From Polaribacter sp. (GTDB taxonomy: Bacteria > Bacteroidota > Bacteroidia > Flavobacteriales > Flavobacteriaceae): a stretch of DNA of 64,000 nucleotides. This document shows positions 1 to 64,000 of this stretch, piece by piece (within the stretch, counting starts at the first letter, position 1; every line of letters begins with the position of its first letter). The position numbers and the translations under genes are program-made. Location of the stretch: contig JAQWOR010000072.1 in assembly GCA_029245785.1 (NCBI GenBank), positions 1 to 64,000 of the forward strand, read 5' to 3'. Below the pieces are notes generated by a model, which was given only the letters and a program-made list of their open reading frames with translations, was not told where the DNA came from and ran no database searches.

Positions 1-1
1 C

Positions 2-1282
2 CGAAAACGGTCTGACAAAAAAATCACCCTCATTTCTGCAGAGTCAGAATTCTTTTTTTCTCGTACAGCACTCATGTATGTGTATATGGGGCACATGAAG
101 TTTGAACACACACAGCCTTACGAACCTTGGTTTTGGAAAAAGAACAACATCCATCTTAAAAAAGAATGGATTACTAACATAAAGACTTCATCTAAAACAC
201 TTATCTGCAGCAATGGAGAAACCATCACCTATGACAAATTAATCATTGCAACAGGCTCTAAACCAAACAAATTTGGATGGCCTGGACAAGATTTAGAAGG
301 GGTAATGGGAATGTATCACAAACAAGATATTGAGAACTTAGAAAAATATGCTCCCAATAATAAAGTCTGTAAACGTGCCGTAATTGTTGGAGGTGGCTTA
401 ATTGGGATTGAACTTGCAGAAATGCTACACAGCAGAAATATTCCTGTAACTTTTTTAGTTCGTGAAGATAGCTTTTGGAATGGTGTTTTACCAAAAGAAG
501 AATCTGAAATGATCAATAAAGAAATCAAAGACCATCATATTGATTTGCGTTTGAATGTCAATTTAAAAGAGGTTATAGCTGACCAAAACGGCAAGGTGAA
601 ATCTGTTATAATTGCAGAAACGGGAGAAGAAATTAAATGCGATCTTGTTGGACTAACCGCGGGGGTTTCTCCAAATATTGATGTGGTAAACAATTCTGAA
701 ATTGAAACCGGAAGAGGTGTAAAAGTCAACCGTTTTTTAGAAACCAATATCAAAGACATTTATGCAATTGGAGACTGTGCAGAACAGCATGAAGCCATTG
801 ACCAAAGAAAACCTATTGAAGCAGTTTGGTACACAGGGCGAATGATGGGAGAAACGATTGCCCAAACAATTTGTAATAATAAAATTGAATACAAACCTGG
901 CCACTGGTTTAATTCTGCCAAGTTTTTTAATATCGAATATCAAACTTATGGTTGGGTTTGGGCACAGCCGAAAGAACATGAAGCTCGATTTTACTGGGAA
1001 CATAAAAAAGGTAAAAAGTGTATTCATATGAATTATGATAAAAATACCCGGCAATTTATTGGCATCAATATCTTCGGAATTAGAATGCGTCATGAATTTT
1101 TTGACAAGGTTTTAAGTGAAAAACGCTCAATAGACCATGTCTTAGAACATTTAGCTGATGCTAATTTTGACCCAGAGTTTTACACCTTACACGAGCCTGA
1201 AATTTTAGAAAAATTCAACAAAGAAAACAACACCAATATTCAATTAAAAAAGAAAAGCTGGAAACGAATTTTTAGCGTTTAA
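2..1282 (+). CDS. NAD(P)/FAD-dependent oxidoreductase (NADH oxidase/nitrite reductase-like), 5' truncated by window edge
   Basis: Frame stays open upstream of the listed ATG to base 2 (RKRSDKKITLISAESEFFFSRTALMYV...); second dinucleotide-binding motif VIVGGGLIGIELAE and FAD motif IYAIGDCAE. Confidence 0.9.
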   Translation, partial: RKRSDKKITLISAESEFFFSRTALMYVYMGHMKFEHTQPYEPWFWKKNNIHLKKEWITNIKTSSKTLICSNGETITYDKLIIATGSKPNKFGWPGQDLEGVMGMYHKQDIENLEKYAPNNKVCKRAVIVGGGLIGIELAEMLHSRNIPVTFLVREDSFWNGVLPKEESEMINKEIKDHHIDLRLNVNLKEVIADQNGKVKSVIIAETGEEIKCDLVGLTAGVSPNIDVVNNSEIETGRGVKVNRFLETNIKDIYAIGDCAEQHEAIDQRKPIEAVWYTGRMMGETIAQTICNNKIEYKPGHWFNSAKFFNIEYQTYGWVWAQPKEHEARFYWEHKKGKKCIHMNYDKNTRQFIGINIFGIRMRHEFFDKVLSEKRSIDHVLEHLADANFDPEFYTLHEPEILEKFNKENNTNIQLKKKSWKRIFSV

Positions 1283-1286
1283 AACT

Positions 1287-2873
1287 ATGAAACTACTCCA
1301 AAATATCGGCTTGAGCTTATTCTTAATTGGACTTACCATCTTTAGTTCGCTCATCTTTTTAGGGAAGTATGAAGTCTCTTCTGAATTGTTTGAACAAACA
1401 ATCAGCGATAAAAACATCAAAAGTGAACTTTTTATAGCTGATATAAATTCAACCATGGTTGGAAAAAATTTTAGCAATCCTTTCTCCTTTTCTTTGGCAA
1501 TTACCTCCGCTTTAAAAAAGGCAAATACCATTCACAAACAACGCAATGAATGGCATAAAGTTATTTGGGAAAAACCACATAGCTTTTCTTTTCAGATTGC
1601 CAAAAATGCAGGAACAGGTTTGGTCAAAGAAAACAAAGGGCTATTTTGGTTTTTAACCTTCGGATTGGGAATTGTTGGCGCCCTACTTTTTATCATTCCA
1701 ACTGTCATTACTTTGGGTCCTGCAGGCATTAAAAACAATGGTGTGTTTTTAAACGCATCCACAAATCGTGGCTGGATTGGTTGGCTAGTATTCATTTTTT
1801 TGGTAAGCTTTTACCTACTCCTATATTTTGCGCCCGATTACATTGTAAACTGGACCTATATTGTAGACCCAATTAGCCAACAACTAAGCGGTCATTTAGC
1901 AAGTCAATGGTTTTTATATGGTTTTTTATATTGTACTGTTATGACTGTTATGGCGGTAAGAATGTATATCAAATACCGCCATAACAAGTATCAAATTTTA
2001 CGTACAACTTCGGTCTTATTCTTTCAAATTGTCTTTGCCTTTTTAATCCCAGAAATTTTAGTTCGCTTTGAAAAACCTTGGTACGACTTTAAAAATGCCT
2101 TTCCGCTGGATTATGATTTCTTTTTTAAATGGAATTTAGACGAATTGATTTCCAGTGGAGGATTTGGTTTATTTATTTTAGTTTGGGGAATTGTTCTAAC
2201 ACTTGTAATTGTTCCTGTAATGGTGTATTTCTTCGGAAAACGATGGTACTGTTCTTGGGTTTGTGGCTGTGGTGGTTTGGCAGAAACGCTGGGAGATCCT
2301 TACAGACAATTGTCTGACAAAACATTAAAAATTTGGAAATTTGAACGCTGGATTGTTCATGGAGTTTTAGTGTTTGCACTGGTGATGACTGGACTCACAT
2401 TGTATTCTTATTTCTCTGGAACACAAGAAACATTAGGTATTAAAACTCAAACCATTCAAGATGTCTATGGCTTTTTAATCGGAGCTGTTTTTGCCGGAGT
2501 GATTGGCACAGGGTTTTATCCCATTTTTGGAAACAGGGTTTGGTGTCGCTTCGGTTGCCCACTAGCTGCTTATTTAGGAATTGTACAACGCTTTAAATCT
2601 CGTTTTAGAATTACAACCAACGGCGGTCAATGTATTTCTTGTGGAAATTGCTCTACGTATTGCGAACAGGGAATTGATGTAAGAGCCTATGCACAAAAAG
2701 GAGAAAATATTGTACGTGCAAGTTGTGTAGGCTGCGGAATCTGCGCTGCTGTTTGTCCTCGTGGTGTGTTAAAATTAGAAAACGGACCAGAAAAAGGCCG
2801 TATCAATCCTACAGAAATTTTACTAGGAAATGATATTGATCTGCTAAAATTGATGAACGAAAAACAATCCTAA
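1287..2873 (+). CDS. Membrane 4Fe-4S ferredoxin-type protein (NapH/NosR-like)
   Basis: Multiple TM segments; CxxxC-type motifs in membrane part (CSWVCGCGG, CRFGCP); two C-terminal 4Fe-4S motifs CISCGNCSTYC and CVGCGICAAVCP; 4 nt after upstream gene. Confidence 0.85.
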   Translation: MKLLQNIGLSLFLIGLTIFSSLIFLGKYEVSSELFEQTISDKNIKSELFIADINSTMVGKNFSNPFSFSLAITSALKKANTIHKQRNEWHKVIWEKPHSFSFQIAKNAGTGLVKENKGLFWFLTFGLGIVGALLFIIPTVITLGPAGIKNNGVFLNASTNRGWIGWLVFIFLVSFYLLLYFAPDYIVNWTYIVDPISQQLSGHLASQWFLYGFLYCTVMTVMAVRMYIKYRHNKYQILRTTSVLFFQIVFAFLIPEILVRFEKPWYDFKNAFPLDYDFFFKWNLDELISSGGFGLFILVWGIVLTLVIVPVMVYFFGKRWYCSWVCGCGGLAETLGDPYRQLSDKTLKIWKFERWIVHGVLVFALVMTGLTLYSYFSGTQETLGIKTQTIQDVYGFLIGAVFAGVIGTGFYPIFGNRVWCRFGCPLAAYLGIVQRFKSRFRITTNGGQCISCGNCSTYCEQGIDVRAYAQKGENIVRASCVGCGICAAVCPRGVLKLENGPEKGRINPTEILLGNDIDLLKLMNEKQS

Positions 2874-2901
2874 AAAAACAACCCCATTAGATCATAAGAG
2901 C

Positions 2902-3594
2902 ATGAACCCAACCATAAAAGTTATCATTCCCGCATACAATGAGGAAAATTCTATCGCACATGTGATTCATGACATTCCTTCAATGGTAAATGAAATTATT
3001 GTGATTAGCAACAACGCTACTGACAACACGGAGAAAAATGCAAAAAATGCAGGCGCTACAGTACTGCAAGAAAACAGAAAAGGCTATGGATATGCTTGTT
3101 TAAAAGGAATGGATTATATTTCTAAACAAGAAGCAGCTCCAGATATTGTGGTTTTTTTAGATGGTGATTATTCTGATTACCCAGAGCAATTGACAGAAAT
3201 TATCACACCTATTGTACAAAATGACATCGATTTTGTGATTGGAGCTAGAGTAAAAAAACTCAGAGAAAAAGGCGCTGTAACACCACAACAAATTTTCGGA
3301 AATTGGTTGGCTTGTTTTTTAATGAAGCTCTTTTTCAAATCAAAATTCACAGATTTAGGTCCTTTTAGAGCTATCAAGTATCACAAACTACTTGCGCTGA
3401 ATATGGTAGACAAAACCTACGGATGGACCGTAGAAATGCAACTAAAAGCATTGAAACAAGAATTTTCTTATGTAGAAATCCCTATAAAATATAGAAATAG
3501 AATTGGTGTTTCTAAGGTTTCGGGCACTGTAAAAGGTAGTATCTTTGCAGGGGTTAAAATTCTGGGTTGGATTTTTAAATACAGTTTTAAATAA
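2902..3594 (+). CDS. Glycosyltransferase family 2 (DPM1/DPG synthase-like)
   Basis: N-term VIIPAYNEENSIAHVI, FLDGDYSDYPEQL, IGARVK motifs. Confidence 0.88.
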   Translation: MNPTIKVIIPAYNEENSIAHVIHDIPSMVNEIIVISNNATDNTEKNAKNAGATVLQENRKGYGYACLKGMDYISKQEAAPDIVVFLDGDYSDYPEQLTEIITPIVQNDIDFVIGARVKKLREKGAVTPQQIFGNWLACFLMKLFFKSKFTDLGPFRAIKYHKLLALNMVDKTYGWTVEMQLKALKQEFSYVEIPIKYRNRIGVSKVSGTVKGSIFAGVKILGWIFKYSFK

Positions 3595-5084
3595 TGTTTG
3601 TTGAATACCTTATTATCGTTATTTATTCCATCGCGTTGGTGCTCATTTTTATGTACTCTCTGGCACAATTAAACCTGCTTTATAATTATTTGAGTGCACA
3701 AAAAAAAGAGGACAATTCTCCTAAGTTTGACCTTACAAAATCTAAAGAAGTTCCGTTGGTAACCATACAGCTTCCTGTGTATAATGAATTGTATGTGATG
3801 GAGCGTTTGCTTAATAACATTGTAAAACTAAATTACCCAACAAACAAATTAGAAATTCAAGTTCTAGACGACTCTACTGATGAATCTGTGATTTCTACAG
3901 CAGCACAAATTAAAGAACTTCAAGAAACAGGCATCGACATTCAACACATCCGAAGAGAAAATCGCCAAGGATTTAAAGCGGGTGCGCTAAAGGAAGGATT
4001 GAAAATTGCCAAGGGCGAATTTATTGCCATTTTTGATGCTGATTTTTTACCAAAAGAAAATTGGCTACTAGAAACCATTCCTTATTTCAAAGACACAGAA
4101 ATTGGGGTTGTACAAACTCGTTGGGGACATATCAACAGAAACTATTCTACACTCACTAAAGTTCAAGCATTTGCGTTAGATGCCCACTTTACATTAGAAC
4201 AAGTTGGGAGAAATAGCAAAGGACATTTTATCAATTTTAATGGAACTGCAGGAGTTTGGCGTAAAGAATGCATTTATGATGCAGGAAACTGGGAAGGTGA
4301 CACCTTAACGGAAGATTTAGACCTAAGTTATCGAGCACAACTTAAAAACTGGAGATTCAAATACTTAGAAAACATTGTTACTCCTGCTGAATTACCTGTA
4401 GTAATTAGCGCAGCAAGAACACAACAGTTTCGTTGGAACAAAGGAGGTGCTGAAAATTTTCAGAAGATGGCAAAACGAGTTATTTCAAGCAATCGCCTCT
4501 CTTTCAAATCTAAAATTCATGGCCTTTTACACTTGTTAAACAGCTCGATGTTTTTGAATGTTTTTATTGTAGGCGTTTTAAGCATTCCGATGTTGTATAT
4601 TAAAAATGAATACGAACATTTGAAGCCGTATTTTTACATGATGAGTTTCTTTGTCATAAGCTCTCTTATTTTCTTTATTTGTTATTGGCACATGTATAAA
4701 AACAGCTACGGAGGAGGTTTTAAAAATTTTATTCGTTATATCGGTACATTTTTTACCTTCTTCTCAATAGCAATGGGATTCTCACTACACAATACCATTG
4801 CAGTACTTGAAGGTCATTACGGAAAGAAAAGTGAATTTGTCCGAACGCCAAAATTCAATATAAAAACGCTAAAAGATGGATGGAAAAACAACAAATACAT
4901 TCGTAAAAAACCTTCATCACATGTGCTTTTAGAAGGCTTGTTAACCGTGTACTTTGTCTTTGGAATGTACAGCGCTTTTATTGTTGGAAATCAAGGAGGA
5001 GATTTTGGACTCTTCCCCTTTCATTTGATGTTATGCATTGGGTTTGGCTATGTTTTTTTTAAATCAATTTTTTCAAAAGCCTAA
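3594..5084 (+). CDS. Cellulose synthase-like family 2 glycosyltransferase
   Basis: VTIQLPVYNE, DADFLP, TEDLDLSYRAQ, QQFRWNKG motifs plus C-terminal TM segments; overlaps neighbours by 1 nt. Confidence 0.9.
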   Translation: MFVEYLIIVIYSIALVLIFMYSLAQLNLLYNYLSAQKKEDNSPKFDLTKSKEVPLVTIQLPVYNELYVMERLLNNIVKLNYPTNKLEIQVLDDSTDESVISTAAQIKELQETGIDIQHIRRENRQGFKAGALKEGLKIAKGEFIAIFDADFLPKENWLLETIPYFKDTEIGVVQTRWGHINRNYSTLTKVQAFALDAHFTLEQVGRNSKGHFINFNGTAGVWRKECIYDAGNWEGDTLTEDLDLSYRAQLKNWRFKYLENIVTPAELPVVISAARTQQFRWNKGGAENFQKMAKRVISSNRLSFKSKIHGLLHLLNSSMFLNVFIVGVLSIPMLYIKNEYEHLKPYFYMMSFFVISSLIFFICYWHMYKNSYGGGFKNFIRYIGTFFTFFSIAMGFSLHNTIAVLEGHYGKKSEFVRTPKFNIKTLKDGWKNNKYIRKKPSSHVLLEGLLTVYFVFGMYSAFIVGNQGGDFGLFPFHLMLCIGFGYVFFKSIFSKA

Positions 5085-6457
5085 TGATTTTTAATAAGCA
5101 AAACCATAGCACCAACCTCCTCTTTTTGACGTGTATTAGTGCTTATTTTGTATTCGCTTATTTTTTAGAAAGAACCGAGGTTTACAAACTTTTGTTCTTA
5201 TGGGTTGGGCTGTTTGCTGGTAGCTATTTCTTAATTAAAAAACAACAACATCAGATTGCTTTGCTAGCAGTAATTTCGATACTCTTTAAATTGGTGTTTT
5301 TATTTGCCATTCCCAATTTATCACAAGATTTTTATCGCTTTATTTGGGATGGACGGATGCTTTTTGAAGGATTCAACCCATACCTGTCACTCCCAGAAAG
5401 CTTTATTGAACAACAACAGAATCCTGTAAACCAAGCTGCAGAACTGTACGCAGGAATGGGTGAAATGAATGGAAGTCATTACACCAATTATCCACCCATC
5501 AATCAATTGTGTTTTTATATCGCTGCACTAATTGCAAACAAAAGTATTTTAGGATCTGTCATTGTATTACGACTCATCATCATTTTAGCAGATGTTGGAA
5601 TTCTTTATTTTGGAAAAAAGCTCTTAGAAAAATTAAACATTCCTGCATATCATATCTTTTGGTATGCCTTGAATCCGTTTGTAATTATAGAACTCACAGG
5701 AAACTTGCATTTTGAACCTGTTATGTTGTTCTTTTTGGTTTGGGGCCTGTACAAACTACAACAACAAAAATGGGTATGGGCAGCTATTTTAATAGCGTGT
5801 GCTGTTGCTGTAAAGCTAATTCCGTTATTGTTTTTACCCCTATTTTATCAATGGTTTGTAAAACAAAAAAAACACGATAGAGACACGGTAAAACAGCTAG
5901 GACTTCTGAAATTGATTGGTTTTTATACAATTATCATATCTACAACCATCCTTTTATTTCTTCCATTTTATACGAAAACCTTACTAGACAATTATTTTAA
6001 TTCTGTTGGATTGTGGTTTACCAATTTTGAATTCAATGCAAGTTTTTATTATGTCTTTAGAGAAATCGGAACACTGTTTAGAGGCTGGAATGAAATTGCT
6101 ATTATCGGAAAAACACTACCCGTCCTAACACTTCTTTTTTTAGGGATTTTGACCTTTTTTAGAAAAAACAGTAGCACAAAACAGCTAATTACTGCCCTGC
6201 TTTTCGGGTTGTCTTTTTATTATTTTACTACTACAACCATGCATCCGTGGTATTTGGCTAGCTTACTAATTTTATCTGTTTTTACCAACTACCGATTTCC
6301 GATAGTATGGAGTTTTGTGATTGTAGTAAGCTATAGCGCCTACGCAAACAACTCTTTTAAAGAAAACCTGTGGCTTGTTGGATTTGAATATTTGGTTGTT
6401 TATAGCTTTCTGATTTGGGAGCTCTTTACAGTACCTAAAAAAGAAATTGGTAGATAA
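5084..6457 (+). CDS. Polytopic membrane glycosyltransferase (GT87/mannosyltransferase-like)
   Basis: Many TM helices, SQDFYRFIWDGRMLFEGFNPY typical of the GT87/GT39-like family; overlapped start with upstream GT2. Confidence 0.75.
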   Translation: MIFNKQNHSTNLLFLTCISAYFVFAYFLERTEVYKLLFLWVGLFAGSYFLIKKQQHQIALLAVISILFKLVFLFAIPNLSQDFYRFIWDGRMLFEGFNPYLSLPESFIEQQQNPVNQAAELYAGMGEMNGSHYTNYPPINQLCFYIAALIANKSILGSVIVLRLIIILADVGILYFGKKLLEKLNIPAYHIFWYALNPFVIIELTGNLHFEPVMLFFLVWGLYKLQQQKWVWAAILIACAVAVKLIPLLFLPLFYQWFVKQKKHDRDTVKQLGLLKLIGFYTIIISTTILLFLPFYTKTLLDNYFNSVGLWFTNFEFNASFYYVFREIGTLFRGWNEIAIIGKTLPVLTLLFLGILTFFRKNSSTKQLITALLFGLSFYYFTTTTMHPWYLASLLILSVFTNYRFPIVWSFVIVVSYSAYANNSFKENLWLVGFEYLVVYSFLIWELFTVPKKEIGR

Positions 6458-6517
6458 TCATTTTTTACCGAATCTCGTTTCGTGTATTTTTTGTAATTTG
6501 CTATTTATTCTTTTTTT

Positions 6518-7558
6518 ATGAAAAAACTTACCATTAAAGATATTGCCAATCAATTTAGTGTTTCCATATCTACCGTTTCTAAAGCGCTGAATGACAGCTA
6601 TGAAATTAGCGTAAGCACCAAAGAAAAAATTGAGAAATACGCAAAGGAACACAATTACAAGCCAAACTTTAATGCGCTGAGTTTAAAGAATAGAAAAACA
6701 AAAACAATTGGAATCATCATTCCGAATATGCTGAATTATTTTTTCGCCCAAGTTTTTAAAGGCATAGAAAAAACGGCAAATGCATACGGATATAAACTAA
6801 TTACGTGTATTTCTAATGAATCTTTTGATAAAGAAGTAGAAACTATGGAAATGCTATCAAACGGAAGTATTGACGGCTTGCTATTATCTATTGCAAAAGA
6901 AACCGAATTGAAAAAAGACTTTAAGCATTTTGAAGACACCATAGAACAAGGAACTCCTATTGTAATGTTTGACAGAATTGCAGAAGAAATTGATTGCGAC
7001 AAAGTAATTACAGATGATTTTGAAGGCGCTTTTAACACGGTAAAACACCTCTCTAAAACAGGATGTAAAAACATTGCCTTTATCTCTACCATCAGTGATT
7101 TAAATATTGGAAAACAACGATATCTTGGCTATTTAAAAGGACTTGAACATGAAGGAATTCCTGTAAACAAAAATTTGATTATCAATATTTTTGAAAAAGA
7201 CTATAAAAAATACGAAGAAATTCTAAAACCTATTTTTGAAAAAAACAAAATTGACAGTGTTTTGGCAACTGGAGAATCTTCTGCTGTTGCAGCTATGAAA
7301 ACAGCCATTAAAACGGGTCACAAAGTACCTCTAAACTTTTCTGTAATTGCTTTTTCTAACGGAATTTTAGCCAGACATTCTAGCCCAAAAATGACCACGG
7401 TAAGTCAACACGGAGAATTGATGGGAGCAACCGCTACAGAAATGCTCATTCAGCAGTTAGAAAATAAGGAAGAAAAAAGAAAGTTCGAAACAAAAATTAT
7501 TACAACAGATTTGGTAGAACGCAACTCTACAAGACTTTCCGTACCGAATGCGTATTAA
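6518..7558 (+). CDS. LacI family transcriptional regulator
   Basis: N-term HTH MKKLTIKDIANQFSVSISTVSKALNDSYEIS and periplasmic-binding-like effector domain (TIGIIIPNMLNYFFAQVFKGIE). Confidence 0.95.
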   Translation: MKKLTIKDIANQFSVSISTVSKALNDSYEISVSTKEKIEKYAKEHNYKPNFNALSLKNRKTKTIGIIIPNMLNYFFAQVFKGIEKTANAYGYKLITCISNESFDKEVETMEMLSNGSIDGLLLSIAKETELKKDFKHFEDTIEQGTPIVMFDRIAEEIDCDKVITDDFEGAFNTVKHLSKTGCKNIAFISTISDLNIGKQRYLGYLKGLEHEGIPVNKNLIINIFEKDYKKYEEILKPIFEKNKIDSVLATGESSAVAAMKTAIKTGHKVPLNFSVIAFSNGILARHSSPKMTTVSQHGELMGATATEMLIQQLENKEEKRKFETKIITTDLVERNSTRLSVPNAY

Positions 7559-8352
7559 TTAACCGCAATATGAACAACCAAGCCTTCATTGGCACGTATA
7601 TTAAAAACGGTATTGTCTTCAAAAATTAAATATTGCCCTTTAATACCTTTAAGTATTCCTGAATAATTAGGTGTTTTTAATAAATTTAGGCTTTTTACTT
7701 TTTCTGGCACTTTTAAAACCGGAAAATTCAATTCTGTGATTTTTGTGTCATTCTCCACAAAATACTGCCGAACTTCATCTGGAATAAACTCAGACAATTG
7801 CTGTTTTACCGCAGCCAAATCTGCGTCATTATCTATATTTTGCAGCATTTTACGCCAATTGGTTTTATCGGCAATATGGTCTTTTAAAGCCACTTCTGTA
7901 ATGCCTGCTAAATAGCGATTCGGAACTTCAACAAACACAAGTGCTTTTTCAGCTCCTTGATCTATCCAACGTGTTGGAATTTGCCCTTTTCTGGTAACGC
8001 CAACTTTTACATTGCTAGAAAAAGCCAAATAAACAATATGAGGCTTTAATTGCATTTCTTTTTCATATTCTAGATCTCGATCTTCAATTCCTAAATGAGC
8101 GGTACTCAACTCAGGACGCATAATCCAATCTCCTGCATTCGGAATCTCAAAAAAGCAACTTTTACAAAATCCTTGTCGGTAAATTTCTTTCTCTAAATGA
8201 CAATTCAAACATTGATAAGCTACAAAAGAGATGTCAATTGTTTTGTTCAACAATTGGTTCATGTGTAAGAAATCTGTACCCAGTTCTAAATAATAATGAA
8301 CTTGCTCTAAATTCTCTGTGGGCATTTTTTTTAAAACTCCTTGATACGTCAT
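7555..8352 (-). CDS. DUF2797 domain-containing protein
   Basis: C..C...C...C zinc-like motif CLNCHLEKEIYRQGFCKSCF and HIVYLAFSSNVKVGVTRKGQIPTRWIDQGA typical of DUF2797. Confidence 0.85.
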   Translation of the reverse strand: MTYQGVLKKMPTENLEQVHYYLELGTDFLHMNQLLNKTIDISFVAYQCLNCHLEKEIYRQGFCKSCFFEIPNAGDWIMRPELSTAHLGIEDRDLEYEKEMQLKPHIVYLAFSSNVKVGVTRKGQIPTRWIDQGAEKALVFVEVPNRYLAGITEVALKDHIADKTNWRKMLQNIDNDADLAAVKQQLSEFIPDEVRQYFVENDTKITELNFPVLKVPEKVKSLNLLKTPNYSGILKGIKGQYLIFEDNTVFNIRANEGLVVHIAVN

Positions 8353-8399
8353 TCAAAAGATTTTAGTATTTTTAACTCCAAACAAACTTACTAAATTCT

Positions 8400-9908
8400 A
8401 TGGCATTCCCATTAGTCAATTCTATCATTTCTTGGTTTTTAAAAAAACGGAAACACCAAATAGAATTGTTTCTAAAGTATCCCATTGATGTACAACAAGA
8501 ATTATTATTGCGATTGTTAAAAGATGCTAAAAACACAGAATTTGGCCTATCCTCTGCATTTTCTACCATTGAAGATTATACTAGTTTTACCCACAAAGTG
8601 CCTATTCAACAATATGAAAGTATTGAGCCTTTGATTGAAAGATGTAGAAAGGGCGAGCAGAATTTATTTTGGCCAACAGACATTAAATGGTTTGCAAAAT
8701 CTAGCGGAACCACCAATGCCAAAAGTAAATTTATTCCTGTAAGTGATCAAGCCATCGAGTATTGCCATATGAAAGCAGGTAAAGACATGTTGTGCTTGTA
8801 TATCAACAACAATGAAGAAACACAACTGTTTACTGGAAAAGGCTTGCGTTTAGGAGGCAGCTCTGCGGTGTATGAAGACAACAATTCATACTTCGGAGAC
8901 TTGTCAGCAATTATTATTGAGAACATGCCTTTTTGGGCAGATTTCAGCTCTGCACCAAGTCAAGAAACGGCATTGATGAGCGAATGGGAAACTAAAATGG
9001 AGGCGATTATTGACGAAACTATTGACGAAGACATTACAAGTTTAGTGGGCGTTCCCTCTTGGATGTTGGTATTATTACATCGTGTGTTAGAGAAAACAGG
9101 AAAAGAGACTATCTTGGACGTTTGGCCCAATTTAGAAGTCTATTTTCACGGAGGCGTAAACTTTAGTCCATATAAAGAGCAATACGAAAAATTGATTCCA
9201 AAAAAAGAGTTTAAATACTATGAAACCTACAATGCATCAGAAGGTTTTTTTGCCATTCAAGACCAAAATAATGCAGATGATTTACTATTGATGTTAGATT
9301 ATGGAATTTTCTACGAGTTTATTCCGATGGCAACCTACAAAGGAGAAAACTCTACCGCCATTCCAATTTCTGAAGTAAAAAAGAATACCAATTATGCCAT
9401 TGTCATTACAACCAATAGTGGCCTGTGGCGCTACCTTATTGGAGATACCGTAAAGTTTACGTCTCTAGATCCGTATCGCATCAAAATTACGGGGCGCACC
9501 AAACACTTTATCAATGTTTTTGGCGAAGAACTGATTATAGAAAATGCAGAAGACGCCTTGAAAAAAGCCTGTGAAAAAACCAATGCCTCTATTACCGATT
9601 ATACCGTTGGACCTATTTTTATGGGAGAGTCTCAAAAAGGCGGACATGAATGGATCATTGAGTTTAAAAAAGCTCCAAAAAATTTAGAGTATTTTACGGA
9701 GTTATTAGACAATGCGCTAAAAGCCATCAATTCAGATTATGAAGCCAAACGATATCGCAACATGACCTTGGCAATGCCAACAATACATCAAGCAAAACAA
9801 GGCTTGTTTTATACATGGCTCAAAGAAAAGGGGAAACTAGGCGGACAGCACAAAGTGCCAAGACTTTCCAATACACGTGATTTTGTAGAGGAGTTGTTGC
9901 GGTTGTAA
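8400..9908 (+). CDS. GH3 auxin-responsive promoter family protein (acyl-adenylate/amido synthetase superfamily)
   Basis: FAKSSGTTNAKSKFIPVS (ATP motif), YNASEGFFAIQD, YAIVITTNSGLWRYLIGDTVKF, ITGRTKHFINVFGEELI. Confidence 0.92.
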   Translation: MAFPLVNSIISWFLKKRKHQIELFLKYPIDVQQELLLRLLKDAKNTEFGLSSAFSTIEDYTSFTHKVPIQQYESIEPLIERCRKGEQNLFWPTDIKWFAKSSGTTNAKSKFIPVSDQAIEYCHMKAGKDMLCLYINNNEETQLFTGKGLRLGGSSAVYEDNNSYFGDLSAIIIENMPFWADFSSAPSQETALMSEWETKMEAIIDETIDEDITSLVGVPSWMLVLLHRVLEKTGKETILDVWPNLEVYFHGGVNFSPYKEQYEKLIPKKEFKYYETYNASEGFFAIQDQNNADDLLLMLDYGIFYEFIPMATYKGENSTAIPISEVKKNTNYAIVITTNSGLWRYLIGDTVKFTSLDPYRIKITGRTKHFINVFGEELIIENAEDALKKACEKTNASITDYTVGPIFMGESQKGGHEWIIEFKKAPKNLEYFTELLDNALKAINSDYEAKRYRNMTLAMPTIHQAKQGLFYTWLKEKGKLGGQHKVPRLSNTRDFVEELLRL

Positions 9909-9946
9909 AGTTATTTTTTATTAGTTTAGAGAAAATTTAAAAGAAT

Positions 9947-10230
9947 ATGAAAAAATTAGCCCTACTCGCTTTTTTGATATCTATCAATATTTTTGGACAA
10001 GAAACCAAGGAAAAAAAATTACTTCTAAAGTAGATGCTGTAACTGTATTTTTAGAAAGTGCACAAATAACCAGAAACAAAAGCATTCAACTAAGCAAAGG
10101 AACAACCCTTTTAAAATTTGTTGCTTTATCTCCTTTTATAGATGCAAAAAGCATCCAAGTGAAATCAAAAGATCTAGAAATTCAGTCGGTTGCTTTTCAA
10201 AAGAATTTTTTAAAGAAAAACACTAAGAAT
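9947..10230 (+). pseudogene. Remnant of mucoidy-inhibitor MuiA-family protein (DUF4140 N-terminal domain), frameshifted and 3' truncated
   Basis: ATG 9947 gives signal peptide MKKLALLAFLISINIFGQETKEKK then stop; shifting one base at the A8 run (10011-10018) restores ITSKVDAVTVFLESAQITRNKSIQLSKGTTLLKFVALSPFIDAKSIQVKSKDLEIQSV; remainder of the ~550+ aa family length absent. 3' limit approximate. Confidence 0.75.
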
Positions 10231-10355
10231 CTGGTAGTTTCTGCTTTTAAAACTTCTTTAACAAGTAATGTTACTGGTTTTTCAACGTCATTGTTTGAAA
10301 AAGTTGCGGATCCAAGTAATACAAGGGTCAATAATAAAAATACTCTTTTCATCAT
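10197..10355 (-). pseudogene. Possible fragment of a secreted-protein gene 5' end (signal peptide plus about 30 aa)
   Basis: Minus-strand translation MMKRVFLLLTLVLLGSATFSNNDVEKPVTLLVKEVLKAETTRFLVFFFKKFF*; tail overlaps the MuiA remnant, so a chimeric junction is likely. Confidence 0.4.
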
Positions 10356-10448
10356 TTATAGAATTAATGCTCCATTATGGTCTTGAGCGGTTAGGGGTAG
10401 ACCTTTTGGCAATTCTTCAATTTTTACATCTTGTTTACTTCTTTCAGT
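10356..10448 (-). pseudogene. Possible 3' end fragment of a gene immediately upstream of the minus-strand signal-peptide fragment
   Basis: Minus-strand open stretch ...TERSKQDVKIEELPKGLPLTAQDHNGALIL* with the stop abutting the ATG at 10355. Confidence 0.35.
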
Positions 10449-10475
10449 TCAGTCTCTTTTAAGTGAGTGGCTTTT

Positions 10476-10498
10476 GCCCTTCTTTAATTAGGGCTTTT
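10476..10498 (+). terminator. Hairpin + T-rich tract
   Basis: gccct-N9-agggc followed by ttttcttttttct. Confidence 0.4.
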
Positions 10499-10574
10499 CT
10501 TTTTTCTAAACTTCTTCTTTTCCACAAAATGCTTCTTTTAAATGCATACCAATTTCTTATATGGTTCATTTTTA

Positions 10575-10616
10575 ATTGTTACAACTACCTTATGTAAGGA
10601 GTAACAATCTTTTTTG
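10575..10616 (+). terminator. Two-part stem (attgttac...gtaacaat enclosing cctta-tg-taagg) + T6
   Basis: Perfect 8-bp outer and 5-bp inner stems followed by ctttttt. Confidence 0.5.
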
Positions 10617-10749
10617 TTCTTTTCGTTTTTCTTACGTTTAAAGAAAAATGTGGGGGAAATAATTTCAACCTATTTAGAAGAAAAATATAAATACTCTATT
10701 TTTAGACTGAAATACTCTTCAAACCTACTACAAATACCTATGGCATACA

Positions 10750-10790
10750 ATACCCATTTATGGGGTTTTTTGAGTCCCATAAATGGGTAT
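10750..10790. repeat. 15-bp perfect inverted repeat hairpin
   Basis: atacccatttatggg (10750-10764) / cccataaatgggtat (10776-10790), 11-nt loop. Confidence 0.9.
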
Positions 10791-10793
10791 AGG

Positions 10794-10824
10794 CTTGTCA
10801 CGGTTTCCGTGACAAGATTTTTTT
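10794..10824 (+). terminator. Rho-independent terminator-like hairpin
   Basis: cttgtcacgg-ttt-ccgtgacaag followed by attttttt. Confidence 0.7.
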
Positions 10825-11007
10825 AACACGCATCCAATCAGACACTTAAGAAAATTTTAAAAATCGAGGCAAAAAAGAAGAAAAAATAAAAAACGCAGAT
10901 TTTTACAAATAACCATATAAAAAATAGGTGTTTCACTAAATGTATTTTAGATAGATACAAGTAGGTATTTGATAAGAAAAAGTGAGTTGTCAGATTTCTG
11001 AAACTTA

Positions 11008-11036
11008 TAGGTGTTTCATTTTTTTAGAACACATTA
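11008..11036 (+). terminator. Hairpin + T7
   Basis: tgaaac-ttataggt-gtttca followed by ttttttt. Confidence 0.45.
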
Positions 11037-11067
11037 GAGCTTATTTAAAATCAAAAAGAACAGTCTT

Positions 11068-12045
11068 CTAAATCTTCCGTTCCACTACATAATCAATCAT
11101 TTGCAGTAATGAACTTTTATAAGTAGAGCTTGGGTAGTTTTCTAAAATTGCCAAGGCTTTATTTTTATAATCGTGCATTTTAACCGTAGCATATTCCATG
11201 CCGCCATGTGCGGTTACAAAGGCAATGACTTCTTTGACACGTTTTTTGTTGGTATTGTGTTTTTTAACAGCATTGATCAACCATTTTTTATCTTTTTCAG
11301 AACAGGTATTTAAGGTGTAAATTAGAGGCAATGTCATCTTTTGTTCTTTGATATCAATTCCAGTGGGTTTGCCAATTTTAGCGTCCGTATAATCGAACAA
11401 ATCATCTTTTATCTGAAATGCCATTCCTATGTATTCTCCAAACTTTCGCATTTGTTGTACGGTATCTTGATTGGCACCAACAGACGCCGCTCCGATTCCA
11501 CAACAAGCCGAAATTAGTGTGGCTGTTTTTTGTCGGATGATTTCAAAATAAACGACTTCTGTAATATCGAGTTTTCGGGCTTTTTCAATCTGCAACAATT
11601 CGCCCTCACTCATTTCTCGTACAGCGATAGAAATCAGTTTTAACAAATCAAAATCTTCATTATCAATAGAAAGTAATAAACCTTTAGAAAGCAAAAAATC
11701 GCCCACCAAAACGGCAATTTTATTTTTCCAAAGGGCATTGATCGAAAAGAAACCTCTACGACGGTTGCTATCATCTACCACATCATCATGTACCAAGGTT
11801 GCGGTATGAATGAGTTCTACCACAGCAGCACCACGATAGGTTCGTTCATCAAAACCTCCATCAGAAACCATTTTTGCGACTAAAAAAACAAACATCGGAC
11901 GCATTTGCTTTCCTTTTCTTCGCACAATATAATAGGTAATTCTGTTCAGCAACGGAACTTTAGACAACATAGAGTCTTTGAATTTCTTTTCAAAGAGTTC
12001 CATCTCATTTTCAATGGGGAGTTTTATGTGTGCTACAGTTTTCAT
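11068..12045 (-). CDS. Polyprenyl synthetase (octaprenyl/heptaprenyl diphosphate synthase-like)
   Basis: LIHTATLVHDDVVDDSNRRRG (FARM/DDxxD) and FQIKDDLFDYTD second DDxxD; start set at MKTVAHIKLP rather than the longest ORF start (12105). Confidence 0.93.
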   Translation of the reverse strand: MKTVAHIKLPIENEMELFEKKFKDSMLSKVPLLNRITYYIVRRKGKQMRPMFVFLVAKMVSDGGFDERTYRGAAVVELIHTATLVHDDVVDDSNRRRGFFSINALWKNKIAVLVGDFLLSKGLLLSIDNEDFDLLKLISIAVREMSEGELLQIEKARKLDITEVVYFEIIRQKTATLISACCGIGAASVGANQDTVQQMRKFGEYIGMAFQIKDDLFDYTDAKIGKPTGIDIKEQKMTLPLIYTLNTCSEKDKKWLINAVKKHNTNKKRVKEVIAFVTAHGGMEYATVKMHDYKNKALAILENYPSSTYKSSLLQMIDYVVERKI

Positions 12046-12192
12046 TCGACTACCAAAAGTAAGAAAATTATCTGTCAATTTGGAGGGACTCAAGGAAGTT
12101 AACAAGGAATTCGGATTTAAAAACTAAATTCCGTTTTTAGCACTCAAACAATCTGGTTATAACGTAAAAATAGGGCTTTCTATTAAAAGTAG

Positions 12193-12335
12193 ATTCCTGC
12201 CTACGCAGGAATGACAAAAACAAGTTATAGGTGATTATAAGTTTCAAAAAAGCACATCCTAAATTTTAAATGCAAATTCTCTGACGAAATTGAGTCAATT
12301 TATTTTCCTTGTCATTTCTGTCCTACAGAAACGCA
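12193..12335. repeat. Inverted pair of REP-like hairpins (REPIN-like)
   Basis: attcctgc-ctac-gcaggaat followed by gacaa (12193-12216), and inverted ccttgtcatttctg-tccta-cagaaa (12307-12331). Confidence 0.55.
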
Positions 12336-12342
12336 TCCGTTT

Positions 12343-13383
12343 TTAGGACTTATTCGCCAATTGTCCACAGGCAGCATCAATATCTTTACCTCTACTTCTA
12401 CGTACATTTACAATAATATCATTCATTTCTAAATTAGAGATATAATTGTTAATTGTTTGTGGGCTTGCCTGCTGAAATTCTCCATCATCAATGGGATTGT
12501 ATTCAATCAAATTGACTTTACAAGGAACATATTTGCAAAAATTTACCAAGGCTTCAATATCTTCTTTCCTGTCGTTGATGCCTCCCCAAACAATATATTC
12601 GTAGGTAATTCTTCGCTGTGTTTTCTCGTACCAATATACTAATGATTCTTTCAATTCTTTTAAAGGAAACGTTGCGTTGAACGGCATGATAGAAGTTCTC
12701 ACCTCATCTATTGCTGAATGCAATGAAACTGCCAAGTTGAATTTTACATCATCATCAGCCATTTTTTTGATGATTTTTGGAACTCCAGAAGTGGAAACCG
12801 TAATTCGTTTTGGAGACATCCCTAAGCCTTCAGGTGATGTAATTTTTTCAATAGATTTAATCACATTGTTATAATTCATCAAGGGCTCTCCCATTCCCAT
12901 AAAAACAATGTTCGATAATTTATGATTGTAGTACAACAAACTTTCTTTATTGATGGCGGCAACTTGATCATAAATCTCATCTGGATTCAGATTTCGCATG
13001 CGTTTTAAGCGTGATGTTGCACAAAATTTACAATCCAAACTACAACCTACCTGACTAGAAACACAAGCTGTTGTTCTGGTATCTGTAGGAATCAATACTG
13101 ATTCTACAATCAATCCATCGTGCAATCGAACGGCATTTTTTACCGTTCCGTCTTTACTTCGTTGCATCGAATCTACCTCTACATGATTGATTACAAAGTT
13201 TTCTTGCAACATTTCTCGTGTTGCTTTAGACACATTGGTCATGTCATCAAAAGAATGTGTAGATTTACTCCACAACCATTCATACACTTGATTTCCACGA
13301 AAAGCTTTGTCGCCATTCGCTTCAAAAAAATCTCGTAATTGCTCTTTTGATAAAGCGCGTATGTCTTTCTTTTTGGGTTTCAT
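12343..13383 (-). CDS. rlmN: 23S rRNA (adenine(2503)-C(2))-methyltransferase RlmN
   Basis: Radical SAM CDCKFCAT motif in SSQVGCSLDCKFCATSRLKRMRNL; FMGMGEPLMNY; C-term IDAACGQLA. Confidence 0.97.
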   Translation of the reverse strand: MKPKKKDIRALSKEQLRDFFEANGDKAFRGNQVYEWLWSKSTHSFDDMTNVSKATREMLQENFVINHVEVDSMQRSKDGTVKNAVRLHDGLIVESVLIPTDTRTTACVSSQVGCSLDCKFCATSRLKRMRNLNPDEIYDQVAAINKESLLYYNHKLSNIVFMGMGEPLMNYNNVIKSIEKITSPEGLGMSPKRITVSTSGVPKIIKKMADDDVKFNLAVSLHSAIDEVRTSIMPFNATFPLKELKESLVYWYEKTQRRITYEYIVWGGINDRKEDIEALVNFCKYVPCKVNLIEYNPIDDGEFQQASPQTINNYISNLEMNDIIVNVRRSRGKDIDAACGQLANKS

Positions 13384-13401
13384 CTTCTACAAAAATACAC
13401 A

Positions 13402-13470
13402 AAACCTCACAAGGAATACTGAATCAAGCCTGCCTGCGGAAGACAGGTTCAGTACATACCTGTGAGGTTT
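13402..13470. repeat. Composite imperfect palindrome: CCTCACAGG-type outer stem with nested tcaagcctgcctgcgg...gacaggttcagta element
   Basis: aacctcaca...tgtgaggtt outer arms, actgaatcaagcctgcc / gacaggttcagta inner arms. Confidence 0.55.
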
Positions 13471-13494
13471 GTTTGTTTTACTGTACTTCAGACT

Positions 13495-14544
13495 TTAAAT
13501 AATCAACATGGCATCTCCATACGAAGAGAAGTTGTATTTTTCTTTTACGGCAACTTTATATGCCTCCATCACAAAATCATATCCACCAAAGGCTGCTGCT
13601 TGCATTAACAAGGTAGATTTTGATTTATGAAAATTTGTAATCATACAATTGGCAATGCTAAATTCATAAGGAGGAAAAATAAATTTATTGGTCCATCCTT
13701 CAAAGTTATTCATTTTTCCACTTGCAGAAACTGAAGATTCTATGGTACGCATTACTGTTGTACCAACAGCGCAAATTCTTTTTTTATTTGCCATGGCTTC
13801 ATTAATTCTTGCCGATGTTTCTTTAGAAATATTAATTTTTTCAGAATCCATTTTATGTTTCGATAAATCTTCTACCTCAACAGGACTAAAGGTTCCTAAA
13901 CCAATATGTAATGTAACTTCAGAGAAATCAATTCCTTTAATTTCTAAACGTTTCATTAAATGTTTAGAAAAGTGCAACCCTGCAGCTGGTGCCGCAACAG
14001 CGCCTTCATGTTTTGCATAAATGGTTTGAAAACGTTCTGCATCAGATTCTTCTACGGCTCTTTCAAACTCTTTTGGCAAAGGGGTTTCTCCCAACTCTAA
14101 TAATTTCTCTCTAAATTCTTCATAAGAACCATCATATAAAAAACGTAAGGTTCTTCCTCTAGAAGTGGTATTGTCAATTACTTCTGCTACCAAACTGTTA
14201 TCTTCTCCAAAAAACAATTTGTTTCCAATTCTAATTTTACGCGCAGGATCTACCAAAACATCCCACAATCTATTTTCTGCATTTAATTCTCTCAACAAAA
14301 ACACTTCGATGCGTGCACCTGTTTTTTCTTTATTTCCAAACATTCTTGCAGGAAATACTTTTGTATTGTTTAAAACCATCACATCTCCTTCATCAAAATA
14401 GTCTATCAGGTCTTTAAACAACTTGTGCTCAATAGTTTGCTCTTTTCTATTCAACACCATTAAACGTGCTTCATCTCTATGCTCAGACGGATATTTTGCT
14501 AATAATTCTTCTGGCAATTCAATATTAAAATGCGATAATTTCAT
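13495..14544 (-). CDS. queA: S-adenosylmethionine:tRNA ribosyltransferase-isomerase QueA
   Basis: [63 protein letters not shown]. Confidence 0.97.
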
Positions 14545-14613
14545 ATGATTATTTTTCTAAGAATGCTGGCAAATATACAACATCGAGATAGGTGTTGTCA
14601 AGTGTTTTGCCTA

Positions 14614-15846
14614 TTAATTTATTTGAAAACCAATCTGTTGTAAATCTTTCCAAAAATCACGGTACGATTTTGTTACCACATCGGCTTCTAAAATATGGAT
14701 AGGAACTTTCAGTGCCAACGGCGCAAAAGCCATGGCCATTCTATGATCTTTATAGGTCTCTATAGAAATATTTGGTTGAATTTTTTGGGTTGCTTTCAAC
14801 TCCAAACTTTGGTCTGTTACAGAAATATGAGCCCCCAATTTTGTCAACTCATTTTCTAAAGCAACCAATCGATCTGTTTCTTTTATTTTTAACGTATGTA
14901 AACCCGATAGAGAACATGCAACTCCCAAACCAAAACAAGTTACGGCAATGGTTTGTGCAATATCTGGCGCATTTTTCAAATCGAGCACTAACAATTTTTT
15001 GGCAACGGCACTTTGTTTTACTAAGGTGATGGTGTTTTCGCCAAAAATAGTTGCAACACCAAAGTGTTTGTAAATCTCTACCAAACAAGAATCTCCTTGA
15101 AGGCTGTCTTTTTTATAAGACGACAACTGTATTTTTGATCCTATTTTGCTCAAAGCAACAATGCTATAAAAATAAGAAGCAGAACTCCAATCAGATTCAA
15201 CAACGATGGTTTTTTTTGCTGAAGTTCTCTTTGGCTTAACCTGTATCAATGCACCTTCAAAAACGGCATCAATATCTAGCTTCTTTAACAAACTCAATGT
15301 CATATTGATATACGGAACAGAAGTGATTTCTCCTAGCAATTCAATTTCTAAACCATTTGGCAAACTCGAAGCAATTAGCAACAACGCAGAAATATATTGA
15401 CTACTTACATTTCCTTGAATTTGAACGGTGTTTTTTTGAAGTTGCGTTCCTTTTATTCTGACTGGCGGATAGCCAACCTTATCTTCATAAGAAATCTCTG
15501 CTCCCAACGATTGCAAGGCTTCTACCAATATTTGTACCGGCCTGTTTTGCATTCTCTCAGAACCTGTAAGTACAACTTCTCTTCCTTCTTGAATAGAAAA
15601 ATAAGCAATTAAAAAACGCATGGCCGTTCCGGCATGACCAATATCAACCAACGTCTCTTTTGTTGACAAGGCATGCTGCAAATGACGAGAATCATCTGAA
15701 TCTGAACAATTTTCTATGTGTAACCCCTTCATTAGTTGCTGTAAAATCAACAACCTATTTGATTCACTTTTAGAACCTGAAATGGTGATTTCAGCGTTAA
15801 ACTTTGAATGCGGAGTGTTAAATTCTCTGTTAAATTGTAACTTCAA
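14614..15846 (-). CDS. aroA: 3-phosphoshikimate 1-carboxyvinyltransferase
   Basis: ISGSKSESNRLLILQQL, DIGHAGTAMRFLIAYF, IKETDRLVALENEL, YKDHRMAMAFAPLAL motifs. Confidence 0.95.
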   Translation of the reverse strand: MKLQFNREFNTPHSKFNAEITISGSKSESNRLLILQQLMKGLHIENCSDSDDSRHLQHALSTKETLVDIGHAGTAMRFLIAYFSIQEGREVVLTGSERMQNRPVQILVEALQSLGAEISYEDKVGYPPVRIKGTQLQKNTVQIQGNVSSQYISALLLIASSLPNGLEIELLGEITSVPYINMTLSLLKKLDIDAVFEGALIQVKPKRTSAKKTIVVESDWSSASYFYSIVALSKIGSKIQLSSYKKDSLQGDSCLVEIYKHFGVATIFGENTITLVKQSAVAKKLLVLDLKNAPDIAQTIAVTCFGLGVACSLSGLHTLKIKETDRLVALENELTKLGAHISVTDQSLELKATQKIQPNISIETYKDHRMAMAFAPLALKVPIHILEADVVTKSYRDFWKDLQQIGFQIN

Positions 15847-15898
15847 TTGCGTGTATATTTTTAGATTTCTTATCTTTCAAATTCAAAACGAATCAACC

Positions 15899-18800
15899 AT
15901 GAAAAAACTTACCTTACTTGTCGTTTTACTTTTGTTTTCTATCAACTACAAAGTTAACGCTCAAAAGAATACTACCAAATTTTCAGAAGAAAATTATAGC
16001 TCCATAAAATGGCGAAATATTGGCCCCTTTAGAGGAGGTAGAAGTGCTGCTGTTACTGGAGTTCAAGGCAAAGCCAATTTATTTTATATGGGCGCAACCG
16101 GAGGAGGACTTTGGAAAACTACCGATGCCGGAAACTCTTGGGCGAATATTTCTGATGGTTTCTTCGGAGGATCTGTGGGGGCGGTTGCAGTAAGTGAATG
16201 GGACAACAATGTAATTTATGTAGGAAATGGAGAAGTTACCATCCGTGGAAACGTCTCTTCTGGTGATGGTATTTGGAAATCTGTGAACGCGGGTAAAACA
16301 TGGAAACATATGGGCTTGCCAAACTCAAGACATATTCCTAGAATAAAAATTCATCCAAAAAATTCTGACATTGTATATGCTGCAGTTCTTGGAGACCTCT
16401 ACAAACCTTCTAACGAACGTGGTGTGTACAAATCTGTAAATGGTGGCGACACCTGGAAAAAAGTATTGTTTGCAAACAACAATGCAGGAGCAGTAGATCT
16501 AATTATCGATCCAAACAATGCACGAATTCTATATGCTACTACTTGGAATGTTCGAAGAACGCCTTATAGTTTATCAAGTGGCGGTAAAGGTTCTGCATTA
16601 TGGAAAAGTACAGATGGTGGTGAAACTTGGAAAAATATTTCAACAAACAAAGGGCTTCCTGATGGAGTTTGGGGAATTAGCGGCGTAACGGTTTCGCCTG
16701 TAAATTCTGATATTGTCTGGGCATTGATAGAAAATAAAAAAGGAGGCGTTTATAAATCTTTAGACGCTGGTAAAACATGGAAACTCATCAACAAAGAACG
16801 AAAGCTAAGACAACGTGCTTGGTACTACACACGATTGTATGCTGACACCCAAGATGAAAATATTTTGTACGTTTTAAACGTTCGTTATCACAAATCTACT
16901 GATGGTGGAAAAACCTACAAGACTTTTAATGCTCCACATGGAGATCATCATGATTTATGGATTGCTCCAGAAGACAATCAACGAATGGTTATTGGTGATG
17001 ATGGCGGCGCACAGGTTTCTTTTGATGCTGGAATCAATTGGAGCACCTACCACAATCAACCCACAGCGCAATTTTATAGAGTAACCACAGACAATCATTT
17101 TCCATATCGTATTTACGGAGCACAGCAAGACAATTCTGCCATTAGAATTTCTCATAGAACTGGCGGACGGTTTATCACAGAAAAAGATTGGGAATCTACT
17201 GCTGGAGGAGAAAGTGCACATATTGCTGTAGATCCAACAAATAATGACATTGTATATGGCGGAAGTTATGGAGGGTTTTTAACTAGAGTTAATCATAAAA
17301 CCAAAGACATTAGAGCCATCAATGTTTGGCCAGACGATCCGATGGGACACTGTGCAGAAGATTTTAAGTACCGTTTTCAATGGAACTTTCCAATCTTGTT
17401 TTCTCCACATCAAAAAAACAAATTATATGCAGCTTCTAATCATTTGCATGTTACCTATAACGAAGGAGATTCTTGGGAAGTTATCAGCCCAGATTTAACA
17501 AGAAACGATCCCAAAACACTAAAATCTTCTGGAGGTCCAATTACACAAGACAATACAGGAGTTGAATATTACGGAACTATTTTTGCCGTGGCCGAATCTC
17601 CAGTAGAAAAACATTTAATTTGGACAGGTTCTGATGATGGCTTAGTGCATATAACAAGAGATGGAAAAACATGGGAAAATGTAACGCCTAAAAAAATGCC
17701 AGAATGGATGATGATCAATGCCATTGAAGTTAATCCGTTTCAAAAAGGAAGTGCTTATATTGTTGGAACTCGATACAAATTAGGAGATTACAAACCTTAT
17801 ATTTACAAGACTGAAAACTATGGTAAATCTTGGAAACTCATTGTAAACGGCATCGACAATGAGGCTTTTACAAGAGTGATGAGAACAGATCCGAAACGTA
17901 AAGGATTGTTATATGCGGGAACAGAAAAAGGCATGTACGTTTCTTTTAACGACGGTAAAAATTGGCAAGCTTTTCAATTGAATTTACCCATTGTTCCGAT
18001 TACAGATTTGGCTGTAAAAAACGATAATTTAATTGCGGCTACACAAGGACGTTCTTTTTGGATTATTGACGATTTAACACCATTACATCAAATAACAACT
18101 GCATCGGTAAAAGAAAAAGCAACCCTGTACAAACCCAAAGCTAGTTATCAATTAGGTGGTGGCAATGGCAGAACCTCAAAAACTTCCGGAACCAATCATC
18201 CAGGAGGTGTTGCTATTCATTATTTAATCAAAGAATTTCACAAAAAAGACACGCTTAGCTTGTCTTTTTATGACGCTCAGAAAAAGTTAATTCAAAAATT
18301 TAGCAACCATCCGAATCCTAAAAAGAAAGAAAAAAAATTCACGCCAAAAAAAGGGAGTAATGTGTTTTATTGGAACATGATGTATCCATCCGCAGAAAAA
18401 GTAAAAGGCATGATTTTATGGTGGGCATCTTTAAGCGGCCCTGTGGCTTTACCTGGGAATTACACGGTTGAATTATCGGCAAATAACATGACAAAATCTT
18501 CGGATTTTGAAATTTTGAAGAATCCTGTTTCTGAGACTTCTTTGGCAGACATGCAGCTACAATTCGATTTTATCATAGAAATTAGAGATAAAGTTACTGA
18601 AATTCATAAAGCACTAAAAAATGTAACAAAAATCAAAAAACAAATTGGCGCTTTAAAAAGTGCTATTTCTGATAAAAAGAAGCACAAAGAATTGATTGAT
18701 TTTGCAAATGGATTGTCTAAAAAACTGACCAAAATTGAAACTACTTTATACCAAACAAAAAGCAAGAGCAATCAAGACCCTTTAAATTTCCCTATTCGAT

Positions 18801-19003
18801 TAAACAATAAATTGGCACATTTAAACTCCTTAACAAGAATGGGAAGTTATAAGCCAACACAGCAAGCAATTGCTTTTAAAAATGAAATCACAAAAGAAAT
18901 TGACATCGAATTGAAGAAGCTCTACACCTTATTTACGGTAGATGTAAAAGCACTCAACAAAAAAGTAAAAGACAGTCAAATTGATTTAATTCAGTTGGAT
19001 TAG
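15899..19003 (+). CDS. Secreted VPS10/sortilin-like BNR (beta-propeller) protein
   Basis: Repeated S-T-DGG-TW motifs (WKTTDAGNSW, WKSTDGGETW, YKSLDAGKTW); signal peptide MKKLTLLVVLLLFSINYKVNAQ starts at 15899 (track's 15716 start overlaps aroA). Confidence 0.92.
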   Translation: MKKLTLLVVLLLFSINYKVNAQKNTTKFSEENYSSIKWRNIGPFRGGRSAAVTGVQGKANLFYMGATGGGLWKTTDAGNSWANISDGFFGGSVGAVAVSEWDNNVIYVGNGEVTIRGNVSSGDGIWKSVNAGKTWKHMGLPNSRHIPRIKIHPKNSDIVYAAVLGDLYKPSNERGVYKSVNGGDTWKKVLFANNNAGAVDLIIDPNNARILYATTWNVRRTPYSLSSGGKGSALWKSTDGGETWKNISTNKGLPDGVWGISGVTVSPVNSDIVWALIENKKGGVYKSLDAGKTWKLINKERKLRQRAWYYTRLYADTQDENILYVLNVRYHKSTDGGKTYKTFNAPHGDHHDLWIAPEDNQRMVIGDDGGAQVSFDAGINWSTYHNQPTAQFYRVTTDNHFPYRIYGAQQDNSAIRISHRTGGRFITEKDWESTAGGESAHIAVDPTNNDIVYGGSYGGFLTRVNHKTKDIRAINVWPDDPMGHCAEDFKYRFQWNFPILFSPHQKNKLYAASNHLHVTYNEGDSWEVISPDLTRNDPKTLKSSGGPITQDNTGVEYYGTIFAVAESPVEKHLIWTGSDDGLVHITRDGKTWENVTPKKMPEWMMINAIEVNPFQKGSAYIVGTRYKLGDYKPYIYKTENYGKSWKLIVNGIDNEAFTRVMRTDPKRKGLLYAGTEKGMYVSFNDGKNWQAFQLNLPIVPITDLAVKNDNLIAATQGRSFWIIDDLTPLHQITTASVKEKATLYKPKASYQLGGGNGRTSKTSGTNHPGGVAIHYLIKEFHKKDTLSLSFYDAQKKLIQKFSNHPNPKKKEKKFTPKKGSNVFYWNMMYPSAEKVKGMILWWASLSGPVALPGNYTVELSANNMTKSSDFEILKNPVSETSLADMQLQFDFIIEIRDKVTEIHKALKNVTKIKKQIGALKSAISDKKKHKELIDFANGLSKKLTKIETTLYQTKSKSNQDPLNFPIRLNNKLAHLNSLTRMGSYKPTQQAIAFKNEITKEIDIELKKLYTLFTVDVKALNKKVKDSQIDLIQLD

Positions 19004-19027
19004 TGTATTGACACTAAATCAAACTAA

Positions 19028-19062
19028 AAACCCTTCTAATTTAATTACTAGAAGGGTTTTTT
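19028..19062 (+). terminator. Rho-independent terminator after BNR protein
   Basis: aaacccttcta...tagaagggttt + tttt. Confidence 0.8.
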
Positions 19063-19068
19063 GTTTTT

Positions 19069-19175
19069 GTATCGAGAACTACTTCAAAAATCGAAAATTT
19101 GATTCTCGATACTAATTTTACGCATTCTCATTTGTAAAATTCACTCGAAGTGACAAATTTTATTCAAAATACACG
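19069..19175. repeat. Partial copy of the intergenic palindromic element seen at 59243-59418
   Basis: gtatcgagaac...cgaaaatttgattctcgatactaattttac...gtaaaattcactcgaa-tgacaaatt...ttcaaaat shared with 59304-59404. Confidence 0.8.
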
Positions 19176-19189
19176 ATGGTAATATCTAA

Positions 19190-19438
19190 TTATTTCGTGT
19201 TTTTAGCAGCCATCCAAAGTCCATAAGCAACTGAAATTCCGAGTTTATATCCGAAAAAAGAAACCCATTTTCCGTCAGAAAAATGAACTTCACTTACGGC
19301 GCTAAAGTTGCCTGCAAAAAGAGCTCTCCAACTATACATCAATAGAGAAACAACTACTACTAAAATAAAAAAAGGAACGGCAACTTTAGTTGCGTTAATA
19401 CAAAATCTGGGTGATTTAATTTTTTCTAAAAAGGTCAT
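19190..19438 (-). CDS. Small hypothetical membrane protein (82 aa)
   Basis: ORF abuts the pyrophosphohydrolase gene; one strong TM segment VAVPFFILVVVVSLLMYSW. Confidence 0.65.
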   Translation of the reverse strand: MTFLEKIKSPRFCINATKVAVPFFILVVVVSLLMYSWRALFAGNFSAVSEVHFSDGKWVSFFGYKLGISVAYGLWMAAKNTK

Positions 19439-19764
19439 TACTGTAGTTTTTTATTGTTGTGATGCCTGCTGTGATCACGTTTGGTTTTCAAGTCTAATTT
19501 TTTATCAAAGGCAGCTTCTAAATCGATTCCTGTTTGGTTTGCCAAACACAACACCACAAACAACACATCTGCCAATTCTTCTCCTAAATCTTTATTTTTA
19601 TCGCTTTCTTTTTCACTTTGTTCGCCATATCTGCGTGCAATAATTCGCGCCACTTCTCCAACTTCTTCTGTTAACTGCGCCATATTCGTTAACTCATTAA
19701 AATAACGAACACCGTGTGTTTGAATCCACTCGTCAACTTGTGCTTGTGTGCTTTTAATTCCCAT
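19438..19764 (-). CDS. MazG-like nucleotide pyrophosphohydrolase
   Basis: LTEEVGEVARIIARRYGEQ and LGEELADVLFVVLCLANQTGIDLEAAF (EExxE / ExxD). Confidence 0.9.
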   Translation of the reverse strand: MGIKSTQAQVDEWIQTHGVRYFNELTNMAQLTEEVGEVARIIARRYGEQSEKESDKNKDLGEELADVLFVVLCLANQTGIDLEAAFDKKLDLKTKRDHSRHHNNKKLQ

Positions 19765-19868
19765 TGTAAAACTGATTTAAAATAGGTTTCAAAGATAGGA
19801 TTTCTTTACACATTATCTTTCTATGAAAAATATTTAGTTTGATACTTGTTGTAAAATCGTGAATAAAA

Positions 19869-20492
19869 TCAATCTAACATCTCTAAAAAGACAGCTCTAT
19901 CAATTTCTCTAGCTCCTAAACTTGCTAAATGTTCATTATAGACTTGGCAATCTATGAGTTTGTAATTATGGTTTTGAGCTAAGTGAATAAATGCCAATTT
20001 AGAGGTATTGCTCACCTTACTAAACATACTTTCTCCACAAAAAACTGACTCCAAATCAATGCCGTATAAACCTCCTACTAATTGATTATCTTGCCATACT
20101 TCTATAGACTTTGCAATTCCTTTTTTGTGTAGATTGATGTAGGCTTGTTCCATAGCATCTGTAATCCAAGTACCAAACTCTTCATTGCGCTCAATATTTT
20201 TACAGTTGTAAATCACTTCTTTGAAAGCTTGGTTTTCTGTAATTACAAATTCGTTTTTCCGAAGTACTTGCCGCATTGATTTGGTAATTTTCAGCTCTTC
20301 AGGAAACAAGACCATTCTTTTAGGCGGGCAATACCAAACAATGGGTTCTCCTTCAGAAAACCAAGGAAAAATCCCGTGGTTGTAGGCATGAATCAAACGA
20401 GCTACAGACAAATCGCCTCCTAGAGCAACAATTCCTTCATCAGAAGCTGTTTCAGGAGCAGGAAATTCAATACTATTTGTAAGCCAAATCAT
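19869..20492 (-). CDS. aat: Leucyl/phenylalanyl-tRNA--protein transferase
   Basis: EGIVALGGDLSVARLIHAYNHGIFPWFSEGEPIVWYCPPKRMVL; VGGLYGIDLESVFCGESMFS; start placed at MIWLTNSIEFP. Confidence 0.96.
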   Translation of the reverse strand: MIWLTNSIEFPAPETASDEGIVALGGDLSVARLIHAYNHGIFPWFSEGEPIVWYCPPKRMVLFPEELKITKSMRQVLRKNEFVITENQAFKEVIYNCKNIERNEEFGTWITDAMEQAYINLHKKGIAKSIEVWQDNQLVGGLYGIDLESVFCGESMFSKVSNTSKLAFIHLAQNHNYKLIDCQVYNEHLASLGAREIDRAVFLEMLD

Positions 20493-20575
20493 CCTCTTAT
20501 TTTTCTGTTTTATTTTTTCAATTGCTAAAATAGCAAACATTTTAAGTACATTCGTACAACTAACTTCAAACATCT

Positions 20576-22096
20576 ATGAAACCATTCTTTTACCTTTCTA
20601 TTTTAAGCCTCTTCTTTTTAGGTTGCAACACCCCAAAAACTCAACAAAAACCAAACATCATCTATTTTTTAGCTGACGATTTGGGCTATGGTGATGTTGG
20701 CATATATGGACAAGAAAAAATTAAGACTCCAAATATAGACGCACTCGCAAAAAACGGAATGTTATTTACACAACACTATACAGGTGCTCCGGTTTGCGCT
20801 CCTGCTAGATATGTATTTTTAACTGGGAAGCACACAGGACATGCTTTTATCAGAGGAAATGACGAATGGAGTGAACGAGGTGATGTTTGGGATTATGCAA
20901 AAGTATTTGAAGACCCTAATTTAGAGGGGCAACGACCTATTCCGGCAGGAACAGTTACTTTAGGAACCGAGTTAAAAAAAGCGGGATATGCAACTAGTAT
21001 TTTAGGAAAATGGGGGCTTGGCGCTCCTGCTACAGAAGGGATTCCTTCTTTACAGGGCTTTGATTATTTCTACGGATACAATTGCCAACGACAAGCACAT
21101 AATTTGTATCCATCACATTTATGGGAGAATACCGATAAAGTTTTATTAGATAATGAACTCGTAAAACCACACACATCCTTACATTCAAATGCAGACCCAA
21201 ATGATGATAAGAGCTATAGATTGTTTACACAAAAAGAATATGCGCCAGATGTAATTCACCAAAAGGCTTTAACCTTTATTAAAGAACATAAAGATCAGCC
21301 ATTTTTCATGTATTATGCCTCACCATTACCTCATGTACCATTGCAAGTACCAACAAAATATATTGACTACTATAAAAAACTCTTTGGTACTGAAAAGCCC
21401 TATACTGGCAAGAGTTATTTCCCTAACAAACATCCAAGAGCAACCTATGCTGCAATGATTAGTTATTTAGATGCTCAACTAGGCGAAATTATTGAAGTGC
21501 TTAAAAAACAAGGTGTTTACGAAAATACAATTATCATTTTCTCTAGCGACAATGGCCCTACATATACTGGCGGAGTAGATGCAAATTTCTTTAACAGCGC
21601 CAGACCTTTTTCAAATTCATATGGAAGAACAAAGGGGTTTGTGTATGAAGGCGGAATTCGTGTTCCTTTAATTGTTAGCTGGCCAAATAAAATTAAAGCT
21701 GCATCCAAAACTGATCATATTTCTGCTTTTTATGATATGATGCCTACTTTTTGTGATATTGCTGGAATTGATCCTCCAAAAGATATTGATGGCATTAGTT
21801 TTAAACCGCTTTTAATTGGAAAAGAACAAACGAAGCACGATTTTTTATATTGGGAATTTCCAAGCTATCAAGGACAGCAAGCAGTGCGAATGGGAAAATG
21901 GAAAGGGATTCGTAAAAATATTTTTAAAGGAAATTTAGACATTGAATTGTATAATTTAGAGACCGACATTAAAGAATTGAATGACCTCTCTAAAACATAT
22001 CCAACAATTGTAATGGCTATTGATAGTATTATGAAAATGGAACATACTCCTGCAGAAAACACTACTTTTAAGATGCAACAATTAGGAGATAAATAA
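20576..22096 (+). CDS. Sulfatase (arylsulfatase family) lipoprotein
   Basis: FFLGCN lipobox; PNIIYFLADDLGYGDVGIYGQEKIKTPNIDALA; CAPARYVFLTGKH (sulfatase CxPxR signature). Confidence 0.95.
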   Translation: MKPFFYLSILSLFFLGCNTPKTQQKPNIIYFLADDLGYGDVGIYGQEKIKTPNIDALAKNGMLFTQHYTGAPVCAPARYVFLTGKHTGHAFIRGNDEWSERGDVWDYAKVFEDPNLEGQRPIPAGTVTLGTELKKAGYATSILGKWGLGAPATEGIPSLQGFDYFYGYNCQRQAHNLYPSHLWENTDKVLLDNELVKPHTSLHSNADPNDDKSYRLFTQKEYAPDVIHQKALTFIKEHKDQPFFMYYASPLPHVPLQVPTKYIDYYKKLFGTEKPYTGKSYFPNKHPRATYAAMISYLDAQLGEIIEVLKKQGVYENTIIIFSSDNGPTYTGGVDANFFNSARPFSNSYGRTKGFVYEGGIRVPLIVSWPNKIKAASKTDHISAFYDMMPTFCDIAGIDPPKDIDGISFKPLLIGKEQTKHDFLYWEFPSYQGQQAVRMGKWKGIRKNIFKGNLDIELYNLETDIKELNDLSKTYPTIVMAIDSIMKMEHTPAENTTFKMQQLGDK

Positions 22097-22120
22097 CCAT
22101 ATGTAAGAAACAAAAAAAAA

Positions 22121-22151
22121 CAGCTCCTGTAGATATCGGAGCTGCTTTTTT
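22121..22151 (+). terminator. Terminator-like hairpin between convergent genes
   Basis: cagctcc...ggagctg flanked by A9/T6. Confidence 0.6.
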
Positions 22152-22168
22152 AGATTGTATACGATTTC

Positions 22169-22534
22169 TTAGAAAGGTAAATCGTCTGGCTCAGCATCAT
22201 TGGTCTTTGCTGCCGGCTGAAATTGATCTGCCGGTGGTAAATCTTGTGGAGCTGCAGCTTGAATTCCTTCAATTCTCCATCCTTGAATGGCATTGAAATA
22301 CTTTGCAACACCTTCTGGATTGATCCATTCTCTACCACGGATGTTGATAGACACTTTTACATCTTGTCCTACAGCATAACTGTTTAATAAATCACATTTA
22401 TCTTGTACAAACTCAATCAAAATCATTTGTGGGTATTGCTCATCAGTAGTCACTACTAATTCACGTTTTCTAAATCCGCTAGCACCAAATGTTTGCTCGT
22501 CATTGATCAATTTAATTTTTCCAATAATTTCCAT
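22169..22534 (-). CDS. DUF3127 domain-containing protein
   Basis: MEIIGKIKLINDEQTFGASGFRKRELVVTTDEQYPQMILIEFVQDKCDLL, C-term DDLPF tail. Confidence 0.85.
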   Translation of the reverse strand: MEIIGKIKLINDEQTFGASGFRKRELVVTTDEQYPQMILIEFVQDKCDLLNSYAVGQDVKVSINIRGREWINPEGVAKYFNAIQGWRIEGIQAAAPQDLPPADQFQPAAKTNDAEPDDLPF

Positions 22535-22543
22535 ATTCTTTTC

Positions 22544-23404
22544 TTATTTTATTAAAAGTACTTTCCAAGCACTTTCTATATCATTCGTGTTTAAAAAAGC
22601 TTTCGCAAATGTATGTTTTTTTGTTATTTCTAACCCCATAAACTGCGGATTGTCTTTTGCAAAGTTATCAACATTTTCTAAACTCGGAAATTGCGTTACA
22701 TTTCCTAACATGCCCAAATCATTTCCTGTTAAAATTTCACTCTTTCTAATTTCTTCAGGAATCGCATCAACTCCCATTCCAAGTGTAGAAATTGGTTTTG
22801 GGATTTCAAAAAACCCTTCTTTTGCTCTCGAGTAATAGCTTCCTCCTGCTCTGGCTACCAAATCTATTTTATGTTGATCTATCGCTCCATGTTCATCCAA
22901 CACTTGTTCATTAATGTGCAACTTTAGCACTTCACAAACAATTAAATTTCCTGCACCTCCTTCATTTCCTAAGTGAATAACGTCTGTAACCTTACATTCA
23001 AATTGTACTGGAGATTCTGCCACTCGAAATGGTTGTACCACATCTGATTGTAGCATGGTAAATCCTGATTTTTCAAATTCATTAACTCCCTGTGGATATT
23101 CTGAACTACTCAATGACATTTGATGTACCATTTCATAACTCACCACATTGATGACTACTTCTTTGGTTGCCATGGCATTTTCTAAGGTATGTTTTGTCGT
23201 GTTTCCTCGAACTCTACGTGCCGGAGAAAAAATCATCACAGGAGGATTGGCACTAAACACATTAAAAAAACTAAATGGTGACAAATTCGGATTCCCTTCA
23301 GCATCCATCGTGCTAGCAAAAGCAATAGGTCTTGGCGCTACTGCACTTAGTAAATACCCATGTAATTTAGCCGTTGTAATTTCTTTTGGATTTATAGAAA
23401 TCAT
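22544..23404 (-). CDS. Flavin reductase family protein (FMN-binding)
   Basis: LLSAVAPRPIAFASTMDAEGNPNLSPFSFFNVFSANPPVMIFSP. Confidence 0.92.
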   Translation of the reverse strand: MISINPKEITTAKLHGYLLSAVAPRPIAFASTMDAEGNPNLSPFSFFNVFSANPPVMIFSPARRVRGNTTKHTLENAMATKEVVINVVSYEMVHQMSLSSSEYPQGVNEFEKSGFTMLQSDVVQPFRVAESPVQFECKVTDVIHLGNEGGAGNLIVCEVLKLHINEQVLDEHGAIDQHKIDLVARAGGSYYSRAKEGFFEIPKPISTLGMGVDAIPEEIRKSEILTGNDLGMLGNVTQFPSLENVDNFAKDNPQFMGLEITKKHTFAKAFLNTNDIESAWKVLLIK

Positions 23405-23483
23405 TTTTTTATTTATTTAGAAGTGTAAATATACTATCATTTTATAAAATGGGTTATGTTATAATATAGTTTATATTTGAGGA

Positions 23484-24632
23484 ATGAGTTTTTTAAAAAA
23501 TACATTGTGGCTAAAACGAATCATCATCTTTAGTTCGTTTATTATTGTGTCACTAATTCTTTGGAACACCTTTGTTTTCTTTCAAAAATTCAAAGAAGAA
23601 GAACGCGCTAAAATAGAAAGTTATGCTGCTGCTATTGAAGAACTAGCAACGCGAGATTTAAAAGCTAGCGTTTCCTTACCTCTAAAGATTATTGAGCAAA
23701 CAAATGGCATTCCTTTAATTTTAGTTGGTGAAGACGGAAGCATAAACACATGGCATCATTTAGATTCTATCCAAGCTCTAGATTCAGTATATGTTGAGAA
23801 TCAATTGGCAAAAATGAAAAAACAGAACAAGCCAATTGTGATGAAAAGTTTTGATGTTACCCAATATATTTATTATCGTGATTCTGACTTGTTAAATAAA
23901 CTGACCTATTATCCGCTTGCGCTTATTTTAATTTTAGTCTTGTTTCTAACCATTGTTTATATGGTTTTTAAATCGAATAAAATTGCCGAACAAAACAAAT
24001 TATGGACAGGAATGGCTAAGGAAACTGCACATCAAATTGGCACACCTTTATCTTCTTTACTGGGTTGGATTGCCATTTTAAAAATGGAAAAAGTGGGTGA
24101 AAAATATGTAGATGAAATTGAAAAAGACGTGTATCGATTGAGTGCCATCGCTGAGCGATTTTCAAAAATAGGCTCTGTTCCTGAACTAAAAAAACAAAAC
24201 ATTATTGCCATTAGTAAAACTGCATTTGAGTATCTAAAATTGAGAGGCTCAAAACAAATTCAATTTTCTTTTTCTGCACCACAAGAAGAGCTATATGCAA
24301 ATGCCAATCATGAATTATTTGGATGGGTGATTGAGAACTTGATAAAAAATGCCATAGATGCCATGCAAGGAAAAGGTGCGTTGAGTTTAACAATTGAAAA
24401 CTCTCAAAAGAATATAAATATCACTCTTTCAGACACGGGAAAAGGAATCCGAAAAAAGCAGTTTAAACAAATTTTTAAGCCGGGATTTACTACCAAAAAA
24501 CGTGGCTGGGGCTTGGGCTTATCACTTTCTAAAAGAATTATTGAAGATTACCATAGCGGAAAAATTTTTGTGCAAAAATCAGAAGTAAACAAAGGAACCA
24601 GTATTCAAATTCAACTAAAAAAAATCTCTTAA
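23484..24632 (+). CDS. Sensor histidine kinase (orphan)
   Basis: ETAHQIGTPLSSLLGW H-box; NLIKNAIDAM N-box; DTGKGI and GWGLGLSLSKRII G-boxes; two TM segments. Confidence 0.93.
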   Translation: MSFLKNTLWLKRIIIFSSFIIVSLILWNTFVFFQKFKEEERAKIESYAAAIEELATRDLKASVSLPLKIIEQTNGIPLILVGEDGSINTWHHLDSIQALDSVYVENQLAKMKKQNKPIVMKSFDVTQYIYYRDSDLLNKLTYYPLALILILVLFLTIVYMVFKSNKIAEQNKLWTGMAKETAHQIGTPLSSLLGWIAILKMEKVGEKYVDEIEKDVYRLSAIAERFSKIGSVPELKKQNIIAISKTAFEYLKLRGSKQIQFSFSAPQEELYANANHELFGWVIENLIKNAIDAMQGKGALSLTIENSQKNINITLSDTGKGIRKKQFKQIFKPGFTTKKRGWGLGLSLSKRIIEDYHSGKIFVQKSEVNKGTSIQIQLKKIS

Positions 24633-25021
24633 AAATTACGTTGAATCGCTGCTGCTAATGCAACAAACTCTTCGTGCTGCATGATTGCTTTTTTAGTTGT
24701 AAAATTAATATCACTTGCTCTGTTAATCGGAATTAAATGTACATGTGCATGAGGCACTTCCAATCCAACAACAGTCATTCCTATTCTATTACAAGCAACT
24801 GTTTTTTCTAAAGCCTTGGCTACTTTGTTTGCAAATTGTAACAACCCTGTATAGGTTACCATGTCTAACTCAAAAAGTTTGTCAACTTCTTTTTTGGGAA
24901 CCACTAAGGTGTGTCCTTTTGTATTTGGGTTGATGTCTAAAAACGCATAAAAATTTTCATCTTCAGCAATTTTATACGAAGGAATATCGCCCTTGATAAT
25001 TTTAGTAAAAACACTACTCAT
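24629..25021 (-). CDS. HIT family protein
   Basis: FTKIIKGDIPSYKIAEDENFYAFLDINPNTKGHTLVVPKKEVD and HAHVHLIP. Confidence 0.95.
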   Translation of the reverse strand: MSSVFTKIIKGDIPSYKIAEDENFYAFLDINPNTKGHTLVVPKKEVDKLFELDMVTYTGLLQFANKVAKALEKTVACNRIGMTVVGLEVPHAHVHLIPINRASDINFTTKKAIMQHEEFVALAAAIQRNF

Positions 25022-25066
25022 GTCTTTTTGTTTTAAGATCCGTTCTTAAAAATAAATTTTCGAAGG

Positions 25067-25540
25067 TTATCTCGAAATTTCAACAATTTCAAATTTCATA
25101 ATACCATTGGGCACCTGAACTTCTGCAACCTCTCCTACTTTCTTCCCTAACAATCCTTTTCCTATTGGAGAATTTACAGACAGTTTTCCATTTCTAATAT
25201 CTGTTTCAGAGTCTGCCACCAATGTATAAGTAAACTCCATATTGTTTGCTGTATTTTTAATTTTTACCACAGAATGAATCAATATTTTTGAAGTATCTAG
25301 TTGAGATTCGTCAACAATTCTAGCACTTGCAACTACATTTTTTAATTTTGCGATTTTAAATTCCAAATGAGATTGTTCTTCTTTTGCTGCATGATACTCT
25401 GCATTTTCACTCAAATCGCCCTTATCTCTTGCATCTGCAATTTCTTGTGTAACTCTAGGTCTTTCAACTTGTTCTAGCTGATGTAATTCGTCTTTTAGCT
25501 TTTTAAGCCCTTCTGCCGTGTAATAAGATACTTTGCTCAT
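25067..25540 (-). CDS. greA: Transcription elongation factor GreA
   Basis: YYTAEGLKKLKDELHQLEQVERPRVTQEIADARDKGDLSENAEYHAAKEEQ; SVNSPIGKGLLGKKVGE. Confidence 0.97.
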   Translation of the reverse strand: MSKVSYYTAEGLKKLKDELHQLEQVERPRVTQEIADARDKGDLSENAEYHAAKEEQSHLEFKIAKLKNVVASARIVDESQLDTSKILIHSVVKIKNTANNMEFTYTLVADSETDIRNGKLSVNSPIGKGLLGKKVGEVAEVQVPNGIMKFEIVEISR

Positions 25541-25658
25541 TGTCTTGTGGTTTTAAAATACAAAATCCCATTGCCGTTTTATCAGAATGAGATTCATTTA
25601 CAAATGTACAAAATATTTGTAACTTGCCTTCGTTTTTAATAAAAACTCATTTATATAC

Positions 25659-26078
25659 ATGAAAAAACGTTTTTTCATATTGACCCTAATTATCTTCTTT
25701 ACCGGTTGCTCTGTCGATCCACAAAATAACGACTTGTTACCTGATATTCCTGTAAATGAATCCATCAATTTAGAGTTGCCACAATACATCAATTTACAAG
25801 TTCCTGGTGGATGGGCATATACTTCAGGAGGTATAAAAGGAATTATTATCTATAATGTTAACGGAACTGAATTTAAAGCTTTTGACAGAGCTTGCCCATC
25901 AAATGACTGTTCTACGCCTATGACATTTAATGGCAGCACCAAACTAAAATGTTCTTGCGATGATAGCGAGTATAGTATTTTAGACGGTTCTTCTCAAACA
26001 AATGGCAACACGTTTTACGCCAGAGAATATTTAACCACCCGCATAAGTAGCAGTACTTTACGAATCTCTAACTTTTAA
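25659..26078 (+). CDS. Rieske-like lipoprotein with non-canonical Cys motifs
   Basis: Lipobox IIFFTGCS; FKAFDRACPSNDCSTPMTFNGSTKLKCSCDDSEYSILDG at the Rieske cluster position. Confidence 0.7.
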   Translation: MKKRFFILTLIIFFTGCSVDPQNNDLLPDIPVNESINLELPQYINLQVPGGWAYTSGGIKGIIIYNVNGTEFKAFDRACPSNDCSTPMTFNGSTKLKCSCDDSEYSILDGSSQTNGNTFYAREYLTTRISSSTLRISNF

Positions 26079-26137
26079 TTGCTCTATAACAAATAGATTG
26101 TTATTTTTGCGACAACAAACAGAACTTAACAAGCAAC

Positions 26138-27298
26138 GTGAAAAATTATTTTTCTTCCAATTTTAAATTAGGCGTTTTAGGGGGCGGTCAATTAGGAAGA
26201 ATGCTCTTGGCTGAAACCCAAAAATTTGATATTTATACCGTTATTTTAGACGCATCTACTGAGGCTCCTTGTGCCCAAATCTGCAATGAATTTCATGTAG
26301 GGAGCTTGTTAGATTTTGATACGGTTTATAATTTTGGGAAAAACGTAGATGTTCTAACTATCGAAATAGAGCATGTAAATACCGAGGCTTTACATCAACT
26401 AGAAAAAGAGGGTGTTCAGATATATCCGCAACCTGCTGTTATAGAAATTATACAGCACAAAGGAAAACAAAAAGATTTCTTTGTACAGCACCAGATCCCA
26501 ACCTCTCCACATTATCGATTTACAGCTATTTCTGATTTAAAGCGTGCGTTTAAAAACAACGAATTAGAATTGCCTTTTGTGTGGAAATCTGCTCAATTTG
26601 GCTATGATGGAACAGGGGTGAAAATAGTGCGAACGAATCACGACATTGAACACTTAACAGACACCGATTGTATTGTTGAAAAATTGATTCCTTTTAAAAA
26701 TGAATTGGCCGTTATTGTTGCACGAAATGCGGATGGCGAAACCAAAACATATCCTGTTGTAGAAATGGAATTTCATCCAGAAGCAAATCAAGTAGAATAT
26801 GTAATCTGTCCTGCTAGAATTGACAAGCATATTGCAAAAAAAGCACAAGAAATCGCTTTGCAAGTGGCAGCTGCTTTTAAACATGTGGGCGTGTTGGCGG
26901 TAGAATTATTTCAAACCCATGATGATACAATTTTGGTCAATGAAGTAGCGCCAAGAACACATAACTCTGGACACTACAGCATTGAAGCAAGCTACACCAA
27001 TCAGTTTGAACAACATCTTAGAACTATTTTAAACCTACCTTTGGGAGCTACCGAGAGTAAAGTTGCCGGAATTATGGTAAATCTAGTTGGCGAAGAAGGA
27101 TTTACTGGAGATGTGGTTTATAAAAATATTGACGATATCTTAAAAATAGACGGTGTAACTCCGCATATTTATGGAAAAAAAATCACCAAACCTTTTCGTA
27201 AAATGGGACATGTAACCATTGTACATAAAGACATTAATAGTGCAAGAAAAATTGCTCAAAAAGTGAAAGAAACCGTTCGGGTAATCAGTAAAGCATAA
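26138..27298 (+). CDS. purK: 5-(carboxyamino)imidazole ribonucleotide synthase
   Basis: LGVLGGGQLGRMLLAETQ; ATP-grasp; NEVAPRTHNSGHYSIEA; GTG start; followed by purE. Confidence 0.95.
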   Translation: MKNYFSSNFKLGVLGGGQLGRMLLAETQKFDIYTVILDASTEAPCAQICNEFHVGSLLDFDTVYNFGKNVDVLTIEIEHVNTEALHQLEKEGVQIYPQPAVIEIIQHKGKQKDFFVQHQIPTSPHYRFTAISDLKRAFKNNELELPFVWKSAQFGYDGTGVKIVRTNHDIEHLTDTDCIVEKLIPFKNELAVIVARNADGETKTYPVVEMEFHPEANQVEYVICPARIDKHIAKKAQEIALQVAAAFKHVGVLAVELFQTHDDTILVNEVAPRTHNSGHYSIEASYTNQFEQHLRTILNLPLGATESKVAGIMVNLVGEEGFTGDVVYKNIDDILKIDGVTPHIYGKKITKPFRKMGHVTIVHKDINSARKIAQKVKETVRVISKA

Positions 27299-27321
27299 AA
27301 AACAACTTTAAAACAACAACT

Positions 27322-27801
27322 ATGGTAGGAATTATAATGGGAAGCGATTCAGATCTTCCAATCATGCAAGAAGCAATTACTGTGTTAGAAAGTTTTGACA
27401 TTCCGTTTGAAGTAGACATTGTTTCTGCCCATAGAACGCCAGAAAAATTAGTTGATTATGCAACAAACGCTCACAAAAGAGGCCTCAAAGTTATTATTGC
27501 AGGCGCTGGTGGTGCCGCACATTTACCAGGAATGGTTGCTTCTATGAGTCCATTGCCAATTATTGGAGTTCCTGTAAAAAGCAGAAATTCTATCGACGGG
27601 TGGGATTCTATTTTATCCATTCTTCAAATGCCTGGTGGTGTTCCTGTAGCAACTGTTGCCTTGGATGGCGCAAAAAATGCAGGAATTTTAGCCGCACAAA
27701 TCATTGGCGCTTCTGACAAATGTGTTTTAGACAAAATAATTACTTACAAAGAAGGCTTAAAACTCAAAGTAGAAAAAGCTTCTGAACGCGTAAAGAAATA
27801 A
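27322..27801 (+). CDS. purE: 5-(carboxyamino)imidazole ribonucleotide mutase
   Basis: GIIMGSDSDLPIMQEA; VSAHRTPEKLVDYA; AGAGGAAHLPGMVASMSPLPIIGVPV. Confidence 0.97.
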   Translation: MVGIIMGSDSDLPIMQEAITVLESFDIPFEVDIVSAHRTPEKLVDYATNAHKRGLKVIIAGAGGAAHLPGMVASMSPLPIIGVPVKSRNSIDGWDSILSILQMPGGVPVATVALDGAKNAGILAAQIIGASDKCVLDKIITYKEGLKLKVEKASERVKK

Positions 27802-27820
27802 ATACACAAAACAACATCCA

Positions 27821-27855
27821 AACCTCACAGGTTTTGAAAACCTGTGAGGTTTTCT
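27821..27855 (+). terminator. CCTCACAGG-family hairpin terminator
   Basis: aacctcacaggtttt (27821-27835) / aaaacctgtgaggtt (27837-27851), perfect 15 bp, then ttctt. Confidence 0.85.
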
Positions 27856-27896
27856 TATAAAAAATTTCATCCACCATTAATCTGAATTTTAAATTG

Positions 27897-29915
27897 ATGA
27901 ATCCATTATTACAAGATTTCAACACGGCTCCTTTTTCTAAAATTGCGTACAATGATTATAAACCCGCCATTAAAAAAGGTATTGAAATCGCCAAAAAAGA
28001 AATTGAGCGTATTGTATTGAATTCTGACACTCCAACTTTTGAAAACACAACAGTTGCTTTAGATTTTACAGGTGAAAAACTAAATCGAATTAGCAGTATT
28101 TTTTTCAATGTAAACGCTGCCGAAACTTCGGATGAAATTCAAAAAATAGCCAAAGAAATTTCACCTTGGTTGAGCGAATTTAAAAATGACATTACCTTAA
28201 ACGAAGCGCTATTTAGTAGAGTAAAATCGGTTTATGATCTAAAAAACGAACTAACATTAACTCCTGAGCAACAAACACTCTTAGAAAAACAATACAAAGG
28301 CTTTGCAAGAAATGGAGCTAATTTAAACGACACCGACCAAACTGAGTTGCGAAAAATTGATGCTGAATTATCAAAATTAGCTTTACAATTTGGAGAAAAT
28401 GTACTGGCAGAAACCAATGCTTTTGAGCTGCATATTACAAACCAAAATCAACTTGCAGGATTGCCAGAAAGCGTCAAAGAGGCTGCACATTTATTAGCGA
28501 CTCAAAAAGAAAAGGACGGTTGGGTTTTTACTTTAGATTATCCGAGCTACATTCCGTTTATGACCTATGCTGACAATAGAGAATTGCGAAAGAAATTAGC
28601 CATTGCAGCAGGTAAAAAATCCTTTCAAAACAATAAATTTAACAACGAACAAATTGTTTTAGACATTGTAAAACTAAGACATCAAAGAGCACATTTATTA
28701 GGCTACAAAACCCATGCTCATTTTGTACTAGAAGAACGCATGGCAGAAACACCAGAAAAAGTACTTTCTTTTTCAAAAGAGCTGCTTGAAAAAGCGAAAC
28801 CTGCCGCTAAAAAAGAATTCGAAAATTTAGAAGAATACGCAAAAAAACTAGACGGAATTGATCAACTGCAAAAATGGGACAGTGCCTACTATTCAGAAAA
28901 GTTAAAAAAAGAACTTTTTAGCTTAGATCAAGAATTACTAAAACCTTATTTTCAATTAGAACGTGTAATTGAAGGTGTTTTTACCATCGCCAACAAATTA
29001 TACGACCTCCAATTCGAAGAAGTTTTTAACATAGATACCTACCACGAAGAAGTTAAGACCTACAATGTTACCGACACAGCCGGAAGCTCTATTGCCATTT
29101 TTTATGCCGATTTTCATCCTAGAAAAGGAAAAAGAAATGGTGCTTGGATGACCTCGTACAAACCACAACAAATTAAGAACAACAACAATGAACGCCCACA
29201 TATTTCTATTGTGTGTAACTTTACAAAACCAACTCAAACAACACCTTCTTTATTAACATTTAACGAAGTAACAACCTTGTTTCACGAGTTTGGTCATGCC
29301 TTACACGGTATGCTAGCCAATACCACATATAACAGTTTGTCTGGAACTTCTGTTTCTTGGGATTTTGTAGAATTACCAAGTCAAGTATTAGAAAATTGGT
29401 GTTTTGAAAAAGAGGCGCTAGAATTGTTTGCCAAACATTATAAAACCGGAAAAACCATTCCGATGGAATACATCAATAAAATCAAAGAGTCAGCAAGTTT
29501 CCATGAAGGAATGCAAACCCTACGGCAGTTAAGTTTTGGTTTATTAGATATGGCATGGCATGGTAGCGAATTACCAGAGGCCATACAATCTGTAAAAGAC
29601 TTTGAAACCAAGGCATTCTTAGAGACACAATTGTTTCCAGATGTTGTAGAAAATTGTATGAGTACTGCGTTTTCTCATATTTTTCAAGGCGGATATTCTG
29701 CGGGGTATTATTCTTATAAATGGGCAGAAGTGTTAGACGCAGATGCTTTTGAATACTTTTTAGAAAAAGGAATTTTTAATAAAGAAGTAGCCAATAAATT
29801 TAAAGAACATGTACTCTCTAAAGGCGGAACAGAGAAACCCATGGAGCTCTACAAACGTTTTAGAGGAAAAGCGCCAAAACCAGATGCCTTATTAAAACGC
29901 GCCGGACTTATTTAG
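27897..29915 (+). CDS. M3 family metallopeptidase (oligopeptidase/dipeptidyl carboxypeptidase-like)
   Basis: HEFGHALHGML (HExxH) and FHEGMQTLRQLSFGLLDMAWH. Confidence 0.95.
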   Translation: MNPLLQDFNTAPFSKIAYNDYKPAIKKGIEIAKKEIERIVLNSDTPTFENTTVALDFTGEKLNRISSIFFNVNAAETSDEIQKIAKEISPWLSEFKNDITLNEALFSRVKSVYDLKNELTLTPEQQTLLEKQYKGFARNGANLNDTDQTELRKIDAELSKLALQFGENVLAETNAFELHITNQNQLAGLPESVKEAAHLLATQKEKDGWVFTLDYPSYIPFMTYADNRELRKKLAIAAGKKSFQNNKFNNEQIVLDIVKLRHQRAHLLGYKTHAHFVLEERMAETPEKVLSFSKELLEKAKPAAKKEFENLEEYAKKLDGIDQLQKWDSAYYSEKLKKELFSLDQELLKPYFQLERVIEGVFTIANKLYDLQFEEVFNIDTYHEEVKTYNVTDTAGSSIAIFYADFHPRKGKRNGAWMTSYKPQQIKNNNNERPHISIVCNFTKPTQTTPSLLTFNEVTTLFHEFGHALHGMLANTTYNSLSGTSVSWDFVELPSQVLENWCFEKEALELFAKHYKTGKTIPMEYINKIKESASFHEGMQTLRQLSFGLLDMAWHGSELPEAIQSVKDFETKAFLETQLFPDVVENCMSTAFSHIFQGGYSAGYYSYKWAEVLDADAFEYFLEKGIFNKEVANKFKEHVLSKGGTEKPMELYKRFRGKAPKPDALLKRAGLI

Positions 29916-29942
29916 GCTTGATTTTTATAAAAATTAATTGCA

Positions 29943-31163
29943 ATGAAAAAAATATTTCTTCTATTCTTTTTAGTTTCAGTTGTATCAAGTGCTCAGGTTA
30001 TTGTAAAAGGTCGTGTTCTTTCTTTTGGAGGTAAAATTTTAGAAGGAGCTTCTGTTTATTTAAATAATACAACCATTGGCGTATATACAGATGAAGAAGG
30101 GAATTTTGAATTAGCTCTCAAAGAAGGAACCTACGATTTGATTGTATCTTTTATAGGATATAAAACAACTCAACATTTACTAAATACTACTAAAAACACA
30201 AAACCTCTATTGTTTAAGTTACTTCCTGAAACTACTGTATTAGATGAGTTAGTTCTTAAGAAAACAACATATGACAATCAATGGAAACACAATTTATCAC
30301 GCTTTAAACAAGCCCTTTTAGGAAGAACAATACTTTCTAAAAACTGTAAAATTCTAAACCCTAAAGTATTGCATTTTGAATTTGACTCAACAACAGGAAC
30401 ACTCACTGCCGAAATCAAAGAACCATTAAAAATTGAACATAAAGGACTGGGATTTCTTATTACTTATGATTTGGTTGATTTTTCATTAGGGAGAGAACAA
30501 CTAATCTATTTAGGATATACGAAATATGAAAATTTAAGCGGAGGAAAAAGAAAACAAAAACGTTGGAAACAAAATAGATTAAAAGCGTTTAACGGTTCTC
30601 GTATGCATTTTGTAAGAAGCTTGCGCAATCAGAATTTAAAAGAAGAAGGTTTTCTTGTAAATCAATTTAAAAGGGTTTTAAATGCTGACAGGCCTTCTGA
30701 AGAAGCTATAAAAAAAGCAAGACAATTGATACATCTAAACCGAAATTCAGTGGTTTTTGAAAAAAAACGAACGAACCCTAAAACTCCTCTCGATTCAGCT
30801 ATGGTTATCTTAAAGAAATCTCGCCTCCCTAAATATCGAGACTTTTTATACAAAAAGAATGTTCCGTATTCTGATATGATTTTGATTTCTAAAAAAAACA
30901 TTTTGATAAAATTTAAAGACTATCTATCAATCATTTACACTAAGGAACCCGAAGAAAAAAATTACATGCAAAACAACTTTTTAAATAGAAGAAAGGCCTT
31001 AGACACACAAACTTCAGCTATAACAATGCTTACTAAAACTGCCATTTTAGATCCATCTGGAGATATTATAAACCCTTTAGATATTTTTTCTGAAGGCTAT
31101 TGGAGTTACGAACAGTTTGCAGATTTGCTACCTTTGGATTACAATCCTCCAAAAAAAAAATAA
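29943..31163 (+). CDS. Carboxypeptidase-like regulatory domain-containing protein
   Basis: Signal peptide; VIVKGRVLSFGGKILEGASVYLNNTTIGVYTDEEGNFELALKEGTYDLIVSFIGYKT. Confidence 0.85.
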   Translation: MKKIFLLFFLVSVVSSAQVIVKGRVLSFGGKILEGASVYLNNTTIGVYTDEEGNFELALKEGTYDLIVSFIGYKTTQHLLNTTKNTKPLLFKLLPETTVLDELVLKKTTYDNQWKHNLSRFKQALLGRTILSKNCKILNPKVLHFEFDSTTGTLTAEIKEPLKIEHKGLGFLITYDLVDFSLGREQLIYLGYTKYENLSGGKRKQKRWKQNRLKAFNGSRMHFVRSLRNQNLKEEGFLVNQFKRVLNADRPSEEAIKKARQLIHLNRNSVVFEKKRTNPKTPLDSAMVILKKSRLPKYRDFLYKKNVPYSDMILISKKNILIKFKDYLSIIYTKEPEEKNYMQNNFLNRRKALDTQTSAITMLTKTAILDPSGDIINPLDIFSEGYWSYEQFADLLPLDYNPPKKK

Positions 31164-31180
31164 TTAGCAACTAAATACCA

Positions 31181-32422
31181 CTACTGCCTCCTATTCTTTT
31201 CTTCAATCCATTTACTCATGTACTTGGTGCTTTGCAGTGTTTGATATTGTAACAAACTTCCCATAAAATTATACATTCGATGCTTCTTAAGATTTTCTTG
31301 AACAGCTTTTATTCGGTCAATAAAAGGAGGCTCTAATTGCTCTTTATCATACAATTGATTGATGATTTCAATTCCGTTCTGCTGAGCCTTTTTCCATACT
31401 TTTTTGTGTGTATACAATTTCACAGCAGTATCTGCAAAGACCTTGAAATCATCGCTAACAAATCCGTTCCAAGGTAACTTTTCATGCATTCCTTCTGCTC
31501 CAATCGTAGTAGTTACGCTTGGCGTACCACAAACCATTGCTTCCGTGAGTTTTCCTTTAATTCCTGCTCCAAATCGCAAAGGAGCTAGCACCACGCTGCT
31601 GTTTCCAACAATTTCTTTAGCGTCTACTGCATAACCTTTTATGTAAAATCCTTCTTTCGGGTTATGCAATTCTACTATTTGCTGTGTGGGATATGCACCA
31701 TAGATATGCAATTTTGCCATTGGTAATTGTTTTCGAATATGTTGCCAAAGCAGGGTCTTCAATTGCAATATCGCATCTACATTGGGTGCGTGCATAAAAT
31801 TTCCAATCATTGCAAAATGCTTTCGCTCTTCAAATGGTTTCCAATTCTCAATGGTTTCTACCTCAATTCTTTGCAACAAAAAAGGCAAGTGATATAAAAT
31901 TCGTTTATCAATTTTAAAAGTAGTTTGCAACACATCCATTTCAAAAGTAGAAATGATCAGTGACATGTCACAACGTAAAATAGCGGCAATTTCCCTTTTT
32001 GCGATGTCTGATTGCAACAGTGCATTGAACGAAAATTTAGTTTCTTTTTTAAGAGCTTCATGACGTGTTTTTCTGAGAGAATGCAAGTCTTCGGTATCTA
32101 AAATTCGAAGTGCGTCTGGACAATTTTCTGCCACTCGCCAACCAAACTGCTCTTCAATCATAAACCGATCAAAAACAACAATTGAAGGATGTAGTTTTTT
32201 TACAAAAACATCAAAAGAAGGATTATTTAACTCAATAAAAACCTCTGCAACGCCAATAGCTTTTAAATCTAATGCTTGTTCTCCTCTTTGTGCTGTTGAC
32301 GCAAAAGTAACCGTATAATTGTTTTTCAGAAACAGTGTGATCAATTGCAACATTCTAGAGCCAGCTGCAGAAGAATTAGGCGCCACCCAAACAGTTCCAA
32401 TAATTAAAACAGTTTTTTGCAC
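31181..32422 (-). CDS. Glycosyltransferase (group 1/GT4-like)
   Basis: VVLAPLRFGAGIKGKLTEAMVCGTPSVTTTIGAEGM nucleotide-sugar motif. Confidence 0.85.
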   Translation of the reverse strand: MQKTVLIIGTVWVAPNSSAAGSRMLQLITLFLKNNYTVTFASTAQRGEQALDLKAIGVAEVFIELNNPSFDVFVKKLHPSIVVFDRFMIEEQFGWRVAENCPDALRILDTEDLHSLRKTRHEALKKETKFSFNALLQSDIAKREIAAILRCDMSLIISTFEMDVLQTTFKIDKRILYHLPFLLQRIEVETIENWKPFEERKHFAMIGNFMHAPNVDAILQLKTLLWQHIRKQLPMAKLHIYGAYPTQQIVELHNPKEGFYIKGYAVDAKEIVGNSSVVLAPLRFGAGIKGKLTEAMVCGTPSVTTTIGAEGMHEKLPWNGFVSDDFKVFADTAVKLYTHKKVWKKAQQNGIEIINQLYDKEQLEPPFIDRIKAVQENLKKHRMYNFMGSLLQYQTLQSTKYMSKWIEEKNRRQ

Positions 32423-32425
32423 CTC

Positions 32426-32899
32426 TTATTTTGAATTTAACGCTGCCTTGTAATTTGTTTGAAGTCGTCTTGCCCAACTTACCAAAGCATCTATTTGAGC
32501 TTGCGATAAATTTGCTTCTTTATGAGTCCATCTATAAGAAGGCAAAGGCATTTCCTTTTTTTCAACCATTTCATAAAGCTCTTCTGATTTGTGCTCTTTG
32601 CGCTTTAAAGAATAGGCAGACCATTTAGAAAAATTTAATTTCTTTTTCCCAACTTTAACATGATTTTCCATCCAATAATTTACAGGTGTTATTTTTCCAT
32701 ACCAAGGATAGCGTGTTTTATTTGTATGACAATCAAAACAAGATTCTTTTAACAGTTTCAGAACTTCTTCTGACGGAGCTGTTTCTGACACAAAGGCCGA
32801 GATAGTGCTCAAATTTCCTTCATTTTTTTCTGGCCCAAAAAATTGAGCGACAACAAAAGTGACCAATAATAATCCGGTAATTTTTCGTACTATTTTCAT
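32426..32899 (-). CDS. Heme-binding domain-containing protein (single CxxCH)
   Basis: SCFDCHTNKTRYPWYGKITPVNYWMENHVKVGKKKLNFSKW. Confidence 0.88.
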   Translation of the reverse strand: MKIVRKITGLLLVTFVVAQFFGPEKNEGNLSTISAFVSETAPSEEVLKLLKESCFDCHTNKTRYPWYGKITPVNYWMENHVKVGKKKLNFSKWSAYSLKRKEHKSEELYEMVEKKEMPLPSYRWTHKEANLSQAQIDALVSWARRLQTNYKAALNSK

Positions 32900-33008
32900 T
32901 TATTTTTTATTTAAGGCCTAAAGATAGTTATTCTTAACTATTAACATATTTATTGACAAATAATTGTAAATTTGTGCCTGTTATTTGTAAAAACAAAATT
33001 CTATTATA

Positions 33009-34409
33009 ATGAAATACGATATTATCGTTATTGGTTCTGGTCCTGGAGGTTATATTGCTGCAGTTAGAGCTTCTCAATTAGGAAAAAAAGTGGCTATTAT
33101 TGAAAAATATGCTGCTTTAGGTGGAACGTGTTTAAATGTTGGATGCATTCCTTCAAAAGCATTATTAGATTCTTCACACCATTATTACGATGCGGTCAAT
33201 CATTTTGACACGCACGGAATTTCGATTGAAAAACCAAGACTAGATTTCACCAAAATGATTGCGCGTAAAGCAACAGTTGTAGAACAAACTTCTGGCGGAA
33301 TTAAATACCTAATGGACAAAAACAATGTAGACGTTTTTGAAGGATTGGGCTCTTTTGCTGATGCCACTCACGTAAAAATTACAAAAAAAGACGGTACATC
33401 AGAAACCATTGAAGGAACAAATATTATTATTGCAACGGGCTCTAAGCCTTCTTCTTTACCTTTTATTTCTATTGATAAAGAGCGCATCATTACCTCTACA
33501 GAAGCCTTAAAGCTAACCGAAGTTCCTAAACATTTATTAGTGATTGGCGGTGGGGTTATTGGCCTGGAATTAGGTTCTGTATACAAGCGTTTGGGAGCAG
33601 ACGTAACTGTGATTGAATATGCATCAAAAATTACACCAATGATGGATGCTGATGTTTCTAAAGAGTTGCAGAAAGTATTAAAGAAACAAGGAATGAAATT
33701 TGCTGTTGGTCATGGAGTTACTTCTGTAGAACGAAATGGTAATGAAGTGGTGGTAAAAGCAACCGATAAAAAAGGAAAAGCTGTTGAATTTACTGGCGAC
33801 TACTGTTTGGTAGCTGTTGGACGTAAACCGTATACCGAAGGATTGGACTTAGAAAATGCAGGAGTTGTACTAAACGATAAAAATCAAGTTACAATTAACG
33901 AACATTTGCAAACAAGTACTTCAAACATTTATGCCATTGGCGATGTTGTAGAAGGCGCTATGTTGGCACACAAAGCAGAAGAAGAAGGCGTCGTTGTTGC
34001 TGAATTTTTAGCGGGACAAAAACCACATATCGATTATAATTTAATTCCAGGAGTTGTCTATACATGGCCAGAAGTTGCGGCTGTTGGTAAAACAGAACAA
34101 GAATTAAAAGATGCTGGTATCGATTACAAAGCTGGAAAATTTTCCATGCGTGCCTTAGGACGTTCTCGGGCAAGTGGAGATATTGATGGGTTTGTAAAAG
34201 TATTAGCAGATACAACTACCGATGAAATTCTAGGCGTTCACATTGTAGGCGCTCGTGCTGCAGATTTAATTATGGAAGCTGCTGTAGCAATGGAATACAG
34301 AGCATCTGCAGAAGATTTGGCACGAATTTGTCATGGGCACCCAACCTATTCAGAAGCAATCAAAGAAGCGGCAAAAGCTGCTTGGGACGGAATGCCATTG
34401 AATGCATAA
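33009..34409 (+). CDS. lpdA: Dihydrolipoyl dehydrogenase
   Basis: GSGPGGYIAAVRASQLG; GGTCLNVGCIPSKALL redox motif; C-term HGHPTYSEAIKEA. Confidence 0.97.
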   Translation: MKYDIIVIGSGPGGYIAAVRASQLGKKVAIIEKYAALGGTCLNVGCIPSKALLDSSHHYYDAVNHFDTHGISIEKPRLDFTKMIARKATVVEQTSGGIKYLMDKNNVDVFEGLGSFADATHVKITKKDGTSETIEGTNIIIATGSKPSSLPFISIDKERIITSTEALKLTEVPKHLLVIGGGVIGLELGSVYKRLGADVTVIEYASKITPMMDADVSKELQKVLKKQGMKFAVGHGVTSVERNGNEVVVKATDKKGKAVEFTGDYCLVAVGRKPYTEGLDLENAGVVLNDKNQVTINEHLQTSTSNIYAIGDVVEGAMLAHKAEEEGVVVAEFLAGQKPHIDYNLIPGVVYTWPEVAAVGKTEQELKDAGIDYKAGKFSMRALGRSRASGDIDGFVKVLADTTTDEILGVHIVGARAADLIMEAAVAMEYRASAEDLARICHGHPTYSEAIKEAAKAAWDGMPLNA

Positions 34410-34427
34410 AACAATCTAAATTATTTT

Positions 34428-34465
34428 AGCCCTCACAGGTTTTTAAAATCTGTGAGGGCTTTTTA
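34428..34465 (+). terminator. CCTCACAGG-family hairpin terminator
   Basis: agccctcacaggtttt/aaaatctgtgagggct + tttt. Confidence 0.8.
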
Positions 34466-34487
34466 ATGCTGTAAAATTGTGAAAAGG

Positions 34488-35576
34488 CTACACCTTTATA
34501 AAAATTTTCTTTTTATATAAAACCGCTCCAACAATAGCATAAAAACTTACTACTGACAATGCATAACATAAAGAAGCTAGTTTGTCTGAAGATATTGTAC
34601 TTGTAAAAAAAGTAGCATACAACCAACCATGAATTGTAGTCTCTCCTATTTTGGTTAAATAAAAAACTTTTGAGATAAAACTGGAAGCAAAATAAATTAC
34701 AATAGCATTAGATCCAATATAGTTAAAAATCATCCCTACTGATTTTTTTTTCACATCGATGATGTAATATAACATACTTAAGAAAACAGTTCCCCAACCT
34801 GCAGTTACCAATACAAAACTACTAGACCAAATTGCTTTATTAATTGGAAACCACACATTCCACAAAAGTCCTAAACCTAGCAATACAACTCCTGTAACAA
34901 GCAGAAAAAAGGATTTCATATAATTTTGAAATAAAATCATCCTTCCTATTAAAACACCTATTAATCCAGAAGCAATTGAAGGCAATGTACTGAGTAGCCC
35001 TTCAGGGTCGTAATCTGATTTCCAAGTATGGTTTTTCAAAAAGGAAACATCAATATAATTTGCCCAATTGTTTGGAGCTCTATCAAAAGTCGGTAAACTT
35101 CCATTGGGTAACGGAACAAATCCTAGCCAGATCCAATATCCCAAAAGAAGTACACAAATAATACTCAATAAGATTTTCCAATTAAAATGAATACTTAAAA
35201 TTGCCGTTACAAAAAACACAACTCCTATTCGCTGCAATACCCCAGGAATTCTAACCGTTGATAACTCCTTAATAAAAGGAAAATAAGGCAAAAACACATT
35301 TAAAAACAATCCCAAACCAATGAGCTTTAAGCTTCTGATTCCTATTTTTTTATACGTTTTAACATTGGGAGTTTTATGTTTATATGCAAAAGCAATTGAA
35401 GTTCCTACAATAAATAAAAAGAAAGGAAAAATTAAATCTGTAGGCGTGTACCCATGCCAATTGGCATGTAATAAAGGAGCGTATACATGGCTCCAAGTTC
35501 CAGGAGTATTTACCAGAATCATGGCAACAATTGTAAGACCTCTTAAAACATCTACAGATGCAACTCTTGAATTCAT
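34488..35576 (-). CDS. COG4299/DUF5009 acyltransferase (NagX/heparan-alpha-glucosaminide N-acetyltransferase-like)
   Basis: RVASVDVLRGLTIVAMILVNTPG; NWHGYTPTDLIFPFFLFIVGTSIAFA; multi-TM. Confidence 0.88.
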   Translation of the reverse strand: MNSRVASVDVLRGLTIVAMILVNTPGTWSHVYAPLLHANWHGYTPTDLIFPFFLFIVGTSIAFAYKHKTPNVKTYKKIGIRSLKLIGLGLFLNVFLPYFPFIKELSTVRIPGVLQRIGVVFFVTAILSIHFNWKILLSIICVLLLGYWIWLGFVPLPNGSLPTFDRAPNNWANYIDVSFLKNHTWKSDYDPEGLLSTLPSIASGLIGVLIGRMILFQNYMKSFFLLVTGVVLLGLGLLWNVWFPINKAIWSSSFVLVTAGWGTVFLSMLYYIIDVKKKSVGMIFNYIGSNAIVIYFASSFISKVFYLTKIGETTIHGWLYATFFTSTISSDKLASLCYALSVVSFYAIVGAVLYKKKIFIKV

Positions 35577-35591
35577 TTATTTCTTGATTAA

Positions 35592-37406
35592 CTACAGTAC
35601 CGTTGTTTTAATTTTTGTCCACGTTTTAATTAGTAAATACGCAGATACAATAGCAGAAATGGTGGTACTTATTGCCAGTGTTTTTTCTCCATAAATCCAA
35701 TATCCTGTAGAAAACATACAGCTGTAAATCAGCACACAGCCTAACAACATGGCTATGATTCCAGAAGGAACGCTCCAGCCTTCTTGTTTATCTTTAATTT
35801 CTATATTTTTACTTGTTGCCTTTTCCACCACCGATTTCCAACCTGGGCCTCCGGGCTGTGTTTTCTTATAAAAATTCTCTAATACTTCTTCACTTTCAGG
35901 TTTGGTTATAAATGTAGCAATCAGCCAAATAGCAGTGGTTACCCCAACTACAATTAAAAACTTTGCCCAGCTAGGCAACACCCCTGTTTCTACATTAAAT
36001 AAATACGCATCAACTGTTGGAATGGTTAAAACAAGTGAAACAATTCCTGAAGCAAACATGGCTGATATTTCACTCCACGCATTAATTCGCCACCAAAACC
36101 ATCTTAAAATAAAAATCAACCCTGTTCCTGCTCCGAAGACCAACAATAAGTTAAATAATTGCAGTGCGTTTTGTAGTAACAATGCTAAAGCTGCACTAAG
36201 AACCATTAAGGCAACGGTAGAAATTCTTCCTACTGCGACCAATCTTTTTTCAGAAGCTTCAGGATTTATTTGTTGTTTGTAAAAATCAAATACAATATAG
36301 GATGAACCCCAATTTAATTGGGTAGATATGGTACTCATATAGGCTGCCACCAATGAAGCTAACACAATTCCTAACAAACCGCTTGGCAGTTTTGTTAACA
36401 TCGCAGAATAGGCCAAATCATGCCCTAGTTTATCTTCAGAAACACCAGGAAACGCCTCTTGAATACTTGCTAAATCTGGAAATAACACCAACGATGCTAA
36501 GGCTACCAAAATCCATGGCCAAGGCCGTAATGCATAATGCATAATGTTAAAAAAGAAGGTTGCACCAATAGCGTGATTTGCATCTTTAGCTGCCAACATT
36601 CTTTGTGCAATGTATCCTCCACCTCCTGGCTCTGCTCCAGGATACCAAGAGCTCCACCATTGTACTGCTAATGGAATAATTAACAGCGTAATTAATGCTT
36701 CTGTATCGTTAAAATCTGGTAAAATTGATAATTTATCTGCAACATTTTCATGAGCTAACAAAGCTTCGATTCCTCCAACTTCAGGGAGATTCACCAAATA
36801 AACAGCCGCCCAAATAGCACCTGCCATGGCTACAAAAAACAACACAAAATCTGTATAAACAACCCCTTTAAATCCTCCAACCGCACTAAACACCACTGTT
36901 ATTAGACCGGCACTTAATACCGTTTGCCAAGGCTCTAACCCCAACATAATTCCTCCTATTTTTATAGCGGCTAAGGTAACTGCAGACATGGTAATCACAT
37001 TAAAAATAACACCTAAGTACACCGCTCTAAACTTCCTTAAAAAACTTGCTGGTTTCCCGCCATAGCGCAATTCATAAAATTCTAAATCTGTTTTCACATT
37101 CGATTTACGCCATAATTTTGCATACACAAAAACCGTTAACAATCCTGTTATTAAAAAGGCCCACCAAACCCAGTTTCCAGAAACTCCATGTGTTCTAACA
37201 ATATCTGTTACTAAGTTTGGTGTATCTGTAGAAAAAGTAGTCGCTACCATAGATAATCCTAATAACCACCATGGCATTGTTCTTCCTGAGAGAAAAAATT
37301 CTGTCGAATTTTTTCCTGATTTCTTTGAAACGTAAATTCCAATAAACAAAACAATTGAAAAGAAAGAAATAATAAATGTGTAATCTAATGCAGATAATGA
37401 GACCAT
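35592..37406 (-). CDS. Sodium:solute symporter family protein
   Basis: SGRTMPWWLLGLSMVATTFSTDTPNLVTDIVR; GGFKGVVYTDFVLFF; >12 TM. Confidence 0.92.
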   Translation of the reverse strand: MVSLSALDYTFIISFFSIVLFIGIYVSKKSGKNSTEFFLSGRTMPWWLLGLSMVATTFSTDTPNLVTDIVRTHGVSGNWVWWAFLITGLLTVFVYAKLWRKSNVKTDLEFYELRYGGKPASFLRKFRAVYLGVIFNVITMSAVTLAAIKIGGIMLGLEPWQTVLSAGLITVVFSAVGGFKGVVYTDFVLFFVAMAGAIWAAVYLVNLPEVGGIEALLAHENVADKLSILPDFNDTEALITLLIIPLAVQWWSSWYPGAEPGGGGYIAQRMLAAKDANHAIGATFFFNIMHYALRPWPWILVALASLVLFPDLASIQEAFPGVSEDKLGHDLAYSAMLTKLPSGLLGIVLASLVAAYMSTISTQLNWGSSYIVFDFYKQQINPEASEKRLVAVGRISTVALMVLSAALALLLQNALQLFNLLLVFGAGTGLIFILRWFWWRINAWSEISAMFASGIVSLVLTIPTVDAYLFNVETGVLPSWAKFLIVVGVTTAIWLIATFITKPESEEVLENFYKKTQPGGPGWKSVVEKATSKNIEIKDKQEGWSVPSGIIAMLLGCVLIYSCMFSTGYWIYGEKTLAISTTISAIVSAYLLIKTWTKIKTTVL

Positions 37407-37521
37407 AGTAAAAATTTAGAAAGCGTAAAGTAGTAAACTATAATTAAATTTTTGAATAATTTCTATCGATAACATAAAAAAAGAGCCAAACGAAGTTGTT
37501 TTAAGCACAAACATAAGCAGC

Positions 37522-38235
37522 CTAGTTTGCAGAATTTAAAATGACTTGTTTTGCTTGGTTGATGTATTTTCTACCAATTGGAATTCGTTTTGAATCTATT
37601 TCTACTGAATTTCCTTCTAGGCTTTTCACTTTATCAAGAGAAACGGTATAAGATCTATGAATTCTCAGAAATTTATCTTGTGGAAGCTCTTCTGTAATAC
37701 TTGTAAGAGATTTATGTACCAAGTAGTTTTCTACAACAGTATAAACCTTGATGTAATCTTTTAAGCTTTCGATATAAAAAATATCTTTAAATTTAATTTT
37801 AACTAGTTTCTTTTCTACCTTTAAAAAAATAAATGATTCGCTATCTGTAGTAGTTTCTTGTTGAACACCTCTTTGCTCTGAAACCTTTTGAGTAACTTTA
37901 TTTACCGACTTTAAAAATCGATTAAATGGAATTGGCTTCACTAAATAGTCTAACACATCTAAATCAAAACTCTCAACAGCATATTCTCTATAGGCTGTAG
38001 TAATTACAATATTGGCTTTAAGAGCGGTGTTCCTCAAAAACTCTAAGCCATTCATTTTTGACATATTGATGTCTAAAAAAACAACATCAATTGTGTTTTT
38101 TTCTAATAAACTTAATGCTGATATGGGACTGTTAAATGTTGCTACAATTTCAAAGTTTAGAAACTCAGATAAGTGGTTTTCAATCACTTTAATTGCGAGT
38201 GGCTCATCATCAATAATTATACATCTTATTTTCAT
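37522..38235 (-). CDS. LytTR family response regulator
   Basis: CIIIDDEPLAIKVIENHL receiver; VFLDINMSKMNG; C-term LytTR (DIFYIESLKDYIKVYT...LRIHRSYTVSLDKV). Confidence 0.95.
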   Translation of the reverse strand: MKIRCIIIDDEPLAIKVIENHLSEFLNFEIVATFNSPISALSLLEKNTIDVVFLDINMSKMNGLEFLRNTALKANIVITTAYREYAVESFDLDVLDYLVKPIPFNRFLKSVNKVTQKVSEQRGVQQETTTDSESFIFLKVEKKLVKIKFKDIFYIESLKDYIKVYTVVENYLVHKSLTSITEELPQDKFLRIHRSYTVSLDKVKSLEGNSVEIDSKRIPIGRKYINQAKQVILNSAN

Positions 38236-38288
38236 AGCATACTAACCTATTTAGAGATTCATTTATTTTTTGAGAATTGTAAATTTAG

Positions 38289-39362
38289 TCATTCTAATGG
38301 AATCATCAAATTCACACTATAATTTTGTTTACCTCCCTTTATCTCTAGAGTAAATTTATCTTTAAACAACAACTCCAATCTCCGTTTGATATTTTTATTG
38401 CCAATACCATGGTTTTTAACCTTGTTGGTAAATTGATTGTAGTTGTTTACAACAGAAAAAGTTAAGAGTTTGTCTGTTGTTTTTTCAAAGTAAATAAAAA
38501 CATTTAAATAATTATTATCTTTTGTTCCATGTTTAAAGCAGTTTTCTATAAAAGGCAAAAACAACAAAGGAGGTACTTGAACATTTTCAACATTTCCTTG
38601 TATACTCAAATCAACCTTTACCCTATCTCCGTATCTTAATTTTTCTAAATCGATATAATTTTGAACATATTTAATTTCATTATACAAACTTATTTTTTTT
38701 CCTTTCGCCTCATATAAAATATACTCCATTATTTCAGACAACTTCAAGACAACCTCAGGTGCTTTATCTGATTTTTCTATAGTCAATGCATACAGATTGT
38801 TTAGTGTATTGAAAAAAAAGTGAGGTTGTATTTGAGTTTTTAAAAACTTCAGCTCTGTTTCCAATTGAATTTTTTGAAAACTTTCAGCTTTTCTTCGTTC
38901 ATATACCCAATCTACGGTCAACTTTATTGCCGTAACTAAGGCCAACACGTATAGCTCTCCCAAAACAACAGCAACTATATGATTAAATGTAAAGGCTTTC
39001 TGTACAGATTCTGCTTCTGGCAAAATATCTTTTGTTACTAACAAATAATTCAACCCTGTTCTAACAATATAAAGCACTCCTAAAGAAATGAAAATGTAAA
39101 AAATATACTGTTTGTGCTTTTTGGTAAGAATAAATTTCGGAAGTAAATAATAAAGGTTAAAATACACGATAATAATATGCAACGGAAACTCTACAAGATT
39201 AGATTTTAATGAATACCAATAATCATCAAAATAACTTCCCCATCGAATTACATTGAAGGTGAAATATACCAGCCAAAACAAAATATGGTATTTTCTTTGG
39301 GTAGATCGGGGCGTTTTTTTAGTCCATTTTAAAGCCAAACTACATCTTTTTAATTTGTACAA
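38289..39362 (-). CDS. LytS/YehU-type sensor histidine kinase
   Basis: QIQPHFFFNTLNNLYAL His_kinase motif; PPLLFLPFIENCFKHG; NHGIGNKNIKRRLELLF. Confidence 0.94.
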   Translation of the reverse strand: MYKLKRCSLALKWTKKTPRSTQRKYHILFWLVYFTFNVIRWGSYFDDYWYSLKSNLVEFPLHIIIVYFNLYYLLPKFILTKKHKQYIFYIFISLGVLYIVRTGLNYLLVTKDILPEAESVQKAFTFNHIVAVVLGELYVLALVTAIKLTVDWVYERRKAESFQKIQLETELKFLKTQIQPHFFFNTLNNLYALTIEKSDKAPEVVLKLSEIMEYILYEAKGKKISLYNEIKYVQNYIDLEKLRYGDRVKVDLSIQGNVENVQVPPLLFLPFIENCFKHGTKDNNYLNVFIYFEKTTDKLLTFSVVNNYNQFTNKVKNHGIGNKNIKRRLELLFKDKFTLEIKGGKQNYSVNLMIPLE

Positions 39363-39559
39363 ATAGTATCAAAATCAACTGTAAATAAAGTTCTTTTTTA
39401 TTAAAAACAAGGGCTCAACCTCAAAAATAATTCATATGACACAAATAAGCAGCTATTAATTATAATAGACGTCTTTAATAGACAGTTAGTGGCTATTGGT
39501 CGAAAAAATCATATTTCAAAACTTCATAACACTATTTTTGTACAAAAATCTGATTCTAC

Positions 39560-41497
39560 ATGACTCCATTTAGCACCTTAAAAAGCATCTCTAAAAAAAC
39601 AACCCATCAACAAGCTGGTCAATTTGAAGAAACTAGGTTTGAAAAAATCCATAATGTGATTTTCAAAAACTCTTCAGAGGCATCTATTGTTGTTGCTCAT
39701 GAAATTGCAACGTTAATTAGAAAAAAAGAATCAGAAAAATCGCCTTGTGTTTTGGGGCTTGCAACAGGCTCCTCTCCAATACGGGTTTATGAAGAGCTCG
39801 TAAGAATGCACAAAGAAGAAGGCTTGAGCTTTTCGAATGTAATTACCTTTAATTTAGATGAATACACTCCTATTGATCCTCATGACATTCAGAGTTATTA
39901 TTATTTTATGCATGAGCATTTATTCAATCATATAGATATTCTACCTGAAAACACACACATTCCTAATGGTGCTATTCAACCTGAAGATTTACACCAATAC
40001 TGTATCGACTATGAGCTCAAAATAAAAGCTGTTGGAGGTTTAGATTTTCAATTGTTAGGAATTGGAAGAACTGGGCATATTGGTTTTAACGAACCGGGGT
40101 CTCATTTTAACTCAGGTACAAGGAGCATTACATTAAACCATGTCACAAGAATAGATGCTGCCTCAGATTTTTTGGGAATAAGCAATGTTCCCAGAAAAGC
40201 AATTACTATGGGCGTTGGAACCATTAGAAACGCCAAAAGAATAGTACTGCTTGCCTGGGGAGTTAACAAAGCAACTATTGTTCAAAACACCTTAGAAGGA
40301 GACATCACTTCTCAGATGCCAGCAACTTATTTACAAAGGCATGAAAATACTACGGTTATTTTAGACGAGGAAGCCTCTTCTGAATTGACCCGAATTAAAA
40401 CTCCTTGGCTGGTTACTTCTTGTATCTGGGATCTAGCGTTGCAAAAAAAAGCAATTGTTTGGCTGAGTGAATTGCTAGGAAAATCTGTTCTTAAACTCAC
40501 AGACAACGATTATAATAATAACGGCATGTCTAGTTTGTTGGCAGAAGAAGGCAATGCGTATGACTTAAACGTTAAAATGTTTAATACGTTACAACATACA
40601 ATCACCGGTTGGCCAGGAGGGAAACCAAAAGCTGACGATAGCAATAGACCAGAGAGAGCAGTGCCTTCAAAAAAACGTGTGCTTATTTTTAGTCCACACC
40701 CAGATGATGACGTAATTTCAATGGGGGGAACTTTTGATCGTTTGGTAGAACAAGGGCATGAAGTACATATTGCCTATCAAACTTCTGGAAACATCGCTGT
40801 TTCTGATGAAGAGGCATTAAAATTTGCAGAGGTTACAAAATCCTTACAAATTCAATCTGACATCATAGAGGACATTATAACAAGCCTTAAAAGCAAAAAC
40901 TCAAATAGTGTAGACGAACTAAATACAAGATCTTTAAAGGGAATGATTCGAAGAAGTGAATCTCTTGCAGCTACACGATATATGGGTTTACCAGATGCAC
41001 ATGTGCATTTTTTAGACTTGCCATTTTATGAAACGGGTACGGTAAAAAAAGCCAACCTTTCTAAAAAAGATATTGATATTGTTGTGAACCTAATTGACTT
41101 TATCAAACCTCATCAAATTTATGCAGCTGGCGATTTAGCAGACCCACACGGAACACACAAAGTATGTTTAGATGCCATTTTTGAAGCTTTAGCAGTTTTA
41201 AAACCAAAAAAATACATGAATGATTGTTGGGTTTGGTTATACCGTGGCGCTTGGCACGAATGGGAATCTCATGAAATTGAAATGGCCGTACCGATGAGTC
41301 CAGATCAAGTTTTAAAGAAAAGGCATGCAATCTTCTTTCACCAATCTCAAAAAGACGGAGTCATGTTTCAAGGTGATGATTCAAGAGAGTTTTGGGTACG
41401 CGTTGAAGACAGAAATCGATTAACCGCAAAAAAATACAACGATTTAGGCTTGGCAGATTACGCTGCAATTGAAGCTTTTAAACGGTATCATTTTTAA
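39560..41497 (+). CDS. nagB: Glucosamine-6-phosphate deaminase with C-terminal PIG-L deacetylase-like domain
   Basis: GLATGSSPIRVYEELVRMH; NLDEYTPID; GIGRTGHIGFNEPGS; then LIFSPHPDDDVISMGGTFDRL (PIG-L). Confidence 0.95.
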   Translation: MTPFSTLKSISKKTTHQQAGQFEETRFEKIHNVIFKNSSEASIVVAHEIATLIRKKESEKSPCVLGLATGSSPIRVYEELVRMHKEEGLSFSNVITFNLDEYTPIDPHDIQSYYYFMHEHLFNHIDILPENTHIPNGAIQPEDLHQYCIDYELKIKAVGGLDFQLLGIGRTGHIGFNEPGSHFNSGTRSITLNHVTRIDAASDFLGISNVPRKAITMGVGTIRNAKRIVLLAWGVNKATIVQNTLEGDITSQMPATYLQRHENTTVILDEEASSELTRIKTPWLVTSCIWDLALQKKAIVWLSELLGKSVLKLTDNDYNNNGMSSLLAEEGNAYDLNVKMFNTLQHTITGWPGGKPKADDSNRPERAVPSKKRVLIFSPHPDDDVISMGGTFDRLVEQGHEVHIAYQTSGNIAVSDEEALKFAEVTKSLQIQSDIIEDIITSLKSKNSNSVDELNTRSLKGMIRRSESLAATRYMGLPDAHVHFLDLPFYETGTVKKANLSKKDIDIVVNLIDFIKPHQIYAAGDLADPHGTHKVCLDAIFEALAVLKPKKYMNDCWVWLYRGAWHEWESHEIEMAVPMSPDQVLKKRHAIFFHQSQKDGVMFQGDDSREFWVRVEDRNRLTAKKYNDLGLADYAAIEAFKRYHF

Positions 41498-41601
41498 TAA
41501 AACTCGTAAGAGAGGCAATCTATAATTGGCTTTTTTGGAAATTAATAAAAGGTAAGTAAAAATCAATTTGATTGCAATCAAATTGGTATTTTTGCCTTTC
41601 A

Positions 41602-42912
41602 ATGCAACGAACAGAAAAAAGCTTTAAGGTTACTTCAATCAATGATTTTAAAACAAAATTATTGGTTTGGGCACAACAATCAGAGACTGTTGTTTGGTTA
41701 GATTCTAATCAATACCAACAAAAATATTCTTCATTTGGTGCTGTATTGGCAATGGATGAGTTTACCTCTATAAAAACGGATTACAATACTGCTTTTGAGC
41801 AATTAAAAGAATACCAAACCATCACTAAAGATTACCTTTTTGGTTACTTAAGTTATGATCTTAAAAATGATGTAGAACCTATTTCTTCTTCTAATTTTGA
41901 CGGACTGGGCTTTGCTGATTTGTATTTTTTTCAGCCTAAAAAACTCATTTTTATCCATCAAGATACGGTTGAGTTTCGCTATATAAAAATGGTTGATGAT
42001 GAAATTGATACTGATTTTAATGAAATCAACAACACTTCATTTCAAACGAATGTAAAAGCTCTCGAAAAAGAAAATGACGTCAAAATAAAACTCCGAATTC
42101 ATAAAGATGAATACCATCAAAAGGTAAACACCATCCTAGAACATATTCATAGAGGCGATATTTATGAAGCTAATTTTTGTCAAGAATTTTACGCAGAAGA
42201 CGCATACATCAATCCCTTAGAAGCATACCATCATTTGAATGAAATTTCCGAACCTCCATTTGCCACTTTTTTAAAATGCGAACAGCACTATCTACTCTCA
42301 GCATCACCAGAAAGATACCTGAAAAAAGAAGGTGAAAAAATTATTTCTCAACCCATAAAGGGAACTGCAAAAAGATTGCGAAACTCTATTGATGACGCTC
42401 AGATTGCCTTTGATTTAGCACGCGATGAAAAAGAGCGCTCAGAAAACATTATGATTGTAGATTTGGTACGGAATGACTTGTCTAAAACGGCAAAAAAAGG
42501 AACTGTAAGCATTGAAGAATTGTGTAAAGTATACTCCTTCAAACAAGTACATCAGCTCATTTCTACAGTTGTTTCTGAAGTTGATAAAAACACACACCCT
42601 GTAACAATTCTTCAAGACACTTTTCCGATGGGTAGCATGACAGGAGCTCCAAAAATATCGGCAATAAACATCATAGAAAAACTAGAAGAAACCAAACGTG
42701 GCTTATACTCTGGTGCTGTTGGCTACTTCACTCCTACTGGCGATTTTGATTTTAATGTCATCATTCGAAGTATTTTGTACAACGAAAAAAACAACTACGT
42801 TTCCTATTCTGTCGGCAGTGCCATTACAGCAAAATCGACCCCCGAAAAAGAATATGAAGAATGCTTATTAAAAGCAAAAGCTATGAAATATGTGTTGCTA
42901 AATTCTAACTAA
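41602..42912 (+). CDS. Anthranilate synthase component I/aminodeoxychorismate synthase family (PabB-like)
   Basis: IHRGDIYEANFCQEF; SASPERYLKKEGEKIISQPIKGTAKR; MIVDLVRNDLSKTA; FPMGSMTGAPKISAINIIEKLE. Confidence 0.92.
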   Translation: MQRTEKSFKVTSINDFKTKLLVWAQQSETVVWLDSNQYQQKYSSFGAVLAMDEFTSIKTDYNTAFEQLKEYQTITKDYLFGYLSYDLKNDVEPISSSNFDGLGFADLYFFQPKKLIFIHQDTVEFRYIKMVDDEIDTDFNEINNTSFQTNVKALEKENDVKIKLRIHKDEYHQKVNTILEHIHRGDIYEANFCQEFYAEDAYINPLEAYHHLNEISEPPFATFLKCEQHYLLSASPERYLKKEGEKIISQPIKGTAKRLRNSIDDAQIAFDLARDEKERSENIMIVDLVRNDLSKTAKKGTVSIEELCKVYSFKQVHQLISTVVSEVDKNTHPVTILQDTFPMGSMTGAPKISAINIIEKLEETKRGLYSGAVGYFTPTGDFDFNVIIRSILYNEKNNYVSYSVGSAITAKSTPEKEYEECLLKAKAMKYVLLNSN

Positions 42913-42918
42913 TAAGAC

Positions 42919-43164
42919 ATGATTACAGACCAAGACCAAAAGTTTAAAACCGTTCTTACAGAACTATCGGATACTGTTAGCGAACAATCTTTTTTCAATG
43001 CCTTTTTAAAGCAATACCCTGAAGATTGGAAGCAATTAAAAATTACCTACTCAAAATTTAAACGAAGTAAACAATTCGGAAAAACGATTCCCTTGCCAAG
43101 ACCTGAAGAGGCATTAAGACGAACGATTCGAACTTGGTTAAAGACAACTAAAAAAAATGCGTAG
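42919..43164 (+). CDS. Small conserved-looking protein (81 aa), unknown
   Basis: Tight spacing after pabB-like gene, basic C-terminus; no recognised domain. Confidence 0.6.
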   Translation: MITDQDQKFKTVLTELSDTVSEQSFFNAFLKQYPEDWKQLKITYSKFKRSKQFGKTIPLPRPEEALRRTIRTWLKTTKKNA

Positions 43165-43183
43165 CTTTAGCTTTTAATTATGT

Positions 43184-44011
43184 ATGATGACATATCAAGA
43201 ATTTAATTTCAACATTTATTCGACCCATTTTTACGGTCAGTATTGGCAACCTTCAAAAACCAAAGCCATAATTTTGTTGGTACATGGAATGGGAGAGCAC
43301 GCTACACGCTATACAGAATCTGTGATTCCGAAATTGACAGAAAATGGTTTTGGCGTCATTGCTTTTGATCAATTTGGACATGGAAAAACATCTGGAAAAC
43401 GAGGCCATTGCCCGAGTTTTGAAGCTGTTTTAAAAAGTGTTGAAAAAGTACAGGAAAAAGCCTTAGCTATTTTTGGAAACAAACCCCTCTTTTTATACGG
43501 GCATTCTATGGGTGGAAATGTGGTGATAAATTATGTACTTCGAAAAAAGCATTCTTTTGCAGGCGTAATTGCTACCAGTCCTTTTTTACAATTGGCTTTT
43601 CAGCCACCAGCTATTAAATTGTTTGTAGGAAAGCTCTTGCAAAAAATAGCACCGGCAATAACCATGGGAAATGAATTAGACCCAAACGATGTTTCTAGAG
43701 ACAATACAGAGGTTCAAAAATACATGAACGACCCTTTAGTACACGATAGAATAAGCCCTAATTTTTCCATCACATTTATCGAAACCGGAAAATGGGCGAT
43801 AGAAAATGCTAACAAATTGCAAACTCCGACATTGCTTCTACACGGAACGGATGATAAAATTATTGACTATAAAGGAACGCAAGAATTTTCAAACAACTCA
43901 AACACCACCACCTTAAAGCTATATGAAGGCGGCTATCATGAATTACACAATGATCTTTGTAAAGAAGAAATGCTGACCGATGTTGTGAACTGGCTGAAAA
44001 AACAATTATAA
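43184..44011 (+). CDS. Alpha/beta hydrolase (monoacylglycerol lipase-like)
   Basis: LLVHGMGEHATRY; LYGHSMGGNVVINY; LLLHGTDDKIIDYKG. Confidence 0.93.
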   Translation: MMTYQEFNFNIYSTHFYGQYWQPSKTKAIILLVHGMGEHATRYTESVIPKLTENGFGVIAFDQFGHGKTSGKRGHCPSFEAVLKSVEKVQEKALAIFGNKPLFLYGHSMGGNVVINYVLRKKHSFAGVIATSPFLQLAFQPPAIKLFVGKLLQKIAPAITMGNELDPNDVSRDNTEVQKYMNDPLVHDRISPNFSITFIETGKWAIENANKLQTPTLLLHGTDDKIIDYKGTQEFSNNSNTTTLKLYEGGYHELHNDLCKEEMLTDVVNWLKKQL

Positions 44012-45324
44012 TGCTACAAAAATTCAAACAACATATTGCCGCTAATTTTCCGTTTTTAAGCGAAAAAAAACTCTTAATTGCCATTTCTGGCGGTGTAGAC
44101 TCTGTTGTTTTAACTCATATATTGCAACAACTGGATTGTAGCATTGCATTGGCACATTGTAATTTTAACTTGCGAGGAAATGAAAGTGATGCGGATGAAA
44201 AATTTGTCAAAACAATAGGAGAAAAACTACAGGTAAAAACCTTTATCAAACAGTTTGACACAGAGAAATTTGCAAAAAAGAAGAAGCAATCTACCCAAAT
44301 TGCTGCTAGAAACTTACGCTATGCTTGGTTTCAAGAATTGACAGAAAAACACACGTTTAATTATGTATTAACAGCACATCATGCAGATGACAATTTAGAA
44401 ACTTTTTTAATCAACCTAACTCGCGGAACAGGGCTAGATGGACTCACTGGAATACCTGCTATTAACGGAAACATTGTTCGTCCCTTACTCTCTTTTTCTC
44501 GGGATGAAATTGTGCGTTTTGCAACAGAAAATGCAATTGACTGGAGAGAAGACAAAAGCAATGCCGCAACCAAATACATTCGAAATAAAATCAGGCATCA
44601 AATTGTTCCTGTATTAAAAGAAATCAACCCGAACTTGTTAGGTTCTTTTCAAAAAACTTCAGAGTATTTACACGAAAGTAGACAACTTATTGAAGATCGA
44701 ATTGAAAGTATCAAGAAAGACATCATTAGTACCACTGACAATCAACACATTAAAATCAACATTCAACACCTGAATGCTTTATCAAATCCAAAAGCCTATA
44801 TATATCAGGTTTTAAAGGGCTATAATTTTACAGAATGGAATGATGTTGCTGATTTACTTAGTGCGCAATCAGGAAAACAAGTGTTTTCTAGAACACACCG
44901 ATTGATAAAAGATCGAGATTTCTTGTTGCTCACAGCAATTGAGCAAGAAGCGGAAACCTCAGAGTATTTCATCTCAAAAAACACCAAAAAAATTACATTT
45001 CCAGTTCAATTAACCTTTGAAAAGGCAGTAAAAACAAGCTTTAAAGATTTACAAACTATTTTTCTTGATACAACAAAAATCACGTTCCCATTAATCTTAA
45101 GAAAGTGGGAAAGAGGCGATTATTTTTATCCGACAGGCATGCAAGGAAAAAAGAAAATTAGCAACTATTTTAAAGATGAAAAATATTCATTAATCAACAA
45201 AGAGAATACATGGTTGCTATGTTCTAAAAATGATATTGTTTGGATTGTTGGCAAAAGACAAGACAAACGATTTTTACCCAGTTCAACCACAACATCAATT
45301 TTAAAAATTCACATGCCCCTCTAA
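44011..45324 (+). CDS. tilS: tRNA lysidine(34) synthetase TilS
   Basis: LLIAISGGVDSVVLTHIL (SGGxDS); TAHHADDNLETFLINLTRGTGLDGLTGIP; WREDKSN. Confidence 0.96.
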   Translation: MLQKFKQHIAANFPFLSEKKLLIAISGGVDSVVLTHILQQLDCSIALAHCNFNLRGNESDADEKFVKTIGEKLQVKTFIKQFDTEKFAKKKKQSTQIAARNLRYAWFQELTEKHTFNYVLTAHHADDNLETFLINLTRGTGLDGLTGIPAINGNIVRPLLSFSRDEIVRFATENAIDWREDKSNAATKYIRNKIRHQIVPVLKEINPNLLGSFQKTSEYLHESRQLIEDRIESIKKDIISTTDNQHIKINIQHLNALSNPKAYIYQVLKGYNFTEWNDVADLLSAQSGKQVFSRTHRLIKDRDFLLLTAIEQEAETSEYFISKNTKKITFPVQLTFEKAVKTSFKDLQTIFLDTTKITFPLILRKWERGDYFYPTGMQGKKKISNYFKDEKYSLINKENTWLLCSKNDIVWIVGKRQDKRFLPSSTTTSILKIHMPL

Positions 45325-45477
45325 TTTTATGAGGGTTCGGGAACTACCAATGTTTCTGGCCTTTACTTAAAGTTATGTTAAATTTAACTTCTTTTTAAGT
45401 TAGATCAATCCAGAAATTCATTATTTCTAAATTGATTTTGTACTTTTAACCTCTAAAATTTTCAAACAAACGACAAT

Positions 45478-46848
45478 ATGAAGAAAGCATGGTTACTTAT
45501 TGCTGTAATAGCAATCGTGTCTTGTAAAAATGAAACACCAATCGATTATGCTATCATTTCAGGAAAAATAACAAATGCAACTACAAGTGAAGCCACTATT
45601 TACGGGGTTATAGACAGAGATTTTAGAAAGAAATTGACGTTAGAAGAAAATGGCAGTTTTAAAGATACTTTAAAAGCAGGTTCTTATTTGTTTTCTCAAG
45701 GAAGAAATAAAACGCCTCTATATGTAAGTGCCGGAGATAACATTACCATCAATTTTGATGCTAAAGACTTTAAAAACTCCTTGACTCTTTCTGGTAAGGG
45801 CTCACAAGCCAGTGTATATTTAATTGCAAAAGGAGGCACAGAAAAAGAATTAATGGGCTCTGGAACTGGAGTATACGTAAAAGAAGAAGCAGAGTACAAA
45901 AGTATATTCTTAGCAATAAAAGTAGCTCAAGAAAAATTACTCTCTGAGGCTTCAGGTATTTCTGATGACTTTGTTGCAAAAGAAAAAAGAAATATCAAGT
46001 ATGCCTATTTAGAAAAATTAAACCGATATCAATTATATCATTCTCATTATGCAAAAAAGAAAAACTTTGAACCTTCTAAACAATTTTTAAGTGAATTAGA
46101 AACGTTGAAGTATGACAATGAAGAAGATTTTAACTTCTCTACTAGCTACAAATCACTTGTCACAAATCATTACCAAAAAAAAGCCGGTGAACTTGCAAAA
46201 ACAGCGTCAATAGACAGAGGGTTGGCAATGTTAAAAGTTGGACAAACAATTACTCACAAAACAATTAAGAACAATTTATTGTATGAAGCTGCAAAATATG
46301 GCATTACCTATACAAACAACTTAGAAGCGTTTTACAATGCGTTTATGGCGGGCTCTACAGATAAAAATAACAATGAAAAAATCACAAAAAGCTACAAAGC
46401 TTTAAAAGTAGTTGCCAAAGGAAATGTATCTCCAAAGTTTGTAGATTATGAAAACAATGCTGGCGGAACTACTTCTTTAGATGATTTAAAAGGAAAATAT
46501 GTGTATGTAGATGTTTGGGCAACTTGGTGTGGCCCTTGTAAAGCTGAAATTCCTTTCTTAAAGAACGTTGAAAAGAAATACCATAGAAAAAACATTCACT
46601 TTCTAAGTCTTTCAATAGACAAAGCAAAAGACCATGACAAATGGAAAGCAATGATTAAAGACAAAGAATTAGGCGGTATTCAACTATTTGCTGATAATGA
46701 TTGGAACTCTAAATTTGTAACCGACTATTTAATTAAAGGGATTCCTCGTTTTATATTGATTGATCCTGCTGGTAATATTGTAACTGCAAATGCTCCAAGG
46801 CCATCAGACAAAAAATTAATCGAACTGTTTGACGAATTAAAGATATAA
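45478..46848 (+). CDS. TlpA-like thioredoxin family lipoprotein
   Basis: Lipobox IAIVSCK; KYVYVDVWATWCGPCKAEIPFLKNVEK. Confidence 0.92.
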   Translation: MKKAWLLIAVIAIVSCKNETPIDYAIISGKITNATTSEATIYGVIDRDFRKKLTLEENGSFKDTLKAGSYLFSQGRNKTPLYVSAGDNITINFDAKDFKNSLTLSGKGSQASVYLIAKGGTEKELMGSGTGVYVKEEAEYKSIFLAIKVAQEKLLSEASGISDDFVAKEKRNIKYAYLEKLNRYQLYHSHYAKKKNFEPSKQFLSELETLKYDNEEDFNFSTSYKSLVTNHYQKKAGELAKTASIDRGLAMLKVGQTITHKTIKNNLLYEAAKYGITYTNNLEAFYNAFMAGSTDKNNNEKITKSYKALKVVAKGNVSPKFVDYENNAGGTTSLDDLKGKYVYVDVWATWCGPCKAEIPFLKNVEKKYHRKNIHFLSLSIDKAKDHDKWKAMIKDKELGGIQLFADNDWNSKFVTDYLIKGIPRFILIDPAGNIVTANAPRPSDKKLIELFDELKI

Positions 46849-46918
46849 ATAACACCTATTAAACACCATCACAAAACCTCCAACTACAACATTGCGGAGG
46901 CTTTTAAAACTCGCATTC

Positions 46919-48886
46919 ATGAAGAAATTTTTAGCTATTCTTGGCTTACTAATTGCCTTTTCTGGGAACCTCAACGCTCAAATTGAAGAACCTGTATCAT
47001 GGAGTACATCCGTAAAAAAAATTAGTGCCACAGAATACGATTTAATCATTATTGCAGCAATTGAACAAGATTGGCATGTATACTCGCAATACACTGCAGA
47101 AGGCGGCGCATTGCCCATTATCATCTCTAAAGAAGAAGGAACCACTGGCTTTAAATTAGTTGGAAAAGCAGTTGAAAGTGATACCATAAAAAAATACAGC
47201 GACATTTTTGAAGTCTACGAAACATATTTTGATATAGAAGCTGTTTTAAAACAACGTGTGGTTGTCTCAGACCCTAATAGAACTCAAATCACCTTGAATT
47301 TAACAGGGCAAGTTTGTAAAGAAGTGTGCTTACAAATAGATGAAAATTTCACCTTTAGCTTGACGGGAAAAGCCATTCAAAAAAAAGCGGTTACTATTGA
47401 TGAAAAAAGCAAACTTCTAACCAAGCAATTACAACTAGGTTTAAAAAACAAATCACTATTAAAAAGCGCCACAGATAACGACTCTGAAGGAGGAGGTAGC
47501 CTTTTTAATATTTTCTTTTTAGGCTTTATTGGAGGTTTACTAGCCCTATTAACACCTTGTGTTTTTCCAATGATTCCATTAACAGTATCATTTTTTACAA
47601 AGCAATCTCAAAGCAAAAGCAAAGGCGTTAGCAATGCCATTTTATACGGACTTTTTATTGTAACCATTTATATTTTACTGAGTCTGCCTTTTCATTTCTT
47701 AGACAGTTTAGATCCAGAAATTTTAAACACCATTTCTACCAATGTATGGCTAAATATTTTCTTTTTTGTTGTATTGGTATTCTTTGCAGGCTCTTTCTTC
47801 GGATATTATGAAGTGACCTTGCCAAGTTCTTGGGGAAATAAAATGGATACCGCTTCTGGAACTGGAGGAATTATTGGAATTTTCTTTATGGCATTGACAT
47901 TGGCCATTGTTTCCTTTTCATGTACCGGTCCAATTTTAGGATCGCTGTTAGCAGGCTCTTTAACTTCAGATGGAGGCGCTATGCAACTTACCTCTGGAAT
48001 GACAGGTTTTGGACTCGCACTGGCATTGCCTTTTGCACTTTTTGCACTATTTCCAAGCTGGCTAAATTCACTCCCAAAATCTGGAGGATGGCTAAATACA
48101 GTAAAAGTAGTCCTTGGGTTTTTAGAATTAGCTCTAGCATTTAAGTTCTTATCAAATGCCGACTTGGTAGAGCATTGGGGTCTTTTAAAGCGTGAAATTT
48201 TTATTGGAATTTGGATTGTTACTTTTATAGGATTGGCCCTGTACTTATTTGGAAAAATAAAATTTCCGCATGATGGCCCATTAAAAAAATTAGGCTTTTC
48301 AAGAATCTCATTCGGGATTCTAGTCACTGCTTTTGTCATCTATTTAATTCCTGGCGTATTAAAAACTCCAACTTGGGAGTTGAATGCTTTAAGTGGTTTT
48401 CCACCACCTCAATTTTATAGTGTGTACGAACAAGAAAGCGATTGTCCGCTGGGATTGAATTGTTTTAAAGATTTTGAAGACGGATTAAAATACGCCAAAG
48501 AAACCAACAAACCTATCTTATTAGACTTTACTGGATGGGCCTGTGTAAACTGCCGAAAAATGGAAGAAACCGTTTGGGTAGAAAATGACGTATATACCAT
48601 TATCAAAGAAGATTACGTCTTAATTTCCCTATATGTTGATGATCGAAAAGAATTACCAAAAGCATTGCAATTTGATTATTTAAAAAGCAACGGAAAGGTA
48701 AAAAAGATCAAAACCGTAGGAGACAAGTGGGCAACATTCCAGGCTGTAAATTTTAAAACTGCATCACAACCCTATTATGTGTTGATGAGCCCTGAATTAG
48801 AAATCTTGCACGAGCCGCAACAATATACAGACAAAGACACCTATTACAAATGGCTGAAAGAAGGATTGAAAAAATTTAAAGAATAA
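46919..48886 (+). CDS. Thiol:disulfide interchange protein DsbD-like
   Basis: N-terminal DsbC-like domain, central TM domain (LLALLTPCVFPMIPLTVSFF), C-terminal thioredoxin WACVNCRKME; start at MKKFLAILG. Confidence 0.93.
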   Translation: MKKFLAILGLLIAFSGNLNAQIEEPVSWSTSVKKISATEYDLIIIAAIEQDWHVYSQYTAEGGALPIIISKEEGTTGFKLVGKAVESDTIKKYSDIFEVYETYFDIEAVLKQRVVVSDPNRTQITLNLTGQVCKEVCLQIDENFTFSLTGKAIQKKAVTIDEKSKLLTKQLQLGLKNKSLLKSATDNDSEGGGSLFNIFFLGFIGGLLALLTPCVFPMIPLTVSFFTKQSQSKSKGVSNAILYGLFIVTIYILLSLPFHFLDSLDPEILNTISTNVWLNIFFFVVLVFFAGSFFGYYEVTLPSSWGNKMDTASGTGGIIGIFFMALTLAIVSFSCTGPILGSLLAGSLTSDGGAMQLTSGMTGFGLALALPFALFALFPSWLNSLPKSGGWLNTVKVVLGFLELALAFKFLSNADLVEHWGLLKREIFIGIWIVTFIGLALYLFGKIKFPHDGPLKKLGFSRISFGILVTAFVIYLIPGVLKTPTWELNALSGFPPPQFYSVYEQESDCPLGLNCFKDFEDGLKYAKETNKPILLDFTGWACVNCRKMEETVWVENDVYTIIKEDYVLISLYVDDRKELPKALQFDYLKSNGKVKKIKTVGDKWATFQAVNFKTASQPYYVLMSPELEILHEPQQYTDKDTYYKWLKEGLKKFKE

Positions 48887-48898
48887 AAAACATCAATT

Positions 48899-50389
48899 AT
48901 GAACAAAATAGCTGTACCCTTTTTAGTATTTTTATGTGTTACTCATTTTTTAACGGCACAAACAAGAACAATCCCAACCGACACTACTGTTGTTACGAAG
49001 CATTCAACAGTTATTAACGGCATTAAAATTCAGTATACTGCAACCACAGGAACACAGCCTGTTTGGGATAAAGAGGGGAATGCAAAAGCTACTTTATTTT
49101 ATACCTATTACAAAAGAACAAACAATGTACAAACAGCTAGACGCCCGTTAGTTATGTCTTTTAATGGCGGTCCTGGATCTGCATCTGTATGGATGCATCT
49201 AGCCTATACAGGACCGAATGTATTGAATATTGATGATGAAGGATATCCTGTACAACCGTATGGCTATCATAAGAATGAACACTCCATTTTAGACGTCGCA
49301 GACATTGTGTATATCAATCCTGTAAATACAGGGTATTCAAGAACAGTACCAAGAAAAGAAAAAAAGGTAAACAAAGCAGACTTTTTTGGTGTCAACGCAG
49401 ACATTAACTATTTGGCAGAATGGCTCACTACTTTTGTTACCAGAAACAACAGATGGTCTTCGCCTAAATATTTGATTGGCGAAAGTTATGGCGGCACACG
49501 AGTTTCTGGATTAGCACATCGACTACAAAGCAGTCAATGGATGTACTTAAATGGCGTTATTTTAGTTTCGCCTGCTGATTACGGTGCAAGAAAATCTGAC
49601 AACGCAGTGTCTTCTCCTATAGACTTTCCCTATTTTACCGCCGCAGCATGGTATCATAAAATGCTTGCTCCTGAATTACAGAACAAAGATCTATTAGATA
49701 TTTTACCTGAATCAGAACATTTTGCCATCAACTCCTTAATGCCAGCCATTGCTAAAGGAGGCTTCATCAGCGATGAAGAGAAAAGTCAAATTGCAGAAAA
49801 AATGGCCTTTTATACTGGAGTCTCTAAAAAAGTAATCTTGCAACACAACTTAGTGTTGCCTAATCGGTTTTTCTGGAAAGAGTTGTTGAGAAACAAAACA
49901 GGACAAACCATTGGTCGTTTGGATTCTAGGTATTTAGGAATTGACAGAAAAGAAGCTGGAGATGCTCCTGATTACAGCGCAGAATTAACTTCTTGGCTGC
50001 ATTCATTTACACCCGCCATCAATCATTATATCAGAACGCATTTAAAGTTCAAAACAGATGTAAAATACAACATGTTTGGACCTGTTCGTCCTTGGAACAT
50101 GAGAAATAACAACACCAGAGAAGAGCTACGAAAAGCCGTTGCTCAAAACCCGTATTTACAGTTGTTGTTTCAAGCAGGTTATTATGACGGTGCCACTACC
50201 TATTTTAACACAAAATATACCATGTGGCAAATAGATCCTAGTGGAAAATTAAAAGACAGAATGCATTTTAAAGGCTATCGTAGTGGACACATGATGTATT
50301 TGAGAAAGGCCGATTTAAAAACTGCCAATGAAGACATTAGAAACTTTATCAAAGCAAGTGCCTCAAAAGGAAAGGCTGCAAAGTATTAG
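48899..50389 (+). CDS. S10 family peptidase (serine carboxypeptidase)
   Basis: MSFNGGPGSASVWMHL; YLIGESYGGTRVSGLAHRL; FKGYRSGHMMYL. Confidence 0.93.
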   Translation: MNKIAVPFLVFLCVTHFLTAQTRTIPTDTTVVTKHSTVINGIKIQYTATTGTQPVWDKEGNAKATLFYTYYKRTNNVQTARRPLVMSFNGGPGSASVWMHLAYTGPNVLNIDDEGYPVQPYGYHKNEHSILDVADIVYINPVNTGYSRTVPRKEKKVNKADFFGVNADINYLAEWLTTFVTRNNRWSSPKYLIGESYGGTRVSGLAHRLQSSQWMYLNGVILVSPADYGARKSDNAVSSPIDFPYFTAAAWYHKMLAPELQNKDLLDILPESEHFAINSLMPAIAKGGFISDEEKSQIAEKMAFYTGVSKKVILQHNLVLPNRFFWKELLRNKTGQTIGRLDSRYLGIDRKEAGDAPDYSAELTSWLHSFTPAINHYIRTHLKFKTDVKYNMFGPVRPWNMRNNNTREELRKAVAQNPYLQLLFQAGYYDGATTYFNTKYTMWQIDPSGKLKDRMHFKGYRSGHMMYLRKADLKTANEDIRNFIKASASKGKAAKY

Positions 50390-50407
50390 GCAGCTACCGT
50401 TTGTTAT

Positions 50408-50456
50408 AAAACTACAAAAGCAGGCAATTAAAATTGCCTGCTTTTGTAGTTTTTAA
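50408..50456. terminator. Bidirectional terminator with 22-bp perfect stem
   Basis: aaaactacaaaagcaggcaatt (50408-50429) aa aattgcctgcttttgtagtttt (50432-50453), between convergent genes. Confidence 0.92.
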
Positions 50457-50466
50457 TATGAATTTT

Positions 50467-53208
50467 TTAATGATGCCTTCTAAAAGACCTTCTTCCTCTT
50501 CTACTTGAACCTTTCGGTCCTTTGTTTCCATTTAAAGTATATGTTAAACTTAACATATAATAAGTTCCCAATACTTCTTTTGTAGTTTCTTGATAATAGT
50601 TATCAGAACTTGTTCTTGAAAAACCAATACTTTTATTTAATAAATCTAACGCTGTCAACTTCAAGTTTAAACTTTTAGATTTTAAGAATGCATACGAAAT
50701 AGATGCATTCCAAATTGGTACAGACTGATTTGTTCCGAAATTACTATCTGTATACACATCGTATTTAAACTGACTGCTAAAATTGAATGTATTGGTAACA
50801 TTCCAATCTGATTTCACAAAGTATGTTTGCTGAAAATAATCTCTGTCTTTTGTTGTACCAGAAAAAGAGGTCCAGTTTTTACTAAACGTTACACCTGTAG
50901 AAATATCAATCTTTTCTTTTTTATTGTTTTCTAAGGTGACTTTAATCGACCCGTTTTTAGAATTTGTCTCATTTTTTGCTTCATTAATAACAGATTGATA
51001 CTTACTAAATCCACTTTCCAAACGCAAGCTATATCGAATTCCAAGCGGCTTTACTCTTTTTCCAAGGTTTATATTTGCGCTAAAACTATTTTTATTTCCT
51101 AAATTTAAATAGCTACTTGTTCTAACTCTTGTTCGTAAATCTGTTGTTTCTGAATTCACAATTGCATTGGTAGAGTAATCATACCTAATATGGCTAAACA
51201 AACTAAAGCCAGACGCAAAATCAAAAACCCCATACATTCCAAAAATAGCGTACTTTTTTTCTGGAGTCAAATCTTGATTACCCTTTCTAATATACAATGG
51301 ATTGAAATTATTGGTTACTGGAGAAACTTGACTTAAACTTGGTAAGTTTAATGATTTTCTAATTCTCAAAAACATCCAACTTCCTTTTTTAGGTCTGTAT
51401 CTAATTCTAAAAGATGGATTGATACTTGTGTATTCTTTATTAAATACGGATTGATTTCTGATTCCAAAATCTTGTGTTCTTTTCTCAAAATCACTCCCTA
51501 TAGTTAGGGAAAGTTTTTTAGTATTATATTTATAATCTACAGATCCAAAAGCCGTATTTTTATTTTCAAATAAGTCTACTTTAAACGTTGACTCAGAATT
51601 ATTAGCGCCATTTAAACTTTGTGTTTGATCTGTAAATGCATCTTTATTTTGATAGCCTACTCCAGCTTCAACTTCTAAAAAGTGATTGTCAGACAATGGT
51701 TCTGTATACTCAACGCTAAAATCAATAGAGTTGTCTTTAGTATCATTCGTTTTACCACTAACAGTAACTTCATCTATTCTAGAAGGGTCAACATATGTTT
51801 TTGTATTCTCATTTGAGCTAAAACTAGCACTTTTGGAAAAAGACAAATCCAAATCTATCCTCATATTGCGTTTGCTCTTTTCATTAAAGCGTTTGATATA
51901 ATCAAGATTGATACTACCATTACTACTTTCATCTTCACTAATAGATGTTCCTTCATTCTTTATTTCTAAAACGTTACTTGAATTAAAACTTTTAAAAGAA
52001 TTTGTGTTACTACCATTTGTAGTACTAGATCCTAACCGACCTCTCATGGTAATTGTTCTTAATGTATTAGACCTATCTATAAAACTAAAATTTGCTTTAT
52101 TACTTTTCGTTTCACTTTCATTACTACTGTTACTTTCAGAATACAATGTTTCTGTACCGATAAACTCTGTTCTTTTAGAAAGCACATCTCCAGATCTAGT
52201 ATTTGCATAATTATAGAAATAATCGGCATTTAAATTTTGTTTCTTTTTCAACTCATATCCCAAGTTAAAGCCACCAATTCCTGTAGTTCTAAAACCACTC
52301 CCTCCGCTTCCTCCTCTCGAAACCCTGAAAGAACCTCTGCTACCTCCAAAAGACATGATTTCAGAAATATCAGAACCAGAACTGTTTACATTGTTATACT
52401 TTCCGATAATAGACGCTTGAATTTTTGGCGAAAAACGGTTGTAACTTAAACTTGTTAAATACCGGTTATCAGTACCATAACCTCCTTGAAATTTACCAAA
52501 ATCGTTTACTTTTCTATCATCTTTCAATACAAGATTAACCACTTTTGACCTATCAGAATCATCCACTCCGGTTACTCGAGCTTTGTCACTTTTTTCATCA
52601 ATAACTTCTACTTTTTTAATCGCATCTGCAGATAGGTTTTTAATTGCCACCGTAGGATCACCACTAAAAAACTCTTTACCATCAACATACACCTTACTAA
52701 CGTCTTCCCCTTGAGCCTTTACTTTTCCATCTGCATCAACTTCTAACCCTGGTAATTTTTTCAATAAATCTTCTACAGAATCATCTACTCGAACTTTAAA
52801 TGCTTTTGTATTAAACCCTAATGTATCCTTTTTAATTGTAATTGGAATCACGGAACTTATAACCACTTCATCTAACATGTTTTTTTGTTCTTCTAAGATA
52901 ATGGTTCCAAAATTCATTGAGGTTCCTACAAAATTGATATTCTTTTGATATACCTTATACCCTATCAAATGTATTTGAAAAATGCTATTCCCATTTGTAA
53001 TGTCCGTTACCTTATAAGCGCCATTTTTACCTGTACTCGTATAGCTAACCAACGTTGAATCTTTCGCATTTAAAATAGCAATGGATGCAAACTCTAACGG
53101 CTTCTTTTCTTTATCTATAACTTTCCCTGAAATACTTTGAGCAATACTCATTGCTGGTATCAATAGCAATAAAGCAAATTGAAAAATAATTGATTTATTC
53201 ATTTTCAT
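50467..53208 (-). CDS. Outer-membrane beta-barrel / TonB-dependent receptor-like protein
   Basis: Signal peptide, CarboxypepD_reg-like N-term (ISGKVIDKEKKPLEFASIAIL), plug-like KKLPGLEVDADGKVKAQGEDVSKVYVDGKEFFSGDP, beta-barrel. Confidence 0.92.
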   Translation of the reverse strand: MKMNKSIIFQFALLLLIPAMSIAQSISGKVIDKEKKPLEFASIAILNAKDSTLVSYTSTGKNGAYKVTDITNGNSIFQIHLIGYKVYQKNINFVGTSMNFGTIILEEQKNMLDEVVISSVIPITIKKDTLGFNTKAFKVRVDDSVEDLLKKLPGLEVDADGKVKAQGEDVSKVYVDGKEFFSGDPTVAIKNLSADAIKKVEVIDEKSDKARVTGVDDSDRSKVVNLVLKDDRKVNDFGKFQGGYGTDNRYLTSLSYNRFSPKIQASIIGKYNNVNSSGSDISEIMSFGGSRGSFRVSRGGSGGSGFRTTGIGGFNLGYELKKKQNLNADYFYNYANTRSGDVLSKRTEFIGTETLYSESNSSNESETKSNKANFSFIDRSNTLRTITMRGRLGSSTTNGSNTNSFKSFNSSNVLEIKNEGTSISEDESSNGSINLDYIKRFNEKSKRNMRIDLDLSFSKSASFSSNENTKTYVDPSRIDEVTVSGKTNDTKDNSIDFSVEYTEPLSDNHFLEVEAGVGYQNKDAFTDQTQSLNGANNSESTFKVDLFENKNTAFGSVDYKYNTKKLSLTIGSDFEKRTQDFGIRNQSVFNKEYTSINPSFRIRYRPKKGSWMFLRIRKSLNLPSLSQVSPVTNNFNPLYIRKGNQDLTPEKKYAIFGMYGVFDFASGFSLFSHIRYDYSTNAIVNSETTDLRTRVRTSSYLNLGNKNSFSANINLGKRVKPLGIRYSLRLESGFSKYQSVINEAKNETNSKNGSIKVTLENNKKEKIDISTGVTFSKNWTSFSGTTKDRDYFQQTYFVKSDWNVTNTFNFSSQFKYDVYTDSNFGTNQSVPIWNASISYAFLKSKSLNLKLTALDLLNKSIGFSRTSSDNYYQETTKEVLGTYYMLSLTYTLNGNKGPKGSSRRGRRSFRRHH

Positions 53209-53454
53209 ATAATTGTTTTATTCATTTGAAGTGAAACTATTGTTACAATAGCTTCATTATAAACTTTATTCGTTTATAAAAGGTTTAATCCTACCTTTTT
53301 CTTTTTAAGGATTTTAACACTTGTTTAACATTTACTGTTTGATAAAGAACAACCTCGTAAATGTATATGCCTCACTACAACTATTTGTATTTTTAACATT
53401 ATTTAACACCTCTTTTATTTTTTCTTTATCTTTATCCTGAAAAAGAAAAAAACT

Positions 53455-54990
53455 ATGCTAGTTAAAGTCTATGGTTCTGCCGTTTTTGGCATTGATGCAA
53501 CCACCGTTACCGTTGAAGTAAATATCGATAAAGGAATTGGCTACCACCTTGTTGGATTGCCCGACAATGCTGTTCGAGAAAGCAGCTACCGAATTTCTGC
53601 TGCACTAAACAACAACGGATTCAAACTTCCAGGAAAAAAAATCATCATCAATATGGCGCCTGCCGATATTCGAAAAGAAGGTGCCGCCTACGATTTGACC
53701 TTGGCCATTGGAATTTTAGCGGCTTCTCAACAAATTCAATCTAAAAACATTGACAACTATGTAATTATGGGAGAACTTTCATTAGACGGAAGCTTACAGC
53801 CCATTAGCGGAGCCTTGCCAATTGCAATCAAAGCCCGTGAAGAAGGCTTCAAGCATTTTATTCTTCCCAGTGGAAACGCCAAAGAAGCTGCAATTGTAGA
53901 CGACATAGAAGTTTTTGGTGTAAATACCATTATGGAAGTGATTGACCATTTTAATGATGATAAAAAGCTACAACCAACCATTGTTGACACACAAGCAGAA
54001 TTTTACAAAAATATCGATTTTCCTGAGTTTGATTTTTCGGATGTAAAAGGACAAGAGTCTATCAAACGCTGCATGGAAATTGCTGCGGCGGGAGGACATA
54101 ACATTATTCTTATTGGGCCACCAGGAGCTGGAAAAACCATGTTGGCAAAACGACTGCCTTCTATTTTACCGCCAATGAGCTTGCATGAAGCATTAGAAAC
54201 TACAAAGATCCATTCAGTGGTTGGAAAAACAAAAAACAGCGGCTTGCTGTACCAACGCCCATTTCGATCACCTCATCATACCATTTCTGATGTAGCTTTG
54301 GTAGGCGGCGGACAATATCCGCAACCGGGAGAAATCTCTTTATCACACAATGGCGTGTTATTTTTAGATGAACTCCCAGAATTTAAACGAACCGTATTAG
54401 AAGTCATGCGGCAACCTTTAGAAGATCGAGAAGTTACCATTTCAAGAGCCCGATTTACCGTAACCTACCCGTGTAGTTTTATGTTGGTAGCAAGTATGAA
54501 TCCGAGTCCCTCTGGTTTTTTTAATGACCCGAGCAGTCCAATGACTTCCTCTCCTCAAGAAATGCAACGTTATTTAAGTAAAATTTCTGGGCCGCTTTTA
54601 GACCGGATTGATATTCATATTGAAGTGACTCCGGTTCCGTTTGAAAAACTTTCTGACGAACGAAAAGGAGAGGCTAGTGTTGACATTAGAAAGCGAGTTA
54701 CTGCTTCAAGAGAAATTCAATCTGCTCGATTTACAGCGATTAAAAATGTGCATTACAATGCCCAAATGACGGTCAAGCACATCAGGACTTACTGCCAACT
54801 ATCTGAAGAAAGTAAAACACTGCTCAAAAATGCCATGGAAAAATTGAATTTATCTGCTAGAGCCTATGATCGAATTTTAAAAGTGGCAAGGACTATTGCT
54901 GACCTAGACAAAGCCACAGCTATTTCTCCCACACATATTGCGGAGGCCATTCAATACCGAAGCTTGGACAGAGAAGGTTGGCTGGGGTGA
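53455..54990 (+). CDS. YifB family Mg chelatase-like AAA ATPase
   Basis: VYGSAVFGIDATTVTVEVNIDKGIGYHLVGLPDNAVRES; GPPGAGKTMLAKRLPSILPPM; LSARAYDRILKVARTIADL. Confidence 0.97.
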   Translation: MLVKVYGSAVFGIDATTVTVEVNIDKGIGYHLVGLPDNAVRESSYRISAALNNNGFKLPGKKIIINMAPADIRKEGAAYDLTLAIGILAASQQIQSKNIDNYVIMGELSLDGSLQPISGALPIAIKAREEGFKHFILPSGNAKEAAIVDDIEVFGVNTIMEVIDHFNDDKKLQPTIVDTQAEFYKNIDFPEFDFSDVKGQESIKRCMEIAAAGGHNIILIGPPGAGKTMLAKRLPSILPPMSLHEALETTKIHSVVGKTKNSGLLYQRPFRSPHHTISDVALVGGGQYPQPGEISLSHNGVLFLDELPEFKRTVLEVMRQPLEDREVTISRARFTVTYPCSFMLVASMNPSPSGFFNDPSSPMTSSPQEMQRYLSKISGPLLDRIDIHIEVTPVPFEKLSDERKGEASVDIRKRVTASREIQSARFTAIKNVHYNAQMTVKHIRTYCQLSEESKTLLKNAMEKLNLSARAYDRILKVARTIADLDKATAISPTHIAEAIQYRSLDREGWLG

Positions 54991-55020
54991 AATCAATAAT
55001 ACTACTTTTAAAATAACAAC

Positions 55021-55566
55021 ATGAAAAAGAAAACACAAGTACTTGAAAAAACAATCACCAATAAAATGTATTGGATCCGAAATCAAAAAGTAATGATTGA
55101 TAAAGATTTAGCTCAATTATATGGTGTTGAAACAAAAGTTTTAAAACAAGCTGTAAAAAGAAACATGGAAAGATTTCCTAACGATTTTATGTTTGAATTG
55201 AACAAGGAAGAGTTTACAAATTGGAGGTCACAATTTGTGACCTCCAATTCTTCTGACAAAATGGGATTACGTTACGCGCCTTTTGCGTTTACAGAGCAAG
55301 GGATAGCAATGCTATCAAGCGTTTTAAATAGCAAAAAAGCCATCGAGATAAACATTAAAATTATTCGAGTTTTTATCAAAATACGTCAGACTTTTTTAGA
55401 GCACGTAGATTTGAAACTAGAAATTGAAAATATTAAAAAAACGCTTTCTAATCAAAGTAAAAATATAGAATTGGTTTTTACCTACCTAGATGAATTGATT
55501 GATAAAAAAGCACAACAAAAACCTAGAAAAAAATTGGTTACAAAAAATAACCAATACGGTTCTTAG
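55021..55566 (+). CDS. ORF6N domain-containing DNA-binding protein
   Basis: IRNQKVMIDKDLAQLYGVETKVLKQAVKRNMERFPNDFMFELNKEEF...LRYAPFAFTEQGIAMLSSVL. Confidence 0.95.
   Translation: MKKKTQVLEKTITNKMYWIRNQKVMIDKDLAQLYGVETKVLKQAVKRNMERFPNDFMFELNKEEFTNWRSQFVTSNSSDKMGLRYAPFAFTEQGIAMLSSVLNSKKAIEINIKIIRVFIKIRQTFLEHVDLKLEIENIKKTLSNQSKNIELVFTYLDELIDKKAQQKPRKKLVTKNNQYGS
55219..55249. repeat. 31-nt perfect palindrome inside ORF6N gene
   Basis: aattggaggtcacaa-t-ttgtgacctccaatt. Confidence 0.95.
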
Positions 55567-56997
55567 TTAAATAACATACGGAATCACAAATAGATAATAC
55601 AAAATAAGCAGTGCTACTGCGAGGGTATTTAAAATAATCCCTACACGTGCCATTTGACTCACTTTTACATAGCCACTCGCAAAAACAATGGCATTTGGAG
55701 GTGTTGCCATTGGCAGCATAAACGCACAACTAGAAGCCATTGTAACAGGGATTAACACATTTAAAATAGGAATGTTCAATCCAACGGCAATACCTGCAAC
55801 AACAGGCGCCAGAACAGAAACTAGTGCAACGTTACTCATTAATTCGGTCATAAATAACATCAACACAATCAGTAGAGAAACGGTAAGAACAACATTAAAG
55901 TTACCTGCAGCAATGGTCTCTGTAATTAAATCTACAAGACCACTTGTTGCCATTCCTTTTGCGAGCGCTAATCCACCTCCAAAAAGAATTAAAATTCCCC
56001 AGGCTAACTTCTCTGTATCGTTCCATTTTAAAATAAAACTCCCTTTTGTAAAGCTTAATGGAATTGCAAAAAGTGAAATGGCAGCCATTAAACTAATACC
56101 CGTATCTGATAATTTTAAACCCGGAAAAATTGCATTGATTAAGGTTCTTGTAATCCACAGAAAAACAGTAATTGCAAAAATGGTCAAGACTCTTTTTTCT
56201 TCTTTGGTGATCTTTCCCAATTGTTTAATTTCTTCAGAAATAAGATCTGAAGAGGAGGCAAAATTAATATGATTGCAAGGAAACATCCATTTAACAAGTA
56301 CCACATAACTTAGACCAACCATAAGTATTGAAAAAGGCAAACCAAAACTCATCCATTTTAAAAATGATATTTCTATCTGATATTGATTTTCTAACAAGCC
56401 TATCAATACAGAATTTGGTGGAGTTCCAATAACCGTTGCAATTCCTCCAGCATTTGCAGAAAAAGCAATTCCGAGCATAATACTTAAGGCAAAATTTTTA
56501 TCTCCTTTTGTAAAACCATCTTCATCATCAATCAGTAATTTAATCACTGATATTGCTATTGGCAACATCACAACTGTACTTGCAGTATTACTAATCCACA
56601 TACTCATAAATGCGGTGGCTATCATAAATCCGAGTACTACTTTGTTTGGGGTTGTTCCTGTTAAACGAATGATGTTTAAAGCAATTCTTCTATGAAGATT
56701 TACTTTTTCTAAGGCCAACGCCAATACAAAACCACCAAAAAAGAGAAAGATAATTGGGCTTCCATAATTGGCTCCAACATCAGCAATATCCATCACTTTT
56801 AACAAAGGAAATAGCACCAAAGGTAACAATGCCGTAACGGCAATATTTACAACTTCTGTAATCCACCAAATAATCATCCATATGGCAACAGCAACAACTG
56901 TATCGCCTTTTTCTGATACGAAAACAAACGGTAAATTAATAATGATTAAAAATAATAGCGGCCCTAAAAGCAGTCCTGTTTTTTTAGAAAGTGACAT
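55567..56997 (-). CDS. SLC13/DASS family sodium:anion symporter
   Basis: FMSMWISNTASTVVMLPIAISVI; IGTPPNSVLIG; ASSCAFMLPMATPPNAIVFASGYV signature. Confidence 0.93.
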   Translation of the reverse strand: MSLSKKTGLLLGPLLFLIIINLPFVFVSEKGDTVVAVAIWMIIWWITEVVNIAVTALLPLVLFPLLKVMDIADVGANYGSPIIFLFFGGFVLALALEKVNLHRRIALNIIRLTGTTPNKVVLGFMIATAFMSMWISNTASTVVMLPIAISVIKLLIDDEDGFTKGDKNFALSIMLGIAFSANAGGIATVIGTPPNSVLIGLLENQYQIEISFLKWMSFGLPFSILMVGLSYVVLVKWMFPCNHINFASSSDLISEEIKQLGKITKEEKRVLTIFAITVFLWITRTLINAIFPGLKLSDTGISLMAAISLFAIPLSFTKGSFILKWNDTEKLAWGILILFGGGLALAKGMATSGLVDLITETIAAGNFNVVLTVSLLIVLMLFMTELMSNVALVSVLAPVVAGIAVGLNIPILNVLIPVTMASSCAFMLPMATPPNAIVFASGYVKVSQMARVGIILNTLAVALLILYYLFVIPYVI

Positions 56998-57040
56998 TCT
57001 TTAAATTTTTGACTAATGTAGAAAAATCACTTCACACTAA

Positions 57041-57072
57041 AAAACTCTTACAGTTTCTTGTAAGAGTTTTTT
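57041..57072. terminator. Perfect 12-bp stem terminator
   Basis: aaaactcttaca-gtttct-tgtaagagtttt + tt. Confidence 0.8.
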
Positions 57073-57089
57073 ATGATGAAATAACTAAA

Positions 57090-57136
57090 TCAAGCCTGCC
57101 AGCGGTTTTACCTCCTGAAGGTAGGGGACAGGTTCA
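57090..57136. repeat. REP-like hairpin related to 13424-13452 element
   Basis: tcaagcctgcc...ggacaggttca arms shared with 13424-13450. Confidence 0.55.
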
Positions 57137-57144
57137 ATATAAAT

Positions 57145-58461
57145 CTAATATCTATAATGTTCTGGTTTGAACGGTCCTTTTACGGTAACACCAATATACG
57201 CTGCTTGGTCTTCACGCAATTCAGTAAGTTCAATGCCAATTTTTTCTAAGTGTAATTTTGCTACTTTTTCATCCAAATGTTTCGGCAACATATACACTTT
57301 ATTTTCATAAGCATCTCTGTTGTTCCAAAGTTCTATTTGCGCCAAGGTCTGATTGGTAAATGAGTTGCTCATTACAAAACTTGGATGTCCTGTGGCACAG
57401 CCTAAGTTTACCAAACGGCCTTCTGCCAATACAATAATATCATTTCCATTGATCGTGTATTTATCTACTTGAGGTTTGATCTCTACTTTAGAAGCTCCGT
57501 GCGTAGCATTCAACCAAGTCATGTCTATTTCATTGTCAAAATGGCCAATATTACACACAATAATCTTGTCTTTCATCGCTTCAAAATGATGCGCCTGAAC
57601 GATGTCTTTATTTCCTGTAGTGGTAATAACAATGTCTGTATTTCCAATCACGGTTTCTAATTTTTTTACTTCAAAACCATCCATTGCTGCTTGCAATGCA
57701 CAAATCGGATCGATCTCTGTTATGGTAACAATGGCTCCTGCTCCTTGAAAAGAAGCGGCAGTTCCTTTTCCTACATCTCCATATCCACAAACGGTTACAC
57801 GTTTACCGGCAATCATTAAATCGGTAGCTCTTTTGATGGCATCTACGGCAGACTCTCTACAGCCGTATTTGTTATCAAATTTCGATTTTGTTACGGAATC
57901 GTTTACATTAATTGCGGGCATTGGCAGGGTTCCTGCTTTTACTCTGTCGTATAAACGGTGAACTCCTGTGGTCGTTTCTTCACTCAGTCCGTTAATTCCT
58001 GCTGCCAATTCTGGATACCGATCTAAGACCATATTGGTTAAATCTCCACCATCATCTAAAATTAAATTCAATGGTTTTTTATCTTCTCCAAAGAATAAGG
58101 TTTGTTCAATACACCAGTCAAATTCTTCTTCGGTTAAGCCTTTCCATGCATACACTGCAGTACCTGCCGCTGCAACTGCTGCTGCTGCTTGATCTTGTGT
58201 AGAAAAAATATTACACGAGCTCCAAGTAACCTCTGCTCCTAAAGCCTGTAAGGTTTCTATCAAAACAGCTGTTTGAATGGTCATATGTAAACAACCCGCT
58301 ATTCTTGCACCTTTTAAAGGCTGTTCTTCTTTATACTCTTCTCTTAATGCCATTAATCCTGGCATTTCTGCTTCTGCCAAATCCATTTCTTTTCTTCCCC
58401 AATCAGCCAAGGAAATATCCTTTACTTTAAATGGAATGTATGTAGCCGTTTTTGTACTCAT
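57145..58461 (-). CDS. ahcY: Adenosylhomocysteinase
   Basis: [45 protein letters not shown]-term PFKPEHYRY. Confidence 0.98.
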
Positions 58462-58524
58462 AATTTGTATCTTTGTTTTATATCAACTTCGAGCTGCAAA
58501 GTTACGGAATAACTTCTTAAATAT

Positions 58525-59151
58525 ATGCCTCTTTATAAATCGATAATCGTCAACAACAACACCAAAGTATTTATTTGGAAGATTGACGAATCGTTGGTAA
58601 TATTATCAGATGGCATTGCATTGACACAAAGCAGTACAGCGCGTTTACAGGCGATGAAATCTGAGTTGCATCAAAGAGGTTTTTTAAGCGTCCGACATTT
58701 GTTAAAAGAAGTTGGCTATACAGATCAAGATTTGATCTACGATGCCTTCGGAAAACCCCATTTAAAAGACGGTAAACATATTTCTATTACACATTCACAT
58801 CACTTTTCTGGAATCATTATTTCTGAAGACATCCCTGTTGGAATAGACATTGAAAAACAACGTGACAAAATTGTAAAAATAGCACGAAAGTTTACACCGA
58901 TTGAAGAATACAGAACCATTGCCAACCACGAGGCTTTGGTAAGTAAACTGACCATTGTTTGGGGCGCTAAAGAAAGTTTGTATAAAATCTACGGAAAGAA
59001 GGAGCTCCTTTTTTTAAGAGACATCTATATTGCTGATTTCTTGTTTACAGATAAAAAAACAACTGGAGAAATCGCATACAAAGGAGCCACCAACACCTAT
59101 ACCATTCCTTTTTTAGAATTTGAGGGTTTTACCTGTGTCTATGCTTATTAA
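58525..59151 (+). CDS. 4'-phosphopantetheinyl transferase superfamily protein
   Basis: ISITHSHHFSGIIISEDIPVGIDIEKQRDKI and VWGAKESLYKIYGKK. Confidence 0.92.
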   Translation: MPLYKSIIVNNNTKVFIWKIDESLVILSDGIALTQSSTARLQAMKSELHQRGFLSVRHLLKEVGYTDQDLIYDAFGKPHLKDGKHISITHSHHFSGIIISEDIPVGIDIEKQRDKIVKIARKFTPIEEYRTIANHEALVSKLTIVWGAKESLYKIYGKKELLFLRDIYIADFLFTDKKTTGEIAYKGATNTYTIPFLEFEGFTCVYAY

Positions 59152-59242
59152 CTGTAAGAAATTTAATAGCCCCAAAGACCTAAGACCGTTATGCCTAACA
59201 GGCAGAGAACCTAGACTTGATTATAACTAAATAATACCCGTT

Positions 59243-59418
59243 TAACCCGTTGCGCATTTTGATTAAACTAAATGTCAGTTCGAGTGATTTTCAGTAGAAA
59301 ATTGTATCGAGAACAGGTTTTAAAGCCGAAAATTTGATTCTCGATACTAATTTTACTCATAAAAATGAGTAAAATTCACTCGAACTGACAAATTATCTTC
59401 AAAATGCGCAACGGGTTA
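59243..59418. repeat. 176-bp MITE-like/composite palindromic intergenic element
   Basis: 20-bp perfect TIRs taacccgttgcgcattttga (59243-59262) / tcaaaatgcgcaacgggtta (59399-59418); subterminal 15-bp IR tgtcagttcgagtga (59273) / tcactcgaactgaca (59376); inner stems gtatcgagaa/ttctcgatac and aattttactcat/atgagtaaaatt. Confidence 0.85.
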
Positions 59419-59486
59419 TTTTATTTGTTCTCAATTGCACTCAGAATTGATATAAAGTTTTACTTTTACGCTTAGAAATATTCTTT

Positions 59487-59747
59487 ATGAACATATCCGT
59501 AGAATTGACATTATTACCGCTTCAAAATGATTTTGAAGCCCCTATAATAGCATTCATCAAAAAATTAAGAGCCTCTAAATTTACCGTATTAGAAAACCCA
59601 TTGAGCACTCAAATTTATGGAGATTACAATGAGCTAATGCCTTTTTTGACGAACGAAATTAAAACGTCTTTTGAAAGTCAAGAGCATGTGGTAGTCAATT
59701 TAAAAATTGTAAAATCTGATCGCAGCGATTATGAACCAACTTTTTGA
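59487..59747 (+). CDS. Thiamine-binding (MTH1187/YkoF-type) family protein
   Basis: MNISVELTLLPLQNDFEAPIIAFIKKLRASKFTVLENPLSTQIYGDYNELM; overlaps downstream pnuC. Confidence 0.72.
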   Translation: MNISVELTLLPLQNDFEAPIIAFIKKLRASKFTVLENPLSTQIYGDYNELMPFLTNEIKTSFESQEHVVVNLKIVKSDRSDYEPTF

Positions 59748-60372
59748 TTTTTTCCTTAACGCATACCAAAATACTCCTACTAATTTTATTCTGTTAGAGG
59801 TTGTTGCTTTTGTTTTTGGTATTGCTAGTGTTTGGTATGCTAAAAAAGAAAATATTTTAGTTTATCCAACAGGGCTTATTGCCACTGTAATTACAGTCTA
59901 TTTATTATACAAAGCCGCATACTTTGGAGATATGATGATGAATTTCTACTACTCTATTATGAGCCTGTACGGCTGGTGGAATTGGAGCAGAAAGAAAAAT
60001 CATAAAACAATTGTTCCCATTTCAAGAACTACGTTTAAAGAAAAAATAATTGGAGTGGCCTTAGTCCTACTAACAATGCTTGTTACCTATGTTGTGTATC
60101 GCTATTTTGGAAACGACATAAAAATTGAAAATTATCTAGATATTTTTACTTCAGGAGTTTTCTTTACTGCAATGTGGTATATGGCCAACAAAAAAATTGA
60201 AAATTGGACACTTTGGATCTTTGCAGATTTAATTACAGTTCCATTATATGCCTATCGAGGATTAGGAATACTATCATTACAATATCTTATATTTACACTA
60301 CTAGCAATACAAGGATACATCGCATGGAAAAAGAGCTTAGACAGTCTACAGACTTCGGAAAAAACATTGTAA
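59731..60372 (+). CDS. pnuC: PnuC-family transporter (nicotinamide riboside or thiamine, PnuT-like)
   Basis: EVVAFVFGIASVWYAKKENILVYPTGLIATVITVYLLYKAAYFGDMMMNFYYSIMSLYGWWNW. Confidence 0.93.
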   Translation: MNQLFDFFLNAYQNTPTNFILLEVVAFVFGIASVWYAKKENILVYPTGLIATVITVYLLYKAAYFGDMMMNFYYSIMSLYGWWNWSRKKNHKTIVPISRTTFKEKIIGVALVLLTMLVTYVVYRYFGNDIKIENYLDIFTSGVFFTAMWYMANKKIENWTLWIFADLITVPLYAYRGLGILSLQYLIFTLLAIQGYIAWKKSLDSLQTSEKTL

Positions 60373-60935
60373 AAGTTGTTTTATTTGGGCCTGAATCTAC
60401 AGGGAAAACAACACTTTCCGGGCAGTTAGCACGTCATTATAATACGGTTTGGGCACCAGAATTTGCTAGGACTTATTTGCAAAAAAAATGGAACAACGAA
60501 CGCAAAACTTGTGAAAATTCTGACATTCTTCCTATTGCTATCGGTCAAATGGAAATAGAAAATCGTTTGTCTAGAAAAGCAGATAAGGTATTGATTTGTG
60601 ATACCGACTTATTAGAAACCAAAGTATACTCTGAAGAATATTACGGGGGTTTTGTAGATCCTTTATTGGACAAAGCTGCCATTGAAAACTCGTACGATTT
60701 GTATTTTCTGACCTACACAGATACGCCGTGGGAGGCGGATGATTTAAGAGACCGACCTGAGCTACGACAAGAAATGTTTGACGCTTTTGAAAACGCTTTA
60801 AAAAAATACAACAGGCCTTATATTGTATTAAAAGGAGATAAAAATACACGCTTGCAAACAGCCATCAAAGCCATTGATCACTTAATTGCCAATCGTAAAG
60901 ATTTGGTTTCTTTTTCTGATAGTTTAGACTCATAA
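60324..60935 (+). CDS. NadR-like AAA ATPase / ribosylnicotinamide kinase domain protein
   Basis: VVLFGPESTGKTTLSGQLARHYNTVWAPEFARTYL; internal ATG start 60324 (MEKELRQSTDFG) overlapping pnuC by 49 nt. Confidence 0.88.
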   Translation: MEKELRQSTDFGKNIVKVVLFGPESTGKTTLSGQLARHYNTVWAPEFARTYLQKKWNNERKTCENSDILPIAIGQMEIENRLSRKADKVLICDTDLLETKVYSEEYYGGFVDPLLDKAAIENSYDLYFLTYTDTPWEADDLRDRPELRQEMFDAFENALKKYNRPYIVLKGDKNTRLQTAIKAIDHLIANRKDLVSFSDSLDS

Positions 60936-60946
60936 ACATTCAAAAA

Positions 60947-61351
60947 ATGAATACACAAAACCTCATCAAAGAACTCCATTTTAAAGCAACCAGAAGTTCG
61001 GGTGCTGGCGGGCAACACGTAAATAAAGTGTCGTCTAAAATTGTGTTGTCTTTTGATGTTTCAAACTCCAACGAACTTACTGATAAACAACAAGAATTGC
61101 TTTGTAAAAACCTCGCTACCCGATTAACAAAAGAACAGGTATTGATCTTGTCTTGTGACGATAGTAGAAGTCAACATCAAAACAAAACCTTGGTCATTCA
61201 ACGTTTTTTAGCGATGATCAAAACAGCGCTTATCCGTCCGAAGAAAAGAAAAGCAACTCGGCCAAGCAAAGCCTCTGTTAGAAAGAAAGCAGAAAACAAG
61301 CGAAAGCAAGCGTTTAAAAAATCGATGCGTAAAAAACCAGGTTTCGATTAA
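60947..61351 (+). CDS. arfB: Alternative ribosome-rescue aminoacyl-tRNA hydrolase
   Basis: ATRSSGAGGQHVNKVSSKIVLSFD (GGQ) and basic C-terminal tail. Confidence 0.95.
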   Translation: MNTQNLIKELHFKATRSSGAGGQHVNKVSSKIVLSFDVSNSNELTDKQQELLCKNLATRLTKEQVLILSCDDSRSQHQNKTLVIQRFLAMIKTALIRPKKRKATRPSKASVRKKAENKRKQAFKKSMRKKPGFD

Positions 61352-61743
61352 CCATTCATTTTTTGTAAATATGCTCCCATTTTTTGATGCACCATACTTA
61401 CAGCTTTTAAAGGTCTTATCATTACTTTAATTTCCTTCAATTTTCCTGCTGCTGTAAATTTAATCATATCAACACCTTCAACGGTAATTTCATTAATTTC
61501 AGTAACAAACTCTAATATTGCATTTTCATCATCACAAACTTCTCTAACATATTTAAAATTGCTGTTTGCAATAATTTCTCTAGCAGCCATTAAATACATC
61601 CCTACCATAAAACTTCCCTCAATTGGAGTAAAAACTACTGGCGAATATAAAATAGCATTATCGTCTATAAAATCAGATAGGTTTTTATCATTTTTGTTTT
61701 TTACAAATTCATGCCAAGTTTCAAGTCCTTTTAAAGTTTTCAT
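61348..61743 (-). CDS. Nuclear transport factor 2 (SnoaL-like) family protein
   Basis: ETWHEFVKNKNDKNLSDFIDDNAILYSPVVFTPIEG...YLMAAREIIAN...EINEITVEGVDMIKFTAAGKLKEIKVMIRPLKAV. Confidence 0.85.
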   Translation of the reverse strand: MKTLKGLETWHEFVKNKNDKNLSDFIDDNAILYSPVVFTPIEGSFMVGMYLMAAREIIANSNFKYVREVCDDENAILEFVTEINEITVEGVDMIKFTAAGKLKEIKVMIRPLKAVSMVHQKMGAYLQKMNG

Positions 61744-61785
61744 TTTACTGTTTTTTTAGAATCAAACAAATTTACATAATAAATG

Positions 61786-61824
61786 TTTAAAAAATCGATG
61801 CGAAAAAAACCAGGGTTGGAGTAA
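61786..61824 (+). pseudogene. Duplicate of arfB 3' terminus (FKKSMRKKPGLE*)
   Basis: 39-nt segment differs at 4 positions from 61313-61351 (FKKSMRKKPGFD*), by manual alignment. Confidence 0.85.
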
Positions 61825-61861
61825 GTGTTTTACAAATTATAACAGTAGTTGTTTTTTTGCT

Positions 61862-62044
61862 AATAATCGTGAAAAACAACTAAAACGCATTACTTTTTCA
61901 CGATATTGAATTGATAACCGTGAAAAAACCTTAAATGAATATGCAAAACAAAACAGCATTTCACATACCAACTTAATCAATAAAGCAAAACGACAAACTA
62001 TTGAAGCTTTTTTAGAAAAAGGCGTGTGGAAAATTGGAATATAA
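61862..62044 (+). pseudogene. C-terminal remnant of an unidentified protein with one in-frame stop
   Basis: NNREKQLKRITFSRY*IDNREKTLNEYAKQNSISHTNLINKAKRQTIEAFLEKGVWKIGI*; protein-like composition, no start or upstream portion. Confidence 0.4.
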
Positions 62045-62091
62045 AAACAACTCTTTTTTCGCTTCCAATTCAAAAATTCACTTTACTTTTG

Positions 62092-62248
62092 CAACGTTCT
62101 CATAAAGGGGTGCTATTCTATGAAGTTATGAATGTTGAGTTATGAGTTAAAAACTCTGAACGTACAACACTAAACTCATCACTTAATAAAATGGCTGAGA
62201 TCACACCCAAAGAACCTGGGCAGGTAATGCTGCCAAGGGACATCGTTG
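62092..62248 (+). ncRNA. TPP riboswitch (THI element)
   Basis: aaaggggtgct ... atggctgagatcacaccc ... gaacctgggcaggtaatgctgccaagggac; P1 caacg/cgttg; upstream of a TonB-dependent receptor. Confidence 0.95.
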
Positions 62249-62367
62249 AATGTTTTTGTCTTTAAAAGGAAACTTTTAATGACAAAAAACACGCAACAAC
62301 AGTTAATTATTCAATAACAAACACTAGAATAATTACCTCTTTTTATTCGATTTTATTTTTATACAAA

Positions 62368-64000
62368 ATGAGACCGAAATCTTTTATTAAAAAAGCGAAG
62401 ACAGTAACTTTTTTAATGGTATTGTTTGCCACCTTAACCGCAAACGCACAAACATTTATGCTTTCTGGAAACGTTGTTGACAAACAACAAAATCCGTTAA
62501 TCGGAGCGACTGTAGTTATCCAAGAAATCAAAAAAGGAACCTCTACAGATGTTGAAGGTGCTTTTAAACTCAACCTACCCAAAGGAACCTACACCATGCA
62601 GGTTTCTTACATCGGGTATCAAACGATTTTTCAAACAGTTTACGGCAACAAAAATCAACACATTACCATTCAATTGGCCGAAGGTGAAAACATCTTAGAC
62701 GAAGTGTTGGTGGCTGCTGTTCGCGTAAAAGCAACGGCGCCAGTAACACACGCTAACCTTTCTAAGAAGGACATTGCCAAACGCAATTTAGGGCAAGACA
62801 TTCCGATGTTGTTAAACTATTTGCCATCGGTGGTTTCTTCTTCAGATGCAGGCGCCGGAATTGGCTACACCTACTTGAATGTACGTGGTTCTGATTCAGA
62901 GCGCATCAATGTAACCATCAACGGAATTCCGTATAACGATGCCGAAAGTCAAGGAACTTTTTGGGTAAATATGGGCGACTTTGCTTCGTCTACTCAAAGT
63001 TTACAATTGCAGCGTGGTGTTGGAACTTCTACCAATGGTTCTGGTGCTTTTGGCGCCAGTTTAAACATCTTAACTGATGCCATTTCTGAAGAAGCTTTTG
63101 GAGAAATCTCAAACTCTGTTGGTTCTTTTAACACCAAAAAACATACGGTAAAATTTAGTACAGGAAAAATCAATGACCACATTGAAATTACGGGCCGGTT
63201 GTCTAAAATTTATTCTGACGGATATATTGACAGAGCGTACGCGGATTTGAAATCGTACTTTTTACAAGCTTCGTATGTAGATGACAATACCTTGATCAAA
63301 GCATTGACCTTTGGAGGAAAAGAAAAAACCTACCAAGCGTGGTACGGAATTGATGCCGATCAGTTGGCAGCAGACAGAAGACAAAATCCGTATACCTACG
63401 AAAATGAAATTGACAATTACCAACAAGATCATTATCAATTGCATTGGAATGAAAAATTGAATGCTAATTGGTCTACAAACATTGGTTTAAACTACACCAA
63501 AGGACAAGGGTATTTTGAGCAGTTCAAGGCCAATGACAAGGTAAGCAAATACAACGGAATTGTAGTGGCTACCAACGGATCAAAAACAGATTTAATTGTA
63601 AGACGATGGTTGGACAACAAATTTTATGTTGCCAATTTCAATGCCAATTATACCAATGAAAACCTAGACATTATTTCTGGTTTTTCATACAGCAATTATA
63701 CAAACGATCATTTTGGTGAAGTTATTTGGGCAAAAGAGTTTGCGCCTACTGCCAACATCAGAGATCGTTATTATTTTAGTGACGCTAAAAAAACAGAATT
63801 TAGCATCTTCTCTAAAGCGACCTATAAAGTTGGAGAACAACTTACGGTGTATGTAGATTTACAAGGACGATTTATTCAGTACAAAACTGATGGATTGACG
63901 TCTAAAAGAGCGGCTATTGATGTGGATGAGAACTTTCGTTTCTTCAATCCAAAATTAGGAGTAACCTATGCAATGAATTCTCAAAACAGTCTGTATTTTT
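62368..64000 (+). CDS. TonB-dependent receptor (predicted TPP-regulated thiamin(e)-related transporter), 3' truncated by window edge
   Basis: Absent from ORF track (no stop in window). MRPKSFIKKAKTVTFLMVLFATLTANAQ signal peptide; CarboxypepD_reg-like GNVVDKQQNPLIGATVVIQE; plug NLGQDIPMLLNYLPSVVSSSDAGAGIGYTYLNVRGSDSERINVTINGIPYNDAESQ. Confidence 0.95.
   Translation, partial: MRPKSFIKKAKTVTFLMVLFATLTANAQTFMLSGNVVDKQQNPLIGATVVIQEIKKGTSTDVEGAFKLNLPKGTYTMQVSYIGYQTIFQTVYGNKNQHITIQLAEGENILDEVLVAAVRVKATAPVTHANLSKKDIAKRNLGQDIPMLLNYLPSVVSSSDAGAGIGYTYLNVRGSDSERINVTINGIPYNDAESQGTFWVNMGDFASSTQSLQLQRGVGTSTNGSGAFGASLNILTDAISEEAFGEISNSVGSFNTKKHTVKFSTGKINDHIEITGRLSKIYSDGYIDRAYADLKSYFLQASYVDDNTLIKALTFGGKEKTYQAWYGIDADQLAADRRQNPYTYENEIDNYQQDHYQLHWNEKLNANWSTNIGLNYTKGQGYFEQFKANDKVSKYNGIVVATNGSKTDLIVRRWLDNKFYVANFNANYTNENLDIISGFSYSNYTNDHFGEVIWAKEFAPTANIRDRYYFSDAKKTEFSIFSKATYKVGEQLTVYVDLQGRFIQYKTDGLTSKRAAIDVDENFRFFNPKLGVTYAMNSQNSLYF

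Follow-up and report, generated by a model that had tools for sequence, protein, structure and literature searches.

A probable IS982-family MITE of Polaribacter with a head-to-head dimer of REP-type hairpins in its interior

A short palindromic element in the genome of Polaribacter sp. is very probably a non-autonomous MITE of the IS982 family, with a head-to-head dimer of GTCA-tagged REP-type hairpins as its interior; as judged from sequence comparison, it would have been moved in trans and would now be an ageing insertion. The IS982 ends, the 7–9-bp target duplications across the family, the copies at unrelated sites, the separate covarying units dispersed through the genome and the empty sites in relatives are demonstrated. 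The element lies in a 64,000-nucleotide stretch of contig JAQWOR010000072.1 (assembly GCA_029245785.1), referred to here as the window. The source genome is a 2.29-Mb draft of 81 contigs, about 90% complete.

Results

The element and its site

The MITE is 172 bp long (59245–59416), its ends being set by the match to autonomous IS982 elements and by alignment with three other copies in the source genome. It is bounded by an 18-bp IS982-type terminal inverted repeat, ACCCGTTGCGCATTTTGA, at 59245–59262 on the + strand, and by the identical sequence on the − strand at 59399–59416. A preliminary description of the same DNA had given a 176-bp element with 20-bp terminal repeats and three nested stems. 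All four inverted repeats are found where it placed them and as written, but the transposon's ends account for only 18 bp of the 20-bp repeat, the TA beyond either end belonging to the flanking DNA, because 977–986-bp elements with an IS982 transposase carry these ends. Inside, two REP-type units with GTCA tags stand head to head. Unit A (59274–59314, + strand) has the foot GTTC/GAAC and a short apical hairpin; unit B (59337–59389, − strand) has the foot GTTC/GAAT and a longer apical hairpin; a spacer (59315–59336) separates them. The 15-bp repeat and the stem gtatcgagaa/ttctcgatac are present, but they are cross-pairings between two head-to-head copies of one unit, and unit B has aattttactcat/atgagtaaaatt as its apical hairpin. 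The preliminary description had not recognised that a separate, covarying repeat of REP type, present twice, forms the core.

Nearly the whole element can fold, as had been claimed: the 176-nt stretch reaches −87.7 kcal/mol, against −28.2 ± 3.6 for dinucleotide shuffles (z = −16.5; 0 of 200). Its non-coding status also holds, no ORF of at least 60 aa overlapping it, as does its intergenic position ahead of the thiamine-binding/pnuC genes, between 59151 and 59487. The upstream neighbour is a phosphopantetheinyl transferase gene (58525–59151) and the downstream neighbour a thiamine-binding-like/NMN_transporter (pnuC) gene pair (59487–60372).

IS982 ends and their copies

The element is not single copy, since the source genome holds 21 matches to it. 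Four of these, counting the window copy itself, are full length at 86–100% identity to the window copy, and several further copies have degenerate ends. The window contains a second, truncated composite (19067–19170), made up of one full B-type unit (19097–19160, − strand) and a degenerate right end. With one genome per species, an exact scan for ACCCGTTGTGCATTTTGA gave at least 106 stretches, nearly all in Flavobacteriales; the genera among the matches listed are Polaribacter, Chryseobacterium, Kordia, Lutibacter, Psychroflexus, Capnocytophaga, Tenacibaculum and others. Among the first 100 of these loci, in other genomes, 62 complete end pairs lie less than 700 bp apart, most of them near 180–183 bp, and a target duplication of at least 7 bp flanks 42 of the 62 short copies; of 2000 control positions, 11 have one. 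In the related genome G034, ten near-identical dimers diverge sharply at the left IS982 ends, eight also at the right, and copies have 7–8-bp duplications, such as TTGATTTT, AATACTTA, ATTTCTAT and TAATAACT.

Identical ends bound autonomous IS982 elements of 977–986 bp in other Flavobacteriales (loci L282, L247, L304 and L305). The ORF of L282 encodes an IS982 transposase (NF033520, 257 bits against a cut-off of 130), and this element has a 9-bp duplication, ATACTTTAA. The transposase with matching ends that the preliminary description proposed to look for is thus present in other Flavobacteriales, but the roughly 90% complete source draft yielded no close IS982 transposase, nor did G034. Searches for plasmid and phage vehicles of the element gave no match. 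Taken with the empty orthologous site described below, the multiple copies, the ends held in common with autonomous IS982 elements and the 7–9-bp duplications of the family bear out the earlier suggestion of a non-autonomous mobile element.

Target-site duplications, likewise proposed as a check, are present across the family but absent at the window copy, where the flanks are CCCGTTTA and TATTTTAT; the left flank holds a partial second ACCCGTT. The missing duplication is consistent with an old insertion. Both arms of the window copy (59243–59262 and 59399–59418) read GCGC, against GTGC in the other copies and in the autonomous IS982 elements; hairpin-templated correction of the quasi-palindrome would explain a derived base common to both arms.

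Empty sites and genomic setting

The preliminary description had also considered a structured RNA leader. A conserved leader or riboswitch controlling the thiamine-binding/pnuC genes would fit the very stable fold, the compensatory changes in the units and the position of the element, 68 bp upstream of the first gene's start codon. However, the orthologous interval lacks the element in eight relatives (G010, G022, G008, G026, G036, G030, G025 and G035), in which the gene order is kept, so that the element is an old insertion and not a conserved leader RNA. Copies lie at unrelated loci and in every gene orientation: 28 of the 30 source-genome unit loci examined are intergenic, between genes in tandem (17), divergent (6) or convergent (5) arrangement. 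A search of Rfam returned no family above the gathering score; all hits were sub-threshold, with microRNA hairpins scoring best. A leader function is exceedingly improbable on this evidence. Because the element is one of many copies across marine flavobacteria, it is not a regulatory element specific to the neighbouring vitamin gene.

The REP-type units

A unit begins with [T/C]GTCA and a 4-nt foot, continues through GAGT[G/A] into an A/T-rich apical hairpin, and closes with TGTATCGA followed by the foot's complement. The GTC of the tag is invariant, preceded by T in most units and by C in some, while the foot covaries (GTTC/GAAC, ATTC/GAAT, CATC/GATG, CTTC/GAAG and TTTC/GAAA). Across 43 distinct units, 97.7% of cells pair and double changes occur in 8 of 10 pairs; the covariation score is 0.454, compared with 0.119 after shuffling and at most 0.105 with slid partners. 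The stems therefore covary, and neither the single copy nor the lack of covariation by which the preliminary description would have been refuted is seen. RNAalifold favours an alternative lower pairing of TCGA with TCGA, which covariation neither backs nor rules out because it is invariant. Judged by the aligned units, it is the hairpin of the individual unit that has been maintained, not the 15-bp cross-stem: the feet pair within their own unit in 135 of 146 units, and 70 of the 73 distinct head-to-head dimers are heterodimers. The perfect cross-stem of the window copy is due to the chance presence of GTTC in both units.

A covariance model detects 44 units in the source genome and units in 34 of 40 genomes of the genus, with at least 150 in G026. 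In the latter, some units alternate in BIME-like arrays that repeat every 144 bp or so (G026:C13:111186–111968 and C47:35841–37193). In G044, with a genome total of 105 units, four same-strand units lie about 203 bp apart (G044:C1:617464–618134). Other GTCA-tagged palindromes occur in the source genome (L009:2752, L010:1431 and L032), with GTCAGGTCGAGCGCAGTCGAGACC and GTCATTTCGAAATGAGGTACGATTGAGAAATC.

Considering this organisation, the element might essentially be a REPIN, that is, a head-to-head REP dimer moved as single-stranded DNA by a RAYT, with the outer repeats as a preferred target palindrome. The GTCA tag, the covarying foot, the head-to-head dimers and the alternating arrays are indeed akin to REP/BIME organisation, and tagged hairpins, inverted dimers and arrays are likewise features of REPIN/RAYT systems (PMC6006769). 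Some dimers have no outer repeats, and the source genome contains a RAYT (NF047646, 96 bits); Bacteroidetes RAYTs with atypical structures are known, as TnpA_REP subclass 2.6 (PMC6006769). However, the outer repeats are transposon ends with target duplications of their own, the tag is GTCA and not GTAG/GTGG, and no tyrosine transposase gene flanked by units was found: of 29 Y1-transposase loci scanned in the genus, none has flanking units, which speaks against RAYT mobilisation of the units. The unit-rich genome G008 gives no Y1 match, and the RAYT of the source genome carries a different inverted repeat. We regard a REPIN origin of the whole element as improbable, and the MITE reading as the better account of it. 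The RAYT itself, the sole Y1 transposase found in the source genome (L034, G000:C71, 1167–1259 and 1288–1836), adjoins the inverted repeat GCACGAGCAAGATGCTCGCGCC.

Ends and cores in other combinations

The IS982 ends enclose more than one kind of core. Among the 62 short IS982-ended elements, 40 have a head-to-head dimer, 6 have one unit and 16 have no unit detectable by the model. Three of the 16 (L224, L233 and L257, from Chryseobacterium) carry a GTCA-GCTC...GAGC unit, and an AGATTTC...GAAATCT palindrome lies inside the IS982 ends of L207 and L211, as well as of L299, which falls outside the first 100 loci.

The reverse is seen in G008 and G026, where the same type of dimer as in the window copy is found inside a different MITE, with the ends GAGCCTGTTTAAA (57 and 61 end sites in G008, 47 and 48 in G026). 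An 854-bp element whose IS5-type transposase ORF is degenerate (NF033580, 127 bits against a cut-off of 110) has matching ends. The two MITEs thus have the same kind of REP dimer inside and unrelated ends, and the IS5-type MITE is not evident in the source genome, where its ends occur at 3 sites, not above a backwards control. In one IS5-ended MITE of G008 (L397), the dimer has collapsed to a single fused hairpin. L396 of G008, an IS5-type MITE without a dimer, is a candidate for the form that preceded insertion, but its junction lies away from the REP boundaries and could have arisen by deletion at short repeats. Because the dimer also occurs in the IS5-type MITE and the IS982 ends also enclose other palindromes, transposon ends and palindromic cores look interchangeable in these comparisons.

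Discussion

We propose the following course of events. An IS982 transposase acting in trans would have bound the ends and moved the element; this transposase may since have been lost from the lineage, or may lie within the missing 10% or so of the assembly. The window copy would now be an insertion ageing in place, with the phosphopantetheinyl transferase gene on one side and the thiamine-binding/pnuC genes on the other. MITEs may be able to acquire the hairpins or swap them as a module; here, the hairpins would be at most a passive structure that stabilises or terminates transcripts.

Two known systems invite comparison. First, the Cardinium endosymbiont of Oedothorax gibbosus has an IS982-derived MITE of about 240 bp, at high copy number, with ends like those of its parent ISCca4; as in the family described here, it is short and non-coding, and has at its ends the inverted repeats of a parent element in the IS982 family. 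In the passages of that account consulted, no REP dimer core is described for the Cardinium MITE, whereas the present element has a REP-type dimer as its core and its family extends across many genera (PMC9769881). Second, the CGTC-tagged REPs of Di Nocera et al. (2013) have an unpaired CGTC/TGTC tag and form head-to-head dimers, commonly heterodimers, with no associated transposase; in two species, Halothiobacillus neapolitanus and Anabaena variabilis, REP dimers are set in long palindromes, in one of these for GTAG repeats (PMC3733652). The units described here share the tag, the hairpin, the head-to-head dimers, the frequency of heterodimers and the setting of dimers within palindromes. The published CGTC REPs have stems of 8–9 bp starting with AT, loops of 4–5 nt and a CCA tail (PMC3733652), whereas in our units the foot is 4 bp, the internal loop is conserved and asymmetric, and the apical hairpin is A/T-rich and longer. 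By the published description, the units most resemble the CGTC superfamily and, in stem architecture, lie outside its four families (PMC3733652). In the open-licence literature, we found no description of a REP-dimer/IS982-MITE composite, nor of one dimer in two unrelated MITE families.

It is possible, though we hold it only tentatively, that transposon ends and REP dimers behave as modules in Flavobacteriales, that CGTC-like REPs spread largely as cargo of MITEs from unrelated DDE transposon families (IS982 and IS5 so far), and that IS982 ends have enclosed different cores. In its stronger form, with REP dimers spreading mainly in this way, the present element having moved as an IS982 MITE and the end-less dimers being decayed MITEs, the proposal is similarly doubtful. 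The same type of dimer inside IS982-ended and IS5-ended MITEs speaks for it, as does the similar CGTC superfamily without a known transposase (PMC3733652). However, about 31 of the 44 source-genome units have no recognised IS982 ends, and the alternating arrays of G026 require another route of amplification. Moreover, dimers are not only cargo, because flank alignment reveals several intact dimers of the source genome without detectable ends.

For a widespread flavobacterial repeat that might be mistaken for a riboregulator, these results provide a rule of annotation. The 2013 study did not settle the means by which CGTC-type REPs spread (PMC3733652), and a similar dimer in two unrelated MITE families offers a concrete and testable vehicle. 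Such a vehicle would also account for REP dimers within long palindromes; if the modular reading is true, the long palindromes around REP dimers in other phyla (PMC3733652) would be transposon ends as well.
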